Shown in pieces: positions 1 to 64,000 of a DNA stretch of 64,000 bases. Location of the stretch: assembly GCA_020629155.1 (NCBI GenBank), contig JAHDDW010000001.1, positions 346,454-410,453 of the forward strand, in the 5' to 3' direction. Each line of letters starts with the position of its first letter. The stretch's first letter is position 1. This DNA is from Acidimicrobiales bacterium (GTDB taxonomy: Bacteria > Actinomycetota > Acidimicrobiia > Acidimicrobiales > SZUA-35). The notes under the pieces were generated by a model, which saw only the letters and a program-made list of their open reading frames with translations, made no database searches and was not told where the DNA came from. Position numbers and translations under genes: made by a program.

Positions 1-98
1 CAAGCAAGCAGGATAAGTTCTGGCGCTGCTGCATGCCAATCAATCGCAGGGCGCACAAACTCTGACTCTGCGACCAGCGCTAGCGAAGCATCAATCAT
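1..98 (-). CDS. nuoN: NADH-quinone oxidoreductase subunit N (partial, 5′ end only)
   Basis: Only the first 32 codons or so lie in the window; the gene runs off the left edge. The ATG overlaps the nuoM stop in an ATGA arrangement. The N-terminus ends in APELILLA, which is typical of NuoN just before its first membrane helix. NuoN is one of the three antiporter-like proton-pumping membrane subunits of complex I. Its position after nuoM is the standard order, so the identification is safe although little sequence is seen. Confidence 0.85.
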   Translation of the reverse strand, partial: MIDASLALVAESEFVRPAIDWHAAAPELILLA

Positions 99-1636
99 TT
101 GTCTAGCACCTTAAACATGTCGCCAATAGCAGTCGACGGCGCATCAGTAATATCGAAGATCAAACCAGGGAAGAAACCAAGCACAACAATGAGGATCAGA
201 AACGGCACCCAGGCTATCCATTCGCTCAACACAGCGTCAACAATTTCAGGGTCGTCGGCGAACTCTTCAGATGGTTTACCAAATGCTGTGCGTTGCAACA
301 GCCAAAGCAAATAGCCAGCAGCGAGTACCGTACCTAGTGCTGCGACGACCATGTAGCCTCGGAACAACCCAGTCGACAATCCAGGCGCAGGGTTATAAGC
401 AGATAAGATCGCTGGGAACTCGCCCCAGAAACCAGCAAGACCTGGCAAACCAAGCGATGCCATTGTTGCGAACCCTAAGATCCAACCCATGCGAGGAGCT
501 TGCAAGAGCAAACCACCGAGACGTTTAATTTCTAGCGTATGATAGCGCTCTTTCACCGACCCAGCGATGAAGAACAACATGCCAGTGATCAAACCATGAG
601 CAACCATGCCGAAGATAGCGGCGTTAATACCAAAGTCAGTCAATGTTGAGATGCCTAGCATGACATAGCCCATGTGGGCAACTGATGAGAACGCAATAAG
701 GCGTTTCATATCAGTCTGTGCTAAACAGCCAAGCGCACCGTAGATAATCCCGATGACTGCAAGAAGGCCGATCCAAGGAGCCCACGTGACGGCAGCTTCA
801 GGCAGTGTTGGCAATGCGATGCGAATGAACCCGTAGGTTCCAAGTTTGAGCAATACCGCAGCCAGAATAACCGAGCCTTGCGTTGGCGCTTGCGTGTGCG
901 CATCAGGCAACCACGTGTGGAAAGGAAACATCGGCACTTTGATACCAAACCCCATGAACATGCCACCAAACAGCAGCACCTGTGTCCCATGCGTGATATC
1001 GCTTGTTGAAACAAGCTCGCCTAATTTGACGATATCGAAGCTTTCTGACCCTGTCAGCCAATACAGCGCAAGGAAACTCACTAGCATCAACGCAGATCCA
1101 AACAGGGTGTAGAGGAAAAACTTGATCGAGGCATAGAGACGCTGCGGGCCGCCCCACACGCCGATCATGAAATACATTGGCAGCAGAACCACTTCGAAGA
1201 AAACAAAGAACAGAATCAGATCTTTCGCAACAAACGTGCCTAACATGCCTGTGTGGAGAATCAGCATGAGAATCAGGAACGCTTTTGCGTTACCAGGTTT
1301 CGGGATATGGTTCCAGCTATAGATAATCACCAACGGTGTCACTAACAGCGTTAGAGCAATTAGCGGCAATGAGATGCCGTCGATCCCTACGTTATAGCGT
1401 GTATTGATTATCTCGATCCAAGAAACATCTTGCACAAATTGCATTGAAGCAGAGTCGTCATAGTTGAAGTTTGTCAGCAACAGCACGCCAAAGAAAGCAC
1501 TCGCCAGCGACGTCGCCAACGCAACACCTTTGATAGCTGGCTCCATTGTCTTTGGCATCGCCATCATCAGCGCAACACCAAGAAGAGGAACAAAAACCAT
1601 TGCGGTTATTCCCCATGTGTCTAGAAATTCTGTCAT
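95..1636 (-). CDS. nuoM: NADH-quinone oxidoreductase subunit M
   Basis: This 513-residue protein is a multi-helix antiporter-like subunit of respiratory complex I, which couples quinone reduction to proton translocation across the cytoplasmic membrane. The family signature HTWLPDAHTQAPTQGS, followed by the LLKLGTYGF helix, is visible around residues 240–270, and conserved hydrophobic helices run through the whole length. The length is normal for NuoM. It follows nuoL after about 30 bases and overlaps nuoN by 4 bases, so translation of the distal operon is probably coupled. Nothing is missing or broken. Confidence 0.97.
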   Translation of the reverse strand: MTEFLDTWGITAMVFVPLLGVALMMAMPKTMEPAIKGVALATSLASAFFGVLLLTNFNYDDSASMQFVQDVSWIEIINTRYNVGIDGISLPLIALTLLVTPLVIIYSWNHIPKPGNAKAFLILMLILHTGMLGTFVAKDLILFFVFFEVVLLPMYFMIGVWGGPQRLYASIKFFLYTLFGSALMLVSFLALYWLTGSESFDIVKLGELVSTSDITHGTQVLLFGGMFMGFGIKVPMFPFHTWLPDAHTQAPTQGSVILAAVLLKLGTYGFIRIALPTLPEAAVTWAPWIGLLAVIGIIYGALGCLAQTDMKRLIAFSSVAHMGYVMLGISTLTDFGINAAIFGMVAHGLITGMLFFIAGSVKERYHTLEIKRLGGLLLQAPRMGWILGFATMASLGLPGLAGFWGEFPAILSAYNPAPGLSTGLFRGYMVVAALGTVLAAGYLLWLLQRTAFGKPSEEFADDPEIVDAVLSEWIAWVPFLILIVVLGFFPGLIFDITDAPSTAIGDMFKVLDK

Positions 1637-1666
1637 CTTTGTTCCTTACTCATACACACAACTTCC

Positions 1667-4060
1667 CTAAAAATCGACCATAAACACAGCTGCCAGCAAC
1701 GCCGCAGCAGCGAACATCATGACGGCATAGTGACGAACTTGGCCGCTCTGGACCTGACGTAATGACTCGCCTGACTCGCTTGCGCCTCGGCCTGAGGCAT
1801 TCACCAGCCCATCGATCGTACCTTGATCGATGAAACGATAGATGAAGCGACCGACAAACACCGAGAGCTTACCAGCAACATTAATCACCTGGTCTAAAAC
1901 ATTTTGATTAAACCAATAGGCAGCTTTAGCCACAGGACCTTTTGTGCCAGCAGCGATAACGCCGCTATAGAGATGATCTAGATAATATTTGTTTGTCAAA
2001 AACGCATAGCCTGCACGCAACGGCGGCACCTTCGCAAGGAACCCGTCGCTATATTCAGTTGCTTGTGGGTCTTTCGCATATAGTTTTTTGTAATATGCCA
2101 GCACTGCCCCACCAGCGCCAACTGCGCATAACGTAGCCACGATCGCAAGAGAAAGGCTAGGTTTTGCGTGTGTGAACCCATTGGCTTTACCAACAAATGT
2201 GGCAATCCCAGCAGGTTCAACCCAATCTTCAAATTTATGTGCCCAGCTTTTTGGCAGACCTAACGTTTCGACAAATGGCGACGGCATGTTTAAGAAACCG
2301 ACAACACTTGCTAAACCAGCAAGCACAATAAGTGGGATCGTAATACGTGAACCTGATTCATGCGGCTTTTCATGACCACGATAGGTGCCAAAGAAGGTTA
2401 GCCAAATCACCCGAGTCATGTAGGCAGCAGTCATCGCAGCAGTAAGCATACCGAAGATAAACGGTATGTAATAGGTTCCGTTACCTCCAGTGCCTGGCCA
2501 AACACCAGCACCAGCGAGAATTTCGTCTTTGCTCCAGAACCCTGCGAGTGGCGGAATACCAGCGAGCGCTAGCGACCCGATCATAAAGGTTGCAAACGTC
2601 TTGGGCATATATTTACGCAAGCCGCCCATGTCAGCTTTCATATCGAAACTGTGATGGCATGCGTGGCTGACTGAACCAGCGCCGAGGAACAAACACGCTT
2701 TAAAGAATGCGTGGGTGAACAGATGGAACATGCCGGCGGTGTAGGCACCAACGCCAAGTGCTAGCACCATATAGCCAAGCTGCGACACGGTTGAATACGC
2801 CAACACTTTTTTGATGTCACGCTGCACGAAGGCAAGCAGACCGCCACCAACAGTTGTGATTGCGCCGATAAGTGCCATCGCATTGATGTTTGAACCTGCG
2901 ATAGTGAGCCCTTCCCAAAACACTGGGTAGAGACGACCGATCATATAGACACCGGCCACAACCATCGTCGCAGCGTGAATAAGCGCAGAAACAGGCGTCG
3001 GTCCTGCCATCGCGTCAGGCAGCCACGTATGGAGAATAAACTGGCCCGATTTACTCATAACCGCAGCCATTAAACATAACGCAGCTATGGTCAGCAAGCC
3101 TTTATCGATACCGCCTTCTTGCCCCGAAAGCACCGCCATCTGGTTAATTTTTTCGATGCTGAATGATTTGTCGGCGGCGAAATAGAGCACGGTCATACCG
3201 ATAAGCAGACCAATATCGCCGACACGGTTCGTGAGGAACGCTTTCAACGCAGCGTCAGAGTTAGGTTTATCTTCCCACCAATGGCCAATAAGCGCAAACG
3301 AGCAAACACCGACAAGCTCCCAACCGACAATAAGTTGCAGCGTGCTCGACGAAAGCACCATGAACAACATCGCCGAGGTAAAGAGCGAAAGGAACGCAAA
3401 ATAGTGAGTGAAACGACGATCGCCGTGCACATAATCAGTCGAATAAACATGGACAAGTAACGAAACAAGCGTGACGACAAACAACATCATGACCGACTGG
3501 CCATCAACCCACGTGCCGATGCTGATTGCAGGCGCATCGCTTTCGCTGTGTGCTGTCGCATAGTCATCGCTTTTGTCAGCTTCACTATCGCTGCTGTCTT
3601 CAGCTGCTATGGCAACAATGGCTGGTGAATCAATTGCTGTTTTGTTCTCTTTTGAGGTTTCGCTAGGAGCTTCTTCTTCGCTGTGACTGTCTGACGAGCC
3701 ACCGATTGAGAACCATTCAACTTCAGTGATTATTGGCTTGCCGCGGACAGCGCCATCATCAGCGGTTAAAATAACTTTTTGTGATGGCTCACCTTCGATT
3801 GAAAGGGCTGCATATGATTCATCGGTTTTTTCACTTTGTGAGTCGTTGATTTGAGTGATCCAGGTAAACGTTGCGAAAACAGCTAAACCAAAGGCAAGAC
3901 CAACAGAGAAGATGCCGATTTCTGCACCTCTTTTAGGAAGTTTTTTACCAAAGAAAAGAATCAAGAAAAACGACAACGCTGGTAACGCTGGTACTAACCA
4001 AACGTTTTCAAAAATCCAAGCTACAGACTCAGCGTCTACATTTTCAGCACTAAAAATCAC
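1667..4060 (-). CDS. nuoL: NADH-quinone oxidoreductase subunit L with an extra acidic loop
   Basis: NuoL is the distal proton-pumping subunit of complex I. The canonical motif HTWLPDAMAGPTPVSALIH lies near residues 345–365, and the long C-terminal part fits the lateral helix and last membrane helices. At 797 residues it is well above the usual 610–650. The excess is mainly a low-complexity Ser/Glu/Asp-rich stretch at about residues 72–185, between the first two hydrophobic helices and the helix beginning VMMLFVVTLVSLLVHVYS. The insertion is in frame and flanked by normal sequence, so the protein should fold. What the acidic loop does is unknown. The gene sits between nuoK and nuoM in the operon. 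Confidence 0.96.
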   Translation of the reverse strand: MIFSAENVDAESVAWIFENVWLVPALPALSFFLILFFGKKLPKRGAEIGIFSVGLAFGLAVFATFTWITQINDSQSEKTDESYAALSIEGEPSQKVILTADDGAVRGKPIITEVEWFSIGGSSDSHSEEEAPSETSKENKTAIDSPAIVAIAAEDSSDSEADKSDDYATAHSESDAPAISIGTWVDGQSVMMLFVVTLVSLLVHVYSTDYVHGDRRFTHYFAFLSLFTSAMLFMVLSSSTLQLIVGWELVGVCSFALIGHWWEDKPNSDAALKAFLTNRVGDIGLLIGMTVLYFAADKSFSIEKINQMAVLSGQEGGIDKGLLTIAALCLMAAVMSKSGQFILHTWLPDAMAGPTPVSALIHAATMVVAGVYMIGRLYPVFWEGLTIAGSNINAMALIGAITTVGGGLLAFVQRDIKKVLAYSTVSQLGYMVLALGVGAYTAGMFHLFTHAFFKACLFLGAGSVSHACHHSFDMKADMGGLRKYMPKTFATFMIGSLALAGIPPLAGFWSKDEILAGAGVWPGTGGNGTYYIPFIFGMLTAAMTAAYMTRVIWLTFFGTYRGHEKPHESGSRITIPLIVLAGLASVVGFLNMPSPFVETLGLPKSWAHKFEDWVEPAGIATFVGKANGFTHAKPSLSLAIVATLCAVGAGGAVLAYYKKLYAKDPQATEYSDGFLAKVPPLRAGYAFLTNKYYLDHLYSGVIAAGTKGPVAKAAYWFNQNVLDQVINVAGKLSVFVGRFIYRFIDQGTIDGLVNASGRGASESGESLRQVQSGQVRHYAVMMFAAAALLAAVFMVDF

Positions 4061-4068
4061 GTCTCAAC

Positions 4069-4368
4069 CTACCCTTTAAGCAAATCTGCTTCAGACACAT
4101 CGATACTGCGACGGTTTCTATAGATCAACAAAACAATTGCCAAACCAACACCGACCTCGGCAGCGGCGACAGCAATAATAAACAGCGCAAACACCTGGCC
4201 AGACAAATCTTGATGATAGGCACCAAAGGCGATCAGATTAATATTGACAGCATTCAAAATAAGCTCGATCGATAACAGCACAAGCACACCGTTTTTGCGT
4301 GTCAAGACACCGTACACGCCGATAGAAAAAAGGATCGCAGCAAAGAATAAGAATTGGTTTAAGAACAT
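4069..4368 (-). CDS. nuoK: NADH-quinone oxidoreductase subunit K
   Basis: This is a 99-residue, three-helix membrane subunit of complex I. The sequence has the expected glutamate-containing helices (SIELILNAVNINLIAF and IAVAAAEVGVGLAIVLL). I chose the ATG at 4368 because a GGAGG ribosome-binding site lies 5 bases upstream and the protein then has the family length. An open frame extends upstream to 4515, but it only reads through the repeat array and does not resemble NuoK. NuoK closely precedes nuoL. Its separation from nuoJ by about 316 bases is unusual, because these genes normally abut. Confidence 0.95.
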   Translation of the reverse strand: MFLNQFLFFAAILFSIGVYGVLTRKNGVLVLLSIELILNAVNINLIAFGAYHQDLSGQVFALFIIAVAAAEVGVGLAIVLLIYRNRRSIDVSEADLLKG

Positions 4369-4386
4369 AAGAACCTCCGTGCATAG

Positions 4387-4683
4387 TCTGCACCCAACGC
4401 CCGAGCCATCAGCTGCGTGCCAGCACCCCAAGCGCAGCGGAAACAATCCACCAAACCACCCAAACAGAGACCCACCAAAAGCTGCGTGCCAACGCGCCGA
4501 GCGCAGCGGAAACAATCCACCAAACCACCCAAACAGAGACCCGCCAAAAGCTGCGTGCTAACGCGCCGAGCGCAGCGGAAATAACCTGCTGAAACGTTTG
4601 AACAGAACCCTGCTAAGAGCTGCGTGCCAACGCCCTGAGCGGAGCGGAAATACCGTGGGTATGTATAATTAAAAAACATACCC
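4387..4683 (-). repeat. 69-bp tandem repeat array with terminal hairpin between nuoJ and nuoK
   Basis: Three full 69-bp units (4411–4479, 4480–4548, 4549–4617), plus a partial unit at each end, fill this gap. Units 1 and 2 are nearly identical and unit 3 is diverged. Each contains the core GCTGCGTGCCAACGC…GAGCGCAGCGG. At the nuoJ side lies a hairpin with 8-bp arms (4657–4664 GGGTATGT and 4676–4683 ACATACCC) and an 11-base loop. Read on the minus strand the order is hairpin, core, second-hairpin-like segment, then repeated core units. The same elements recur singly at 5256, 28899 and 40350. Because 69 is divisible by three, the minus strand stays open across the array. Confidence 0.9.
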
Positions 4684-4684
4684 A

Positions 4685-5278
4685 TCAATCTTTCCTCGCA
4701 ACGACGACTGCGCCTATTAGTGCTGCAAGTAGCAGCACAGAAAGCGCTTCAAAAGGAACAATAAAGGTGCTAAAAATTTCGCCTGAAACTTCGCTAGTGC
4801 GCTGCGGAGCCATATCGTCTGGCATAGTTTTCGAGCCGAAATACTCCCACAGTGAATACCCCATAACAGCAGCCATCGCCGTGGCGACAAGCGCACCGAG
4901 CCATTTGTGGTCATAGTCAAGGTTGTCTTCTTTGCCGATTTGAGCACGTGTCAACATAACACCAAAGAGCATCAACACCATAACGGCACCAAGATAGACC
5001 ATAACTTGGGTTGCAGCAGCAAACTCGGCCCCTAACACAATATAGGTTGCGGCAACCGACGAAAGTACAACCAGAAGATACAACGCTGCGTGAACAACAT
5101 TTTTGGTTGTCACCATTTTGAGTGCAGCGGCAACCGCCACGGCAGCGACCACATAGAAAAAACCGTTTGCTATCCACTCGCCTGTTTCACTCAACGGCGT
5201 GTTTTCAGCAGCCAAAGAAAGTAAGTTCCCTAGAATCACTTTGGCACCTTCTTTCGGCGATGTCTGACGACTGTACAT
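4685..5278 (-). CDS. nuoJ: NADH-quinone oxidoreductase subunit J
   Basis: NuoJ is a five-helix membrane subunit of complex I. The typical segment AATQVMVYLGAVMVLMLFGVMLT is present in mid-protein, and the C-terminal helix ends in VVVARKD. The start is ambiguous. ATG at 5278 gives 197 residues but lies in repeat-derived DNA. The GTG at 5239 gives 184 residues, has an AGAAGG-like site upstream, and is where homology to NuoJ would begin. The GTG sits in a 23-bp sequence that is repeated at the nuoI stop, so in the ancestor the nuoI TGA and the nuoJ GTG probably overlapped as GTGA. Confidence 0.94.
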   Translation of the reverse strand: MYSRQTSPKEGAKVILGNLLSLAAENTPLSETGEWIANGFFYVVAAVAVAAALKMVTTKNVVHAALYLLVVLSSVAATYIVLGAEFAAATQVMVYLGAVMVLMLFGVMLTRAQIGKEDNLDYDHKWLGALVATAMAAVMGYSLWEYFGSKTMPDDMAPQRTSEVSGEIFSTFIVPFEALSVLLLAALIGAVVVARKD

Positions 5279-5364
5279 CGCCTCAGTATTTCCGCTCCGC
5301 TCGGGGCGTTACCACGCAGGTAGCTAGGTACGTCAACTGAAAGAATCACTTTGGCACCTTCTTT
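5232..5364 (+). repeat. Inserted hairpin repeat flanked by 23-bp direct duplications (nuoI–nuoJ junction)
   Basis: An identical 23-bp sequence occurs at 5232–5254 and 5342–5364, and the 87 bases between hold a dispersed repeat. That repeat has an 8-bp hairpin (GGCGATGT at 5256–5263 and ACATCGCC at 5275–5282, 11-base loop), then TCAG, then the core TATTTCCGCTCCGC…GGGCGTTACCACGCAG (5287–5319). One duplicate holds the nuoI stop and the other the likely original nuoJ start. The arrangement looks like an insertion that duplicated its target. Hairpin geometry and core match the copies at 4657, 28899 and 40350. Confidence 0.85.
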
Positions 5365-5843
5365 ACCTTGGCTTGTGATCCAGCTTCATAGGATTCAAAC
5401 TCTGGCACGGTTTCCATCCACTGCCCCAAACGCTTTTTGTCATGCAACAAATCAGCAATTTTTGGTTCGCTATATTCATATTCAGGCGTCCAAAACAGTG
5501 CTTCGAAAGGGCACACTTCAACGCAGATGCCGCAATACATACACAAGCTGTAGTCGATATCGAAACGGTCTAACTTGTTGACGCTACGAGGTTTTCCACC
5601 CTCGCGACGAGGCGGTGCTAACTCTTTATGTCCTTCAATATAGATGCACCAATCAGGGCATTCACGAGCGCACAACATGCATGACGTGCAGTTATCTTCA
5701 TGCAGAGCAATCACGCCACGAGCCCTCGGCGCAGGTGTTTCTTTTTCGTGCGGATACTGCACGGTTTCAGCACCTTTGATAACAGTCTTCGCCATCTCTT
5801 TAAAGGTGACCGTTAACCCTTTAACTAAACCGGGAATAGCCAT
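5346..5843 (-). CDS. nuoI: NADH-quinone oxidoreductase subunit I
   Basis: NuoI is the peripheral subunit holding the two 4Fe-4S clusters (N6a and N6b) that carry electrons towards the quinone site. Two cysteine motifs are visible: [12 protein letters not shown] in the middle and [12 protein letters not shown] after it. The ATG at 5843 shares its A with the nuoH stop (TAATG) and gives 165 residues, the usual size; a longer upstream reading only enters nuoH. The C-terminus (KVKKVPK) and the stop codon lie in the 23-bp sequence duplicated at the start of nuoJ. Confidence 0.97.
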
Positions 5844-6898
5844 TAGACAAACACCACTTTCAGAACAGCTGTTGCAACGATATTCACTAATGCCAGTGGG
5901 ATAAGAAGCTTCCACGCTAGACGCTGCAACTGATCTTCACGGAAACGAGGGTAGGTGAACCTGACCCAATAAATCACAAACGTAATCGCCAACATTTTAA
6001 CCGCCATAACACCAGGGCCTAGTAAATCGAACCAGGCAGAATCGGCCTCAATACCGATCATGTCAGTCACAAATGGCGGTACGGACCAGCCGCCTAAGAA
6101 CAAGGTTGAAGCAATAAAGGCGAAAATGTTAGCCGTCGCAAATTCACCGATGAAGAACATCAAGAATCTGAACCCTGAGTATTCAGTCATATAGCCTGTG
6201 ACCAGCTCAGACTCGGCGATAGGCATATCAAAAGGAGTCTGTGTTAATTCAGCCTGCACCGCAACCATGAAAATCAGAAAGCCCATAAACTGGGTGAGAA
6301 TAAACGGGTTACCTAGCGCTCCCATCCCGAAAATTTCGCCTTCAATCTGGGCGGTGACAATTCCCTGCATATTCATTGTGCCAGCTTGAATAACAACACC
6401 AACAACAGCCAAGATCATCGGCAGCTCATAGGCAATCAGCTGACCAGCGGCACGCAAGCCACCAAGCATCGAATATTTGCTTGCGCTCGCCCATCCAGCC
6501 ATCAAAATGCCGATAACAGAGAGCGACGAAACACCTAGCGCAAAGAAAATGCCTGTGTCATAGTTGGCAAACATTGCATTAGGTCCAAACGGCACAACCA
6601 ACACAAGCAGAAACGAGCTAACAATGACAACATAAGGCGCAAACGCATAGACGTAGCGATCAGCTTTTTCAGGGAAAATATCTTCCTTCTGTGCCGACTT
6701 TCCGAGCTCGGCCAGCAGCTGCAACGAACCGAATGGTCCTGCTTCCATAGGCCCGAGTCGGCTTTGCATAAACGAAACCATTTTAAACAAATACAGATAC
6801 ACCGTCGCGCCAGCTGGAATCAACACAGCAACAATCGAAAAAACAAGCTTAATAACCGTTATTTGCCAATAGGCAAGTTCTATAGCAAGAAGACTCAT
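5843..6898 (-). CDS. nuoH: NADH-quinone oxidoreductase subunit H
   Basis: NuoH is the membrane subunit that forms the quinone chamber and links the peripheral arm to the pumping arm. At 351 residues it has the expected length and about eight hydrophobic helices. Family loops are clear: [20 protein letters not shown] near residues 45–65 and [20 protein letters not shown] in the second half. It overlaps nuoD by 4 bases (ATGA) and follows it directly. In a fourteen-gene operon nuoE, nuoF and nuoG would lie between nuoD and nuoH; none is present here. Confidence 0.97.
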
Positions 6899-8079
6899 CG
6901 ATCTAAATCTCCCAGAATAAAATAAAGCGACGCCAAAATAGTGATCACATCAGGAACGTAGGTGCCTTTTAACAGCCACGGCGTGATTGACATATTAGAG
7001 AAACTTGCCGAGCGGATCTTCACTCGAAACGGCTCCAAACCGCCCTTACTCACGACGTAGTAACCCATGTGACCTAAAGGATTTTCAGTCGCAACGTATG
7101 CTTCACCTTCAGGCACTTTGATAATGCGAGGCACTTTCGCCATGATCGGGCCAGCTGGCATGCTATCAAGCAGCTGCTCGACAATCGAACACGATTCGCG
7201 AACTTCTTGCAGGCGGACCCAATACCTAGCGAACGAATCGCCGTCAGGGTGCGTCCACACTTTCCAGTCGACCTTGTCATATGGCAAGCCAGCAGGGTTA
7301 TCACGACGCAAATCCCAGTCGACACCAGAGGCGCGAATGTTTGCGCCCGTCATACCATAGGAAAGGCCCACATCGGCAGGAATAACACCGATACCACGAG
7401 TACGTTCTTCAAAAATTTCGTTACCGACAATCAACGTCTCAACTTCATCGCAGAAATCACGAATCTTGTCTAACGCGACTTTGGTTTCAGCGATCCAACC
7501 CGCAGGCAAATCGTCCTTCACTCCCCCGATACGGTCAAAGTTTGGGTGGAAACGGCCGCCAGTGGCAGCTTCAATCTGGTTAAGAATCAGCTCACGGTCA
7601 CGCAACGCATAAAACATTGGCGTTACCGCACCGAGCTGTACGCCCATATCACCGAGGAACAAAACAATATTGGCGATGCGGCCCATCTCGAACAATATGG
7701 TGCGAATCCACTGCGCACGCGCAGGCGCTTCGATTTCCATAAGCTGCTCTGCCGCTAAAATAAACGGCACCTCATTTGCGAAACTGCCAACCCAGTCAAT
7801 ACGGTTAATCAGCGTTGTCACCTGCGGATAGGTGCGCACCTCTGTCAATTTTTCATAACCACGGTGCATATAGCCAAGCACAGGATCAGCGTCGATAACT
7901 TGTTCACCGTCGAGACGAACGATAATACGCAACGTTCCGTGCGTCGCTGGGTGCTGCGGCCCGATATTGAGCGTCATACCTTCAGCTTCAAGCTCGACGT
8001 TGACGCGAGCGTCGGCAGCCTGGGCAGCAACATAGGCAAGCTGGCGTTGATCACCCAGTTTTTGATCACTAAGGCTCAT
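6895..8079 (-). CDS. nuoD: NADH-quinone oxidoreductase subunit D (49-kDa-type)
   Basis: NuoD forms one wall of the quinone-binding pocket. The protein has 394 residues. The N-terminal motif NIGPQHPATHGTLR (conserved HPATHG) and GYMHRGYEKL follow after about 35 residues, and the C-terminus ends in the typical [16 protein letters not shown]. All are diagnostic of the 49-kDa subunit and related NiFe-hydrogenase large-subunit folds. It overlaps nuoC by 4 bases and nuoH by 4 bases, so the D–H junction is tight and no NADH-module genes have been lost recently from a loose gap. Confidence 0.97.
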   Translation of the reverse strand: MSLSDQKLGDQRQLAYVAAQAADARVNVELEAEGMTLNIGPQHPATHGTLRIIVRLDGEQVIDADPVLGYMHRGYEKLTEVRTYPQVTTLINRIDWVGSFANEVPFILAAEQLMEIEAPARAQWIRTILFEMGRIANIVLFLGDMGVQLGAVTPMFYALRDRELILNQIEAATGGRFHPNFDRIGGVKDDLPAGWIAETKVALDKIRDFCDEVETLIVGNEIFEERTRGIGVIPADVGLSYGMTGANIRASGVDWDLRRDNPAGLPYDKVDWKVWTHPDGDSFARYWVRLQEVRESCSIVEQLLDSMPAGPIMAKVPRIIKVPEGEAYVATENPLGHMGYYVVSKGGLEPFRVKIRSASFSNMSITPWLLKGTYVPDVITILASLYFILGDLDR

Positions 8080-8786
8080 GGTTGCGTCCCTTCAGCATCA
8101 GGATTCTTTAACGAAGGCGCGGCAACTTCTGGCATCGGTTCAACATCAACAATGCCTGGCCACGGTTTAATGAGACGAGCAAGCAGCGGATAATCTTTTC
8201 GCAAAGGGTTACCTTCAAAACCAGTAGGCAAATAAATATTGCGTAGTTTCTCATGGCCGACGAACTCGATACCAAACATTTCGTAGCATTCACGTTCATG
8301 CCACGCAGCACCAGGATAATGATCAACAATGGTTTCTATCTGCATTGACTCGTCAATATCGGCTTTGAGATTGATACCCATATGGCTTGACAAACTATAG
8401 ACGCGAGCAAGGGCTTGAAATCTTGTTTCGCCGCCGCCATAGCCTGTTACGATTGTCGAATCCCAGCTTTCGCTCGGTGATTCAGCCGAACCTAGATGCA
8501 CGTCAACTTCTGCTTCATGGCTGCGGCCATACGGCGAAGGCAGCCAGTCGACCGCTGAAAGGAAATCGAAGAAACCATAATTTTGTGCATTCTTCAAAAA
8601 ATTACATGCTGTTGACCATGCATCGTTTGCGACACGAGCCCAAACATCGACACCAGGGGCGACGTGAGTCTGCAGAAGGTCTGGCCCTAATTCGACGCGA
8701 AGTGATTCGACAAGTGCTTCGCGGGCTTCGTCAACAGGAGTGCTTTGTGGTTCAACCTCAGAAGGTTCGGTATCAGCTGATGGCAA
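8076..8786 (-). CDS. nuoC: NADH-quinone oxidoreductase subunit C
   Basis: NuoC is the 30-kDa-type peripheral subunit of complex I. The 236-residue sequence contains the diagnostic stretch [19 protein letters not shown] followed by [20 protein letters not shown], the family hallmark at the C-terminal part of the domain. The first 35 residues are acidic and poorly conserved, which is common. The gene overlaps nuoB by 14 bases and nuoD by 4, consistent with one transcription unit and translational coupling. It is a separate gene, not a nuoCD fusion. Confidence 0.96.
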
Positions 8787-9273
8787 GGGGATCCCCTTTC
8801 CATTTTTCGGCCATGTCTTCGTTCTGGATAAGCTCTTGAAGAAGAACGATGCCCTCTAAAAGTGCTTCTGGCCGTGGAGGACATCCAGGAACATAGACAT
8901 CGACAGGAATAATTTGGTCGACGCCTTTCGTCACCGAATAGCTATCCCAATATGGACCGCCGCAGTTAGCACACGACCCCATCGAAATAACATATTTAGG
9001 CTCAGGCATCTGCTCATACAGACGTCGAACAGCTGGTGCCATTTTGTCGGTTACCGTGCCCGAAATGATCACAAGATCGGCCTGACGAGGACTTGCTGGC
9101 AGCGGGATAACACCGAGACGCATAACGTCATAGCGAGGCGACGCGAGCGTTGCAGCCATCTCAATAGCGCAGCACGCCAAACCCCACTGGTAAACCCAGA
9201 GAGAATATTTACGACTCATATTTAAAAGAGTAGTTAACCCTTTAGGCAGCTTCGATGACTCTACTAAACCCAA
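8773..9273 (-). CDS. nuoB: NADH-quinone oxidoreductase subunit B
   Basis: NuoB carries the terminal 4Fe-4S cluster N2, the immediate electron donor to quinone. All cluster ligands are visible: the tandem cysteines in [10 protein letters not shown], the cysteine in [16 protein letters not shown] and the one in [14 protein letters not shown]. The length of 166 residues is normal. It starts inside the end of nuoA (10-base overlap) and runs 14 bases into nuoC. Confidence 0.97.
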
Positions 9274-9638
9274 CGCAAGACACCTTTTCTCCAGGCATAG
9301 ACAAGGCCCAGGGTTAATATGAAAATAAAGATAACCATTTCGCCAAGGCCGAAATAGCCGAGCTCTTCAAGACGGACCGCCCAAGGAAAGATAAAGACAG
9401 CTTCAACGTCAAACATCACAAAAAGCAGAGCAAAAATATAGTAACGAATCTGACTTTGCGACCAGCCTGTTCCTGTCGGGTTCACACCACTTTCATAATT
9501 CTTAACTTTTCCCTGACTAGGCCTGTTTGGCCGCAACAGCGAAGCAAGGCCTATGAGGCCACCTACCGCAGCTACACCAAGCAAGGCGAAGAGCAGTACA
9601 AGCAAGTATTCTCTGAGAAACTCTGACACAGCTAGCAA
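9264..9638 (-). CDS. nuoA: NADH-quinone oxidoreductase subunit A
   Basis: NuoA is a small three-helix membrane subunit at the interface of the two arms of complex I. The 124-residue protein has the characteristic acidic loop YESGVNPTG and the segment [20 protein letters not shown] in the second helix. It is the first gene of the operon on the minus strand, so the promoter should lie in the roughly 190 bases between 9639 and 9829. I could not pick out a convincing −35/−10 pair there. Confidence 0.95.
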
Positions 9639-9829
9639 CTCTAGCGGCCGATCCTATCATTCGACAATATATAGAACGAAATTGCTTGCAAGTTTCACGC
9701 TAAGGCAAGAGTAAGGCTGCAAAGATTCAAAACTCTTTTTTGTTTCTAAAGAACTTAGACAATCTCGATTCATCAGGAATCCCTTTTCTTTCCTTAGATG
9801 AATATAACAGTCGGAGATACCCTTAAAGC

Positions 9830-10282
9830 ATGCTTCGACCTTCACCACAGGAATTCTTTTACGAAGACATCACCGTTGTATTTGATTCGTTGATCGATGG
9901 TGACCCAGCAAAAGGTTTTATGCCTGCATATCACTATCGAATTATTGATTCCAACAGCAACGACGTTGGGCATACCAATTTCAGGATAGGCGATTCAGAA
10001 CATATCAGAAAAGCAGCAGGACATATTGGGTTTGAGGTTAAAGCAGAATACCGAGGCCATCGCTTTGCGAAGAAAGCATGCTTAGCCTTAGCCCCTTGGG
10101 TTCGAGAGCTATCTGAAACAGTGATCATAACAGCAGACCCAGATAATCTTCCGAGCATCAAAACTATTGAAGCGATCGGTGCTTTATTCGATGATGAAGT
10201 TTCAGTACCGCCAAATGACCCTCATTACAAAAGGGGTAGCCGCCTAAAGCGTCGCTACCTCTGGAAACCAAACCCACGTTGA
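9830..10282 (+). CDS. GNAT-family N-acetyltransferase
   Basis: The 150-residue protein fits the GCN5-related acetyltransferase fold. The core pattern HIGFEVKAEYRGHRFAKKA at about residues 65–83 matches the β4 strand and acetyl-CoA pyrophosphate loop. IITADPDNLPSIKTIEAIG further on matches the conserved β5–α4 region with the Asn-x-x-Ser motif. The acceptor substrate cannot be inferred. It is transcribed divergently from the nuo operon, with a CGGAG sequence about 14 bases upstream of the ATG, which is rather far. The C-terminus is basic. Confidence 0.8.
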   Translation: MLRPSPQEFFYEDITVVFDSLIDGDPAKGFMPAYHYRIIDSNSNDVGHTNFRIGDSEHIRKAAGHIGFEVKAEYRGHRFAKKACLALAPWVRELSETVIITADPDNLPSIKTIEAIGALFDDEVSVPPNDPHYKRGSRLKRRYLWKPNPR

Positions 10283-10342
10283 ATATCTGGTGTTGCTACT
10301 ACTCATGATCTATATTTTCTGAAAAATCTCTACACTAAAGAT

Positions 10343-10945
10343 ATGCAGAAGCCGTCATTAATTTTATTCGACCTTGATGGAGTGCTACGACATTTCAGCG
10401 TGGCGATTCCACAGCAAGTCGAAAAAAACTATGGCCTTCAAGCAGGCATCCTCCCTTTGATTGCTTTCTCTTCCGGGCTGCTTACTGCTGTCACGACAGG
10501 ACAAATCACAAAGCAACAATGGATAGAGAAAGTTGGCGACAAAGTGGGCAACCCTCAAGCCGCACATGACTGGTTCCAAGATTCTGGCACTATTGACACC
10601 CAGATGGTTACTCTTATTAGGAAGCTTCGCAACGCTGGCTACAAAACGGCAATTTTAACAAACGGCACCGACACTATTCGAGACGAAATTGAAGCCTTCA
10701 ATTTGTCTCAATATTTCGACGCTATTTTTACGACAAACGAAATAGGATACGCCAAACCCAGCCCACGGGCATACCAACACGTCTGCGAAAAGCTCAACCT
10801 TGAACCAAATAAAATAGTTTTTATCGATGACAAAGCAAGCAACATAGCTGGCGCCGAAGCCGTGGGGTTCACAGGCCACCTGTTTCGGAACGTAGAGACT
10901 CTACAAAAATTTCTCGCAACAAAAGCTATCCTGAACGCTACTTGA
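10343..10945 (+). CDS. HAD-superfamily hydrolase
   Basis: This 200-residue haloacid dehalogenase-like enzyme has all four motifs: LFDLDGVL with the nucleophile and acid aspartates at residues 10 and 12, AILTNGT (motif II), the lysine in GYAKPSPRAY (motif III) and FIDDKASNIAGA (motif IV). A helical cap lies between motifs I and II. Such proteins are usually small-molecule phosphatases or, less often, dehalogenases; the substrate cannot be told from sequence. It stands 60 bases after the acetyltransferase in the same direction and could be co-transcribed. Confidence 0.87.
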   Translation: MQKPSLILFDLDGVLRHFSVAIPQQVEKNYGLQAGILPLIAFSSGLLTAVTTGQITKQQWIEKVGDKVGNPQAAHDWFQDSGTIDTQMVTLIRKLRNAGYKTAILTNGTDTIRDEIEAFNLSQYFDAIFTTNEIGYAKPSPRAYQHVCEKLNLEPNKIVFIDDKASNIAGAEAVGFTGHLFRNVETLQKFLATKAILNAT

Positions 10946-10983
10946 AGATCATAGACACGTTGAAACAACAAGCCAAACGCCAA

Positions 10984-12747
10984 TCATACATCAGCGTGGA
11001 CTTTTGACGGAACGAGATCTTCACTTGTCAAGAAAATATCGTCATGGTCATGCTTTTGTGTGTACAAAGGCACCGTCAATTTGAATGTGGCTCCTCCACC
11101 TAACGTTGGGACCAGCGTAATATCGGCGTCATGCTGTTCAGCAACTTGTTTCGTTAAAGACAGACCAAGACCTGCCCCTCCGCGACCTGCACCTCGGCGA
11201 ATCCTAGAAGTTGTGATTCGGTAGAACGGAAGGAAAATTTTGTCGCCGTACTCAGCGTCAATCCCTGGACCGTGATCAATCACAGAAACAATAACATCCG
11301 TTTCAGAAGTAGTAAGCCCAAGACAAATGTCAGTGCCAGTAGCGCTATGTTGACACGCATTCGCACCCAAATTTAGTATTGCTTGGTGGAGACGACTCGC
11401 ATCGCCAAGAACGTGAGCAGAGCGTGCAGAAATAGCAACATCTAGACACTGGTCAGGGTATGCGGCGCGTAAATCATCGGCCACGCCCAGTACGATTTGC
11501 ACCATGTCGACGCGATCGAATGAAATATCATCAGCTTTCCCATGACGAGCTAAATCCAACATGTTTGTTACCAACTGGCACAACCGTTCGCTTTCGCTGC
11601 CGATACGACGCATCGCCCTGTCAAGCTCAACCGGTTTACGCAAAATATTTTTTACATACAAATCGCTATACCCTTTTAACGCTGTTAACGGTGTCCGCAA
11701 CTCATGCGATGCATCGGCCAAGAAACGCTGCATGTCATCTCTTGCACGTGTCGCCTCGTTCGCTGACTGTTCGCTTTCATCGAGCGTTGTTCGAAGCTGC
11801 GCCAACATGTCTTCTAAATCGCCTGCAAGTTCTATGGTTTCCCGAGAACCGCTTGAAGTTTTAATCGGCGTATCGAGTGCACCGCCAGCGATTTTATTCG
11901 CAGCTTCAGTCATATTCGCAACAGGCTTTGTGACCATTGTTGCAATCAGCCAAACAACAAAGCATTCAAGAGCAAAAATAACTAGCCCTCCAAATAACAG
12001 TCTGCTTCGCAGCGAACTTACCGACGCATCTACTTGGTCGAGTGGCAACGCTGAAATCATAGTATCGCTACCTAAAGCACCGCTAACTTTTACTCTGTAT
12101 CGTGCAGGCTTATCAACAGTTTTTAAACCTTTTTCGCTTATCAACTCGCTAAGCATAGTAGCGTCAAAAGGCTGGCTGCCAAAAAATTCGCGTTTTACTT
12201 GACCATCAGACCCTACGATAAAATGTATAGGAGCATCAGCCACAAATTGGCCGCTAGGGGCAGCGAGCCCTAACGGCGCAACTGGCTGGCTAGTACTTTC
12301 GAGCCCAAGCGGACCGAAGCCTTGCCCCACATCTTCATCTGTATCTGTTTGTTCAGAAAGTGCAACCCCTTGCGAGTCCAAAGACAACGGGCCGAAACCT
12401 GCGGTTGTGCTAGAGGCTTCTGGCTGCGATCGTTGTGTATCGAGCCCAAGCGGGCCAAAACCACTTACTTGAGACGTCTGTGTTTGCTCGTTCGGCTCGC
12501 TTTCTATCGGCGGCGGCGTCACGTTAGCTTCGGTCGAAGCGAACGGTGCAGCAGACACTTGGCCTGGCTCCCCAAACGGAGGTGGGGCAAGAAAAGCTCG
12601 CTCGATACGCGCCAGTTCATCGTCGACCCCAGCGAGCAAATCTTCGTGAGTTGTTTTTTCGATATAGATACCGAGAGCAGCAAGCCCTAACGAAAACGTT
12701 ATCAAAATAGGCCACAGCATAAGCCAACGTAAAGGAAACCGTTTCAT
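10984..12747 (-). CDS. Sensor histidine kinase (HAMP–HisKA–HATPase) with GFGPLGL repeats in the sensor domain
   Basis: The 587-residue membrane histidine kinase has helices at about residues 9–29 and 250–271 enclosing an extracytoplasmic domain, then a HAMP region. The phosphorylated histidine is H348 in ADASHELRTPLTALKGY. ATP-binding boxes follow: N-box NLGANACQHS, G1 DHGPGID and G2 GGAGLGLS. The architecture resembles mycobacterial TcrY/TrcS-type kinases. Its sensor part carries three copies of the octapeptide GFGPLGLD/E (about 96–103, 117–124, 143–150) and a relic (APLGLAAP) in a Ser/Thr/Gln-rich low-complexity stretch. The gene follows its response regulator after two bases, so the pair is surely one operon. 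The signal is unknown. Confidence 0.93.
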   Translation of the reverse strand: MKRFPLRWLMLWPILITFSLGLAALGIYIEKTTHEDLLAGVDDELARIERAFLAPPPFGEPGQVSAAPFASTEANVTPPPIESEPNEQTQTSQVSGFGPLGLDTQRSQPEASSTTAGFGPLSLDSQGVALSEQTDTDEDVGQGFGPLGLESTSQPVAPLGLAAPSGQFVADAPIHFIVGSDGQVKREFFGSQPFDATMLSELISEKGLKTVDKPARYRVKVSGALGSDTMISALPLDQVDASVSSLRSRLLFGGLVIFALECFVVWLIATMVTKPVANMTEAANKIAGGALDTPIKTSSGSRETIELAGDLEDMLAQLRTTLDESEQSANEATRARDDMQRFLADASHELRTPLTALKGYSDLYVKNILRKPVELDRAMRRIGSESERLCQLVTNMLDLARHGKADDISFDRVDMVQIVLGVADDLRAAYPDQCLDVAISARSAHVLGDASRLHQAILNLGANACQHSATGTDICLGLTTSETDVIVSVIDHGPGIDAEYGDKIFLPFYRITTSRIRRGAGRGGAGLGLSLTKQVAEQHDADITLVPTLGGGATFKLTVPLYTQKHDHDDIFLTSEDLVPSKVHADV

Positions 12748-12749
12748 AC

Positions 12750-13451
12750 TTACCCCGCCCTCAAGAGATAGCCTGCACCACGACGAGTATGAATCAAAGG
12801 CACTTGCCCATCATCAATTTTACGTCGCAAATAACCAATATATGTTTCTACAACATTATCGCTGCCAGCGTAATCGTAATCCCAAACATTGACAAGAATT
12901 TGTGTTTTTGACACTACCGTTCCAGCGTTCACCATAAGGTAGTGCAGCAGTTTAAACTCGGTCGGCGACAACTTCACAAGTTTGCCGCCGCGTCTAACCT
13001 CTTGTGCTTTTGTTTCCAAACTGAGGTCACCAATGTGAAACTGATCATCTGTGTCTCTTGTCCGAGAGCGACGCAAAATGGCGGCCACACGCAGCGTCAA
13101 CTCGTCGACGCTGAAAGGTTTTGTAAGATAGTCATCGCCGCCTGTCACAAAACCTTTTATGCGATCTTCTGGCGCGTCACTTGCTGTCAAGAATAACACT
13201 GGACAGAAATTACCTGACTCTCGAAGGCGGCGACACACCTCGTAGCCATCAAGGTTTGGCAACATCACATCCAATACGATTAAATCGAAAGCAGACGACT
13301 GCGCTAGCGACAAGCACGACGTACCATCGCCTGTTTGCGTCACCGAGTGACCTTGATATCGAAGCGCGGTCGACGCTATATCGTTAATAGCAGGTTCATC
13401 GTCGACGACTAAAATTCGACTAGCGATGTTTGTATACGTTGTGGCGGTCAT
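12750..13451 (-). CDS. OmpR/PhoB-type response regulator
   Basis: This is a 233-residue two-domain regulator. The receiver domain has the acidic pair in ILVVDDEP, the phosphoacceptor Asp61 in LIVLDVMLP and the lysine in DYLTKPF. The C-terminal winged helix is of the OmpR/PhoB type (LSPTEFKLLHYLM … VVETYIGYLRRKID … RGAGYLLR). I chose the ATG at 13451 because it gives the standard length; the frame is open upstream to 13700 but shows no homology there. It is the first gene of the operon with the histidine kinase. The 363-base gap upstream contains strong inverted repeats. Confidence 0.93.
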   Translation of the reverse strand: MTATTYTNIASRILVVDDEPAINDIASTALRYQGHSVTQTGDGTSCLSLAQSSAFDLIVLDVMLPNLDGYEVCRRLRESGNFCPVLFLTASDAPEDRIKGFVTGGDDYLTKPFSVDELTLRVAAILRRSRTRDTDDQFHIGDLSLETKAQEVRRGGKLVKLSPTEFKLLHYLMVNAGTVVSKTQILVNVWDYDYAGSDNVVETYIGYLRRKIDDGQVPLIHTRRGAGYLLRAG

Positions 13452-13692
13452 ATAGTTTCCATCTTTTCCAAACCTGTGATCAACCTGAGAGCGATCTCTC
13501 AGGCTTCTCACAGACAACTTGTCCATAATACTAGCATGACCTCGAAACATAGCTTTGCTAGAGCAGTCAACAATTTGGTTGGAGTTCCAACCCCAATCAG
13601 TGGGTCGTCCTACCCAAGACGAACCACCCGCCTTTATAGAGACATTATTCACACAATTTTTATTCGCTAAAACGGATGAAATTGTATGACTC

Positions 13693-13767
13693 TTGGACAA
13701 TCTTCCCTCAATTGTCCAAGGTTAGAGCGGGACTTGACACTTCGTCAAGTCCCGCTCCTTTAACCTT
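13693..13767. promoter_or_regulatory. Two adjacent strong inverted repeats in the 13,452–13,814 gap
   Basis: The first repeat has 9-bp arms, TTGGACAAT (13693–13701) and ATTGTCCAA (13711–13719), with a 9-base spacer. The second has perfect 14-bp arms, GAGCGGGACTTGAC (13725–13738) and GTCAAGTCCCGCTC (13744–13757), with a 5-base loop, and AAGGTT/AACCTT can pair outside it. The second could be a terminator, although no long T-run follows on either strand. The pair could equally be operators for the divergent genes on either side. The rest of this gap shows nothing recognisable. Confidence 0.6.
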
Positions 13768-13814
13768 AGGCAGTTACCTGAACATCCTCTTTTGACGCTG
13801 TAGGATGAGAGTAC

Positions 13815-14882
13815 ATGAATGCTCAAGCTCCTTATGGAAATACTGACAATAGCCGAGTCGCCAAGACAGTGCTCGCAGTTTTTGCTGCAGCGCTTCTTAT
13901 TACGGGAGCCCTTTGGATACGTCAAAGCCGCGCGGGTGATGAAACAGCCCAGTCAAACGATGTTAGAAATCCTGATTCTGACGAGAGCCAAACAAAAAAG
14001 CCTGTTGCCTTAGTATGCTCAACCGAAACAGCACTAGCCTGCCAGAAAATTCAAGACAACCCCAAGATCAAAGATCTAGGTGTAACAATTTCTGTTGAAA
14101 ATCCTGGCGATACGGCACAACAGTTTATCGAATCAGAAAATATTCAACCAACGCTGTGGTTAACAGCCCAACCGTGGGCAGCTATAACATTGTCAGAACG
14201 GCAACGACTCGGCAAACCTCAACGAATCTCTACTCAAGGCGAACCAGTAGCAACAAGCCAGTTTGTCCTCGCCATTTGGGAAGAACGTGCAGCCGCTTTA
14301 GAAAAAACGTGCACTCCAATCACCTGGCGATGCCTCGGTGACACCGCAGGCAAGAACTGGACCACGCTTGAAGGACAAGCTACCTGGGGTGCTCTTAAAC
14401 CAGGCCACCCACCAGCAGATACATCAACGGCAGGACTGTATAGCACGATCGCTTTAACGAATGCCTATTTCGCAGATCAAACCTATGCAGCTAACGATTT
14501 TAAAGAGCGGCAATTTCGATCATGGTTTAGCAACTTTGCCGCTTCTGTCCCAAGTTTCACTCCTTTAGCAGGGACCCCATTAGATCAAATGCTTCTCACA
14601 GGGCCAGCCTCATATGATTATGCAGCTACGACAACAGCGCAAGCGGCTGACCAAATTGCTGCTTCACGACAACGAGACAAGATAAAAATCGTCGAAACAG
14701 ACCTTGTTATCACGCTGCAACTTGTTTCGCTAGCAAACGCTGACCGCTCAGAAGTAGAGTCTTTAGTAGCAGAAGCGCTTCAAGAAACAGGATGGGATGA
14801 ACCACGTGGCGTCGAAGATTCAACCTTACCTAGCGCTGGCGTTATGCAAGCCCTCCTAACGTTATGGCAACAGACTTCCTAA
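13815..14882 (+). CDS. Membrane-anchored protein with a substrate-binding-protein-like ectodomain
   Basis: The 355-residue protein has a single N-terminal membrane helix (about 22–36) and an extracytoplasmic domain. The part from KKPVALVCSTETA onwards reads like a shortened periplasmic-binding-protein lobe, similar in style to the solute-binding half of the next gene product. AGGATGAGAG lies upstream of the ATG. It is followed 84 bases later by the substrate-binding/VWA lipoprotein gene, with which it probably forms an operon. No ABC permease is nearby, so a role in transport is not supported. Function unknown. Confidence 0.75.
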   Translation: MNAQAPYGNTDNSRVAKTVLAVFAAALLITGALWIRQSRAGDETAQSNDVRNPDSDESQTKKPVALVCSTETALACQKIQDNPKIKDLGVTISVENPGDTAQQFIESENIQPTLWLTAQPWAAITLSERQRLGKPQRISTQGEPVATSQFVLAIWEERAAALEKTCTPITWRCLGDTAGKNWTTLEGQATWGALKPGHPPADTSTAGLYSTIALTNAYFADQTYAANDFKERQFRSWFSNFAASVPSFTPLAGTPLDQMLLTGPASYDYAATTTAQAADQIAASRQRDKIKIVETDLVITLQLVSLANADRSEVESLVAEALQETGWDEPRGVEDSTLPSAGVMQALLTLWQQTS

Positions 14883-14966
14883 CCGCAACAGCGGCCAAAG
14901 CCCTCAATCGCAAATGTGCACCGAAGAGGTAGAATCTTTGTACTCCCTCTTCTAGGAACGCACCTC

Positions 14967-16811
14967 ATGAAAAAAACAAAACGTAGCTTCATTAGTTCAC
15001 TCACAGTTACTTGCCTCCTTCTAGTCACAGCATGCACGACACCTGATGAACAATCACAATCGCAAACAACAACAGTTGGCAGTCCAGACTCTATTGCAGA
15101 TCTAGGCGACCCTAAAGATTGCATTATTGTCGACATGTCTGTTTCTTCAGAGAAAATCGAGCTTCTCACAGAGCTTGCTCGATCGTTCAATGAAGGAGAT
15201 GCAGCTGTTGATGACAAATGTGTTTTCGCTCGACCACAGAAAAAAGCTTCAGGCGGCGCGATGAAACTGCTAGCCGAAGGGTGGGACGAAACAACTGAAG
15301 GACCTAAACCAGTTGTATGGTCGCCTGCAGCCAGCACATGGGGGCCTATTCTCAACGCCAGACTTTCCGCCCAAGGCAAACCAGAAATTGTGGGCGATGG
15401 CAAACCGTTTATGCTCACTCCCCTTGTCATCGCGATGCCAGAGCCTATGGCGAAAGCAATCGGCTGGCCTAATGAATCTATCGGCTGGGCCGACATTTTA
15501 GAGCTAACCAACGATGACCAAGGGTGGGCGCGCTATGGGCATCCTGAATGGGGAGAATTTAAACTCGGCAAAACAAACCCTAACTTCTCAACTTCAGGAC
15601 TTTCTGCGCTATTGGCACAAACCTATGCTGCGACTAACAAATCATCTGGCCTAACAAAAGAAGACCTCGCCAAGGAAGATGTGAAAGCATTTGGCGAAGG
15701 CATCGAACAATCTGTTGTTCACTACGGCGACACGACACTGACCTTTTTAAACAACTGGTACAAAGCCGATCAACGAGGTGCCGCACTTAGCTATGTTTCA
15801 GCAGCAGCGGTGGAAGAAAAATCAGTGATCGACTATAACGCCGGCAATCCAGACGGCGTGTTAGACCCTGGAGAAGAAGCACGACCGCCACGTATCCCTC
15901 TTGTGGCTATCTATCCAGAAGAAGGCACCGTTTTTTCTGATAATCCTTTCTATATCTTAGATGCAGAATGGGTTGACGAAGATGAAAAGAAAGCTGCACA
16001 GCTCTTTAGCGACTTTGTACAAACTGCTGAGAACCAAGAGAAAGTTCTTGCGTTCGGTTTCCGACCAGGCAACCCAAACGTCGCTATTAGCGAACCGATT
16101 ACAAAAGCAAATGGGTTAGATCCCGACCAGCCGCAAACGCTACTTGAGATTCCTGACCCTTCAGTAATGGTTTCACTTCTCGAACGATGGGCAGAGCAGC
16201 GCAAAGGCGCGAACGTAACAATTTTAGTTGACGTGTCAGGTTCGATGGGCGAACCAGCCGATGGTTCGAATACAAGATTAGACCTTGCGAAACAGGCAAC
16301 GATATCTTCGCTTGATCAATTTAAAGATGATGACCTTGTTGGACTGGCTACCTTCACGACAAACAGCCAAGGCACCGAGGATCTCATTACAACTTTGGTT
16401 GAGCCAGCACCTGTCGGCCAGAACAAAGAAAGAATAAAAAACACAGTGCGTGGTTTGTTTCCTCAAGATGGAACACCGCTCTATACAGCCACATCGCAGA
16501 CATATAGCAGCGCTGTGGAGTCCTATGACCCGACAAGAATTAACGCTGTTGTGCTTCTTTCTGACGGCGTGAACGATGACGGTGTCTCCAGCGATGACCA
16601 ACAACAACTTGATGCGCTGCTTGCGACACTTAGCGCTGGCTCAGAAGGCAAGATAACAAAACCAGTGCGCGTGTTTCCAATCGCATACGGTGACGGCGCA
16701 GACCTTGCTGTGCTTGAACAGATCGCCGACGCTACAACATCGGCTGTCTATAACTCACAAGATCCACAGTCGATAGAGAAAGTCTTCGCCGAAGTTATCT
16801 CTAACTTCTAA
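14967..16811 (+). CDS. Lipoprotein with solute-binding-like and von Willebrand factor A domains
   Basis: The 614-residue lipoprotein has its lipobox cysteine near residue 23 (LLVTAC). Residues of about 40–400 look like an extracellular solute-binding protein. The C-terminal third is a VWA domain with an intact metal-ion site, DVSGSMG, near residue 422, and a later DGTPLYTAT. The fusion is known from actinobacteria as a surface protein of uncertain role. I chose the ATG at 14967 because it gives a clean signal peptide; the upstream in-frame start does not. It lies between a membrane-anchored relative and a coiled-coil membrane protein. Confidence 0.85.
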   Translation: MKKTKRSFISSLTVTCLLLVTACTTPDEQSQSQTTTVGSPDSIADLGDPKDCIIVDMSVSSEKIELLTELARSFNEGDAAVDDKCVFARPQKKASGGAMKLLAEGWDETTEGPKPVVWSPAASTWGPILNARLSAQGKPEIVGDGKPFMLTPLVIAMPEPMAKAIGWPNESIGWADILELTNDDQGWARYGHPEWGEFKLGKTNPNFSTSGLSALLAQTYAATNKSSGLTKEDLAKEDVKAFGEGIEQSVVHYGDTTLTFLNNWYKADQRGAALSYVSAAAVEEKSVIDYNAGNPDGVLDPGEEARPPRIPLVAIYPEEGTVFSDNPFYILDAEWVDEDEKKAAQLFSDFVQTAENQEKVLAFGFRPGNPNVAISEPITKANGLDPDQPQTLLEIPDPSVMVSLLERWAEQRKGANVTILVDVSGSMGEPADGSNTRLDLAKQATISSLDQFKDDDLVGLATFTTNSQGTEDLITTLVEPAPVGQNKERIKNTVRGLFPQDGTPLYTATSQTYSSAVESYDPTRINAVVLLSDGVNDDGVSSDDQQQLDALLATLSAGSEGKITKPVRVFPIAYGDGADLAVLEQIADATTSAVYNSQDPQSIEKVFAEVISNF

Positions 16812-16836
16812 GCGCATAATCAAGAAAAGTAGCAAG

Positions 16837-17559
16837 ATGACCTTTAAAGATCGATTTCTAACTCCACAAGTGGCACGGGCAATGCTTTCGCCACTTGCTA
16901 TTGTTGCCACTGCCCTTGGCGCATCACTAGCTATCGCTCTCAGCTGGCCATTTCTTGCTATTGCTGCAAGTGGAGCCGCTGGGTGGGCGACGCGAGTTGG
17001 TGTAGCACTGCCGAGAGCAAAATCTCAACCAGGTGGCCCTTCCAAGTCGGCACTTGCTGCGTTGTCTAACCCTTGGCAATCATTTTATCGTGATGCATCA
17101 AGCACCAAAGAACAATTTGATCAGACAATTGCCAACGCAAAGAAAGGCCCATTACAACAACGGCTTACCCAAATGAGCGCTCGCCTTGACTTAGCGCTAG
17201 AAAAAGCCTGGACTCTTTCGTCACACGGACATGCGTTGAGCCAGGCTCGCAAGCGAATTGATGTCGCAACAGCCATGCGTGAACTAGAGCAGTTTGAAGG
17301 CGCTGCGAACAGTGAGATCGCGAAACGCACACAATCATCGTTACAAGCACAAATAGATTCAGCGAAACGAATCGACGAGATAACACATGATGCCTATGAC
17401 CGTTTAACATTGATCAACGCCCACCTTGATGAGGCTGTGGCACAAGCGGCTGTGCTTAGCGTAACTGCCCAGACTCCTAGCGAGCTCAGCGATCTTGACC
17501 ACGAAGTGAGCGACATAGTTGAAGAAATGGGAGCCCTGGAGCAAGCCTTAGCAGGGTGA
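16837..17559 (+). CDS. Membrane protein with N-terminal helical hairpin and coiled coil
   Basis: The 240-residue protein begins with two close hydrophobic segments (about 16–50), followed by a long, charged, Ala/Gln/Glu-rich helical region to the C-terminus that should form coiled coils. I do not recognise a named family. It lies 25 bases after the VWA lipoprotein and is probably co-transcribed. Coiled-coil membrane proteins accompany VWA proteins in several stress- or envelope-related clusters, but that comparison is only suggestive here. Confidence 0.7.
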   Translation: MTFKDRFLTPQVARAMLSPLAIVATALGASLAIALSWPFLAIAASGAAGWATRVGVALPRAKSQPGGPSKSALAALSNPWQSFYRDASSTKEQFDQTIANAKKGPLQQRLTQMSARLDLALEKAWTLSSHGHALSQARKRIDVATAMRELEQFEGAANSEIAKRTQSSLQAQIDSAKRIDEITHDAYDRLTLINAHLDEAVAQAAVLSVTAQTPSELSDLDHEVSDIVEEMGALEQALAG

Positions 17560-17732
17560 CTTACAATAACGGGCATCTTTATTTGACCATCTCAGAATCA
17601 AGACAGAGCAAAAACGATAGCGCTACACCCTTGGAATCAACCGTCTAGCTTACATCTCAGCCAAGTTGCTTCGAGTGAACAAAAGCTACGTTATCGTCAG
17701 TGTGTGAAACACTTTTTGGTTAGACTTGGTTG

Positions 17733-18503
17733 ATGGGCATACTAACTACTCCAAAATCAAAAAAGATTTTACCTTTCCTGTTCGCAGGCGCTGTTTTCTT
17801 GACTGCTTGCGGCCAAGATACTGAAAAAAGCAGTGATGGTGACAACACAAACTCTGCGAAGGTGATTGAGAACGAACCAATCACTGGCGATTTTTGCGGC
17901 GAAGGACAAGACGAAACAGCATCCAATGGGGTGTTTTGTTCTGATGAGCTAGGTCTCAAGTTTGAGGTGCCACCTGCTTTCGCAGGCAAATTAGAACCAG
18001 CAAAAGTTACAAGTGACAGTCTTAATGAAGATATGGAACTTATAGAAGTAGATAGCCTTGTTGGGTACAATGCAGATTTGAATGCTAGGACTGTTGAAGG
18101 CAAAGAAAACAGTAGAGGCAACGCATTCTCTGTTCTAAATGTTGCTGAGTTCCCTAAAGATGCAGTCGGTATCGACGGTTGGGCTAATGGCTATTACGAT
18201 GTAGAAACTGAAAAGGTTGTAAACCTGTTCGGTTCTGCCGACACTGATGAGTTTCAGCATGTCATCATCGACGGTATCAAGGTGTACCATGACGGTTTCG
18301 ATGGCTCAGGCGGTGGAGACACCCCAATATATGGCGAAGCATATCTTTTCGAAAAAAATGACAAACTCTATCGTGTCCACTTTAGAGCTGTGACAGCTCC
18401 TACTGTTGACGCAGAAACAAGCAAACTGGTGCAAGAATCTGTCGATTTCGTTGGCGAGGACGCAGAAAACAAGTTGTTGCAAAGTTTGAGAATAAAAAGC
18501 TGA
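17733..18503 (+). CDS. Hypothetical lipoprotein
   Basis: The 256-residue protein starts with a basic segment and a hydrophobic stretch ending in FLTAC, a lipobox with cysteine near residue 27, so it should be a membrane-anchored lipoprotein. The mature part is acidic and starts with a Ser/Asp/Asn linker. No domain is recognised. The ATG at 17733 is preferred over the TTG immediately before it. The 173-base gap upstream holds a GGAATCAACCGTCTAGCTT-like motif that recurs near 32600, 37230 and 47790, so the gene is probably not part of the preceding operon. Confidence 0.75.
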   Translation: MGILTTPKSKKILPFLFAGAVFLTACGQDTEKSSDGDNTNSAKVIENEPITGDFCGEGQDETASNGVFCSDELGLKFEVPPAFAGKLEPAKVTSDSLNEDMELIEVDSLVGYNADLNARTVEGKENSRGNAFSVLNVAEFPKDAVGIDGWANGYYDVETEKVVNLFGSADTDEFQHVIIDGIKVYHDGFDGSGGGDTPIYGEAYLFEKNDKLYRVHFRAVTAPTVDAETSKLVQESVDFVGEDAENKLLQSLRIKS

Positions 18504-18610
18504 GAGAAGTGCAGTTATAGTACTTTTCAATCAAAACGCTTCGCTGAAGAGCTCACTGGAAGTTACGTACACAGATTTACTTCCCTATAAGCCCTATAAG
18601 GTTTGCCGTC

Positions 18611-20473
18611 TCAGAGTTCGACACTACTTTTGTCTACTTCATTTGCAACCTCGGCTCGACGCTGCACGGCTTCAAGCTCGCTGAGATTAGCGACGAATAG
18701 CAAAACAGCGGCCACAACAATACTGACCGCTATCACATTAAGGGAAAGCTCTCCAAAGTTAAACGATGCGAGCCTTTGAGAACGTAATGAAATAACACCC
18801 TTGAATGCAGCGGCTACAAGAAACCAAAGAGCCGCTAAAAAGACGTACACTCCAGTGAGGCGTAACACAGCCTGAAAATGGCGGCGCACAAGCTGCTCAC
18901 ACACTGAAAAAATAGCGGCAAGCGCCAATAAAGAAACAGTCACTTCTAAACTGTCAAACAAGAAAATAGAACCCACAACCAGCAGAAGTAACGGCACACT
19001 TAACGCAGCCCAAAACGACAACAGAAACCCAGACTCTTGCGGCGGAGCCAGCGGCACGACTGGCTGATGCAAGTGTCCACGAATATCGTATGAAGTTGAT
19101 TTTTGACCACGAAGCAACTGACGCCGCAAATCATGCAACTGCGCGCGTTGACGCAACAGCCGACTCAGACGTGACGACTCGGCCGAAACCTCGGCTTCGG
19201 TGACTGCTTTCTTTGTGAGCGCTAACAAGTCGCTGCTTTCGCTGATTTCGGCTTCAATCTGTGCGATAGAAGGCTCAATCCGCTCAAGACGAGTTGTATC
19301 TTTAGTCAACGACGGTGGAACGTCACCATGCAGTCCACAAAACCCGACAGGATCAACCCATGAAAATCTAGCGCTGCCGTCCCTATCGAACTTTGGCCCC
19401 GAAGGGCCACGTTCGCCTGCTGCACGGTCGCCAGGATCCAGACCCCAAAGACCCGCAAAATCACCGAAACATGGACGGTTTTCATCCAAATGTCGCAGCG
19501 ACCATTCGCTTATTTCTCTACCATCGCCTGTCGCAGAATCTACAAACGGCACACCAAGCGCAGGGCCTAACCCACGTTCTTTTTCTTGGTCCTTTATCCT
19601 CAACCACGTTCTTGTCCAACGCTGCAAACGCAAAAGCCAACGAAGCGGCGCAACATCGATCCGAGTTACATAGTCACCAGGGCGAAAATACATCGCATGC
19701 GAACCAGCGCTTGCAAATAGTAGCGGCCGCTCCCCCTGTTTCATCAATTCGCCATCGTCCCAATGGCGACGCAAATTAGAACCGCCATGTTCATGACTTG
19801 ACGCAGCAACCCACACTGGCTGATGACTTTGCGGGTCGCAAAAAATCCATGCCTGCTCCCAATCACCCTCATGGTCATTTAATCCTTTATAGGAGCTGCG
19901 CCAGTCATTCATCACATAGAAATAGCTGTAATGCAACACAAGCCAGTGAGCGATATGGGTAGCACGACCATAGACCACGGGCTGATCATCGAATGAAGCG
20001 GACTCCACTTTCAACGCAGCAGAAACCGTTGTAAGACGAGGTGTTGTAGGCCGAAGAAAAATGCTAACAAGATACAAAGCATCAAGCACACGCCCGAAAA
20101 GCCCGACACGTCCAAGACGGGAGCCGAAAAACTTACGGGCGAGGCGTTTCGCTTCAGCTTTAACAGAGCCACGATCGTAGTCTGAAACAAATTGCAAGTA
20201 TGAATCAGAAGAATATGCCACAAGTGTGTCTTCGGTTACTTGTGAAGGCTCGGCGACTTCTTGCCCATCTGCATACAACGCACACCCTTTGATGAAAGGT
20301 TCCACAGCGACAGGCGAAAAAAGTTCTCGCCCATCTAATTTGACGATCGGAGCGTGTTTTTGCAGCAAACGCTGCTGATCACTCCACTTCAAGTATGATC
20401 TCGCTTGTTGGGAGGCAAAGGATTTGACCAACAAACCACGTTTCACTGGCTCCGTTGATCGCCACAACATCAT
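18611..20473 (-). CDS. Vps62-like protein with C-terminal membrane helices
   Basis: The open frame gives 620 residues. The middle part (about 200–330) has NDHEGDWEQAWIF, ASSHEHGGSNLRRHW and FASAGSHAMYFRPGDY, the pattern of the Vps62/DUF946 family, whose biochemical role is unclear. A helical segment with heptad character follows, then four hydrophobic helices near the C-terminus (about 475–600). The true start is uncertain. The first ATG would overlap the LysM gene by 95 bases, whereas TTG codons near 20392 would reduce the overlap to about 14. The two genes are clearly one unit. The Vps62 assignment is by motif only. Confidence 0.7.
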   Translation of the reverse strand: MMLWRSTEPVKRGLLVKSFASQQARSYLKWSDQQRLLQKHAPIVKLDGRELFSPVAVEPFIKGCALYADGQEVAEPSQVTEDTLVAYSSDSYLQFVSDYDRGSVKAEAKRLARKFFGSRLGRVGLFGRVLDALYLVSIFLRPTTPRLTTVSAALKVESASFDDQPVVYGRATHIAHWLVLHYSYFYVMNDWRSSYKGLNDHEGDWEQAWIFCDPQSHQPVWVAASSHEHGGSNLRRHWDDGELMKQGERPLLFASAGSHAMYFRPGDYVTRIDVAPLRWLLRLQRWTRTWLRIKDQEKERGLGPALGVPFVDSATGDGREISEWSLRHLDENRPCFGDFAGLWGLDPGDRAAGERGPSGPKFDRDGSARFSWVDPVGFCGLHGDVPPSLTKDTTRLERIEPSIAQIEAEISESSDLLALTKKAVTEAEVSAESSRLSRLLRQRAQLHDLRRQLLRGQKSTSYDIRGHLHQPVVPLAPPQESGFLLSFWAALSVPLLLLVVGSIFLFDSLEVTVSLLALAAIFSVCEQLVRRHFQAVLRLTGVYVFLAALWFLVAAAFKGVISLRSQRLASFNFGELSLNVIAVSIVVAAVLLFVANLSELEAVQRRAEVANEVDKSSVEL

Positions 20474-20744
20474 TCATCTCTGCACTATAGATAGCCACAA
20501 GCGATTTCGGAGACTCACCAGCTTTAAATGTGTGCAAGATATACCTAGCACCAGCGTTTTCATCGGCAAATGGGTCTTCCGCTAACGCCTTTTCAAAAGT
20601 GCGAGCAAGCATTTTTTCTAAATCTTCAGGGGTGTCAGGTTCCTGATCAAACGGGGACAACGAAACATCGTCTTCTACCTTTAGATCTTCTTTAGGGACT
20701 ACCCTATTTTTTTTCGACTCGCGAACGAAACCAAATATACTCAC
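20379..20744 (-). CDS. Small LysM-domain protein
   Basis: With the GTG at 20744 (GAGGT upstream) the product has 121 residues. The C-terminal half, YILHTFKAGESPKSLVAIYS through VVAINGASETWFVGQILCLP, matches a LysM module: the β-strand, the Lys-x-Gly-Glu/Asp turn, the two helices and the closing Gly-Gln-x-Leu-x-x-Pro. LysM binds N-acetylglucosamine polymers such as peptidoglycan. No signal peptide is visible, so export is unclear; the first 20 residues are basic and the middle is acidic. It is the upstream partner of the Vps62-like membrane protein. Confidence 0.75.
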   Translation of the reverse strand: MSIFGFVRESKKNRVVPKEDLKVEDDVSLSPFDQEPDTPEDLEKMLARTFEKALAEDPFADENAGARYILHTFKAGESPKSLVAIYSAEMNDVVAINGASETWFVGQILCLPTSEIILEVE

Positions 20745-20981
20745 TGAACACCTCGCTTTAACTATGCATCGCAGAATACAGGATAGCTCTGACAACTCTA
20801 AAACTGTTTCGATTCTTCTATATATGCGCTATAGCGACCGCTCATTCAAGACTTTACGGTACATTGTCTGATCGGTTTGGCAGAAAAACCTATTTTTAGA
20901 GTATCATTCTATCTATAAGCAGTATCGAAATATTCGCTGCCTATAGAAACAAGAGTTTGCGACAAACCTCGAAAGAAACGT

Positions 20982-21800
20982 ATGGAAAAGATAGCAGATT
21001 ATCAATTGCTTCTACAATTGGGAGAAGAAAGCCTCGGGAGGACCTATAAAGCAGAAACTCCCTCTCGGCTTGGGGTTGCTGCACAATATCTAACTATCAA
21101 AATACGCAAACGACTTGTAAACGATGAAGGTTTTTCAAAACTCTGCCTCCATTTAGCGACCGCTAACAGCGTCCAAGGTCCCCATGTAGCCCAAATTTAT
21201 GACGTTGGCCAAGAAGGCGACTATATCTATGTCGCTAGCGAGTTTTTTGACGGTGGCTCGTTAGAGAAACCAGCGCTGCCGCTTTCTCGTGTCGACGTGC
21301 TCTCTGCTGTTTCAGCCGCTGCGCAAGGTGCCCATGAGCTGCATGAAGTCGGTTTAACTCATTGCGCTATCACTCCTGGCAATATTATGGTTTCAGAGCC
21401 CGCGAAAGTAACCGATATTAGTTTCTTAAACATTTTGAGCCCTGGCCAAATTCTTGCAGGCGCGCAAGATACAACACCGATCGAGTTTCAATCCCCTGAA
21501 CGTATCCAAGGCCAGCCGACCTCTCGATCAAGCGACATCTGGGCGCTAGGCACAACGCTACATAAAGTGTTGACAGGCCACTCGATTTTTCCTGACCTGC
21601 CAGATGAAACGCTGCTCTCTTCAGTTCGACATATCCTTAATACCAAGCCAATCATGTCAGACGCACTTCGTAATGGAGAGCGACGCATTATCGAACGCGC
21701 TTTAGACCCTGACCCTAGCGAACGGTTCGAAACTGCAGCGCAAATGTCTGAAGCGATCGCCGCCGAAGCGAAACGCCAAGAAGAAGCAGGAGTAGAATGA
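20982..21800 (+). CDS. Serine/threonine kinase-like protein, predicted pseudokinase
   Basis: The 272 residues cover one Hanks-type kinase domain. The β3 lysine (TIKIRK, K40), the SPE motif of the activation segment (171–173) and DIWALG (185–190) are kept. However, the glycine loop is degenerate (LGEESLGRTY), the catalytic HRD is HCA (127–129, no aspartate) and DFG is DIS (145–147). The protein should bind partners or nucleotide but not phosphorylate well. There is no membrane helix or PASTA domain. It overlaps the FHA gene by 4 bases (ATGA), so the two products are probably made together and may form a sensing pair. Confidence 0.85.
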   Translation: MEKIADYQLLLQLGEESLGRTYKAETPSRLGVAAQYLTIKIRKRLVNDEGFSKLCLHLATANSVQGPHVAQIYDVGQEGDYIYVASEFFDGGSLEKPALPLSRVDVLSAVSAAAQGAHELHEVGLTHCAITPGNIMVSEPAKVTDISFLNILSPGQILAGAQDTTPIEFQSPERIQGQPTSRSSDIWALGTTLHKVLTGHSIFPDLPDETLLSSVRHILNTKPIMSDALRNGERRIIERALDPDPSERFETAAQMSEAIAAEAKRQEEAGVE

Positions 21801-22945
21801 GTAATATAAATTTCTGTGAAGGGCAGATTCATCGCGGGGCTGGCATTGTGGCCCGCTGGCCAGGGATCGCTCTAGTCATAGCGAAACGCCAGAAAAACGA
21901 TCACGAAGCAATAGCAGAACTTTTCACAACGTTAGGCAACAATCCTGAGCCCCAACAGCTGGCCGACATTATAGAACCGCACCTCGATAGTATTATTTCG
22001 CTTGGCTATGTCGCACATACCTTTAATGGCTTAGAAGCCTATGTGACTGGGCCGATTCAGATAGTTGTCGACGGCAAAATCGCCGTGATAGGACCAGACG
22101 AATCTGTCACACAGACGACGATTGACTACCCTTCGCAACAGCTAACAATAGTTTCGGTGCAAGCACCAAACAGCGAACCTGTCATACCGTATGACCTTCG
22201 ACATGGCGTCGCTCCAGGTGGAGCTTTAACACTCACTAACTTTGCTGACGTACAGCAATTTCCTGATCTTGTCGATACCGCTATCGCGAAAAAACATCAT
22301 GCGAAAGTAGTCGAAGAAGAAATGCAAAGCTCGATTGATACTGTTGCTCCACAGATTCAACAAAGCGAAGACGAAACGCAGTACAAATCTGTACTGATGC
22401 CTACGGTCAACCCATTAGACCTTAGACCGTTGCCGATTGCTGACCAAGGCAGCAACGAGCTCGACATTGGCCGTGTCGAAGTGACAGGCATCTTGTGCCC
22501 TCGCAGCCATTTTAACAACCCGAAAGCTTCGTTCTGTATGATTTGTGGCGTCTCAATGGCCCACCTCACGCATGACCCTGTGCTAGGGCCTCGACCGACA
22601 TTAGGGTTTATCATCTTCGACGACGGCGCAACCTTTGGCTTAAGCAGATCATATGCGATTGGACGCAACCCAGACAAACCCGATGACCCTTCAGTTGAAG
22701 TGCTACGACTTTACGAAGATAACGAAACAATTTCGCGCGACCATGCGTGGATATCACTCGACGACTGGAGCGTCAAAATAGTCGATAAGGGCTCTACAAA
22801 CGGCACCTTTATTTGGGACGAACCAAACCAGACATGGGACCAACTAAACGTTGACGAACCAGTAGAAATTGTTTCAGGCACCACCATTGCCTTAGGAAGA
22901 CGCGCATTTGTTTATGAAAGCGTCGAGCAACAAGCCAGCGACTAG
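21797..22945 (+). CDS. FHA-domain protein with zinc-ribbon-like motif
   Basis: The 382-residue protein has three parts. The N-terminus (1–150) has no clear family, though such N-terminal regions resemble PP2C-like folds seen in actinobacterial regulators. A central C-x3-H-x8-C-x2-C pattern (C234, H238, C247, C250) looks like a zinc ribbon. The C-terminal FHA domain (about 281–375) has the phosphothreonine-binding residues GR (289–290), SRDH (313–316) and STNGT (333–337). FHA domains read phosphothreonine, yet the coupled kinase lacks catalytic residues, so the phosphorylating enzyme must lie elsewhere. Confidence 0.88.
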   Translation: MSNINFCEGQIHRGAGIVARWPGIALVIAKRQKNDHEAIAELFTTLGNNPEPQQLADIIEPHLDSIISLGYVAHTFNGLEAYVTGPIQIVVDGKIAVIGPDESVTQTTIDYPSQQLTIVSVQAPNSEPVIPYDLRHGVAPGGALTLTNFADVQQFPDLVDTAIAKKHHAKVVEEEMQSSIDTVAPQIQQSEDETQYKSVLMPTVNPLDLRPLPIADQGSNELDIGRVEVTGILCPRSHFNNPKASFCMICGVSMAHLTHDPVLGPRPTLGFIIFDDGATFGLSRSYAIGRNPDKPDDPSVEVLRLYEDNETISRDHAWISLDDWSVKIVDKGSTNGTFIWDEPNQTWDQLNVDEPVEIVSGTTIALGRRAFVYESVEQQASD

Positions 22946-23056
22946 TTGAACAACTACGTATACTCTTGAAAGATTTAGTGCTTCTCTTATTTCTGAGCGT
23001 AAACCATCACAAATAATGACCAGACTTGTCTACAAAGTTGATAATTACTTTCTTTT

Positions 23057-23517
23057 CTACTCTCGGTAACGGCACCTACCAGAACCGCAGTTACATCGAA
23101 AATTTTCATATGGCGTATCAATATAGTCTGAGGTTATTTCTTCACCAGATGGGATCATCCTCAAAGCAACGTCGCTTCTACCAACAATCTTTGTATTGGG
23201 AACACAGGAATGATTCATAAATCTTTCAGGTTCTTGCATCCACAAAACTTTGTCGCCCTCAGTATCTAGAAAATGCTTTTCTGTCTCAGGTAGCGCTTCA
23301 GCCTGCTCTTTAGAAAGAACAATAGGATTCCATTCCACTATTGTTTCACCGCTTTGAATACGTCTAGCGGCAAAAGTCCTAACCCACTGATATCCGATTC
23401 TTTAACTTCAAAAATATCGTTAGACTCCACAGTAAGAATGGTACTACAATCTTCCTCTAAAACGGCCGAGGCTGATGCAACTACTGCTACATCAGCCTCC
23501 ACCTCTTGTTTAATCAC
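23057..23517 (-). pseudogene. SET-domain protein (putative lysine methyltransferase), frameshifted
   Basis: The 3′ part reads RFMNHSCVPN, GEEITSDY and FRCNCGSGRCRY, which are the SET catalytic motifs and the post-SET cysteine cluster. The 5′ part, from GTG at 23517, reads VKESDISGLGL in another frame. Adding one base to the A4 run at 23372–23375 (T4 in the gene) joins them into GLGLFAARRIQSGETIVEW, the canonical SET-I region, giving about 153 residues. As it stands the frame ends at a stop just after the run, so only a truncated 93-residue piece could be made from an internal start. It lies 11 bases after the surface-protein stop. Sequencing error or phase variation cannot be excluded. Confidence 0.8.
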
Positions 23518-23528
23518 TTATTGTATTT

Positions 23529-26500
23529 TTAGTCAGCGAGTTGTTCTTTCTGCATCGCTTTCACACCGAAGATCAAACCAGCGATTAACAACGCAGCAAA
23601 ACCAACCAACAACAAGACTGTCGTTAAGCTCGTACCTGTTTTCGCTAGCGTGGACCCGATTTGGATCGAAGCGATATCATGATCATCCTCATCTTCGCCA
23701 CCCAAACCATTCGCATCAATAGCGTCATCGCTAAGCGTGTCTCCACCAACAGCATCAGCAATAGAATCGATATCAATCCCTAAGACACCATCTTCGGTAT
23801 AGGCAGCAGCTATCTCAGCAAAGTTATCAATCACACCTGTAGCGTCAGCTCCAATTGTGAATGTAATCTCAACAGAAATGTTTTCTCCTGGGGCAAGCAG
23901 ACCGGTATAGACAATAGAAGCAGTGCCGTCACTGTTCTCAGTCCAATCAGCATCGTTCAATGTCAAACCAGCTGGAAGATAATCAACAATCTCAATATCT
24001 TGCGCAGCAACTTCACCCTGATTAAACACAGTTAGAACGAATGTGACGTCGTCACCAACAGCGAACGTACCAAGATTCGTGCCATCGCTTAACTGCTTAC
24101 GCAACGCCAAATCAAAGATAGGTGCGTCAGGATCAACCGTTCCAGCAACAGTTAACGAAGCCACATCATGGTCATCTTCGTCTTCTCCAGCTTTGCTGTC
24201 ACCGTCAACATTATCATCATCAGCTGCTCCACCTGTTGTCGGACCAACATCATCATTGGTCGCATCAGGCATAGAGTCAACATCATCAACTTCATTACCA
24301 TCCAGATCAGTAAACGCTGATATTTCAGCTATATTGTCGAGCCTGCCTGTAGCATCAGCGTCAACAATAAACGTTATATCAACCGTCGTGTTACTGTTAC
24401 CAGACAGCGTAGCAATCGGCGTTGTAAGCGAAGCGGTACCATCACTGTTATCAGTCCAAGCAGCATCAGCCAACGTTAAGCCAGCAGGAATATAATCAAC
24501 CACTTCAATATTGGCAGCGTCAGTAGAAGCTTGGTTATAAACAGTCAACGTAAACGTCACAGCGTCACCAGGAGCAACTTCACCAACATTCGTGCCATCA
24601 GCCAACTGTTTTTTCAACGCTAAGTCGTATTCCTGCGTGAAACCAAAATCTAGCGTGTGGTCATTTTGACCAGGACCACCAGTAGTGTACATAATCGCTG
24701 GGAAACCATCCATATCAACACCATCAGAATCAGCGTCATCATCACCATCACCACTATCTTGTGTTAACGCCCAACCATCAAGCGGACCACCAGCACCATA
24801 ATCAGCAGCATTATCCATCTTAATAACATAATCAGTATCAGGATCAACATCGAAATAGTATTCACCATTAGGACCAGTCACCGCAGTAGCAACCAGCGTC
24901 ACACCATCAGCGGCATACAAATTAACGGTGGCACCAACAACAGGAACCTCAGACGGATCCTGCACCCCATCACCGTCAGCATCGAACCAAACATAATTAC
25001 CAATCTCAACAGGAGCAGCCAAACAAAGCGCCTCAACATCGCCCAAACCGTTACCTTTACCTAGAGCGTTACGAGATGAAGCAGCAGGATCGTCAGAAGC
25101 AGATCGGGCATAGAAAATATAGCCACGCTCAGCATCGCCATCAAAGTTATCTGCATAAGCGAACCCAGCAGAGTTCAAGACTCGTTCACTAACACCATCT
25201 ACTCTAGGAGACTCTAAATATTCAGAAGGGTTCGTAATAGTGAATGCTAAATAACGACCAGGGATAAGTTCCAAACCGCCGAGAGAAACCTCACCGTGAC
25301 CGACACTACCACCATCAGGATAAAACTCTGTTGCTTCGTTTGCATTAGGATCAACCGATACACGATCGCCACATTCATCGTTAGCTTCAAGAATGAAGCC
25401 ACCAGCACCATCAGATGCAGCACAAGTGATATCAGAACCAGTTCCTACGAAACTAAGAAGCGAGCCAACAGCAGGCCAATCATGAGGAACCTTCACACCA
25501 CCTTGATCACCGAAACGATCACGATAGCCAAGCACTAAATCATTATTAAAGAACTCAATATCAGTCAACATAGGCTGTGAGTAACGTGCGAATGAATCAG
25601 TAAGTGATCCACCAGTGAAACCATTCGCTTCAATCGTAGCAATATCATTTACCCAAGCGTTTGGTTCATAATACGGCTGGTTCATATCTTGTTCAGCATC
25701 AATGCTATATTGGAACGCCAAAGTGAATGCTCCAGTTGCTGGGTCTATCTCATAAACATACGCCCATGTGTCTGCTGCTACACCTGTCGACTCGCCAGAG
25801 CAGACAGCGCCAGCATATACTTTGCCGTCGTGCTCTTCCAAAGCGAATGGTCGAATATCGACGGCAGGGTCAGCACAAAAACCTGCGCCAGAAGGCAACG
25901 TGTCTTGATCTAAAGGAAACGTCCATGAACCAAGATCAGCACCAGATGTTGCATCTAATTGCACAATTTCGCGAGATGTCAAGTTCATAACATAGAGAAT
26001 TGAATTGTCCCAAGAAATGTCCATGTCACCAATAGCACACTTACCAACAGCAGCGATCGCTGGGTCATACAACGCCGGTACAGGGTCTCCCAAGTCAGCT
26101 CCGTGAGGATCATCACATACGTCATACCCCAGCGCAGCTAAATCAGCGAAGACCACAGGTGCGCCAGTCGCAGCACCTGTCGCAGGATCAGTTGGCACAC
26201 TATAGATGGCGCCAGGACCACCAGGGCCAAAGTCAACTGATGCCTTCATATATGCACCCAAAAGAAGATTTTCTGTCGAGCTGTTCCACGCTTGCCCCCA
26301 AGTAGTACCTATTTCCTGATTTTCTGCCAACTTCACAGGAGGTGCAGGATCACCCGCAGGGTCAACGTGTGTATGAGCGATACCTGAGCCGTCAGGAAAT
26401 GGACCCTCTGTTGCGCCCCAATCATAGCGAGCTGCTGCTAACGCAGGGGAAGTTGAACCTACAGAAGTACCTAGGTCATAACAAGAAGTAGAGAGAAAAA

Positions 26501-26975
26501 CATCAGACTGACAATAGTCGCCAGGGTTCATCACGCCAAAGGTTAAGTCACAAGCACCAGCTGCAGCGAACTGCACAGAAGACATATTGTCTGGACCGTT
26601 AGGGCCACTGAATAGCCAGTCCATGCCTGGCCACGTAAATTCGATGCGAATCGGCGTGCCAGCAGCAACAGATGTAGAAAGGTCGAACGTGCCATCAACA
26701 GCTGTAGTAGCAGTACCAACAACAGCTCCTGTATCGTCATAGGCGGTAACAGTTATCCCAGCCTCACCAGGTTCATCTGTGATCGGATCACCTGCATCAC
26801 TGACTGTCGTGCCATCTGCACGTAAATCATACACACCGTTAGCGTTGTGGTCCCTAAAAACAGTACCGATGCAATCACCAGGCGCGGCAGAAGCCACAGG
26901 TGCCTGAACAGCAAACGAAACTGCGATTAGAAACAAGGTAAGCGCTAAACGAAAAACTACCTTTGCTCTTCTCAT
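23529..26975 (-). CDS. Large sortase-anchored surface protein (SdrD B-like and DUF11 domains)
   Basis: The 1,148-residue protein has a signal peptide ending near ASAAPG. An SdrD B-like Ca-binding β-sandwich (GTVFRDHNANGVYD) opens the mature protein, followed by a large region with β-propeller-like composition. A second SdrD B-type module (GNYVWFDADGDGVQDPSE) and two DUF11 repeats (each starting DLALKKQL or DLALRKQL and containing IPAGLTL or LPAGLTL) come next. The C-terminus has LAKTG, a hydrophobic helix and a charged tail, as in sortase substrates. No sortase gene is in the window. The product should be an adhesin-like wall protein. Confidence 0.88.
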   Translation of the reverse strand: MRRAKVVFRLALTLFLIAVSFAVQAPVASAAPGDCIGTVFRDHNANGVYDLRADGTTVSDAGDPITDEPGEAGITVTAYDDTGAVVGTATTAVDGTFDLSTSVAAGTPIRIEFTWPGMDWLFSGPNGPDNMSSVQFAAAGACDLTFGVMNPGDYCQSDVFLSTSCYDLGTSVGSTSPALAAARYDWGATEGPFPDGSGIAHTHVDPAGDPAPPVKLAENQEIGTTWGQAWNSSTENLLLGAYMKASVDFGPGGPGAIYSVPTDPATGAATGAPVVFADLAALGYDVCDDPHGADLGDPVPALYDPAIAAVGKCAIGDMDISWDNSILYVMNLTSREIVQLDATSGADLGSWTFPLDQDTLPSGAGFCADPAVDIRPFALEEHDGKVYAGAVCSGESTGVAADTWAYVYEIDPATGAFTLAFQYSIDAEQDMNQPYYEPNAWVNDIATIEANGFTGGSLTDSFARYSQPMLTDIEFFNNDLVLGYRDRFGDQGGVKVPHDWPAVGSLLSFVGTGSDITCAASDGAGGFILEANDECGDRVSVDPNANEATEFYPDGGSVGHGEVSLGGLELIPGRYLAFTITNPSEYLESPRVDGVSERVLNSAGFAYADNFDGDAERGYIFYARSASDDPAASSRNALGKGNGLGDVEALCLAAPVEIGNYVWFDADGDGVQDPSEVPVVGATVNLYAADGVTLVATAVTGPNGEYYFDVDPDTDYVIKMDNAADYGAGGPLDGWALTQDSGDGDDDADSDGVDMDGFPAIMYTTGGPGQNDHTLDFGFTQEYDLALKKQLADGTNVGEVAPGDAVTFTLTVYNQASTDAANIEVVDYIPAGLTLADAAWTDNSDGTASLTTPIATLSGNSNTTVDITFIVDADATGRLDNIAEISAFTDLDGNEVDDVDSMPDATNDDVGPTTGGAADDDNVDGDSKAGEDEDDHDVASLTVAGTVDPDAPIFDLALRKQLSDGTNLGTFAVGDDVTFVLTVFNQGEVAAQDIEIVDYLPAGLTLNDADWTENSDGTASIVYTGLLAPGENISVEITFTIGADATGVIDNFAEIAAAYTEDGVLGIDIDSIADAVGGDTLSDDAIDANGLGGEDEDDHDIASIQIGSTLAKTGTSLTTVLLLVGFAALLIAGLIFGVKAMQKEQLAD

Positions 26976-27082
26976 TATTTTCCTAACGTTGGCGGACGCT
27001 ATTCAATTTACGAATAGCGCAGTCAACGTAACATGAGATAAACAGGGCATCGGGGCATTCATCTAAATGTAATAGTAGGAAT

Positions 27083-27850
27083 TTATTCGAACAGCTTGCG
27101 GGCTACCTTAATCATTTTGGTTGGGCTAACCTTTGTGAATCCACGCACTGCTTTGTTTTGCGCGCCAGGCACCACAATAGACTTACCTTTTGCTAAGCCT
27201 TCCAAACCAGCTTTCGCCACTTCTTCAGCTGTTTGCCATACAAAATTGGGGACATCTGGGTTATAGTCAGCAACTTCTTGAAAGTTGGTACGGGTTAATC
27301 CAGGGCAAAGGCAACTTACTGAAACACCAGAGTTTTTAACTTCATCATGGAGCGCATCACTAAAGCTTGTTACGAACGCTTTAGTGGCAGCATAGGTTGC
27401 GCCTGAGGGGAAAGGAGCAAAAGATGCAACCGAGGACACATTGAGAATAGAGCCATAGCCTCTTTCAGCAAATACTGACGCAGCTACGTTGCTTAGGCGC
27501 TGTAGCGCAATAATGTTAAGCTCGATCATTGACGTTTCGGTGTCTACATCTAGGTCAACCACATTTTCAAATGAACCAAACCCAGCGTTATTAATAAGTA
27601 AATCGATTGGCCGTTCACTTGCCTCAAGACGCTCAGCAACTCGATCAACCTCAAATTTAACCGATAGATCAGCTGCAATGACTTCGACATCGCAATCAAG
27701 ATCTTCGGCGAGTTCATTAAGTTTATCTTCGCTACGTGCAACAATCACAAGGTCAGTTCCAGCTTCAGCCAGTTGTTTAGCAAATTCAAGGCCAATCCCT
27801 GAAGAAGCCCCCGTTACTAGCGCCCTATTCCATCGATCAATCTTTGTCAT
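27083..27850 (-). CDS. Short-chain dehydrogenase/reductase
   Basis: The 255-residue classical SDR has the nucleotide-binding TGASSGIG near residues 13–20, NNAG around residue 90, a catalytic serine in NVSSVASF and the YAATK pair. It belongs to the DltE-like subgroup of NAD(P)-dependent oxidoreductases; the substrate is unknown. The ATG at 27850 has GAGGAG upstream at good distance, which decides the start against a longer open frame. It is divergent from the permease gene. Confidence 0.9.
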   Translation of the reverse strand: MTKIDRWNRALVTGASSGIGLEFAKQLAEAGTDLVIVARSEDKLNELAEDLDCDVEVIAADLSVKFEVDRVAERLEASERPIDLLINNAGFGSFENVVDLDVDTETSMIELNIIALQRLSNVAASVFAERGYGSILNVSSVASFAPFPSGATYAATKAFVTSFSDALHDEVKNSGVSVSCLCPGLTRTNFQEVADYNPDVPNFVWQTAEEVAKAGLEGLAKGKSIVVPGAQNKAVRGFTKVSPTKMIKVARKLFE

Positions 27851-28046
27851 GTTGTCTGTCTCCTCTACTAGCGTGCAACCACTGCCAGCATAACTGATCT
27901 GCAATAATTACCTATCTGTGTTTTCCCACCGTTTTATAGCGGCGCTTACGCAAGCGTCTAACGGAAAACAATAGATACAGATATCGTTATCCACGTGTGG
28001 CTTTTACTTCTGATTTTTTTCAATACTCGCTGGCTCTGCAAGTATT

Positions 28047-28898
28047 TTGATACAAAGAATCACGCTTTATAACAAAAATTTTGGCTCGCAAGGCACTGCT
28101 GTTCTCCAACAGCTCTGCACTCTGCCTGTTCTGATACCATATATGGCCTATAGTTTGTGGCAAAGTTCTAACCCAATAACAGAAGAGCTTGCGCTTAGCC
28201 GCATTCCTTATCGCAACTTTCTAGCAGCAACAGTGCTTTGGGCCTTGGCAAATATTGCCACAACAAAATCTTTGCAGTTAACACAGGCAAGTGTCTTCAA
28301 CGCTATTTTATCTTTGCGCACCGTTTGGAGTGTGCTACTCGCTGCTGTTTTCTTCGACGAAACAACCAATCTAGCTTTTTGGGCGGGCACGTTGATGATC
28401 CTGCTTGCCGCGGTCTCTATCGCAATCGACCCCCAACAAAAATATAGCTTCGACTCAACGCAGGTTAAAGGAGTCGCCGTTTCGCTGGCAACATCGATTC
28501 TTTTTGCAACAGCAGTGTTTAACGATGCTAGTGCTTTGCGAAATGATTTTAATACGGGAGCGTATTTTGTTGTTGTTTTCACCGCTCCAGCGTTGCTTAT
28601 ATTCTTCGTATCAAGTAAGGCTAGAGAAGAAACAAAACTAATCGTGGCTGACGACGGCTTTCGTTGGTTCTGGATTCTAGGTCCATTAGTTGCTGCTTCA
28701 GCTGTTCTTTTTATTGAAGCGTTTAAGCGTGCAGACTTCTCAGTTGTTTCATCGATCAACCAACTCCAAGCTATTGTTGTTACCCTCGGAGCAATCTTTT
28801 TACTTAAGGAGAAAGATCGGCTCTACCTCAAAATAGCCGCTGGTTGCATCACCTTTGCAGGCGCCGTTGTTATCGTCGCACTGTCTAAAACAACATAA
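28047..28898 (+). CDS. EamA/DMT-family permease, first helix disrupted by a frameshift
   Basis: The 283 residues show nine or so hydrophobic helices in the two-repeat EamA pattern of drug/metabolite exporters. The open frame starts on a weak TTG and lacks the first helix. That helix is encoded just upstream from GTG at 27995 in another frame (VWLLLLIF). Removing one T from the T7 run at 28014–28020 would join it to SILAGSASILIQRI and restore a normal protein. The gene is therefore frameshifted, contains a sequencing error, or is phase-variable. The transported compound is unknown. A hairpin repeat starts at its stop codon and may end its transcript. Confidence 0.75.
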   Translation: MIQRITLYNKNFGSQGTAVLQQLCTLPVLIPYMAYSLWQSSNPITEELALSRIPYRNFLAATVLWALANIATTKSLQLTQASVFNAILSLRTVWSVLLAAVFFDETTNLAFWAGTLMILLAAVSIAIDPQQKYSFDSTQVKGVAVSLATSILFATAVFNDASALRNDFNTGAYFVVVFTAPALLIFFVSSKAREETKLIVADDGFRWFWILGPLVAASAVLFIEAFKRADFSVVSSINQLQAIVVTLGAIFLLKEKDRLYLKIAAGCITFAGAVVIVALSKTT

Positions 28899-28995
28899 GG
28901 GCATCCCTACTACTTGTAGATGCCCCTATAATTTCGAGCGCTAGCACGCATCTTTTAGCGGTTTTTTGATAAAGCGATTCAGCGGAAAAGCAATA
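28899..28995 (+). repeat. Dispersed hairpin repeat, copy downstream of the permease gene
   Basis: The element has an 8-bp arm hairpin with one mismatch (GGGCATCC at 28899–28906, AGATGCCC at 28918–28925, 11-base loop). It is followed by ATTTCGAGC…CACGCATC and a second segment TTTTAGCGGTTTTTTGATAAAG with GATTCAGCGGAAAAGC. The geometry and second segment match the copy at 40350–40460. It sits between convergent genes (permease and HepT), so it may also act as a terminator. Confidence 0.75.
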
Positions 28996-29025
28996 AATAG
29001 ACACAACCTATACGCATAGTAGTTG

Positions 29026-29439
29026 TCACGAGTCTGTAAGTGTCGCTCTAAGTTCCCGAGAAAATGCAAGCAAATCGACGCTGTGGTTTGTTGCAATATC
29101 TTTCACAATGCCAACATCAACTTTTTCGTAACTATGAACAATAACATTTCTGAAACCGACAACTGATTTCATAACTTGGGCAACATCTGTGGAGAGAAGA
29201 TCACGTTGTTCAAGAATGCTAAACATTTCCCGATTAGTTTTTGGTTCTCCAAGTTTTCTTTGTGAAATAACATGTGATGAGGCATCAAGCGCTGCTTGAA
29301 TCGCAAGTTGCAGCGTATGCGTTACAAACCGTTCTTCTTTGATGTCTGATTCAATACGACCAAAATCGGCTTCTTTCAGATCAGCGATGCATGTTTCAAG
29401 GAAAGCAAGCTTCTTAAGGGCTAACTCTTCAGCGGTCAT
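29026..29439 (-). CDS. hepT: HEPN-domain toxin of the HepT/MntA type
   Basis: The 137-residue all-helical protein has the HEPN RNase motif R-x4-H-x-Y in FRNVIVHSY (R97, H102, Y104). In characterised HepT proteins R and H cleave RNA and the tyrosine is AMPylated by MntA to silence the toxin. It starts inside the end of the MNT gene (4-base overlap), the standard antitoxin-first order here. The length fits the family. It probably acts as a phage-responsive or plasmid-style toxin; that is known of the family, not shown here. Confidence 0.9.
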   Translation of the reverse strand: MTAEELALKKLAFLETCIADLKEADFGRIESDIKEERFVTHTLQLAIQAALDASSHVISQRKLGEPKTNREMFSILEQRDLLSTDVAQVMKSVVGFRNVIVHSYEKVDVGIVKDIATNHSVDLLAFSRELRATLTDS

Positions 29440-29876
29440 GAAGCCTCCAACTCAGCTGATGTTTCGTCCTTCACATACGGTATCTGTCGGTAGCGTTGCA
29501 GATGTCTAATCATATCGAAATATTCGCTTCTTTTACGAACCTCAAAGGTGATACGAGCCAACGAATTTCTTTCAACAAGAAGATAGCCGCCAAGTAAAAC
29601 TTCATGCACCAACTCACAATCAGCTTTGTTTAAAACAATCAGATCAACATCTATACCAAGCAGGTCTTCAATTTCGCCAGCCAATCGCTGACCAGATCCT
29701 TGCAACGTCGAAGGTGGAGATGTCTCGTATAAAACCGCAAGATCAATATCACTTGCCTGCTTCATCTGCCCGCTAGCGTAGCTTCCGAAAAGATACACAG
29801 CTGCGATATTTTCTGAAACCATTTTTTCTGCTGAGAAAAAGGTTTTTGTCGCCGCAACTCGCTGTGAAAGCTCCAT
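29436..29876 (-). CDS. mntA: MNT-domain nucleotidyltransferase antitoxin (MntA)
   Basis: The 146-residue protein has the minimal nucleotidyltransferase signature GS-x10-D-x-D: G31, S32, D43 and D45 in FGSYASGQMKQASDIDL. MntA-type antitoxins AMPylate the tyrosine of their HepT partner. The gene precedes hepT with a 4-base overlap, which supports coupled expression. The catalytic residues are intact, so the module is probably functional. Confidence 0.9.
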   Translation of the reverse strand: MELSQRVAATKTFFSAEKMVSENIAAVYLFGSYASGQMKQASDIDLAVLYETSPPSTLQGSGQRLAGEIEDLLGIDVDLIVLNKADCELVHEVLLGGYLLVERNSLARITFEVRKRSEYFDMIRHLQRYRQIPYVKDETSAELEAS

Positions 29877-29927
29877 ACCAGCTACTATAGCAGGCGGTTG
29901 AGAAAGGTTGAAGAAGAGGAAAGGCCA

Positions 29928-30077
29928 CTACCGTTGGTTGTACTGGCTGTTTCGTGGATGAGTAAGTGAGAAAATGGATTTTCTCTTTGGGTTAGGCGTG
30001 GGACATGCAAGTACAAATTCTTCAAGAGTGGTCTCATCGTCTAAGCCACTCACCATAACAGCCACAATACTTGGCAT
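29928..30077 (-). CDS. Possible small protein or gene remnant
   Basis: A 49-codon frame from ATG at 30077 to TAG at 29928 has balanced, protein-like composition (acidic LDDETTLEEF followed by basic NPKRKSIF). It lies upstream of the MntA gene on the same strand. I recognise no family and see no clear ribosome-binding site. It may be chance or a remnant of a lost gene. Confidence 0.2.
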   Translation of the reverse strand: MPSIVAVMVSGLDDETTLEEFVLACPTPNPKRKSIFSLTHPRNSQYNQR

Positions 30078-30104
30078 CAAGCAGAATCAAAGTAATCTAC
30101 ACCT

Positions 30105-30338
30105 ATGGCAACTGACACATCCGACGCTATAGAAAAAAAGCGGCAAGAAATTTTTCGCTCTATGACAGGCAGCGAACGAGTCGAGCTGCTATTTCAAATG
30201 TCTGACGAAGCGAAACAAATAACATGCGACGGAATCAAAGCCAGAAACCCTCACATGACCCAAAAAGAAATCCACGAACAATGGCTAACACTGCTTTATG
30301 GACCAGAATTAACCCAGAAGCTCCTTGCAGATGTTTAG
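30105..30338 (+). CDS. Small partner protein of a nucleotidyltransferase module
   Basis: The 77-residue hydrophilic protein is mostly helical, with a charged N-terminus and SMTGSERVELLFQMSDEAK in the middle. It is not assigned to a named family. Its stop overlaps the ATG of the next gene (ATGTTTAG at 30331–30338), so the two are translationally coupled. Small helical proteins often accompany this class of nucleotidyltransferase-like proteins in putative toxin–antitoxin pairs. The pairing is seen in the sequence; the role is inference. Confidence 0.7.
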   Translation: MATDTSDAIEKKRQEIFRSMTGSERVELLFQMSDEAKQITCDGIKARNPHMTQKEIHEQWLTLLYGPELTQKLLADV

Positions 30339-30887
30339 CAAATTTTTTAAAAAACCGATGCGCTGCTTCACGAAGCAAAAATTGACTATATGGTCGCTGG
30401 TTCTGTTGCCAGTACGTACCACTCTGGGCCAAGGATGACCAGAAATCTCGATGTCGTCGTAGATTTAGACGAACAATCAGCGAAAAAATTAGAGAAAATT
30501 ATTAGAGCAAACAAGCTATATATCGATGACCCAGTCACAGCTGCTCTTGGCAAAGACATGTGTAACATCTTAGATGTTCAATCAGGTTGGAAAGCCGACT
30601 TAATTGTTCTTAAAGAGAGAGCTTTCAGCCAAGAAGAATTCAGCCGAAAACACCCAGCTGAGATAGCAGGAGTCAAAACTTTCGTTGCAACTGTTGAAGA
30701 CGTAATTTTATCAAAACTAGAGTGGAGCAAGTCCTCGGTATCTGAAACGCAAACTAACGATGTTATGTCAATTCTGGCCGCAAGATACGACGAACTTGAT
30801 ATTTCATATATAAAAAAATGGTCAAAGAAACTTGGTATCAAAGAAAAGTTTGCTGAAATTTGTAAAACAGTTGAGGAACCTGACTAG
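30331..30887 (+). pseudogene. Nucleotidyltransferase-like protein (DUF6036/AbiEii-type), frameshifted near its start
   Basis: The main frame (from codon 30390) encodes MVAGSVASTYHSGPRMTRNLDVVVDLD, a nucleotidyltransferase core with the G-S and D-x-V pattern, and a helical C-terminus, as in standalone nucleotidyltransferases paired with small proteins. The natural start is the ATG at 30331, overlapping the upstream stop, but it is out of frame. Adding one A to the A6 run at 30349–30354 would give FSKFFKKTDALLHEAKIDYM joined to the rest and restore about 185 residues. Translation from the internal ATG would lack the first strand. Whether the change is real, phase-variable or an error is open. 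Confidence 0.7.
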
Positions 30888-30948
30888 TCAAGCTGTCATA
30901 GGTTTCTTAGAACAAGGCTGACCTGCACAACCCTGTTACACTCATCGT

Positions 30949-31392
30949 GTGCCCGATTGGACCTATATCCCCTTGCGACGATCGGCAGCTGGCGCGTTTG
31001 GAAGCCATCACGCAGCTCGCCGAGCTGCCATGCGCTTCATCCGAAAAATCGCTGCTCTTCCTGGCGGAGCGACCCTGATTAAAAGTTTTGACTACACCTA
31101 TGATCTGCCTGAAACACAGATAGCGATCGATGGCAACACGTTTGCTTCGCCTATCGGCGTTATTGTCAGTCAAACCAGTCAACGTTCAACGACAGTTTTT
31201 CGTTCAATGGGTTTCGGTTTCGCCTGCGAGAAATCTGATGTTCCAGCTGGAGCTATAGTTTCTGATGCTGTAACTGTCGAGGGTTTACTCGCCGAACTCG
31301 ACAAGGGAGCGCCACTTATTGTTGCTAATAAAGCAGTTATTGCTGAAGGGCCAGCGATAGCTCAGCGTGTCAATGAGACTCTCTCTCAATGA
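30949..31392 (+). CDS. N-terminal part of a split protein (degenerate TIM-barrel-like start)
   Basis: From GTG at 30949 the 147-residue product starts PDWTYIPLRRSAAGAFGSHH and contains FASPIGVIVSQ, features that recall the N-terminal half of dihydroorotate dehydrogenase-like proteins, although catalytic residues are not convincing. The frame ends at TGA (31390–31392) and continues without any other stop into the membrane protein from 31393 on. The two parts therefore look like one ancestral gene. Nonsense mutation is the simplest reading. Confidence 0.6.
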   Translation: MPDWTYIPLRRSAAGAFGSHHAARRAAMRFIRKIAALPGGATLIKSFDYTYDLPETQIAIDGNTFASPIGVIVSQTSQRSTTVFRSMGFGFACEKSDVPAGAIVSDAVTVEGLLAELDKGAPLIVANKAVIAEGPAIAQRVNETLSQ

Positions 31393-31458
31393 GCACGCCC
31401 AGCAAAACATACTGTTGAGCCAACTAACTGGCTGCGTCCATGGACATGGGCAGCCTGG

Positions 31459-32346
31459 GTGTGGGCTATGTGGCTTGGCATAGCAATGTTTTGCGGCGGG
31501 GTCGGCGCTATCGCCATCACCTATGGGCCTGTTCTTTTAGGCTATGACCAGGACTTTCTTGGTGCCTCAACAGCCGAACTTCGCGCGATGAACAGCCGCT
31601 TAATCCCCTTTATTCAACATGACCGGGTAACGATGGCTGGATGCATGATGGCTATTGGCTTCAACGACATAGGGTTTGCTTTGGCGATGCGACGAGGCTG
31701 GCGTTGGGCGCGAGCTGGTTTTGCTTTTGCTGGCGCGATCGGTTTCCCAACGTTCTTTCTGTTTCTTGGGTACCGTTTTTTTGATCCACTTCATTTTGCT
31801 GTAGCCGTCGGGTTCTTCCCGCTCTACCTTATGGGCGTGTTCGGCCGCAAAGCAAAAGAAACGTGGAGAGTCCCCGTCAACGTTGGCCAACAGGTTCGCC
31901 ATCGAGCGCTCTATGGTCAACTTCTTATGATTGCTTGCAGCATCGGCATCTTCGTCGCTGGCTTAGTTATCATGTTTGTTGGTTTACGTGACGTCTTGAT
32001 CCCATCAGATCGGCTGTTTCTTGACGATACCCAGGCAAACCTTGCCGCTGCTCTCGACGGCAGACTGGTGCGTTTCATCGCACATGACCGAGCTGGGTTC
32101 GGTGGAGCGCTCACTTCACTCGGCGGTGGTCTTCTCACAACCTCAGCTTGGGGATGGCGAAGCGGAGAACGAAGCACATGGTGGCTCCTCGGCGCAGCAG
32201 CAACGGTTGGGTTAGGAGCAGCACTGTATGTGCATTTCAGTATCGGCTACACCGATTTTTTGCACCTCTCCCCTGTCTATCTCGCTACCGCCTGGGTTAG
32301 CACGGCGCTCTATCTCAGCAAAGACTGGTTTTGGGCTACGCTGTAG
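31459..32346 (+). CDS. Polytopic membrane protein, C-terminal part of the split gene
   Basis: The 295 residues hold about seven hydrophobic helices in two similar halves. Each half has a membrane helix, then a YDQDFLG or SDRLFLD segment, then a FIQHDRVTMAG or FIAHDRAGFGG motif, so an internal duplication is likely. The frame is open upstream to 31393 and codes WLRPWTWAAWVW, the start of the first helix. The GTG start at 31459 therefore lies inside a helix and has no ribosome-binding site. This supports descent from one longer protein with the preceding frame. Function unknown. Confidence 0.65.
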   Translation: MWAMWLGIAMFCGGVGAIAITYGPVLLGYDQDFLGASTAELRAMNSRLIPFIQHDRVTMAGCMMAIGFNDIGFALAMRRGWRWARAGFAFAGAIGFPTFFLFLGYRFFDPLHFAVAVGFFPLYLMGVFGRKAKETWRVPVNVGQQVRHRALYGQLLMIACSIGIFVAGLVIMFVGLRDVLIPSDRLFLDDTQANLAAALDGRLVRFIAHDRAGFGGALTSLGGGLLTTSAWGWRSGERSTWWLLGAAATVGLGAALYVHFSIGYTDFLHLSPVYLATAWVSTALYLSKDWFWATL

Positions 32347-32380
32347 ATGGAATAAAAACAACTTTTGTCGATTTCTTCAC

Positions 32381-32579
32381 AACTTGATCCTCATCCCTAA
32401 CTCGATCTCCCGTCATCCCCAACTCGATCCCGTCATCCCCAACTCGATCCCGTCATCCCCAACTTGATTGGGGATCTCCCTGGCTAGATTCCCAGTCGTA
32501 GCTGGGAATGACGTGGCCATAGCTGGGAATGACGTGGCCATAATTAGGAAAGACGTGACTGTAGCTGGGAGTGACGGGG
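32381..32579. repeat. Short tandem and palindromic repeat block downstream of mfd
   Basis: The block has three to four copies of a 20-base unit, ACTCGATCCCGTCATCCCCA and variants, and then the hairpin ATCCCCAACTTGATTGGGGAT. Several AGCTGGGAATGACGTGGCC units follow. A highly similar block lies at 36143–36281 in the same orientation. It fills most of the gap 32347–32617. Such ATTCCC/GGGAATGACG repeats are common dispersed elements in bacterial genomes. The remaining bases before mfd contain an AAACCATCTAGCTTATG motif shared with other gaps. Confidence 0.85.
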
Positions 32580-32617
32580 TTTCGCTAAGAAAGAGGGCTT
32601 GGAATAAACCATCTAGC

Positions 32618-35600
32618 TTATGACGTCAAATTGTCGGCGAACATTGTGTCGAAAAACGTTAAAAGATCTTTCACAAGATCAGATTTGCGCATCAACCCGA
32701 CGTGGAGCTGGCCGCCGTCGTCGCCGTAGGCTGTTGGTTTCCACGACCCTTTCGGAAACAAGCGTTTAAAGCGCACTTCTTGACTAGCTTTCAACTTTAT
32801 AGGGCCGAACCGAGCGATGTATTTCGGGCCACCGAAACCAGGACCGTCAATCACATTTAGCTCTTTCACCCCTAACACAGCACAATACGCTTTGAGTTGC
32901 GCCAAACTTAGCAGTTGTGCCACTGGTTCCGGCAACGGACCATAACGATCTTGCCATGTTTTTGTGACTTCGACCAAACTTTCTTGATCACGCACATCTG
33001 TCAACGCACGATACGCTTCGATACGCTGCTGCTCAGACTCGATATAGCTTGTCGGGATATGCGCATCAACAGGCAAATCAATTTTGATTTCTTCAACCGC
33101 CTCAGGTTGTGTCTCGCCTTTCAGCTCGGCAACCGCTTCGGTCACCATCTGACAATACAAGTCATAGCCAACCGAAGAAATATGGCCAGACTGACCAGCA
33201 CCAAGCAAATTACCAGCGCCACGAATCTCTAAATCTCGCATCGCTATTTTGAACCCAGAACCAAGCTCGGTTGCTTCACCAATTGTTTTCAAACGCTCAA
33301 ACGCTTCTTGCGACAGCGACGCATCAGGCCTGGTGAACAAATAGGCATAGGCTCGTTGACCTGAACGACCAACACGACCACGCAGCTGATGCAACTGACC
33401 AAGACCTAACAACTCGGCTCGGTCAAGCACCATGGTATTCACTGTTGGCATATCGATACCAGATTCAATGATGGTAGTACACACTAGAACATCAAACTCG
33501 CCCTCCCAGAAGTCAAGCACAACTTTTTCTAGCGTGCCTTCATCCATCTGACCGTGCGCTATCGCAACCCGAGCTTCAGGCACCAGATTTCGCAAGTCTT
33601 GCGCTACTTTTTCGATGCTTTGCACCCTGTTATGGACATAAAAAACTTGCCCCTCACGGAGCAATTCACGGCGGATCGCTTCAGCAACAGCACGCTCGTC
33701 ATAATCGCCAACATAGGTCAAAATAGGTTGCCGATCAGCTGGTGGCGTGTTTAACACTGACATGTCACGAATGCCTGTAAGGCTCATCTCTAACGTGCGA
33801 GGAATCGGCGTTGCTGAAAGTGTGAGCACGTCAACGTTAGCTTTAAAGTTTTTGATTTTCTCTTTATGGGTTACGCCAAACCGCTGCTCTTCATCGACGA
33901 TGAGTAAACCAAGGTCTTTGAACTCGATATCTTTCGACAAAATGCGGTGCGTGCCGATCAACATATCAACCTCGCCAGCGTTGAGTCGTTCAACCACTTT
34001 GCGGGCTTGTGCAGCGGTTAAGAAACGGCTTAACACTTCGACTGTTGTTGGATACGGCGCGAAACGATCGACAAACGTTTGATAATGCTGATGCGCGAGC
34101 AACGTCGTCGGCACCAACATCGCCACTTGCTTACCGCCTTGGATTGCTTTGAACGCAGCACGCAACGCAACCTCGGTTTTACCGAAACCAACGTCACCCA
34201 CAACAAGACGATCCATCGGCGACGGCGCTTCCATATCGTCTTTAATAGCGTTGACCGCTTCGGCCTGATCTGGCGTCAACTCATATGGAAACGCACTTTC
34301 TACTTCTTGCTGCCAGGCAGTGTCAGGCTCATAGCTATGACCTTCAAGCGAGATGCGTTTTTGATAGAGCACCACAAGTTCTTGCGCAACTTCTGCAACA
34401 GCCGAACGAACCTTTGCTTTCGCTTTCGCGAAGTCAGCGCCACCTAAACGATTTAACCGAGGCGAATCGCCGCCAGTGAAGCGACGGATCAGCTCGATCT
34501 GATCTGACGGCAGGTAAAGCTTGTCGTCGCCACGATAGTCAAGCAGCAAATAGTCACGCTCGAAACCGCCGATCGCGCGAGTGACCATACCAGCGAAACG
34601 ACCAACACCGTGTTGATGATGCACCACATAATGGCCAGGTTGGAGACCGTCGAAAAACCCTTCACTTTGGCGCTTCGACGGACGGCGAGCCTTGCGATGC
34701 GAACGCCGCCTGCCACTCAAATCAGCTTCGGTCAGCACAGCCACACCAACGTCGCTGAGAATAAAACCTCGCTCTAACGAAGCGAGACACAACGTGCCGC
34801 CAACATCAAACGTTGGTTCAAGTTCAGTTGTTTGATCAACCAGGTCAAGACCCCACTGGCGAAGAAGCTTTGCGCTTCGCTGTGCCGTACCAGCGCCTTG
34901 CGCGGTTGCGACTAGTGTTGCGTCGCTGACAAGCAGTTGCCCGAGGCGAGCAGCCATTTGTTCGCCAGGTGACTCCCACCCAGAAGCAGACATGACCGCC
35001 ACGTCTGGGCTTTGCGGCACCGACGTGACAGACACAAACGGTGCCGACGTTTTTGCTAACAGCCGATCAAATGGAACATGAAGTTGTGGAAAGGTTTCAC
35101 CGTCGTCGCCAGCTCCCCACGTTTTGGCGAGGCTAGCAGCCAAGTCAGTTTCTTCAGCGATCAAATCAGCGGCTCTTTTACGGAGCCGAGACGGATCGAC
35201 CAACGCCACCATCGCATCAGAACTCAACAGATCAGGCAAAACGGTCACTTCTTCGCTGAGCCATGGCAACCATGACTCCATCCCGTCGAAACTCTGACCG
35301 TCGACAAAACGTTGCCACTGCTCTACACCCCACGGGTGCGTTTGTTTCAACGATGCAGCTTTTTCTGCAATAGCATCAGTAGCGAGCAGTTCACGACACG
35401 GGAAAATTGAGGTTTCAGAAAGATCTACCGTTGAACGTTGCGAAGAGACAGAGAACTCGCAAAGCCGCTCGACTTCGTCACCCCAAAGATCGATGCGTAT
35501 CGGGCGATCCTCAGTAGAAGGAAAAACATCGACAATAGAACCACGCACCGAAAATTCGCCACGGTGTTCCACTTGGCTTTCGCGGCGGTAACCGAACGCT

Positions 35601-36067
35601 ACGAGTTGTGCAGCTAACGCTTGTGGATCGACGCTATCTTCAACACCGACGATAATCGGCTCGCAAAAACCTGCCGTTGGACTTAGCCGTTGAATAAGTG
35701 CCCGCACTGGAGCAACGACAACCTTTGGGCAGTGTTGTTCATCTTGCAGTGCCCAGATGGTTGCCAACCGGCGACCCATTGTTTCAACTGATGGACTTAC
35801 ACGTTCAAACGGCAATGTCTCCCACGCAGGATACGATAACGCTTCGCCTTCGCCTAAAAACACACTGAGATCATTTACAAGACGATCAGCTTCTGCCGTT
35901 GTCGGCGTGACAACAAGCAACGGCACTCGCTGCGATGCGAGAGCCACCCCAGCGAGTGCAATCGCTCTTGCTGGCTCAACGACAGAAAGCGCTGTAGTTT
36001 TACGGCCAACAAGTTCAATAATTGCTGGATCTTCGGCTACTTTTGCAGCCAGACTTTGAAAGCTCAC
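32618..36067 (-). CDS. mfd: Transcription-repair coupling factor
   Basis: Mfd displaces RNA polymerase stalled at DNA lesions and recruits UvrA. The 1,149-residue protein has the UvrB-like N-terminal module, the RNA-polymerase interaction domain around FFDGLQPGHYVVHHQHGVGRF, and a RecG-like SF2 translocase with Walker A GDVGFGKTEVAL near residue 624 and Walker B LLIVDEEQRFG. The TRG-like region and C-terminal D7 domain follow. The length is normal and no motif is broken. The gene stands alone on the minus strand, bracketed by direct repeat blocks. Confidence 0.98.
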   Translation of the reverse strand: MSFQSLAAKVAEDPAIIELVGRKTTALSVVEPARAIALAGVALASQRVPLLVVTPTTAEADRLVNDLSVFLGEGEALSYPAWETLPFERVSPSVETMGRRLATIWALQDEQHCPKVVVAPVRALIQRLSPTAGFCEPIIVGVEDSVDPQALAAQLVAFGYRRESQVEHRGEFSVRGSIVDVFPSTEDRPIRIDLWGDEVERLCEFSVSSQRSTVDLSETSIFPCRELLATDAIAEKAASLKQTHPWGVEQWQRFVDGQSFDGMESWLPWLSEEVTVLPDLLSSDAMVALVDPSRLRKRAADLIAEETDLAASLAKTWGAGDDGETFPQLHVPFDRLLAKTSAPFVSVTSVPQSPDVAVMSASGWESPGEQMAARLGQLLVSDATLVATAQGAGTAQRSAKLLRQWGLDLVDQTTELEPTFDVGGTLCLASLERGFILSDVGVAVLTEADLSGRRRSHRKARRPSKRQSEGFFDGLQPGHYVVHHQHGVGRFAGMVTRAIGGFERDYLLLDYRGDDKLYLPSDQIELIRRFTGGDSPRLNRLGGADFAKAKAKVRSAVAEVAQELVVLYQKRISLEGHSYEPDTAWQQEVESAFPYELTPDQAEAVNAIKDDMEAPSPMDRLVVGDVGFGKTEVALRAAFKAIQGGKQVAMLVPTTLLAHQHYQTFVDRFAPYPTTVEVLSRFLTAAQARKVVERLNAGEVDMLIGTHRILSKDIEFKDLGLLIVDEEQRFGVTHKEKIKNFKANVDVLTLSATPIPRTLEMSLTGIRDMSVLNTPPADRQPILTYVGDYDERAVAEAIRRELLREGQVFYVHNRVQSIEKVAQDLRNLVPEARVAIAHGQMDEGTLEKVVLDFWEGEFDVLVCTTIIESGIDMPTVNTMVLDRAELLGLGQLHQLRGRVGRSGQRAYAYLFTRPDASLSQEAFERLKTIGEATELGSGFKIAMRDLEIRGAGNLLGAGQSGHISSVGYDLYCQMVTEAVAELKGETQPEAVEEIKIDLPVDAHIPTSYIESEQQRIEAYRALTDVRDQESLVEVTKTWQDRYGPLPEPVAQLLSLAQLKAYCAVLGVKELNVIDGPGFGGPKYIARFGPIKLKASQEVRFKRLFPKGSWKPTAYGDDGGQLHVGLMRKSDLVKDLLTFFDTMFADNLTS

Positions 36068-36142
36068 TAGATCAGTATAGCTATCGAGTTGCCAACGATT
36101 TGAACCAGATCAAAAATCTCGCTCTTAGCTAGATTCCTTCAC

Positions 36143-36281
36143 ACCCGATCCCCTCATTCTTAACTTGATCCCGTCGCCCCCAACTCAATCCCGTCATCCC
36201 CAACTCAATCCCGTCATCCCCAACTTGATTGGGGATCTCTCTTTGGCCAGATTCCCAGTCGGAGCTGGGAATGACGTGGCT
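36143..36281. repeat. Second copy of the tandem/palindromic repeat block, upstream of mfd
   Basis: This block repeats the CCGTCATCCCCAACT unit and the hairpin CCCCAACTTGATTGGGG, then ATTCCCAGTCGGAGCTGGGA (36249–36268) and ATGACGTGGC, closely matching 32381–32579 in the same orientation. It lies in the 422-base gap 36068–36489. The rest of that gap (36282–36489) has an open frame on the plus strand with protein-like wording but no recognisable family. Confidence 0.85.
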
Positions 36282-36489
36282 GCTTGGTGCTACTACGCTG
36301 CATCGCGATGATCTCTCCTATCCAAACATTCGAAACGCTTTCGACCAGGTGTCGATCGCAGCGTTGGAGAGCCCCATTGTTTGCATCACCGATGCGTCTT
36401 GGCATAACGCTACTTCGTTCGGGAAACGTAACAGCAAGCCCGTTGTATTACTGTCAACCACTTGTAAACAGCTATTGTCAGAAAGCTTG

Positions 36490-36825
36490 CTATTCTCCTG
36501 TGATTTCGACTAGACGATTATTTGTGAGGAACTCAAGCGCAAGTTTCAACTGGGTTTCCAGTATCGACTTGAGATGCTTATTACTTGTATTACCCATAGT
36601 TAACCATAGGACTTTCGGAGGAGGTCCTACTCGATCTACTAAATGAACGAAATCTCTGTCTTTAGTAACAACTACATCTGCGCTTTTGCGGGCTGCTTCA
36701 AATATGGTCTCATCGGCTGCGTCTCTATAGCCCATTTCTTTCACAGAGAAGGCTTTGACATCAAAATTCTTTGTTAGCCAAGGTGCTAATGAAGGAGACA
36801 GTTGCGCATCCAGCCACAAAATCAT
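36490..36825 (-). CDS. DUF5615 PIN-like toxin
   Basis: The 111-residue protein opens with ILWLDAQLSPSLAPWL and has the later acidic motif VVTKDRDFVHLV; both are typical of the DUF5615 PIN-like fold, a shortened variant of the PIN nuclease domain. It overlaps the DUF433 gene by 4 bases. This gene pair is a recognised type II toxin–antitoxin arrangement (the VapC45/VapB45-like group). The proposed target is RNA; this is known of the family rather than seen here. Confidence 0.88.
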   Translation of the reverse strand: MILWLDAQLSPSLAPWLTKNFDVKAFSVKEMGYRDAADETIFEAARKSADVVVTKDRDFVHLVDRVGPPPKVLWLTMGNTSNKHLKSILETQLKLALEFLTNNRLVEITGE

Positions 36826-37052
36826 GCTGCAATCACAGGGTGATTGAGTTTTTGGGAAGCAAACACGATTGACGCTTGAATATCTCCATGTTCCAGATCA
36901 GGCATCTCATCCACAATTTCTTCCATTGAGAGACCTGCTGCTAGAAGATCGAGAACGTCAGACACTCTGATACGCATACCTCGTATACAAGGTCGACCAC
37001 CACACTGTTTGGGGTTAAAAGTTATTCTCGATTTTGCTTCTGAATACTGCAC
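36822..37052 (-). CDS. DUF433 antitoxin
   Basis: The 76-residue protein has RITFNPKQCGGRPCIRGMRIRV near the start, with the conserved G-G-x-P-x-I-x-G-x-R motif of DUF433, then a helix-turn-helix-like region (DVLDLLAAGLSMEEIVDEMP). DUF433 proteins are antitoxins that bind DNA and the partner toxin. The gene is upstream of, and overlaps, the DUF5615 gene, as expected for a self-regulated antitoxin-first operon. Confidence 0.9.
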   Translation of the reverse strand: MQYSEAKSRITFNPKQCGGRPCIRGMRIRVSDVLDLLAAGLSMEEIVDEMPDLEHGDIQASIVFASQKLNHPVIAA

Positions 37053-37150
37053 AATCTAAATTGTAGCATTCTCAACTACGGCAATCTACTATGATCTATT
37101 TTCGCAAGCTGGTCCAAAAAATTACACTATCGTTTTGCTCCATTTTGACC

Positions 37151-37258
37151 TCTGGGATGGTCATCCCCGAGAAATCGGGGATCTTGCCTAGCAGAGATTC
37201 CCACTTTTGTGGGGATGACGACCCGAACAGGCTTCGAACCAACCATCTAGCTGGCGCT
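37151..37258. repeat. Palindromic repeats between the DUF433 and Fic genes
   Basis: Two small hairpins stand in a row: ATCCCCGAGAAATCGGGGAT, and TCCCACTTTTGTGGGGA followed by TGACGACCCGAACAGGC. The end, CGAACCAACCATCTAGCTGG, resembles motifs near 17633, 32597 and 47790. They belong to the same broad class as the repeats around mfd but are not copies of those tandem units. They lie just downstream of the Fic gene's stop. Confidence 0.7.
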
Positions 37259-37315
37259 AACGCTTCGTGTCTACTTTTGTTGCCCGTCTAGTTAGAGGCT
37301 CCCTGACTAAAAACG

Positions 37316-38518
37316 CTAGTACCTTCTTCTCTGAGAGCGTTGTGCAAAATCTTCCAGTGCTGCAAGAATCGCTGGTGCAACCCAAATACGATTTCGAGCA
37401 TTTGCAGATGCAGGTTCCAAAACTCCGTAATCGACTAACTTTTTTATTGCAAGCAGTGCATTAGAAGCATTTACGCCAGTAATTTTCTGTACAAGTTCTG
37501 CGTTTACTGCTGGATGTTGAATCAGTGCCTCCAACAATACATTTGCCGCTGAACCTTTTCTGACCTTAGCTGTCTCAAACCATATTCCGCGCACCTCGGT
37601 TATTTCTGCAGCGAACCTACGGGCCTGGGTTACAGACTCCAGGACAGCTTCACAGAAAAGTTTGATAATAGGGAACGGATCACCTTCACGATAGACGGTC
37701 AAAGCAAAAGAGTATTCATCAGTCCTACCTAGCAAGCCGGCTGAGAGCGGTATCGAAGCATGTTCTGTCAAGCCTTTCGCGGCTAGCACTGCGTGCAACA
37801 ACGCTCTACCTGTCCTACCATTCCCGTCGACAAACGGATGGATAGTTTCAAACTGTGCGTGGCTGATTGCGGCTTGCATCAAAGGAGGAATATCGTTACG
37901 ACCTATATAGGCGGCAAGGTCATCGAAGCAAGCAGCTATGCGATCATGATGTGGTGGCACAAAGTCAGCGTTATGCGGCCCGACTGACGAGCCACCTATC
38001 CAAACTTGTTGTATGCGAATTTTGCCTGCGATTTGCGGTCGACTTTTTTGCATAAGCGCACGATGTATAGCCACGATATTGTCAACGTCTAGGCGATCTG
38101 CGACGCCTATCGCTGTTTTCATAGCTTGAACATTACTGGCTATGACTATGCTATTAGCATTCGCTGCAGCTGAAGAGACTTCTGCAATACTTACCGCTTT
38201 AGCAGAAGAGGTAAGATTTTCTATTTGGCTTGAAGCAGCTGCCTCAGAACGAAGAAATAACGAAGCGTAGGGCAGAATTTGTGTACTATATTGCTGGTCG
38301 AATGCAGCCATTTCAACACTCGCATCGTGAACTAGTTGCAGGATAACAGACGAAGGGCTCGGCATATCTAGTGATGCGATCAACGGCGGTACTGCTGCTT
38401 GATACGAACCTACGTGCTTAGCCTTCTGTCGTTTAGAAATATAATCAGGGTCAGAGAATTTCCAGGGATAAGGTTCGTATCGGACCGCTGGCCAGGTTGC
38501 ATCACGTTCGTACTCCAT
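37316..38518 (-). CDS. Fic-family adenylyltransferase with N-terminal inhibitory motif
   Basis: The 400-residue protein has the full Fic motif HPFVDGNGRTGR starting at H227. Fic enzymes transfer AMP, or another nucleotide moiety, to hydroxyl side chains of target proteins. An (S/T)xxxE(G/N) inhibitory motif, SSQIEN at residues 96–101, lies N-terminal to the Fic core, so it is class II and self-inhibited. The C-terminal 60–70 residues resemble a winged-helix DNA-binding domain with KITGVNASNALLAIKKL as its recognition part. It stands alone. The target is unknown. Such proteins are often housekeeping or toxin-like modulators. Confidence 0.92.
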   Translation of the reverse strand: MEYERDATWPAVRYEPYPWKFSDPDYISKRQKAKHVGSYQAAVPPLIASLDMPSPSSVILQLVHDASVEMAAFDQQYSTQILPYASLFLRSEAAASSQIENLTSSAKAVSIAEVSSAAANANSIVIASNVQAMKTAIGVADRLDVDNIVAIHRALMQKSRPQIAGKIRIQQVWIGGSSVGPHNADFVPPHHDRIAACFDDLAAYIGRNDIPPLMQAAISHAQFETIHPFVDGNGRTGRALLHAVLAAKGLTEHASIPLSAGLLGRTDEYSFALTVYREGDPFPIIKLFCEAVLESVTQARRFAAEITEVRGIWFETAKVRKGSAANVLLEALIQHPAVNAELVQKITGVNASNALLAIKKLVDYGVLEPASANARNRIWVAPAILAALEDFAQRSQRRRY

Positions 38519-38597
38519 TATGCAACACTAGCACAAAAACAACCACGCAACCCCCTCTTACGATTGTTTATTGTTTTAAACAATCGCAAGAGAGGAT

Positions 38598-40334
38598 CTA
38601 ACTCTCCATCACGTTGTTAGCGATGCCAAACGTGTTGTTAGGATCTATCGACTTTTTAATACCTTGGAGCATTGTGATGGCGTCTTTGGAGAGGACTTGG
38701 CTCATGAAATCTTTTCGGAGCTTACCAATGCCGTGGTGATGCGAAAGTGATCCGCCTGTCTCCAATATAGTTTCACGCAAGCTATGTTCAATTTCACTAA
38801 ACACGGTTGCAGGGTCTTCAACACCTTGCGTGCAGAACCCGTGCGTGAAATAGATGCAGGCACCCGTGTGATAAATCTGAGTTAGACGAGGCGACACATA
38901 GGGCACGCCAGGCAAATCATATTCTTCATGTAGTTCTTTTGCCCGAGCCAATACCGCATCACACACGTCTTCAACTTTGTCCCACGGCACCGTTGTCTCG
39001 TAGGTTTCACCGATAATGTCATATGACGCAAGAAAATCTCTGATATAGGCAATGGCGTAGGTGAGCATATAGCCGCGTTTGCCGTTGCTTGGGCCACCGA
39101 CAACAGCACCGAACTTTTTAGCGACTGACTTAATGTGTTTGTCTTGCCACGCCACTTCTTTAGCTGAGCCTTCCATCACAATAGTGGCCGCAACCAGCTC
39201 ATAGGGTTCAAACTTTTTGATATTCAAAAGCACCGTTTTTTGTGCCTTCGACATAGCTTTAGACTTGAATGTTGGCGCAGGTTTTAACGCATTGCCTGAG
39301 CGAAACTGAATATTGTCAACAAGGCGGATACTCGCTGGCAAAATACCTGTATTGCCGAGTTCACGCATAAAGGAAACACCTGTTGACCAGTCAGCAAAAA
39401 CAAGCGAGTTATATTTGGTTACTTCAGGTTTTTTATGCACTTTAATGACAGCGCTAGTGATCAAACCAAGGTTACCTTCGCTACCAAAGGTAATATCTTT
39501 CGGTTGCACACCGACAGATACTCTGGCGTGTGCGTCAAGCTGACGGACTTCACCTTTCGGGGTGATCATGGTGACACCTTTAACAACATCTTCGATATTG
39601 CCATAGCGGTTCTTTTTCATGCCGCTTGCGTTGGTAGCGATCCAGCCGCCAAGGGTTGACAACTCGATGCTGTCTGGCTCGTGCCCACAGGTGTAGCCTC
39701 GTTTGCCGAGTTCTTCTTCAAGTTCTTTGCCGCTGATACCTGCTTGCACACTTGCTTTCATATTCTCTGTGTCAAGCCATTCAATGCGGTTCATACCACG
39801 GGTGTTCATCACCACAATCATGCGCTGCTCGCCTGCTGGCAGTTTCAACGCACAACTAACTGAGGTGCCGCCGCCGTAAGGAACAACACAAATATTGTGC
39901 TCATCGGCTGCTTTAATGACGGCCGCAGCTTGTTGCTCAGTCTCTAGGAAGACAACCAAATCACAGACTTTTTCGATCTCACCATAGAGCACTTTGTAGA
40001 CTTCATCAGCTGTGGTCTGGCCGTGGCTGTGAATAAGGCGCTGTGATTCTTCAGTTGAAAGCTGATCATCTCTTAATGCTGGCGTTATCGCTTTTAGGAA
40101 AGCTGCGTTTGTTTTAGGTTTTGCGAGAGGTTTACGCGTCGCATCTGGTTTTGGTTTAGAGACATCGAGGCGAACCTGAAAGGTATCTTCGATGAAGGGG
40201 ACCATTTGCGGAATTTCATAGCCAGCTAGGTTATAGCGGTCGCCAGTCATCTTGACTGATTTAGTTTTGGGGTCAACTATCTCAAATGCTGTATCTTTAA
40301 ATCCCCAACGGTGGCCGTTAATCTCTTCGCTCAT
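38598..40334 (-). CDS. FAD-binding oxidase, alkyldihydroxyacetonephosphate-synthase-like
   Basis: The 578-residue flavoenzyme has a PP-loop FAD_binding_4 domain (VPYGGGTSVSCALK near residue 150 and ELSTLGGWIATNASGM further on) and a C-terminal oxidase domain ending in SHHHGIGKLRKDFM, the histidine-rich signature shared with eukaryotic ADAPS and bacterial relatives. In eukaryotes this enzyme makes ether lipids. Here the substrate is not known, but proximity to pgsA fits a lipid role. The gene lies downstream of pgsA on the same strand, separated by a hairpin repeat. Confidence 0.85.
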   Translation of the reverse strand: MSEEINGHRWGFKDTAFEIVDPKTKSVKMTGDRYNLAGYEIPQMVPFIEDTFQVRLDVSKPKPDATRKPLAKPKTNAAFLKAITPALRDDQLSTEESQRLIHSHGQTTADEVYKVLYGEIEKVCDLVVFLETEQQAAAVIKAADEHNICVVPYGGGTSVSCALKLPAGEQRMIVVMNTRGMNRIEWLDTENMKASVQAGISGKELEEELGKRGYTCGHEPDSIELSTLGGWIATNASGMKKNRYGNIEDVVKGVTMITPKGEVRQLDAHARVSVGVQPKDITFGSEGNLGLITSAVIKVHKKPEVTKYNSLVFADWSTGVSFMRELGNTGILPASIRLVDNIQFRSGNALKPAPTFKSKAMSKAQKTVLLNIKKFEPYELVAATIVMEGSAKEVAWQDKHIKSVAKKFGAVVGGPSNGKRGYMLTYAIAYIRDFLASYDIIGETYETTVPWDKVEDVCDAVLARAKELHEEYDLPGVPYVSPRLTQIYHTGACIYFTHGFCTQGVEDPATVFSEIEHSLRETILETGGSLSHHHGIGKLRKDFMSQVLSKDAITMLQGIKKSIDPNNTFGIANNVMES

Positions 40335-40349
40335 ACTTGGGAGTCTAGT

Positions 40350-40460
40350 GGAGATGTCTTTTTATTATACATCTCCTCAGCATTACTGCTCCGTTTGAGG
40401 CGTTACGACACAAATTTTAGCGGTTTTCTATTGTATTGACTCAGCAGAAAACCGTCGCTA
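40350..40460 (+). repeat. Dispersed hairpin repeat, best-preserved copy
   Basis: Hairpin I is GGAGATGT (40350–40357) and ACATCTCC (40369–40376) with an 11-base loop, followed by TCAG and the core ATTACTGCTCCGTTTGAGGC (40382–40401) with GTTACGACACA. Hairpin II pairs TAGCGGTTTTCT (40418–40429) with AGAAAACCG and CGCTA (to 40460). Compared with the copies at 4657–4683 and 5256–5282 the stem bases differ but pairing and geometry are conserved. It fills the gap between the pgsA stop and the start of the flavoenzyme gene. Confidence 0.85.
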
Positions 40461-40462
40461 CC

Positions 40463-41041
40463 TTACACTCGCTCGCCTGTGGTGCTTAATGCTGTCCTAC
40501 CATCGACAACATATTGAATGCCAGTAAACACAGTGAAAGCCGCAACAAGCCAAATCGCGATATCGTCAAGGCGTGGATATTGCGCCAATGGAGGACAAAC
40601 AGCGATACCTAAAGCAATATTTTGGAAAAAAGCTTTATATTTCCCTGATTTTCTTGCTGGAACAGCCAAGCCACGTTTCGCCCAATAACTGCGATAGGCC
40701 ATCAAACCAAATTCGCGCACGGCAATGATTATCATTGGAATGATAGAAAAAGCGCCAACATGGACTAGGGTGAATCCGACAGCAAGAACAATCACTTTGT
40801 CTGCCAACGTGTCTAAAAATGCGCCGAGTTTTGTAGGCTCTGCTTGTCGAGCTAGCATACCATCAAGTTTGTCGGACAAACCTAGCACCCAACCCAGGGC
40901 AAATGTTGGCCACCAAGGGTTTCTATGTAAGATCATCGCGATCATCGCTGGCGCAAGGACAATACGGCTTAACGTCACAATGTGCGCCAACCGAATAACA
41001 GATATACCCATATATGTTTTAGGCAAAACGGCAGACGTCAT
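40463..41041 (-). CDS. pgsA: CDP-diacylglycerol–glycerol-3-phosphate 3-phosphatidyltransferase family protein
   Basis: The 192-residue membrane enzyme carries the CDP-alcohol phosphotransferase signature D-G-x2-A-R-x8-G-x3-D-x3-D: D60–G61, A64–R65, G73, D77 and D81. Several hydrophobic helices follow. The length and position near ftsK match PgsA, which makes phosphatidylglycerophosphate for phospholipid synthesis in the cytoplasmic membrane. Other members (for example phosphatidylinositol phosphate synthase) share the motif, so the substrate is the less certain part. Confidence 0.88.
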   Translation of the reverse strand: MTSAVLPKTYMGISVIRLAHIVTLSRIVLAPAMIAMILHRNPWWPTFALGWVLGLSDKLDGMLARQAEPTKLGAFLDTLADKVIVLAVGFTLVHVGAFSIIPMIIIAVREFGLMAYRSYWAKRGLAVPARKSGKYKAFFQNIALGIAVCPPLAQYPRLDDIAIWLVAAFTVFTGIQYVVDGRTALSTTGERV

Positions 41042-41194
41042 TACATGAACTCCTCACAAGCAATCTATAAAGATGCTTTCTCATGATAGAGGCAACTTCG
41101 ACAAAATATCTGTCACACACAACTTGTTCAGAAGTCTTGACTCGAACATTGATTACGGACAGCTTCCTATGCACAATGTTCACTATACATCTGT

Positions 41195-41857
41195 TTATTT
41201 TTTGAGGGCTAAGGTGAGGCCGTCTGCTACTGGCAACATTGATAGCTCAACCCTAGAGTCAGTATGCAAAAATGTGTTCAACTTTTGCAACGCTGCTGTT
41301 CTTGCATCCACATCGCCAGTTTGTGCAACCTGACCGCTCCACAAGACGTTATCCAAGATGACTAAACCACCCGCACGCAGCAGCACTAAGGCCTTTTCAT
41401 AATAGTTTCGATAGTTGCGTTTGTCTGCGTCGATAAATACCAGATCGAATGTGCCTGCTTCTCCCCCGTCGACAAGCTGGCTGGCTGTTTCTAACGCTGG
41501 GCCTAGACGCAAACTAATCTTCTCAGCGACGCCAGCGGTTTCCCAATAGCGCCTAGCAATCGCAGTGTCTTTCTCGTTTACATCGCAAGTGATGAGCTGT
41601 CCTCCCTCAGCCATCGCCAGCGCCATAACCGTAGAGCTATAACCTGTGAAGGTACCGAACTCAAGGATTTTTTTAGCGCCAAGCAGCCGAACTAGCATCG
41701 CCATAAACTGGCCTTGCTCAGGCGCTATCTGCATACGAGCACCGCCATGTTGTGCGGTCTCTTCACGCAGCTGCTGTAGTACTTCGGGCTCACGAAGCGA
41801 CGTTTTTAACATGTACTCATACAGGGCATCGTCCAGCTGTAACGTTTTATTTGTCAT
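41195..41857 (-). CDS. Class I O-methyltransferase (COMT-like)
   Basis: The 220-residue protein has the S-adenosylmethionine-binding motif ILEFGTFTGYSST, the metal-binding region VFIDADKRNYRNYYEKAL and GGLVILDNVLWSG. These are typical of the metal-dependent methyltransferase family 3 (catechol and caffeoyl-CoA types), of which many bacterial members have no known substrate. I chose the ATG at 41857 over the TTG before it. It follows ftsK after about 40 bases on the same strand. Confidence 0.9.
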   Translation of the reverse strand: MTNKTLQLDDALYEYMLKTSLREPEVLQQLREETAQHGGARMQIAPEQGQFMAMLVRLLGAKKILEFGTFTGYSSTVMALAMAEGGQLITCDVNEKDTAIARRYWETAGVAEKISLRLGPALETASQLVDGGEAGTFDLVFIDADKRNYRNYYEKALVLLRAGGLVILDNVLWSGQVAQTGDVDARTAALQKLNTFLHTDSRVELSMLPVADGLTLALKK

Positions 41858-41899
41858 CAACTCGATCTTACCTGGGAGTACTTTATTTCGTGGTCAACC

Positions 41900-44806
41900 T
41901 TATTTTCCGTAACCAGGAGGTGGGGAGAAGGTAGGGTCATCCTCATCTTCATCACTGCCATCATCAAAAATATCGTCAAAAAGGTTATCCTCGTCCCCGA
42001 GGCTTTCTTCTTCATCTGAAACGTCGCCTTGGATAACTCGCAGACGAGGTTTATGTGCCCGTCGATCCAAACCAAGCTCTGGATCTGGCTCTAAATCAAA
42101 ATCATCTTCAAGATCATTGTCAGGCTCTGACGCTACTTGTTCTATCTCATGTTCTAAAGATTGTTCAATACCATCAGCTGCAAATTCATCATCTGCGTCT
42201 GCCACCTCCGATTGCAGCGGTTCTGACATAGGGCGAACCTGCACAGGTTCTGGGTTAGGAATTTCAGCTATCGTTCGACGACGGTCACGTTTTTCAATAA
42301 CAGGCTGTGTAGCGTTTGACTTTTTCGCCTCTACCGTTCTGCGAGGCTGTTGCGCTCGTTTCGACGGCAACGCAGGCGACGCAATTGGCGCGGCCACTGC
42401 TGCAGCAGCAGGCCAGCGACCAGCGTCCAAATCTTCGGCTGTCATCATCACTTCACGAGCTTTTGACCCAACAGATGGACCAACAATGCCACGCTCTTCA
42501 AGCAAATCCATCAAACGGCCAGCACGGGCAAACCCTACACGCAATTTACGTTGCAACATCGAAGTTGACCCCAGTTGCGAACGCACAATCAACTCGATAG
42601 CGGCCATCATCAGCTCGTCGTCGCTATCGTCGCCAGTGGTTCCACCAGGAATACCATCAACAGCGCCGCCAGCAGCCTCTTCGCCGAGCACGCGAGAATC
42701 ATAGACCTGATCGGGCGCTTGGTCGGCCCAATGCGCCACAATCGAAGAAACTTCTTCTTCTGTCACCCAGGCACCCTGGAAACGAGTAGGCGAACTAGTG
42801 CGGCCGTTATTTAACAAACCATCGCCGCGACCTACAAGACGTTCGGCGCCAGGTTGATCAAGAATCACACGACTGTCAGTCAAAGAAGAAACAGCAAACG
42901 CCAAACGAGCAGGCACATTCGCTTTAATCAACCCTGTAATGACGTTCGTAGACGGTCGCTGTGTCGCAATCACCAGATGAATACCAACCGCACGAGCTTT
43001 CTGCGCAATGCGACAAATCGACTCTTCAACATCACGGGCGGCGACCATCATCAAATCGGCTAGCTCGTCGAGGACAATCAGAATATAGCTGAGCTTTGAA
43101 GCCTCTGTTTCGTCGCCATAGGCATCAACCTTTGCGTCGACTCGACCCTCTTCGACAGCAGTGTTATAGCCATTTAAGTCGCGGGCACCGAAATCGCTGA
43201 GCAAATCATAGCGACGCTCCATCTCTGTTACGGCCCAAGAAAGCGCATTCGCCGCCTTTTTCGGATCAGTCACAACCTCAGTCAACAGATGCGGCAGCTG
43301 TTCATATTGTGTAAGCTCAACACGTTTTGGGTCAATCAAGATAAGGCGGACCTGATCGGGGGTAGAGCGCATCAAAATCGACGTCAGCATAGAGTTTATG
43401 CAGCTTGATTTACCAGACCCAGTTTGACCAGCGACAAGCAAGTGCGGCATCTCCGCCAAGTTAGCGACAACCGTACGGCCAGTAATATCACGGCCAAGAA
43501 CAACTTCAAGAGCATGGGTCGCAGCAACCGCTTCTTCTGAAACTAAAAGATCGCCGACAGTAATAATCTGACGACGGACGTTAGGCACCTCAACGCCAAT
43601 AGCCTGCTTGCCAGGGATAGGCGCAAGAATACGAACATCCGGCGTGGCCATCGCATAGGCAATATCTTTATGCAGCGACGTTACTTTCTGCACCTTAACA
43701 CCAGGGCCGAGCTCAAGCTCAAAACGGCTTACTGTCGGACCAACAACAACACCGATAAGGCGGGTTTCTACACCATGTTCAGCTAAAGCATGTTCAAGTT
43801 GGCGACCTGTAGCCTCGACAGACGCACGGTCAACCTCTTGCGATTCAGTTCGATCAAGCACATCGATGCTCGGCAAATACCACGTGCCATCGGCAGGTTG
43901 CAGCGACTCGACAGGCATTGACTGGGCAACAACTGTCTCTGGAACCTCAATAACTGGTTCGGTTTTTTTGCCCCACGGCAGCATTGTTTGTTCAGGCTCT
44001 TCTAGCTCCTGCACCTCAGACTCTCGACGAGAATCGATCTCTTCCAACGCATCTGGAGACCGCAAATCAATATAGTCTTCATCGTGTTCACCATCGCCAG
44101 CATCTTCATCAAAAACAGGTTTGAACTTTACACGGCGGCGAGGCGACCCTGCTTCCCCAGCTGATGCAAACCAGCCAAGCTGTGAAAGACGATCATTCAT
44201 GTGCCCACGCATAGGCTCGACACGCTCAGCAAGAGAATCAACTGCTGGACCAAGCGAAACAGATGTAAGAAAAACAGCAGCAACTGCAAACAGCGTGATC
44301 GTTATAACAACCTGCCCCCAGTCACCTAGATTGCTAGAAAGAGTGCCACCAATATTAACGCCAAGCCACCCAGCAGCTTTTGATAAAGCCTCTGGTTCAG
44401 AATCCCAACCAGGCCTTCCGCCAATCATGTCGACAAGAGAAACAACGCCCACAAACAGCGACCCACGAGCAATCAACTCGGTTGTTGGTAACGGAGTTTT
44501 TTTCTTCGGCTTCTTTTTTGTGCGCAGCGTATGCCAGCCATACAGTAGAGAAAGCAGCGGCAACACAAAACGCAGAAGCCCGATACAACGGCCTGAATAG
44601 TCGGTAATAAACGCGCCAAGCCCACCAGTTGTCCCGGTATAGAAAAACAGCCCGAGGATGAGTCCAAGCGAGAGGAAAACAAGGCCAAAAACTTCACGGC
44701 GTTCTTGCTCTGCTCGACTGGCGGCAGATTGTTTCTTTTTTGCAGGTTTTCTTCTTGTACTTGAACCGCTTCGAGAGCGAGTCGAGCTTCCTTTAGACGT
44801 AGTCAC
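41900..44806 (-). CDS. ftsK: DNA translocase FtsK/SpoIIIE with acidic C-terminal tail
   Basis: FtsK pumps DNA at the division septum and helps resolve chromosome dimers. The 968-residue protein has an N-terminal basic stretch, four or so membrane helices (about 35–200), an acidic/low-complexity linker and the RecA-like motor with Walker A AGQTGSGKSS near residue 460. The γ winged helix (LGSTSMLQRKLRVGFARAGR) ends at about residue 780. About 190 residues follow the γ domain, rich in Asp and Glu; in the usual FtsK the γ domain is the end of the protein. The translation start is a GTG. Confidence 0.95.
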   Translation of the reverse strand: MTTSKGSSTRSRSGSSTRRKPAKKKQSAASRAEQERREVFGLVFLSLGLILGLFFYTGTTGGLGAFITDYSGRCIGLLRFVLPLLSLLYGWHTLRTKKKPKKKTPLPTTELIARGSLFVGVVSLVDMIGGRPGWDSEPEALSKAAGWLGVNIGGTLSSNLGDWGQVVITITLFAVAAVFLTSVSLGPAVDSLAERVEPMRGHMNDRLSQLGWFASAGEAGSPRRRVKFKPVFDEDAGDGEHDEDYIDLRSPDALEEIDSRRESEVQELEEPEQTMLPWGKKTEPVIEVPETVVAQSMPVESLQPADGTWYLPSIDVLDRTESQEVDRASVEATGRQLEHALAEHGVETRLIGVVVGPTVSRFELELGPGVKVQKVTSLHKDIAYAMATPDVRILAPIPGKQAIGVEVPNVRRQIITVGDLLVSEEAVAATHALEVVLGRDITGRTVVANLAEMPHLLVAGQTGSGKSSCINSMLTSILMRSTPDQVRLILIDPKRVELTQYEQLPHLLTEVVTDPKKAANALSWAVTEMERRYDLLSDFGARDLNGYNTAVEEGRVDAKVDAYGDETEASKLSYILIVLDELADLMMVAARDVEESICRIAQKARAVGIHLVIATQRPSTNVITGLIKANVPARLAFAVSSLTDSRVILDQPGAERLVGRGDGLLNNGRTSSPTRFQGAWVTEEEVSSIVAHWADQAPDQVYDSRVLGEEAAGGAVDGIPGGTTGDDSDDELMMAAIELIVRSQLGSTSMLQRKLRVGFARAGRLMDLLEERGIVGPSVGSKAREVMMTAEDLDAGRWPAAAAVAAPIASPALPSKRAQQPRRTVEAKKSNATQPVIEKRDRRRTIAEIPNPEPVQVRPMSEPLQSEVADADDEFAADGIEQSLEHEIEQVASEPDNDLEDDFDLEPDPELGLDRRAHKPRLRVIQGDVSDEEESLGDEDNLFDDIFDDGSDEDEDDPTFSPPPGYGK

Positions 44807-44948
44807 AACATCATTAACACTAGCCTATTTATTAAAAGGAATCTCTACTAATTCTAGAATACCTTTAATAATTCTGTCTGTTCAGAGCGTAGATACCCAA
44901 ATTGTAGTTGATGTTTGCAAAGCATCTTCGAATTAAGCAGACAACCTT

Positions 44949-46619
44949 TTACTCCAGACCAAGTACCACAGAAACAACCATCGGGCGTAAACGTGTGCGA
45001 TGGTTAATAAACCGACCAAGCGAACGTTTGGAGGCACGCACAATATCAGCTTCTTTATCTTTGCCGTCTTTAAGCGCTTCTTCAACAGCGCTACGCACGA
45101 CCTCAGTCGCTTCTTTATGGATTTGACGGCCTTCTTCGCCTTTGACCCAGCCACGACTCACAATTTCAGGGTCGCCGAGCAGCGATATCTTGCCGCCGTT
45201 AACAGTCAGCGACACTATTGACGAAACAAACCCGTCCTTGCCCAAAATATTTCGTTCAGTCAAAACATTTTCGTCTAACGCCGCAACGCTGCCAGCCATA
45301 TAAATATAGTCAGCAGGAATCGGCTCGGTTCGTTCTAGGCCTTTGTCATCCAAAATCACCGAATCGCCGTCGGTGCACAAAAGCAGTTTGTCGGCAGGCA
45401 AACCTATCTGCGTGGCGATGCGAGCGTGTGCTGACATGTGACGGAACTCACCATGCACAGGAATGAACCATTCAGGCTGCACAATCGAATGGATAACTCG
45501 CAGCTCTTCAGACTTCGCATGCCCAGTCACATGCACGTTGTTGTGCCCAGAATGTATCACCTCGGCACCTTTATGAATTAGACGGTCGATAACACGAGAC
45601 ACGCTAGATTCGTTCCCAGGGATCGGATGCGACGACAAAATAACACAGTCACCCTCGGCCACATTAAGCCAGTGACTATCGCCATTAGCCATACGCGCCA
45701 ATGCAGCTAACGGCTCGCCTTGTGACCCAGTAGAGATTACGCACAGCTCACCGTCGGGGATTTTGTCGATATCTTCTATCCCCACAAGGTGCGACTCAGC
45801 AATATGCAAAAGCCCCATTTCCCGAGCCAATGCAACGTTTTTTTTCATCGAACGACCAAGCGTCGCTATCTTACGACCGCTCGCGATTGCGGCATTTGCG
45901 ACCTGCTGCACACGATGCACATGCGATGCAAAACATGCCACGACAATACGGCGACCTGCACGCGAAAGAAACAAGCTGTTAAGCGACTTGCCGATAGAAC
46001 TTTCAGAAGCAGAAAACCCAGCTGCCTCTGCGTTTGTTGAATCGCAAAGAAACAGACGAATTCCATCGCTTTGCGAAAGATGACCAAGCCCAGCCAAATC
46101 GGTTAAACGACCATCGACAGGCGACATGTCAAGTTTCAAATCGCCGCTGTGAAGCACAACGCCTTGCGGAGTATGAAACGCTGTCGCAAAACCGTGCGGC
46201 ACTGAATGGGTGACCGGGAAAAACTCTAGATCAAACGGGCCGACGTTGATCCGCTGGTTATCTTTCACCTCTATAAACGTGGCTTGGTCTTCAACGCCTT
46301 TTTCTTCGATACGGCTTTTAGCCATACCTATCGTGAGGGCCGACCCGATTATTTTCAACGGCACGTCTTTGAGAAGATAGGCCAACGCCCCGATATGGTC
46401 TTCGTGACCATGGGTCAATACAACACCTTCAACACGGTCTGCGTTGTCACGCAGATACGTGAAATCTGGAAGCACCACGTCAACCCCAGCCATATCGGCA
46501 TCGGGGAACATCAACCCGCAGTCGATAAGCATTATCTTTTCTTCTACCTCAACAGCGGCGCAGTTGCGCCCTATTTCACCCAACCCGCCAAGGAAAGACA
46601 CTCGCACAGGAGACGCCAT
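44949..46619 (-). CDS. rnj: Ribonuclease J
   Basis: The 556-residue metallo-β-lactamase/β-CASP nuclease acts in mRNA decay and maturation and has both endonuclease and 5′ exonuclease activity. The active-site motif THGHEDHIGAL is near residue 70. Further metal ligands follow (VTHSVPHG, LHSGDLKLD), and the β-CASP and C-terminal dimerisation regions are complete, with HSGHNNVHVTGHA. The position between dapA and ftsK is the classical actinobacterial order. A perfect palindrome lies upstream of the start, at 46695. Confidence 0.97.
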   Translation of the reverse strand: MASPVRVSFLGGLGEIGRNCAAVEVEEKIMLIDCGLMFPDADMAGVDVVLPDFTYLRDNADRVEGVVLTHGHEDHIGALAYLLKDVPLKIIGSALTIGMAKSRIEEKGVEDQATFIEVKDNQRINVGPFDLEFFPVTHSVPHGFATAFHTPQGVVLHSGDLKLDMSPVDGRLTDLAGLGHLSQSDGIRLFLCDSTNAEAAGFSASESSIGKSLNSLFLSRAGRRIVVACFASHVHRVQQVANAAIASGRKIATLGRSMKKNVALAREMGLLHIAESHLVGIEDIDKIPDGELCVISTGSQGEPLAALARMANGDSHWLNVAEGDCVILSSHPIPGNESSVSRVIDRLIHKGAEVIHSGHNNVHVTGHAKSEELRVIHSIVQPEWFIPVHGEFRHMSAHARIATQIGLPADKLLLCTDGDSVILDDKGLERTEPIPADYIYMAGSVAALDENVLTERNILGKDGFVSSIVSLTVNGGKISLLGDPEIVSRGWVKGEEGRQIHKEATEVVRSAVEEALKDGKDKEADIVRASKRSLGRFINHRTRLRPMVVSVVLGLE

Positions 46620-46694
46620 AGCTAACCTACATTCTCTTCTTCAAAAGCTAAGACACTCTCAGCTATTACTTCCAAACCTTGAGGTTAGAAGCCT

Positions 46695-46711
46695 CATAGT
46701 CAATGACTATG
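46695..46711. promoter_or_regulatory. Perfect 17-bp palindrome upstream of rnj
   Basis: CATAGTCAATGACTATG has 8-bp arms around a single central A. It lies 76 bases upstream of the rnj start, in the 151-base gap behind dapA, next to a smaller hairpin (GAGGTTAGAAGCCTC). It could be a dimeric repressor's operator. The binding protein is unknown. Confidence 0.4.
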
Positions 46712-46770
46712 CTTCACACTAACACCTAGCAGACATATCATCACCTTTGCAGCATTAGATTTGCTGCGGT

Positions 46771-47652
46771 TTACATCCTGCCCAGGTCAGCTAAAACGCT
46801 TTTGACTTTTTCTCCTAAACCTTGTGGTGGAGGCCCCATTGGTAGACGACATTCGCCCACGCTAAGGCCAAGCAGATTCATCATTACCTTTGCAGGAATC
46901 GGGTTTGGAGTGTCATCACCAGATTCGAACTCATATGAAGAAAGCAACTGTGCGTTAAGCTGCCTTGCTTTTTGCACATCGCCTGCTGTGAACGCAGCAA
47001 TCATGTTGCTTATTTCGGTGCCTGCCCAGTGAGCAGCAACGCTGACACAACCAACTGCGCCGATAGAAAGAAACGGCAAGTTCAATGCGTCATCGCCTGA
47101 ATACACTTCAAAGCTTTCATCCACCTGGTCAACAAAAGAAGCTGTTTCAGCCAAATCGCCAGCCGCATCTTTCAACGCCACAACATTCTCTAGCTGAGCT
47201 AAGGCCAGTAACGTCTCAGTTGCTATTTTGCGGCCTGTGCGACCAGGAATGTCATACAGCATGATTGGCTTTTCAGCTACAGCACTTAACGCCTCGAAAT
47301 GAGCCTGCAAACCAGCTTGCGAAGGACGATTATAATATGGCGTTACCAGCAGCAACCCATCAGCGTGTGACTGCAATTTCTCGATATTGGTGATTGCCGA
47401 AGCCGTATCGTTGCTCCCTGCGCCTGCTATTACAACACTATCTGGGATAGCCTGTCGCACAGCTGAAACTAACTCGACTTGTTCAGCAACTGAAATTGTC
47501 GGCGACTCGCCTGTGGTGCCTGCAAGCACTACCCCGTCGTTGCCATTATCAATAAGATAGTTTGCTAACTTCTCGGCCGCGGCTATATCTAACGCGCCTT
47601 CGGAATCAAACGGGGTAACCATCGCTGTTAGAACTGCACCAAATCTAGCCAT
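46771..47652 (-). CDS. dapA: 4-hydroxy-tetrahydrodipicolinate synthase
   Basis: DapA condenses pyruvate with aspartate semialdehyde, the first step of the diaminopimelate/lysine branch that supplies peptidoglycan. The 293-residue TIM-barrel enzyme has GTTGESPT near the start, the conserved tyrosine motif VTPYYNRPSQ and the Schiff-base lysine in VVALKDAAGD. The length is normal. It is upstream of rnj on the minus strand, the order usual in actinobacteria. No regulatory leader is visible upstream. Confidence 0.97.
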   Translation of the reverse strand: MARFGAVLTAMVTPFDSEGALDIAAAEKLANYLIDNGNDGVVLAGTTGESPTISVAEQVELVSAVRQAIPDSVVIAGAGSNDTASAITNIEKLQSHADGLLLVTPYYNRPSQAGLQAHFEALSAVAEKPIMLYDIPGRTGRKIATETLLALAQLENVVALKDAAGDLAETASFVDQVDESFEVYSGDDALNLPFLSIGAVGCVSVAAHWAGTEISNMIAAFTAGDVQKARQLNAQLLSSYEFESGDDTPNPIPAKVMMNLLGLSVGECRLPMGPPPQGLGEKVKSVLADLGRM

Positions 47653-47724
47653 TTATTTCCTACCTTACTCTATAAAATTATTACAAATACTATTCTACCA
47701 ATTCAGGCTATCCCTATATTATTC

Positions 47725-47805
47725 GTTTTGTATCAAATCGCTTTACCAGAGAACCGCTACAATCTGCGTGGCAATGACGACCTGAATAGGCTAGGAATCA
47801 GCCAA
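47725..47805 (-). repeat. Degenerate copy of the hairpin repeat between the sulfotransferase and dapA genes
   Basis: Read on the minus strand, the segment contains GCCACGCAGATTGTAGCGGT and TCTCTGGTAAAGCGATT, which match the core end and second segment of the copy at 28899–28995. A small stem GCTAG/CTAGC with an 11-base loop brackets it near the sulfotransferase stop, although only five pairs remain. The identity is suggestive, not certain. Confidence 0.45.
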
Positions 47806-48522
47806 CTAGCGCTTACGATACTGCAAATATCGCAAGCGCCATTCTTCATTATCGTTTGTAGCCATTTTGGAAGTTCCAGGTTCAACCGACGCTGCTAGGT
47901 TTGGATCCTGTCCCAGGCAAGTAAGAACTTTTCCTACAATATTTTTAGGATCTTCAACAAGTTCTTCATACACAATTTCTAGCGGCTCAATATTTTCTTT
48001 ATGAAACCACTTTTGCCATGCTGAAGCATCTTCTTGTATCTCTAGCAGGCATGAATCTATCAAAGCTGCATCAAACGTAGCTTTTTGTTCTGGGCCACTA
48101 CGTTGAATCGAGCCGTCTGCACGCACGTGCCACAAACCAGTTTGCAGCGCTTTTGCTAAAGAAATAGCTTGGCTGATCACATCTTTGCGAGATAGATAGA
48201 CATAGGCAACCTCTCCGTTTGGACTGGGAAAGTGATCTAGCAAATAGTCTGCAACTTCTGCCATGCTATCCCACATGATGCGTGCGCCAAATATACCATT
48301 AGCGCTTGAACCTGCCTCGTGTACAGCTTCTAGATACTCTTCATCGACAACGCCGCTGGAGGCATTTAAACCGAACTTTTCAGCCCACTTTGAAATATCT
48401 TGCCGCCGAAAATATGAAGCGGGTTGCCCAGCAATTTGTGTCCTGCTCAACATATCACAAAGCATCGTGCTTCCGCTTCTAGGTATGGCGCACAAAAAAT
48501 ATGCCTTCTTCACATGTTCCAT
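47806..48522 (-). CDS. Stf0-type sulfotransferase
   Basis: The 238-residue protein begins with KKAYFLCAIPRSGSTMLCDM, the PAPS 5′-phosphosulfate-binding loop of sulfotransferases, and the surrounding pattern (GQPASYFRR, then AYVYLSRKDVISQAISLAKA) matches the Stf0 family, whose mycobacterial founder sulfates trehalose. A sulfated glycolipid or polysaccharide is the likely product, but the acceptor is unknown. The ATG at 48522 is preferred over the TTG before it. It follows three secreted-protein genes on the minus strand. Confidence 0.85.
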   Translation of the reverse strand: MEHVKKAYFLCAIPRSGSTMLCDMLSRTQIAGQPASYFRRQDISKWAEKFGLNASSGVVDEEYLEAVHEAGSSANGIFGARIMWDSMAEVADYLLDHFPSPNGEVAYVYLSRKDVISQAISLAKALQTGLWHVRADGSIQRSGPEQKATFDAALIDSCLLEIQEDASAWQKWFHKENIEPLEIVYEELVEDPKNIVGKVLTCLGQDPNLAASVEPGTSKMATNDNEEWRLRYLQYRKR

Positions 48523-48548
48523 CAACTATAGCCTTTCAACAGTTACGA

Positions 48549-49511
48549 CTACTCATTAGGCACAACAACTACTTGAATTTCTTTAACGGGGATTTCTTCG
48601 CTGCTTGTCAGTGCGATATCAGGAAATTCGCCGAGCGGCCCGACGTTAGATGTCGCCGATACTTCAAAAACAACAGTGGAAGTCATCTGATATGGTTCAT
48701 CATCAATCGTTGCCCAACTATAGGTATGGGAGCATTCGAAGCTGTCTAACGAACGCCCTTTTTGATACTTCTCACCCGGACCAGCACACGTAATAGAAGA
48801 CTCACCATCTTCACCAGAATCCCAAATTGAACGCACAGGCGTCATCGTTGCGCTGACCGTTACACGACCAGCAGAAGCCGAAGCTGTATAGGGCTTCCAA
48901 TATTGCTCATCGATGTGATACAAAATTGGCTGTTGCGCATACACCAAATCGACACCAGGCTCGACAACAAACGATGGGGCACCAGGCGATACTGAATCAA
49001 TAGCTTCAAGGGTTAGCAGATTTGTGTCAACGAAACCACCTTCGGCGTAAATAGGCCCAAGATAGGTGCCCAAAACATCTTTATCAGGCGGCACGCACGC
49101 TAGCCACCGCCCCGTTTCGGAATAGGACCTTGCTGGTTTCTCAATATCTTCGATAATCAACCTTTGCGGCTGAAAATCTCCTGCCACCTCGACCGATGAG
49201 CTAAAGACTTCGTTCAGCTCTCTGTGAGATATCCCACCTTGAATATTCACAACCGACTCAGCATCATCTTCAATTACGACTTTCCAAACATACTCATCAC
49301 CACTAAAAGTGTCGCACGGCTCGCTGCTACCTTCACCAACTATAGGTGCATACCTGACGCCAGCTTTTGTTATGAGTGTTTTAGTCGTGGGAATTACGGT
49401 AACTTCTTGTTCCAAACGCCTACTGCTCTCATCGCCTTGAGCGTGTGCTGCTGTTATCCAAATACTTAATACACTAGCTACAACTAGCCCGCCACATAAT
49501 ATTTTTCGCAT
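48549..49511 (-). CDS. Secreted protein of unknown function
   Basis: The 320-residue product has an N-terminal signal peptide ending near AAHAQG and no membrane helix in the rest. Several Cys, Gly and Asp-rich stretches suggest a β-rich extracellular fold. It overlaps the upstream lipoprotein gene by 28 bases, indicating one operon. I recognise no family. An alternative, slightly later start would remove the overlap but not the signal peptide. Confidence 0.7.
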   Translation of the reverse strand: MRKILCGGLVVASVLSIWITAAHAQGDESSRRLEQEVTVIPTTKTLITKAGVRYAPIVGEGSSEPCDTFSGDEYVWKVVIEDDAESVVNIQGGISHRELNEVFSSSVEVAGDFQPQRLIIEDIEKPARSYSETGRWLACVPPDKDVLGTYLGPIYAEGGFVDTNLLTLEAIDSVSPGAPSFVVEPGVDLVYAQQPILYHIDEQYWKPYTASASAGRVTVSATMTPVRSIWDSGEDGESSITCAGPGEKYQKGRSLDSFECSHTYSWATIDDEPYQMTSTVVFEVSATSNVGPLGEFPDIALTSSEEIPVKEIQVVVVPNE

Positions 49512-50125
49512 TTTTGCTGCCCTTCGTATTTGTCTTGTCTCGCAATTGATTTAACTTTCCACTCACCATCGACCTTTTGCATTTCAACGCGTCTGGCATA
49601 TGTGAAAACTCCGCCATCAGTAATTGGCTCTCCATTCAGGGCCTCTTCAAACTCATCGCTAATACGACAGTCGATGAATTCATAGAGTTCGGTTTCTTCT
49701 AGGAAACCCATGCCGCCGATCCCAGAAAACTCATGACTAGCAACTGAGGACTCTGGGTAGACGATCACAACTTCATCTTCAACAAGTGATTTAAGAACCC
49801 TGTCGACAGCCTCTCGTTCTTGGCCTGTTACTAGCTCTAGTAAAGGCGCATAGTTTGGGTCAGCATACGGTGGGCCGACAGCCACGTCATATGCCTCAAG
49901 ATAGGCTTCATATCGTTCCATTGGTTCTCCGCCTGTTTTAACATCGACTTGTTTTCGATCTGTTGTCGTCGGCGCTTCCTTCTCGCCAACTGTTGCCTCA
50001 ACGGTCGAACCTACTGGTTCAGTCGAATCAGATTGCGCATTGTTAGAACCACTACAACCGACCGCTAGGCCTGCTACGAAAAACAAGCCAAACACATTCA
50101 CTTTTTTTCTCACTTTTTTCAACAT
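49484..50125 (-). CDS. Hypothetical lipoprotein
   Basis: The 213-residue protein starts with a basic stretch and a hydrophobic segment ending in AVGCSGSNN, a lipobox with cysteine near residue 24. A Ser/Thr/Glu-rich linker follows, then a domain of about 130 residues whose end (VDGEWKVKSIARQD) resembles the last strands of NTF2-like folds seen in many small secreted actinobacterial proteins. The fold assignment is tentative. It is co-directional with the TadE-like gene upstream and overlaps the next gene. Confidence 0.7.
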   Translation of the reverse strand: MLKKVRKKVNVFGLFFVAGLAVGCSGSNNAQSDSTEPVGSTVEATVGEKEAPTTTDRKQVDVKTGGEPMERYEAYLEAYDVAVGPPYADPNYAPLLELVTGQEREAVDRVLKSLVEDEVVIVYPESSVASHEFSGIGGMGFLEETELYEFIDCRISDEFEEALNGEPITDGGVFTYARRVEMQKVDGEWKVKSIARQDKYEGQQKCEKYYVAG

Positions 50126-50158
50126 TCTCTGCTTTCTCTTACTCCTAAATTTTCCACG

Positions 50159-50623
50159 CTAGTCGACTTCTAACGGCGTTGCGCTACCTGTTGACACAAT
50201 AGTCTTCGGTCGCCCTGTAATCGCCTCCACCCGTTCAGACACCGTGACCCGAACCAGTTCATCTTGCATTTCAATAGAAACAACCTCTAATTCTGGGTAT
50301 CGCTCAGCGAAGCGAAATACTGCCACACGAGCCTTCTCTTGATCAATCACACGTTTTTGTTCAAGAAAGAACACTTCTTGATCAATCTCTTGCGCTCCAG
50401 CACGTGCCATGTTCGTTGCGGCCTCACGTGTTGTGGTATACGCCTTAACATATTGGGCGTGCGTCATTACTGCCAGAAAAAGCGCAGCCATAAACACCAT
50501 CAAAAACGCCGAAACTATAGCGACAGAACCACGCTCGCCACTTGCTAACGCACTCTTTTCTGATATCACAGACGCTTTCTTCACTGCAACCTTCCCACAC
50601 AAAACAGATGATTTCACATCCAA
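50159..50623 (-). CDS. TadE/TadG-like pilus-assembly-type protein
   Basis: The 154-residue protein has one hydrophobic segment directly after GERGSVAIVS, the arrangement of TadE-like pseudopilins in Flp/Tad systems. The rest is a helical and mixed extracytoplasmic domain. No other tad or flp genes are present, so it is an orphan or its system is outside the window. The gene is the first of a row of secreted-protein genes on this strand. Confidence 0.65.
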   Translation of the reverse strand: MDVKSSVLCGKVAVKKASVISEKSALASGERGSVAIVSAFLMVFMAALFLAVMTHAQYVKAYTTTREAATNMARAGAQEIDQEVFFLEQKRVIDQEKARVAVFRFAERYPELEVVSIEMQDELVRVTVSERVEAITGRPKTIVSTGSATPLEVD

Positions 50624-50803
50624 AGAAGAGTCGAAAGCGTCATTGGTCTCGTCTCACACAAATGAACCAGGAATCAAACTAGTACACATAGAAGCAAAAA
50701 GAAACATACACAACAAGAAACAATGAAATAAGAGCATCTCGGCTACCCATTTTTCTCCAATCCATGCGCTCAGCTAACCTATAAAAACCTTTAGAATTAG
50801 CCC

Positions 50804-51409
50804 ATGTCAAAAAATCTGCTTGCCATAAGTGTTGTGCTTCTTCCTTCCACCGCAGACATGGAAAAAATTATCGCACTTATTGATTATTCCACCGCCACTG
50901 AGACAAAACTCACGACCGATGATTGCTTGCCTCATCTTACACTTGCGATGGGCACACTTGCCGAAGCAGAGCAAACGGTCGCTGCCGAACTTCTCACTTC
51001 AATTGCTAGTGAAACAGCTCCATTAGAAGTAACAATTGATGCTGCCCAAGAGGTGCTGATACCTGACGGCAAGAAACCTTGGAGCGCCGACGTTGTGAAG
51101 ACAGCACCACTTGTTGCACTACATAAGAAAGTGTTAACAGCCTTTGAACCACATATCGCTGGTCGAACTGCGACCGTTGACATGTTCTATCCAAATCCAC
51201 CTGTCGCGCAAGTGACACCATTTTGGGTCAACAACTATTACGATACCCATCCACAAAATTTTCAACCGCATTTCACACTAGGCGAAGGTACTGTCAATTT
51301 GGAAAAACCGTTGACAATAACCATCGACACTATTGGCCTTACCCAACTTGGGTCATACTGCACATGCCGCAATGTTCTCACTTCCGAAACTCTCCGAGCA
51401 ACGAACTAA
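50804..51409 (+). CDS. 2′-5′ RNA ligase-family (2H) phosphoesterase
   Basis: The 201-residue protein has both H-x-T/S-x motifs of the 2H phosphoesterase superfamily: PHLTLAMG near residue 44 and PHFTLGEG near residue 158. Members open cyclic phosphodiesters or act on RNA ends. The substrate here is unknown. It is first in a row of small plus-strand genes. Confidence 0.82.
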   Translation: MSKNLLAISVVLLPSTADMEKIIALIDYSTATETKLTTDDCLPHLTLAMGTLAEAEQTVAAELLTSIASETAPLEVTIDAAQEVLIPDGKKPWSADVVKTAPLVALHKKVLTAFEPHIAGRTATVDMFYPNPPVAQVTPFWVNNYYDTHPQNFQPHFTLGEGTVNLEKPLTITIDTIGLTQLGSYCTCRNVLTSETLRATN

Positions 51410-51423
51410 CCGAAAGAAAGACG

Positions 51424-51765
51424 ATGTCTGCCCCGATGATACTGGCCACACACTACTTCCAGCTATCCAACAACAGCGACATGGATGCGATCGAAAAACT
51501 TTTTGCGACCCAAGCAACGTATAGCTCGCCAACAACAGGCCTCTACTTTGGGGCAATCAACATTATGGCGATGCAGCGCGCATTTCACGCAAGCTTTTCA
51601 CAACTGCACTGGCAAATCAACTCTGCAGAAGAACACAAACCAGGGATTTGTCAATTCGGTTTCTCATTCTCAGCGACACGCAAAAGCGGCGAAACCATAG
51701 AAAGCAGCGGGCTTGAATACGTGATCTGTGATGACAAAAAAATCCACCATGTAGAAATCCGATAA
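51424..51765 (+). CDS. NTF2/SnoaL-like protein
   Basis: The 113-residue protein fits the small α+β cone fold of SnoaL-like and nuclear-transport-factor-2-like proteins: an N-terminal helix (ILATHYFQLSNNSDMDAIEKL), then β-strands containing a tryptophan and a terminal strand VICDDKKIHHVEIR. The family mixes enzymes and binding proteins, so no reaction can be given. The ATG at 51424 follows a GAAAG sequence; a longer open frame only reads back into the 2H gene. It lies 14 bases after that gene. Confidence 0.7.
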   Translation: MSAPMILATHYFQLSNNSDMDAIEKLFATQATYSSPTTGLYFGAINIMAMQRAFHASFSQLHWQINSAEEHKPGICQFGFSFSATRKSGETIESSGLEYVICDDKKIHHVEIR

Positions 51766-51865
51766 AGCTACTACATATATGCAGACAAACATTCACAATT
51801 CTAACTTCAAGGTGCAACGCTGCATATAGCCCGACGTTTTAAATCAAGCCCCATAGAATTGGATT

Positions 51866-52496
51866 ATGAAACTCTTTCTTTCTTCGCTTGCGATTGACAA
51901 ACACCAGACCTCAGCCTTTCTGTGACCTTGTCGGAAAATCAGCTTCCGCTATCAAAATGGTTTTGATTGAGAATGCAAGCGACACCTATGCCGACGAAAA
52001 TAAATCGTGGGTGTATGAACATCGCAGTGCTATAGAAAAATGTGGGTTTGCCGTCGATCTGGTTGATCTGAGAAACTATTTGAATGACTTTTCATCACTA
52101 CGTGCAAAACTTTCTAACACCGATGCTGTCTGGTTAGGTGGAGGCAACACGTGGTATCTCCGCTGGCTCCTCCAAGCTACAAAAGCTGACACGCTTCTAG
52201 TTTCTCTCACTCATCAAGGCACAGTCTACGGCGGCGGCAGCGCAGGAGCTGTCGTAGCAGGCCCCACGCTCAAACATTTTGAAGAAGCTGACGACCCGAA
52301 ACAAGCACCAGCTGTACTCTATAACGGGCTTAATCTCACCACCAAAGTTATTGTTCCACACCTCGACGATGAGGAGTACGGCCCGATTATGGAACGAGCC
52401 ATAGCAAACCTTCAGCAAGATAGCTTTGACGTTATTGGCTTAACCGATGCGCAAGCGTACGCCATAGACGGCAACCATGAACACCTACTTGAATAA
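51866..52496 (+). pseudogene. Peptidase E (family S51)-like protein, frameshifted near the start
   Basis: From ATG at 51866 the frame reads MKLFLSSLAIDKHQTSAF, then meets a stop. The rest continues in another frame (DLVGKSASAIKMVLIENA and onward) and has the S51 nucleophile GGGSAGAVVAG and NTWYLRWLL. Deleting one T from the T3 run at 51917–51919 joins both parts into a normal peptidase-E-like protein of about 209 residues. S51 enzymes cleave N-terminal aspartyl dipeptides or process other substrates. Single-base loss or gain in a run, sequencing error or real decay are all possible. Confidence 0.72.
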
Positions 52497-52535
52497 TATA
52501 CGCAGCCAAAGCAACCTTAGGAGATGCCTAACATT

Positions 52536-53306
52536 ATGAAACCGTTGAAACAAAAAATATTCATTCGTCATACTACCGTCGACCTAGCGGCTGTTCTTAC
52601 CTCACCAGATGGAGATTGTGATTCTTTAGCCGTGCTTGTTCATGGCGGGCCTGGCGGCAACAAAGACAATCTCTATAGCGATATGGCTGACCAACTGGCG
52701 GCAGCTGGAGTAGCAAGCTTGCGGTTTGATTTTTCTGGCGCAGGCGAAAGCAGTGGATCTTACCGCCACATGACAATTACTAGCCAAGTGGCCGAGTTGG
52801 AAACTGTCTGGCAGTTCGCTTCTTCATTGCTGAAGTTCAAAAAACTAGCGCTTATCGGCGAAAGTTACGGAGCAACCATCGTCCTCAAAAGCACAATCAA
52901 AGCCGACACTAACGTTCTACTCTGGCCAGTCATAGACTTTCTTGATGGCTCTTTCGCTCCGTTTGTCACCGATGAGAACATGCAAGAAGCTAAAGCAAAC
53001 GGTTTCATCCTTTCTGAAGGCGTCGAAGTTGGGCTTGCGTTCCTTCAAGAAGTGCTCGAAACAAGAACTGCCGTCGACGATTTAGAACGAATTAAAGACT
53101 CTAACGTACTCTTTATTCACGGAACAGGCGATGTCGAAGTTCCTGTTCATCAAACCGAACAAGCATTTGAACGCATCAACGAACCTAAAAAATTAGTGAT
53201 CGTGCCTGATGCAGGGCACAATCTCACACGCCCACATGAGCGCACTATTCTTTTTAACGAAATCAACAGTTGGCTCATCGAACATCTCAAAGGTGCCATT
53301 AACTAG
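52536..53306 (+). CDS. α/β-hydrolase
   Basis: The 256-residue protein has the oxyanion region LVHGGPGGNKDN, the nucleophile elbow GESYGA, an aspartate in FIHGTGDVEVP and a C-terminal histidine in VPDAGHNLTRP, which complete the Ser–Asp–His triad. The fold is that of α/β-hydrolase esterases and related enzymes. The substrate is unknown. AGGAG stands before an earlier ATG at 52524 with no spacing, so the ATG at 52536 is the better start. Confidence 0.88.
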   Translation: MKPLKQKIFIRHTTVDLAAVLTSPDGDCDSLAVLVHGGPGGNKDNLYSDMADQLAAAGVASLRFDFSGAGESSGSYRHMTITSQVAELETVWQFASSLLKFKKLALIGESYGATIVLKSTIKADTNVLLWPVIDFLDGSFAPFVTDENMQEAKANGFILSEGVEVGLAFLQEVLETRTAVDDLERIKDSNVLFIHGTGDVEVPVHQTEQAFERINEPKKLVIVPDAGHNLTRPHERTILFNEINSWLIEHLKGAIN

Positions 53307-53595
53307 AACGGGAATTGTGCGGCGATATAGGCGTGATCAACAACAAGCCTAGACAAACCATCAAACATTACGCCTATCCATCAAAGTTTCGCTTCTAATG
53401 CAGTCGCATGGCAACCAGCTATCGAATCACACGTAAACGAATAAGTACGACTTTGGATATAGCTACACAGATTGTCGTAGAAAAAATGCAAAGAAAATGA
53501 TATATTATCTGGGCATATTGGCTTAACCATATGATCCGCTACCCTACTAGAGTGAGACCTGAGGGCTTGATACACTTTCTTACGGCGGCTCTCTT

Positions 53596-55728
53596 ATGAA
53601 ATTTCTGCGGATACTACAAAAAATCGCCTTTAAGGCTCTGGCGATCTTCATAGCCCTATCAATTCTGGTGCTGTTTTCGTTATCAGCTGTCTTTAACTTA
53701 CGGCCTTCTCTCTTCCTTGGGTCTTCAGAAGCTGGCCCTTACACTGAACTTGGGATAGAAGAAGACCTTCCTGGCTCTGTTCCCACTCCTGGCCTCTCTG
53801 CAAGTTTTGAACAACCGACTATCGCTTTAACCTTTGACGATGGAATCGATCCTGTTTACACACCTCAGGTACTTGATGTTCTAAATAGTTTCGGTATCAA
53901 AGCGACATTCTTTGTTATCGGCGAGAACCTCCCTGCCAACAAACAGATCCTGCAAGATATGGTTTCCAGCGGCCATGAAGTGGGACTCCATAGTTACTCT
54001 CATGACCGTATGGGTGATCTATCTAACGATCACAATTTGAGACAGTACGAGCTAACCCAGAAATACATTTTCGCAATCACAGGGACCTCGCCATATATTG
54101 CACGCCCGCCGTATAGTTCCACAGCAAGAAATCTTTCTGAGAGAGAACACCGAGCAGCTTCTTTTATGCAAGATTCCAACTACGTTATGGTTTTTAGCGA
54201 CCTCAGCCCACCAGACTATAATCCTGCATATAGCAGCGAAGATATCGCTGCCGCTTCCATTCCGGAAGACAACCAAAGCGCTATTCTCACGCTTCATGAT
54301 GGAGGAGGCAATTCCAGGGAACGAACGGTTGAGGCGCTTACGCTTCTCATACCCCGTCTCCAAGATGCGGGATATCAATTTCAAACCGTTTCTGACTATG
54401 CTGGACTCGCTGAACCTGTGCCTGTTTCTGACAAAGAACGTTTTCTAGCACAAACTGTTCTTTGGGTCACGTTTCCTTACCGAATGTTTGAAACGTTTTT
54501 TTATCCTGTCCTGCTTTTCACCTCTGCTGTGTTAGCTGTTCGATTCGTGTTCAGCATGTTCTTTGCTTTAAGCTACTGGTGGAAAGAGCGTAGAAAATCT
54601 GCTCCTAAGAACTTTTATCCGTCAGTGACTGTTATCGTCCCCGCCTACAATGAAGAAGTCGGTATAGTAGACGCACTACTTTCAATTAAAAACACTGCGT
54701 ATCAAGGCCCTCTAGAAATTCTTGTTGTCGATGATGGTTCCACAGATGACACTCGTTCTAGGGCACTCACTGTCTCTGGTGTACGAGTTATAACGAAGGA
54801 GAATGGCGGCAAAGCCACAGCGCTAAATGTCGGTATTGCTGAAGCTAATTATGACATTTGTGTTCTTATCGATGGCGATACTGTCTTTGATGCAAATACC
54901 ATCCCGCGTCTTGTCGAGCCTTTTCATGACCCACGAGTCGGAGCCGTGTCAGGTAATCCTAAAGTAGGCAATGGCGACGTGAACATCTTGACTAGAGTTC
55001 AGCACTTAGAATACCTTGTGGGCTGCAGCCTAGATAGACGAATGCAGACAGAGCTTAATATTGTTTCTTGCATACCAGGTGCCGCTGGAGCGTATCGCCG
55101 TTCGATCTTACAAAACGTTGGCGGTTTAGACAGCTCAACACTTGCCGAAGATACTGACCTGACAGTTCGTGTTGGTTCTCAAGGCTGGAAAATCGGCTAT
55201 GCTACCAAAGCTTTTGCGTTCACCGAAGTTCCAGCTACCGTGCGTTCACTATGGAAACAACGAGTGCGTTGGTCTTATGGTGTTACACAAACTATCTGGA
55301 AGAATAAACGCAAAAGCTCTGAAACTGTTAATAATGTGTACAGACTTTCGGTAGTTAGCTACTTGTTTATCCTCAACCTCATAATCGCTTTAATCGCTCC
55401 CCTTGCAGATGTTTTAACGTTGACGTATCTTCTCAGAGGACAGCTGCCGCAAGTTGTCAAAGCATATATTTTGATCATAGCGATACAACTATTCGCAACG
55501 CTGCTAGCCGCAATCCTCGACGGCGAAAAACCCAAGTACCTATATCTCACTTTTTTTCAAGCCATTTTCTATCGAATCTTCAACTTCTTAATAGCGTTAG
55601 TGGCCTTGAGTTCGGCCATTTCAGGCAAACGAGAAAAGTGGAACAAACCTAAGCGTGAAGGTTTAGCAACTCAAAACATTCAAGGCTTAGATAACCCAAC
55701 ACAAGAAAGAGAAAAAGTATTTTCATGA
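53596..55728 (+). CDS. Bifunctional polysaccharide deacetylase/glycosyltransferase 2
   Basis: The 710-residue membrane protein opens with a hydrophobic helix (about 10–35). A polysaccharide deacetylase domain with TFDDG (79–83), HSYSHDRM and RPPYS follows. After helices near residues 290–330 comes a processive GT2 domain with VIVPAYNEE near residue 345, VVDDGSTDD, DGDTVF, EDTDL and QRVRW, then C-terminal helices. This arrangement joins chain synthesis and deacetylation, as expected for a surface β-linked aminosugar polysaccharide. Which sugar is linked is inferred only. It overlaps the next gene by 4 bases. Confidence 0.92.
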   Translation: MKFLRILQKIAFKALAIFIALSILVLFSLSAVFNLRPSLFLGSSEAGPYTELGIEEDLPGSVPTPGLSASFEQPTIALTFDDGIDPVYTPQVLDVLNSFGIKATFFVIGENLPANKQILQDMVSSGHEVGLHSYSHDRMGDLSNDHNLRQYELTQKYIFAITGTSPYIARPPYSSTARNLSEREHRAASFMQDSNYVMVFSDLSPPDYNPAYSSEDIAAASIPEDNQSAILTLHDGGGNSRERTVEALTLLIPRLQDAGYQFQTVSDYAGLAEPVPVSDKERFLAQTVLWVTFPYRMFETFFYPVLLFTSAVLAVRFVFSMFFALSYWWKERRKSAPKNFYPSVTVIVPAYNEEVGIVDALLSIKNTAYQGPLEILVVDDGSTDDTRSRALTVSGVRVITKENGGKATALNVGIAEANYDICVLIDGDTVFDANTIPRLVEPFHDPRVGAVSGNPKVGNGDVNILTRVQHLEYLVGCSLDRRMQTELNIVSCIPGAAGAYRRSILQNVGGLDSSTLAEDTDLTVRVGSQGWKIGYATKAFAFTEVPATVRSLWKQRVRWSYGVTQTIWKNKRKSSETVNNVYRLSVVSYLFILNLIIALIAPLADVLTLTYLLRGQLPQVVKAYILIIAIQLFATLLAAILDGEKPKYLYLTFFQAIFYRIFNFLIALVALSSAISGKREKWNKPKREGLATQNIQGLDNPTQEREKVFS

Positions 55729-56198
55729 GCAATGACCACCAAGTTTTTGTAGACGATACAGGTAAAAGAAAAATTGCTTTTAATGCGATAACGTGGACAG
55801 CTGGTCTTGCTATCGCAGCCTTTACCGTGTTGCTGCTTATTTCTCTCACCTCTAACCCCACTACAAACGATGGCCAAGAGATTGATTATCGAGCAACCGT
55901 ACCGTCTTCTACTACAACCAAAGCCGTCTTACCTCATCTGGAAAGGGAAGACTCAACGACTTCAAGACCTTCATCGACGCGAGAAACTACGAATCAAACA
56001 ATAACCGCTGCTACTACTGCGACAACCAGGATAAGTAAAACGCCAGCAACAAATAACAACGTGACACCGTCGACCACGACCAGTAGACCTGCCTCCGATG
56101 TAACTAATGCAACTCCTGAAATAGTTACTGGTCCTCAAGATACAGCCAAGGGCAGAAACAGTAAAGTGCCTCCTGGCTTAGATAAAAAACCTAAGTAA
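55725..56198 (+). CDS. Single-pass membrane protein with Ser/Thr-rich stalk
   Basis: The 157-residue protein has one hydrophobic helix (about 24–44) and a long Thr/Ser/Pro-rich tail outside, ending in KVPPGLDKKPK. No enzymatic domain is visible. The start overlaps the stop of the deacetylase/glycosyltransferase gene (ATGA), so it is probably an accessory part of the same polysaccharide machinery. Its stalk might span the wall or be O-glycosylated; that is inference. Confidence 0.7.
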   Translation: MSNDHQVFVDDTGKRKIAFNAITWTAGLAIAAFTVLLLISLTSNPTTNDGQEIDYRATVPSSTTTKAVLPHLEREDSTTSRPSSTRETTNQTITAATTATTRISKTPATNNNVTPSTTTSRPASDVTNATPEIVTGPQDTAKGRNSKVPPGLDKKPK

Positions 56199-56273
56199 AT
56201 CAAGAAGGCACAATCCACCACCACGTTGCGGTTTTGCCCTATTCTATCGGCTGCGGGCAGGTGGAAAAGAAAC

Positions 56274-57275
56274 GTGGCTACTGAAACTACACATGCAATC
56301 TCGGTGATTATCCCTACGCTTGATGAAGCAAATCATCTTGGCACATTACTAGAAGATATTGCTGAACAAAGCGTGCAAGCAGACGAGGTAATCATCATCG
56401 ACGGCGGGTCTAAAGATGCTACTCGCATCATCGCCAAATCGAATCCAAAACTTAAAACACGAATTTTTCTTAACCGCCAGAAACGAGTCCCTTATGCTTT
56501 GAACATAGGTTTAGCTGCTGCGCGAGGCCAACTGATTATCCGCATCGACGCTCATGCACGTGTCAACCCTAAATATATTGAAACCATCGCTAAGAATTTC
56601 GCTGACAAACCAAACCTGGGCGGTGTCGGCGGGATTAAACAAGCACATGGCAAAACGAAAACTGGCCAGATTATAGCCAAGGTTTTGTCGTCGCGAGTTG
56701 CTGTCGGCGGCTCGGCCTACCACTATGCGATGGAGAGCCAATACGTCGACCATATCCCATTCGGTGCGTACCCTAAATTTGTTTTAGAGCAACTGAGCGG
56801 CTGGGATGAAACCTTTCTCACCAATCAGGACTATGAGTTAGACTATCGCATCAGACAAAGCGGCAAAAAAATCCTCCTTGACCCAGAAGCGGTAATCACC
56901 TGGAACAGCCGCGAAAGTGTCGGCAAACTGTTCCATCAATATCACCGCTATGGACAGGGCAAGGCTGCTGTTGTGCGGAAGCATCCTCAAAGTGCTAAAC
57001 CCCGCCATTTGTTGCCAACTATTTTAGTTCTCGGCCTAGTCACAGCTTTGACTTTTAGCGCTTTTGTCTCGCCGTGGTTTGCTTTAGCCCCATTACCTTA
57101 CCTAAGTTTGATTTGGGCGCTCACCAGCAAAATTCCGTTACTTGGCTTGCGTCAGAGACTAACAGCCGCCAGCGCAATTGCGGCAATGCACACAGGCTAC
57201 GGCAGCGGCTTCATCCGCTACAGCCTCGCCAGCATATTCTTTCGCCAACCAAAAATATCTCCCAGCCGCATGTAA
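56274..57275 (+). CDS. ExoA-like glycosyltransferase, family 2 (GT1 of this locus)
   Basis: The 333-residue protein has a GT-A domain (ISVIIPTLDEA near residue 10, IIIDGGSKDATR, then IRIDAHARVNPKY with the D-x-H metal motif) and a C-terminal pair of hydrophobic helices, as in ExoA/WcaA-type enzymes of exopolysaccharide assembly. The sugar is unknown. The GTG at 56274 is preferred because GGTGG stands 8 bases upstream. Two pieces of its 3′ part (56959–57036 and 57227–57285) recur at 61827–61962, so the end of the gene was duplicated. Confidence 0.85.
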   Translation: MATETTHAISVIIPTLDEANHLGTLLEDIAEQSVQADEVIIIDGGSKDATRIIAKSNPKLKTRIFLNRQKRVPYALNIGLAAARGQLIIRIDAHARVNPKYIETIAKNFADKPNLGGVGGIKQAHGKTKTGQIIAKVLSSRVAVGGSAYHYAMESQYVDHIPFGAYPKFVLEQLSGWDETFLTNQDYELDYRIRQSGKKILLDPEAVITWNSRESVGKLFHQYHRYGQGKAAVVRKHPQSAKPRHLLPTILVLGLVTALTFSAFVSPWFALAPLPYLSLIWALTSKIPLLGLRQRLTAASAIAAMHTGYGSGFIRYSLASIFFRQPKISPSRM

Positions 57276-57324
57276 CACTAAAAACTGAAGACACTTCAGG
57301 TGCCTAAACAACTAGACTACAGAA

Positions 57325-58338
57325 ATGGCATCTCTAAACTCACCCATCGAGCCAGTAAGAGTTTACGTCGATATAAACATTCTCTATAAGATGTGCATTC
57401 TGCATGCACGCGTCGGAGTTAGTGACGAAAGAATCCCAGAAGGTTTCGAGAACTTTTACGAATTTTCTACATCTAACAGGGAAGGGCAACCTTTCCAGTT
57501 TGTCGTTGCTGGCGCTGTTGAAACTATGGTTCGTTACAACATACGTCTTGGTGATAAATTTAGACCTTTACGAAACAATATCGAACATTTCTTTTTATTT
57601 TTAGAAGAAAGTGGCTGGGAATTGACCGCCGAACAAGTTTTTTCAAAAAGGGAGATTGAGAAAATTCAGATAAATGATCGAGAAGATGCTATCCGAATAC
57701 TAGAAGCACAAAGCTTACAAACTCCGATTCTCGTCACGTTAGATAAAAACTTACAGAAAACACGAGACAAAACAGAAACCAACTTCATTTCACCATTACC
57801 TTTAAACCCTGATCAACTTATGGCTACAAACTTCTATGCCTTTGCTTCGCTTCTCGCTCAGAACCAAGGCGATATAGATAAAACCCTCCAGTTTTTAACG
57901 ACTGGCGACTTCATCGACACTCTGACGTATGGTTCATTGCTAGCAGAACCTTATAACTTATCAGATACATTCCTAAAAGGCATTCGTAAAATTTTTGGAG
58001 AACAGGCTCACGATCCTTTACTTGGACAGACTTTTTACTTTCTTACAGTACACGATAAACCAGTCACCAAAAAAGATATCGCTCAACGATTCGGGCTTGA
58101 CCTTACTGATTGGTCAGCTAGTGACCGGATTAACTTGACGCTAGACACGCTTGAAAGACAGGGTTTTCTTTCGCCTTTTAAAAGTCATCTACAAGGTAAG
58201 GAAATACTTTTTACTCTCTCGATCCAACCACCTACAACTGATCCAGCCAGACCTTTTCGATATTTTACTACAAGCCAACCGTCCGGGAAAACCGAGGTCC
58301 AAGGCTCATCATCATCGGCTAGTAAAGCTGGTCATTGA
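57325..58338 (+). CDS. PIN-domain protein with winged-helix C-terminus (first of two paralogues)
   Basis: The 337-residue protein has a PIN nuclease fold at residues 10–160, with D16 (VRVYVDINILY), E66 (GAVETM), D121 (NDREDAIRILEAQ) and D140 (ILVTLDKNL) in the expected places for the metal-binding acidic tetrad. A linker follows, then a winged-helix-like C-terminal domain (about 215–300: IRKIFGEQAHDPLLGQ, TKKDIAQRFGLD, LDTLERQGFLSPFKSHLQGK). It is paralogous to the next gene over both regions. A ctgaag-aca-cttcag palindrome lies 26 bases upstream at 57285–57299. The nuclease substrate is unknown. Confidence 0.72.
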   Translation: MASLNSPIEPVRVYVDINILYKMCILHARVGVSDERIPEGFENFYEFSTSNREGQPFQFVVAGAVETMVRYNIRLGDKFRPLRNNIEHFFLFLEESGWELTAEQVFSKREIEKIQINDREDAIRILEAQSLQTPILVTLDKNLQKTRDKTETNFISPLPLNPDQLMATNFYAFASLLAQNQGDIDKTLQFLTTGDFIDTLTYGSLLAEPYNLSDTFLKGIRKIFGEQAHDPLLGQTFYFLTVHDKPVTKKDIAQRFGLDLTDWSASDRINLTLDTLERQGFLSPFKSHLQGKEILFTLSIQPPTTDPARPFRYFTTSQPSGKTEVQGSSSSASKAGH

Positions 58339-58445
58339 TTCCATAGAGCACTGCAAGATTCATGCATCTTATACAATAGCAAACAAGCATGTCTATAATG
58401 GCGAGAGGTGAAACTCGAAAGCTTCAGCTTTAGGAGAATATTAAG

Positions 58446-61298
58446 ATGTCAACACAAAATTATGCAGTCGGAACTTATTTTGATGCAAATGTTCTCTATC
58501 AATTGCTTCAACATTTCGCAGAAGATACAATCGACTCTCAAATTCCTAGCGTGCTTTATCCTCTTGTCACTGACAAACTAGGTGAACAAGACTTCGGTGT
58601 GGCCATCACCCAAGAACTACGAGATATGGTCGCTAGAGGAACACAAACCATCGAGAAATACCTCCCCTTACAACAACATGTTGACTCCTTTTTTGATTAT
58701 TTAGAGTCATGTGGATGGAAAATCGCCGCAACGGCTGAACCAGATCGCGTAACGATAGATGCATATACCGCCTTTACTCAAGACCGGGAAGACGCGTATC
58801 GACTATTTGAAGCTCAAGAACTTAACTGTGTTCTTGGAGTTACTTTCGATTCGGAATTCAAACGAGCTAGAGGGTACGGAAAAGTGCCTAATTTCGCAGC
58901 TCCAATATTTCTAGATCCTAATGAATTCGTCTCGTTTAACTTCAAGGCTTTCAGCGCAATGCTTCAGCAAGTAGACGACGTAGAAAGGGCACTTGCGGAT
59001 TGGACCATAGGTGATATTCTCAGCAACTTTACCTTTCCTCCTAAAGGTGTACAAACAAACGATCCGCGTTTCGCAAACCAGCCACAGGTTCTCTTTGTGA
59101 CGCCACAAGGCCAACGTGCCCTAGTCCAAACGAAACGTCCCAACGGTGAAAGAACAACTGTTCCTTCACAAACAGCGGCTGACTGTGCCAAAGAAACCCT
59201 GAAACGTCTAAGAAGATACGAAGGTAAATGGCCAGCCCTAGTTGCCGTTGCAGACGAGCTACTTAATGACCCCGATTGGAAACAAGAATTTGAGAGCGAA
59301 CTACTTAACAAGAAGCCTGAAGGAGCACCTGATGACTGGCTGCAGGTAGAGTCTCTCACTGAAGTCCAAGCCACCTTATTAGATACCGTCGAATTCCAGC
59401 GCTACATAAATGATGCTGAACAAGTTCAGCACTCTCACTCCCCTAAACCAGATCAAACAAAGCAACCTCGACCAGAAGAACCGTTCAAGATAAAATTTGA
59501 CCCTTCTTACGACGCAACTTTAAGCCTAGAAGTGCTTTCATCAGGCGCAAAAGTCTCAATTTCGCATTACGCAGGCCAAAATGCTCGACAATTTAAGCAG
59601 GTCCTCTTTCTAGATAAAACTCCACAAGGAGTAGCTGCTGCGGTTAAAAAACAAATTGAAGAAGCGAAAGCAACTATCAAAAAGAACTTTCTTACAAACA
59701 GGAACGCCGCCACGTCATTTCTTCTCTACGTGCCTAGACATGATCAGTGGGATGCAGCTTTCATCAACGAACTAGAGGGTATCCTGGCGCATTATCTAGA
59801 AATAGTTATACAGCAAAAAGATGCGAAGCGGCCGCAACGACAAGCTCACGCTGAACTGGCCAATCCGTACAATCTAGAAAAAACCATTGGGCCTGGTTTT
59901 GAACAGTGGGTAGAAGACACTTTTGGAGAAGCTGCTAAAGATCCACTGCTTGCCCAAGCAATTGCTCACTTTGCTGTTGCTGGTCTTGAGAAAGCAACCG
60001 CTGGAGAGCTCAACCGTCACTTTCAACTCGGCCAGAAACCTGGCGGTGACTGGAGCCGAACAACGCAGGTATTGGAAGTAGCCATGCAGAAGAATGGACT
60101 GGTTTCTTCCTACCAAAAACACTTAAAAAACAATTTAGGCGGAGGCAGAAATATCTTCTACACACTTGAAGACCTGAGACAGAGGATTGCCAAGCATCTA
60201 CCAGAAAGAACAACTGTTCCATCACAAACAGTGGCTGATGTTGCAGCGACAACTACTAGACCACAACGACGCACAAATCCATTGTTACAGGCTGAGCTAG
60301 GTCTCAATGCACCACCTTTGTTTGCAGAAGCGCTTAGTCTGATAGCTTTAAAGAACCTTGATGCTATCACCAACACGTGGCTTAGGGACAATCTTCCACT
60401 AGACCATGAAGGAGCTAAAGCATTACTAGATTATATGCAGGAAAATTTTCTTGTAGATGGGCCTAAAGGATACAAATACAGTGCTAACTTTACACGCGAA
60501 GATTTCCTTGCCATAGAGTCAGATTCTCTAGACTCGCTTGTGAAGAAATCTAATCCTTCTGGCACTAACCACAACAGACTATTACCTGCTGCAACTGCTG
60601 TTGTAGTTAAAAAAAGAAGTTCCGACAAGCAACAAGATATAACCCCTGAGTGGCTACAAGAAACTTTGAATGTCAGTTCTGAAGAAGCAAACCGTTGTCA
60701 CACAGAGTTGTGCAACACTGCGATACTAGTTGAAGCAGACGGGAAACACCGTGTGAATTTAACCACTTATGGACTAAAAAATCGCAAGTGGCCTGATCCT
60801 ACAGCCAAACCTAAAAGTCAGTTCGAAGAAGAACCTGCCGCTGTAGCAAATCAGACTCCTGCTGTTACGGAGAGACAACAAGAGAGAAGTACTAAAAGTA
60901 CTGGATACCAGAAAGGGCGACAAGTAACTGGCGATTACCTTGAGGCTTTAGCTGCCTTCCAAAAAGATCACCCGTCAGAAGATGTAACAAAAGTTACTGA
61001 CTTGATTAGGCGAGAACATGATCTAGCTAGACGAAGGCAAGAAATAGACCAGATGCCTGCAGGCATAAAAAAATTTGAAGCGTCAGCAAATTTTAATCGC
61101 GATCAAGAGGGTCTCGAATTGTTATCTAGAAAACTAGGCACGTCTGCGAGCTATGTCCAGCTGAAAGAGACGCAACCAAAATTTGAACAGTATGGAGGAC
61201 CTTATGCAAAACAATTTAAACCAACTGATTTTATAAGCATGGGGGTACCTGAATCTTCTCTTCAAAAAGCCGTACCAGCAGAAGCCTATTCATCGTGA
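58446..61298 (+). CDS. Large PIN-domain protein with several winged helices and C-terminal repeat
   Basis: The 950-residue protein starts with a PIN domain whose acidic tetrad D13, E57, D116 and D135 (TYFDANVLY, TQELRDMV, QDREDAYRLFEAQ, VTFDSEF) matches the smaller paralogue. A middle domain (about 345–470) is unassigned. A paralogous winged helix covers about 485–575 (GFEQWVEDTFGEAAKDPLLAQ). Another, at about 622–680 (LFAEALSLIALKNLDAITNT to YMQENFLVDGPKGY), resembles the γ winged helix of FtsK. A third lies at about 728–785. The C-terminus is helical and ends in a DFISMGVPESSLQKA motif shared with the next gene. AGGAG precedes the ATG. No membrane helix is seen. Function unknown. Confidence 0.72.
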   Translation: MSTQNYAVGTYFDANVLYQLLQHFAEDTIDSQIPSVLYPLVTDKLGEQDFGVAITQELRDMVARGTQTIEKYLPLQQHVDSFFDYLESCGWKIAATAEPDRVTIDAYTAFTQDREDAYRLFEAQELNCVLGVTFDSEFKRARGYGKVPNFAAPIFLDPNEFVSFNFKAFSAMLQQVDDVERALADWTIGDILSNFTFPPKGVQTNDPRFANQPQVLFVTPQGQRALVQTKRPNGERTTVPSQTAADCAKETLKRLRRYEGKWPALVAVADELLNDPDWKQEFESELLNKKPEGAPDDWLQVESLTEVQATLLDTVEFQRYINDAEQVQHSHSPKPDQTKQPRPEEPFKIKFDPSYDATLSLEVLSSGAKVSISHYAGQNARQFKQVLFLDKTPQGVAAAVKKQIEEAKATIKKNFLTNRNAATSFLLYVPRHDQWDAAFINELEGILAHYLEIVIQQKDAKRPQRQAHAELANPYNLEKTIGPGFEQWVEDTFGEAAKDPLLAQAIAHFAVAGLEKATAGELNRHFQLGQKPGGDWSRTTQVLEVAMQKNGLVSSYQKHLKNNLGGGRNIFYTLEDLRQRIAKHLPERTTVPSQTVADVAATTTRPQRRTNPLLQAELGLNAPPLFAEALSLIALKNLDAITNTWLRDNLPLDHEGAKALLDYMQENFLVDGPKGYKYSANFTREDFLAIESDSLDSLVKKSNPSGTNHNRLLPAATAVVVKKRSSDKQQDITPEWLQETLNVSSEEANRCHTELCNTAILVEADGKHRVNLTTYGLKNRKWPDPTAKPKSQFEEEPAAVANQTPAVTERQQERSTKSTGYQKGRQVTGDYLEALAAFQKDHPSEDVTKVTDLIRREHDLARRRQEIDQMPAGIKKFEASANFNRDQEGLELLSRKLGTSASYVQLKETQPKFEQYGGPYAKQFKPTDFISMGVPESSLQKAVPAEAYSS

Positions 61299-61687
61299 AT
61301 CCCAGACAACAAGTTGATGTCTACCTAAAGCTACTGGATCATCGAGATAGCGGCGCCAGTATACCTGAAGAAATTTTTGTATTTGCTGAAGATAATTTTG
61401 TAATGAATGCACAAACCTACTTAAAATCAATTGATACCAGATATGGGTATCAGGCTTTTGCCGAGATGGGTGTCTCTGAAGAAGTCTTAGAAAGAGCGGG
61501 CGTTAAAGATCAAAGTTTGAAGTCTTTGGAGAAAGATTTTATTGCGTATGCAAAACCTTATCTAGACAGCCAAGGGCTAACGTATGCTGATTTAATCCAT
61601 GTGGGTGTGCCAGCAGACGTATTGTTTAGAGCAGGGCTACGACCAAAAACATCAGCGCTTTTTGAGGACCTTCCATCCACTGACTAG
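61295..61687 (+). CDS. Small protein with GVP-type repeats, third gene of the PIN operon
   Basis: The GTG start overlaps the stop of the large PIN gene (GTGA), so the pair is coupled. The 130 residues contain two similar segments: QAFAEMGVSEEVLERAGV (about 53–70) and YADLIHVGVPADVLFRAGL (about 97–115). The C-terminus of the large PIN protein has a third version (DFISMGVPESSLQKAV). This suggests a binding partner, possibly an antitoxin, but no catalytic residues are visible. The stop codon lies in DNA duplicated from the far end of the GT2 gene at 62392. Confidence 0.7.
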   Translation: MNPRQQVDVYLKLLDHRDSGASIPEEIFVFAEDNFVMNAQTYLKSIDTRYGYQAFAEMGVSEEVLERAGVKDQSLKSLEKDFIAYAKPYLDSQGLTYADLIHVGVPADVLFRAGLRPKTSALFEDLPSTD

Positions 61688-61962
61688 GCTTACTTGCCTC
61701 GGAGTTTTTTAACGAGGTTCGGGGCGACTAGTCTTGCAGCTAGTTTAAGGTTTCGTGGTTGGCGCATCGAACAGCTTGCACGCATGTGGTTAAGCGCACC
61801 AACAACATTGCCTGAACGTCGGATCTGCAAGGCTGCTGTTGTGCGGAAGCATCCTCAAAGTGCTAAACCCCGCCATTTTTTGCCAACTATTTTAGTTCTT
61901 GGCCGCCAGCATATTCTTTCGCCAACCAAAAATATCTCCCAGCCGCATGTAACACTAAAAAC
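61679..61962. pseudogene. Chimeric fragments of the two flanking glycosyltransferase genes
   Basis: Positions 61679–61829 are identical to 62392–62542, the 3′ end of the minus-strand GT gene with some bases beyond its stop. Positions 61827–61904 match 56959–57036 of the plus-strand GT with two mismatches. Positions 61904–61962 match 57227–57285, with 190 bases between missing. The pieces meet at a 3-base overlap (GCA). These are remnants, not a gene. They fill most of the gap 61688–62010. Confidence 0.92.
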
Positions 61963-62010
61963 AAACAAGTGTTTGTACTACTTGGAGAAATCTTTGCTAC
62001 CCTTACAGTA

Positions 62011-62277
62011 ATGACTGACTCTCTTCATACCAGCAAAACATGGTCCTCACTCAACACAGCAGAGCAAAGCGCCTATATCAAAAAGCATTATGTTGCAGAA
62101 GTTACTGACCTTCCAGACGACTTAAAAGAAGCAGCGTTACATAATGAACAAGTACTTATCAATGAGCTTCTCTTAGCAGATAAGACCTTAACGCCACAAC
62201 AACAAAAATATATCAAGGAGCGAAACGCTCAACGATTCAATCCCGACGGCACCGAAAAACAAACTTCGACAAATTGA
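62011..62277 (+). CDS. Small hydrophilic protein of the second cargo
   Basis: The 88-residue protein is Gln-, Glu- and Lys-rich, mostly helical, and has no recognised family. It begins a short way after the duplicated GT1 end. Its stop overlaps a TTG start or a −1 frame continuing to 62396, so the natural product may be longer. The longer in-frame start at 61969 only reads through junk between the GT1 remnant and the gene. Its role is unknown. Confidence 0.55.
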   Translation: MTDSLHTSKTWSSLNTAEQSAYIKKHYVAEVTDLPDDLKEAALHNEQVLINELLLADKTLTPQQQKYIKERNAQRFNPDGTEKQTSTN

Positions 62278-62396
62278 ACAGGCTACCTGTACGTATTTCA
62301 TCCGAAGTCGACGCCTCGATTTCTCAACTTTTCCCTGAAGATACTTCGGGAGAACACGACCTTCCTTCTCAACACCAGTTTGTTACCACTGACTGA
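62274..62396 (+). CDS. Short open frame, possible continuation or remnant in the second cargo
   Basis: A 40-codon frame from TTG at 62274, overlapping the previous stop (TTGA), ends RFVTTD-like (SQHQFVTTD) directly at the GT2 duplication. The wording is protein-like (ISSEVDASISQLFPEDTSG). It could be a coupled gene or the displaced C-terminus of the preceding frame after a one-base shift. Both cargoes end with a Thr-Asp codon pair at the same junction. Confidence 0.35.
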   Translation: MNRLPVRISSEVDASISQLFPEDTSGEHDLPSQHQFVTTD

Positions 62397-62402
62397 CTAG
62401 GC

Positions 62403-63269
62403 TTACTTGCCTCGGAGTTTTTTAACGAGGTTCGGGGCGACTAGTCTTGCAGCTAGTTTAAGGTTTCGTGGTTGGCGCATCGAACAGCTTGCACGCATGT
62501 GGTTAAGCGCACCAACAACATTGCCTGAACGTCGGATCTGCATAGCAATAAATCTATCAACAGGCGCTAGTGCGCCTTTCCCGTCGAATGCCACGCCATA
62601 TTTTGCACGATAGGCAGCCAACTCTGCGACCGAACCAGACTGGTCGCATGTCATCTGCGCATCGTGCACGACATACCGCACACCAATTTCACCAGAAGAA
62701 ACAGGTTCGCCTTTTTGCGCGAACCGGGTCCACAAATCCCAATCGGCAAACATAGAAAACTGATCATCAAACATGCCCTGAGACACAAACAATTCTTTAT
62801 AGGCCAACACTGATGAACAACCACCAGGAATAGGGTTGCCGCCATAGATAGTGTCATCAATTGGTTCTGCCGGCCCGTAGTTTGTGAACAAAACGGTCAT
62901 TGATTCATCCACTCGCTGCGTCGGCGCATAGCACCATAGCGCATCGCTGTTTTCTAACGCCTCGACTTGCAACGCAACCTTTGTCGAAAGCCACAAGTCG
63001 TCATCATCACACACCGCGACATAGTGCCCTTTGGCTGCTTCGATAGCACTGTTGCGAGCATTTGCTACACCGCGCGATGAAACATGATGAACATGACGCA
63101 CCCGCTCATCGCTATGATTTTCTAAAAACGACTGAGTTTCATCAGTCGAGCCGTCATTACAAACAACCACTTCAAGATTACTGTAGGTTTGATCCAAAAT
63201 AGTATCTAGTGTTGTTGTGAGCTTTTCAACTCTATTTTTTGTTGGAATAATTACTGAAACAAGCTTCAC
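62403..63269 (-). CDS. Glycosyltransferase family 2 (GT2 of this locus)
   Basis: The 288-residue GT-A enzyme has VSVIIPTKNRVEKL, VVCNDGSTDETQ and the metal-binding VAVCDDDDLWLS. Its sugar donor and acceptor are unknown. It overlaps the upstream minus-strand GT gene by 4 bases. The final 140 bases and the bases past its stop are duplicated at 61679. It runs towards the PIN operon, so the island sits between two convergent glycosyltransferase genes. Confidence 0.88.
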   Translation of the reverse strand: MKLVSVIIPTKNRVEKLTTTLDTILDQTYSNLEVVVCNDGSTDETQSFLENHSDERVRHVHHVSSRGVANARNSAIEAAKGHYVAVCDDDDLWLSTKVALQVEALENSDALWCYAPTQRVDESMTVLFTNYGPAEPIDDTIYGGNPIPGGCSSVLAYKELFVSQGMFDDQFSMFADWDLWTRFAQKGEPVSSGEIGVRYVVHDAQMTCDQSGSVAELAAYRAKYGVAFDGKGALAPVDRFIAMQIRRSGNVVGALNHMRASCSMRQPRNLKLAARLVAPNLVKKLRGK

Positions 63270-64000
63270 AACATTGCCATCTCTGGCTTATCATCAAGCA
63301 TAATCACCAGACGACTCGCACAATCTTGCACAATGTCGAACAGGCGATCAATTGAATGATTCGCTCGCAAGTTCGCCTCATAATGCTCACGTGCAGCGAT
63401 ACCTAACGAGGCAGCTAGTTCACCATCTGTAAGTACAAGTTCCAACTTTTTCTTTAAATCAAAGACATCACCTGGTTTGATAAGAAACCCTGTCTCTTCA
63501 TGTAGAACAAGCTCGCTTATTCCCCCGACAGCCGACGCAACGATAGGCACACCTGAAGCAGCCGCTTCGGTCAACACAAGAGGCGACTGATCAACCCACG
63601 TTGGCAATGCCAATACTCTAGTTTTTGGCAATATTTCTTTGCGGATCTCATCGTTTGAGACAGGACCATGCCATGTAACCCCACCTATCTCAGAAAGATT
63701 CTTAGGCGGTTCAGCGCTTGAGATAATATGCAGTTCGCTATGGTCGTTCAAACCACGCTTATACGCTTCAAGTAGCAGTTCTCCACCTTTGCGAGCAAAA
63801 TCGTTGCCGATGAACGTTATCCAAGCCGCTTCGCTGCGATCTGTGCAAATGTTGCGGTCAACAATTGGGAAAGGCTCGACGGAAACCTTATTCACATCAA
63901 AACCGAGCTCTTCCACCACGCTGTGACGGGCCCAATCACTTGTGCAACTAATATGTTGCGCCTCAGCAAAAATGTCTAACTCGCTTTGCATACGCCGACG
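63266..64000 (-). CDS. Glycosyltransferase family 4 (partial)
   Basis: The frame is open to the window edge, so the N-terminal domain is missing. The visible C-terminal GT-B half has ITFIGNDFARKGGELLLEAY, then LTEAAASGVPIVASAVGG with the E-x7-E-like acidic pattern that binds the nucleotide sugar. Family 4 enzymes are retaining transferases in surface polysaccharide synthesis. It overlaps the following GT2 gene by 4 bases. Confidence 0.85.
   Translation of the reverse strand, partial: RRRMQSELDIFAEAQHISCTSDWARHSVVEELGFDVNKVSVEPFPIVDRNICTDRSEAAWITFIGNDFARKGGELLLEAYKRGLNDHSELHIISSAEPPKNLSEIGGVTWHGPVSNDEIRKEILPKTRVLALPTWVDQSPLVLTEAAASGVPIVASAVGGISELVLHEETGFLIKPGDVFDLKKKLELVLTDGELAASLGIAAREHYEANLRANHSIDRLFDIVQDCASRLVIMLDDKPEMAML

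Follow-up and report, generated by a model that had tools for sequence, protein, structure and literature searches.

The question raised by this locus is what two large, paralogous proteins and a small third one, encoded side by side in the genome of an Acidimicrobiales bacterium, may do together, and how their genes came to be where they are. The window, which is the whole stretch of 64,000 nucleotides that was analysed, contains the three genes at the following positions:

57325-58338, forward strand: gene 1 (P0001), 337 aa; PIN-like domain, FtsK-gamma-like winged helix and low-complexity tail (predicted).
58446-61298, forward strand: gene 2 (P0002), 950 aa; PIN-like domain, insert of about 270 aa, winged helices and C-terminal region (predicted).
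61295-61687, forward strand: gene 3 (P0003), 130 aa; two tandem domain copies, corresponding to the C-terminus of an order-wide protein.

All three ORFs are intact at these coordinates, as found in the ORF check of the window. The GTGA coupling of genes 2 and 3, pointed out in the initial annotation, is an exact overlap at 61295-61298, in which the GTG start codon of gene 3 begins at 61295 and shares bases with the TGA stop codon of gene 2 (61296-61298). The three genes are likely to form a single operon; this earlier proposal stands when considering the coupling of genes 2 and 3, the only pair that is translationally coupled, but it is weakened by the 107 bp that separate genes 1 and 2 and by the promoter scans at the locus, which stay at chance level. 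No RNA families are found at the locus and no tRNA genes in the window. The net charges of the products of genes 1, 2 and 3 are -8, -19 and -8, respectively.

The surroundings of the genes can be divided into the following segments, where module A is the segment holding the three genes and module B is a second, short cargo:

56959-57285, forward strand: left flank L, being the 3' end of a family-2 glycosyltransferase gene (Pfam) plus 10 bp; identified from repeats D2 and D3.
57286-61678, forward strand: module A, with its edges set by direct repeats D1-D3 and with aberrant codon usage.
61679-61829, forward strand: extra copy of R, 151 bp, 100% identical to 62392-62542.
61827-61962, forward strand: extra copy of L (L'), 97% identical over 78 bp and 100% over 59 bp, with 190 bp missing.
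61963-62391, forward strand: module B, with ORFs of 88 aa (62011-62277) and 40 aa (62274-62396).
62392-62542, reverse strand: right flank R, being the 3' end of a convergent glycosyltransferase gene (62403-63269).

The overall structure is a tandem of flank, A, flank, flank, B and flank (L-A-R-L'-B-R), in which the joint between R and L' has a 3-bp microhomology (GCA) and the two copies of L differ at 2 of 78 bp. In module B, the 40-aa ORF has a TTG start codon that overlaps the stop codon of the 88-aa ORF, and no homologue of the latter is found in 148 related genomes. The left edges of modules A and B fall on one and the same base of L and their right edges on one and the same base of R, so that the two have the look of interchangeable contents of a single slot. 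They open with different inverted repeats (57285-57299 and 61963-61980) beside the same T-run of L, and each of these repeats forms, together with the T-run, a terminator-like hairpin on the minus strand.

The GC3 of genes 1-3 is 0.33-0.34, or 0.33-0.37 when the gene of module B is included, and the codon usage of these four genes correlates with that of the neighbours at 0.04-0.36, compared with 0.42-0.91 for the other genes of the window. The description of the locus as an inserted island is borne out by this foreign codon usage and by the long direct repeats of both flanks that surround the island, and module A is best read as a recent, horizontal acquisition. The neighbours are glycosyltransferase and surface-polysaccharide genes (Pfam), and no defence genes are seen among them. 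In the host, the two flanking glycosyltransferase genes point towards each other, and the cargo slot separates their 3' ends. In a related genus (locus L112, G011:C32, 2571-5018), the likely counterparts of these two genes are adjacent and divergent; the left counterpart is 55% identical, as obtained from the search, and the right counterpart is judged from its ORF only.

It is possible that this flank structure was generated on uptake of DNA from another strain, with homology being used on one side and illegitimate joining on the other side, a mechanism that would correspond to homology-facilitated illegitimate recombination. The main alternative is that the tandem structure is a chimera, made when two strains, one carrying A and the other carrying B, were assembled together in this metagenome-assembled genome, the genes themselves being real. 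The genome is in 59 contigs and has an estimated contamination of 2.8%, and the 2 differences between the L copies are as two strains would give; however, the microhomology at the R-L' joint and the 190-bp deletion are unlike a simple graph collapse, and a chimera is considered to be unlikely.

The two large proteins were described initially as paralogues, and this is confirmed for two blocks of sequence. The N-terminal block (residues 11-202 of the gene 1 product and 8-197 of the gene 2 product) has 30% identity (E 1e-23), and the second block (residues 206-298 and 471-574) has 31% identity (E 3e-9). In the gene 2 product, the two blocks are about 270 residues apart, and about 375 residues follow the second one. 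The DREDA-x-R-x-x-EAQ motif and the DPLL motif are indeed common to both proteins. The following features concern the N-terminal block and the insert:

57325-57804, forward strand: PIN-like domain of gene 1, residues 1-160, with D16, D118/E120/D121 and D140; predicted by profile-profile alignment.
58446-58910, forward strand: PIN-like domain of gene 2, residues 1-155, with D13, D113/E115/D116 and D135; predicted from paralogy, the profile test and residue pairing.
59508-59825, forward strand: alpha/beta domain in the gene 2 insert, residues ~355-460, with the order strands-helix-strand-helix in a low-confidence AF2 model.

For the insert domain, the AF2 pLDDT is roughly 40-58, and there is no family match in Pfam, NCBIfam or PADLOC. 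A 35-bp direct repeat (94% identical; 59148-59182 and 60204-60238) within gene 2 encodes ERTTVPSQT(A/V)AD twice, and its copies flank the insert and the winged-helix block; it may have been left by a shuffling of domains within the gene.

The acidic tetrad of PIN domains that had been assigned to both proteins is retained in three of its positions, since the paralogue alignment pairs D16 with D13, D121 with D116 and D140 with D135, but the fourth pair, E66 and E57, is not found at the same column: E66 of gene 1 is aligned with R59, and E57 of gene 2 with A64. Each protein thus carries a second acidic residue close to the expected place, but the two stand in different columns. When the two-row paralogue alignment is compared by hhalign with a reference alignment of 15 PF01850 proteins from related genomes, the global score is 11.9, which is reached by none of 200 column shuffles (mean 3.0, sd 2.0, maximum 10.3), and D16, D121 and D140 are placed on the acidic positions of the PIN domain. 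The local alignment is weaker, its score being reached by 2 of 200 shuffles, and its best match is the DREDA…VTxD stretch. The PIN-like assignment is favoured by the global alignment, which beats all 200 shuffles, but not by the library searches: even with E values of up to 10 allowed, no PIN family model of Pfam, NCBIfam, PHROGs or PADLOC is matched, and a profile search of the PDB gives no match. The AlphaFold models, calculated from 3-row alignments each, have pLDDT values of 36 and 39 and are unusable. As the global alignment is significant, and considering these other outcomes, the N-terminal domain of both proteins is referred to as PIN-like, an assignment that is supported by the profile comparison. 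These domains may have nuclease activity.

The second block and the region following it contain the winged helices:

57940-58218, forward strand: FtsK-gamma-like winged helix of gene 1, residues 206-298; hhalign, jointly with the gene 2 domain.
59856-60167, forward strand: FtsK-gamma-like winged helix of gene 2, residues 471-574; paralogy and hhalign.
60264-60488, forward strand: candidate second winged helix of gene 2, residues ~607-681; marginal.

In the FtsK translocase, the gamma domain is the winged helix that reads DNA motifs. The DPLL block of both proteins, run jointly against 30 FtsK gamma sequences from related genomes (hhalign), has a score of 23.8 (E 5.7e-4), whereas the best of the shuffles reaches 14.5 and none of 150 is as good; an unrelated control stays at shuffle level. 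The library threshold of PF09397 is not reached by this block in hmmscan or in the genome scan. The initial annotation had reported a shared winged helix of a DNA-binding type joined to the PIN-like domain, and this is supported and can be named more closely, as the comparison suggests that it is FtsK-gamma-like. For the candidate second winged helix of gene 2, 6 of 150 shuffles are as good in the comparison with FtsK gamma, and phrog_6576 matches residues 646-775 with E 0.006; a third winged helix in this protein is unsupported by the FtsK gamma comparison.

Features can now be given for the third gene. By profile comparison (E 2.4e-19), its product consists of two tandem copies of a domain of about 45 residues, which is the C-terminus of a protein of about 140 aa occurring in most genomes of the order. 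A weak likeness to the same protein is seen at the end of gene 2:

61385-61510, forward strand: domain copy 1 of gene 3, residues 31-72 (E 5e-8).
61511-61645, forward strand: domain copy 2 of gene 3, residues 73-117 (E 1e-12).
60879-61271, forward strand: C-terminal region of gene 2, residues 812-942, with weak likeness to the ~140-aa protein.

The ~140-aa family is found in 76 of the 99 genomes sampled at the level of the order and in 20 of the 149 that cover the phylum, usually once per genome (loci of the order: L015-L021 and L030-L049), and the host has its own copy at G000:C42:48546-48956. It has no Pfam or NCBIfam name, as judged by profile search. Its members are basic and have a KPKRGRKRT stretch, a coiled coil and a C-terminal GVP domain; the gene 3 product is acidic and is without the basic KPKRGRKRT part and the coiled coil. 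In both loci inspected (L015 and L016, by ORF reading) the gene adjoins purS/purQ. The family also occurs on three viral contigs, and on one of these, the IMG/VR contig L117, the member at 4272-4694 is near two tyrosine-recombinase-like genes. The C-terminus of the gene 2 product scores 12.3 bits against this family, the best of 1000 shuffles scoring 9.6; it may share the layout of the family, and full membership is suggestive only. An assignment of the gene 3 domain as an Lsr2-type DNA-binding domain was rejected as unsupported, its score being equal to that of shuffles when compared with only two Lsr2 rows.

Outside this genome, relatives of the large proteins are not found in 197 relatives, in 295 genomes of the phylum or, by profile, in 297 genomes of the order (these sets overlap), nor by tblastn in plasmids or phages. 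Pattern scans, which reach only close relatives, find none in a collection of 84,980 species or, in five scans for the large proteins or their domains, in viral contigs. Two viral contigs that contain the DREDA pattern were discarded as homologues, since the encoded proteins are unrelated. A second locus with the three genes is not found in the genomes, viral contigs, plasmids and phages searched. The co-occurrence survey that had been suggested earlier therefore gives no other locus within the reach of these searches, an outcome that had been named beforehand as refuting the proposed system but that for a singleton is uninformative, and module A is best read as lineage-restricted, or narrowly distributed.

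Our preferred reading, which is tentative, is that module A is an acquired cassette of DNA-tethered PIN-like nucleases with a small partner, probably serving defence or conflict. The winged helices would park the proteins on particular DNA, and the PIN domains would cut nucleic acid at or near this DNA, being either nascent RNA or single-stranded DNA. The gene 3 product, whose domain also occurs in the order-wide host protein and perhaps in the gene 2 tail, would regulate or recruit the gene 2 enzyme. The benefit would probably lie in defence against other genetic elements or in conflict with them. Genes in recently gained, narrowly distributed cassettes most commonly serve defence or conflict, and we infer both this role and the partner role of gene 3. 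Against DNA tethering, both large proteins are acidic, which is atypical for DNA-binding proteins as a whole. The role in defence or as a toxin–antitoxin module that was put forward initially gains no positive evidence from the searches: PADLOC, PHROG, Pfam and NCBIfam give no match of weight for the three genes, glycosyltransferase genes and no defence genes are found next to them, and no other locus is seen in the sets searched.

When considering the toxin–antitoxin reading by itself, one of the PIN proteins would be a growth-inhibiting RNase, gene 3 would provide the antidote and the winged helices would autoregulate the promoter. The PIN domain is the fold of the VapC toxins, the same genome has at least 12 other PIN genes, and gene 3 is small, acidic (-8) and translationally coupled to gene 2. 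However, the antitoxin gene usually comes first and here the small gene is last, the toxins are usually of about 130 aa whereas these enzymes have 337 and 950 aa, gene 3 matches no antitoxin family in Pfam, NCBIfam or PADLOC, and two nuclease paralogues per module are unusual, so this reading is improbable. It is equally doubtful that the genes are fast-evolving accessory remnants of a phage or plasmid, which have no host function and came to lie in a hypervariable polysaccharide locus by chance. Such an origin is in agreement with the lack of homologues, the foreign codon usage, the unrelated cargo B in the same slot and the occurrence of the gene 3 domain family on viral contigs, once beside two integrases, but not with the fact that all three ORFs are long and intact and that acidic residues are conserved, with the absence of integrase, capsid and replication genes from the module, or with the finding that no relative is present in the phages, plasmids and viral contigs searched. 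A link to chromosome organisation or segregation, via FtsK-like motif reading and mimicry of the order-wide, basic, putative nucleoid protein and with PIN domains that may be degenerate and structural, would suit the FtsK-gamma-like winged helix and the gene 3 domain shared with the basic protein having KPKRGRKRT, yet it is quite unlikely, because the cassette is confined to one genome among those searched and because each copy has retained the acidic residues D16, D118/E120/D121 and D140, which argues for activity.

Returning to the reading as a nuclease cassette, an elaborated version of it, which is very unlikely in all its parts together, is that the twin PIN nucleases are aimed by the FtsK-gamma-like domains at motifs in incoming or segregating DNA, are licensed by the gene 3 product as an adaptor and are exchanged between A and B contents of the slot by homology-assisted illegitimate recombination, which would be a new kind of conflict system. 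If active, the proteins would join a PIN nuclease to an FtsK-like DNA-reading module, a combination absent from the family libraries and literature searched, and they would be accompanied by an accessory gene tied to a lineage-wide protein without a name. In addition, the flank structure has the appearance of an exchange of cargo at a chromosomal slot that was caught at an intermediate stage.

When compared with known systems, no anti-phage system model of PADLOC is matched, and partial similarities are seen with other groups of proteins. The order of the acidic motifs (the D of the first strand, the D before VTxD and the D of VTxD) is that of the PIN/VapC nucleases (PF01850), but the domains studied here have no Pfam match, long insertions, the DREDA-x-R-x-x-EAQ signature and a C-terminal winged helix, in proteins of 337 and 950 aa as compared with about 130 aa. 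The arrangement of the type II VapBC modules, where a small antitoxin of a known DNA-binding family is found beside a PIN toxin of about 130 aa, is not matched. The cassette winged helix has the DPLL..Q, T..el...F and LE..G..S pattern of FtsK gamma (PF09397), whereas its PYNL and HL..G..I.(Y/F)TL elements are additional and, unlike FtsK, the cassette proteins have no translocase motor. The TPR-GreA/B-C-PIN conflict systems, for which defence has been proposed, combine a divergent PIN domain with a domain that binds a nucleic-acid machine in one multidomain protein (PMC8195603). The partner domains of the cassette proteins are different, with no TPR or GreA/B-C domain being found, and there is one locus, but the divergent PIN-like domain within a multidomain protein is a feature that is shared with these systems.
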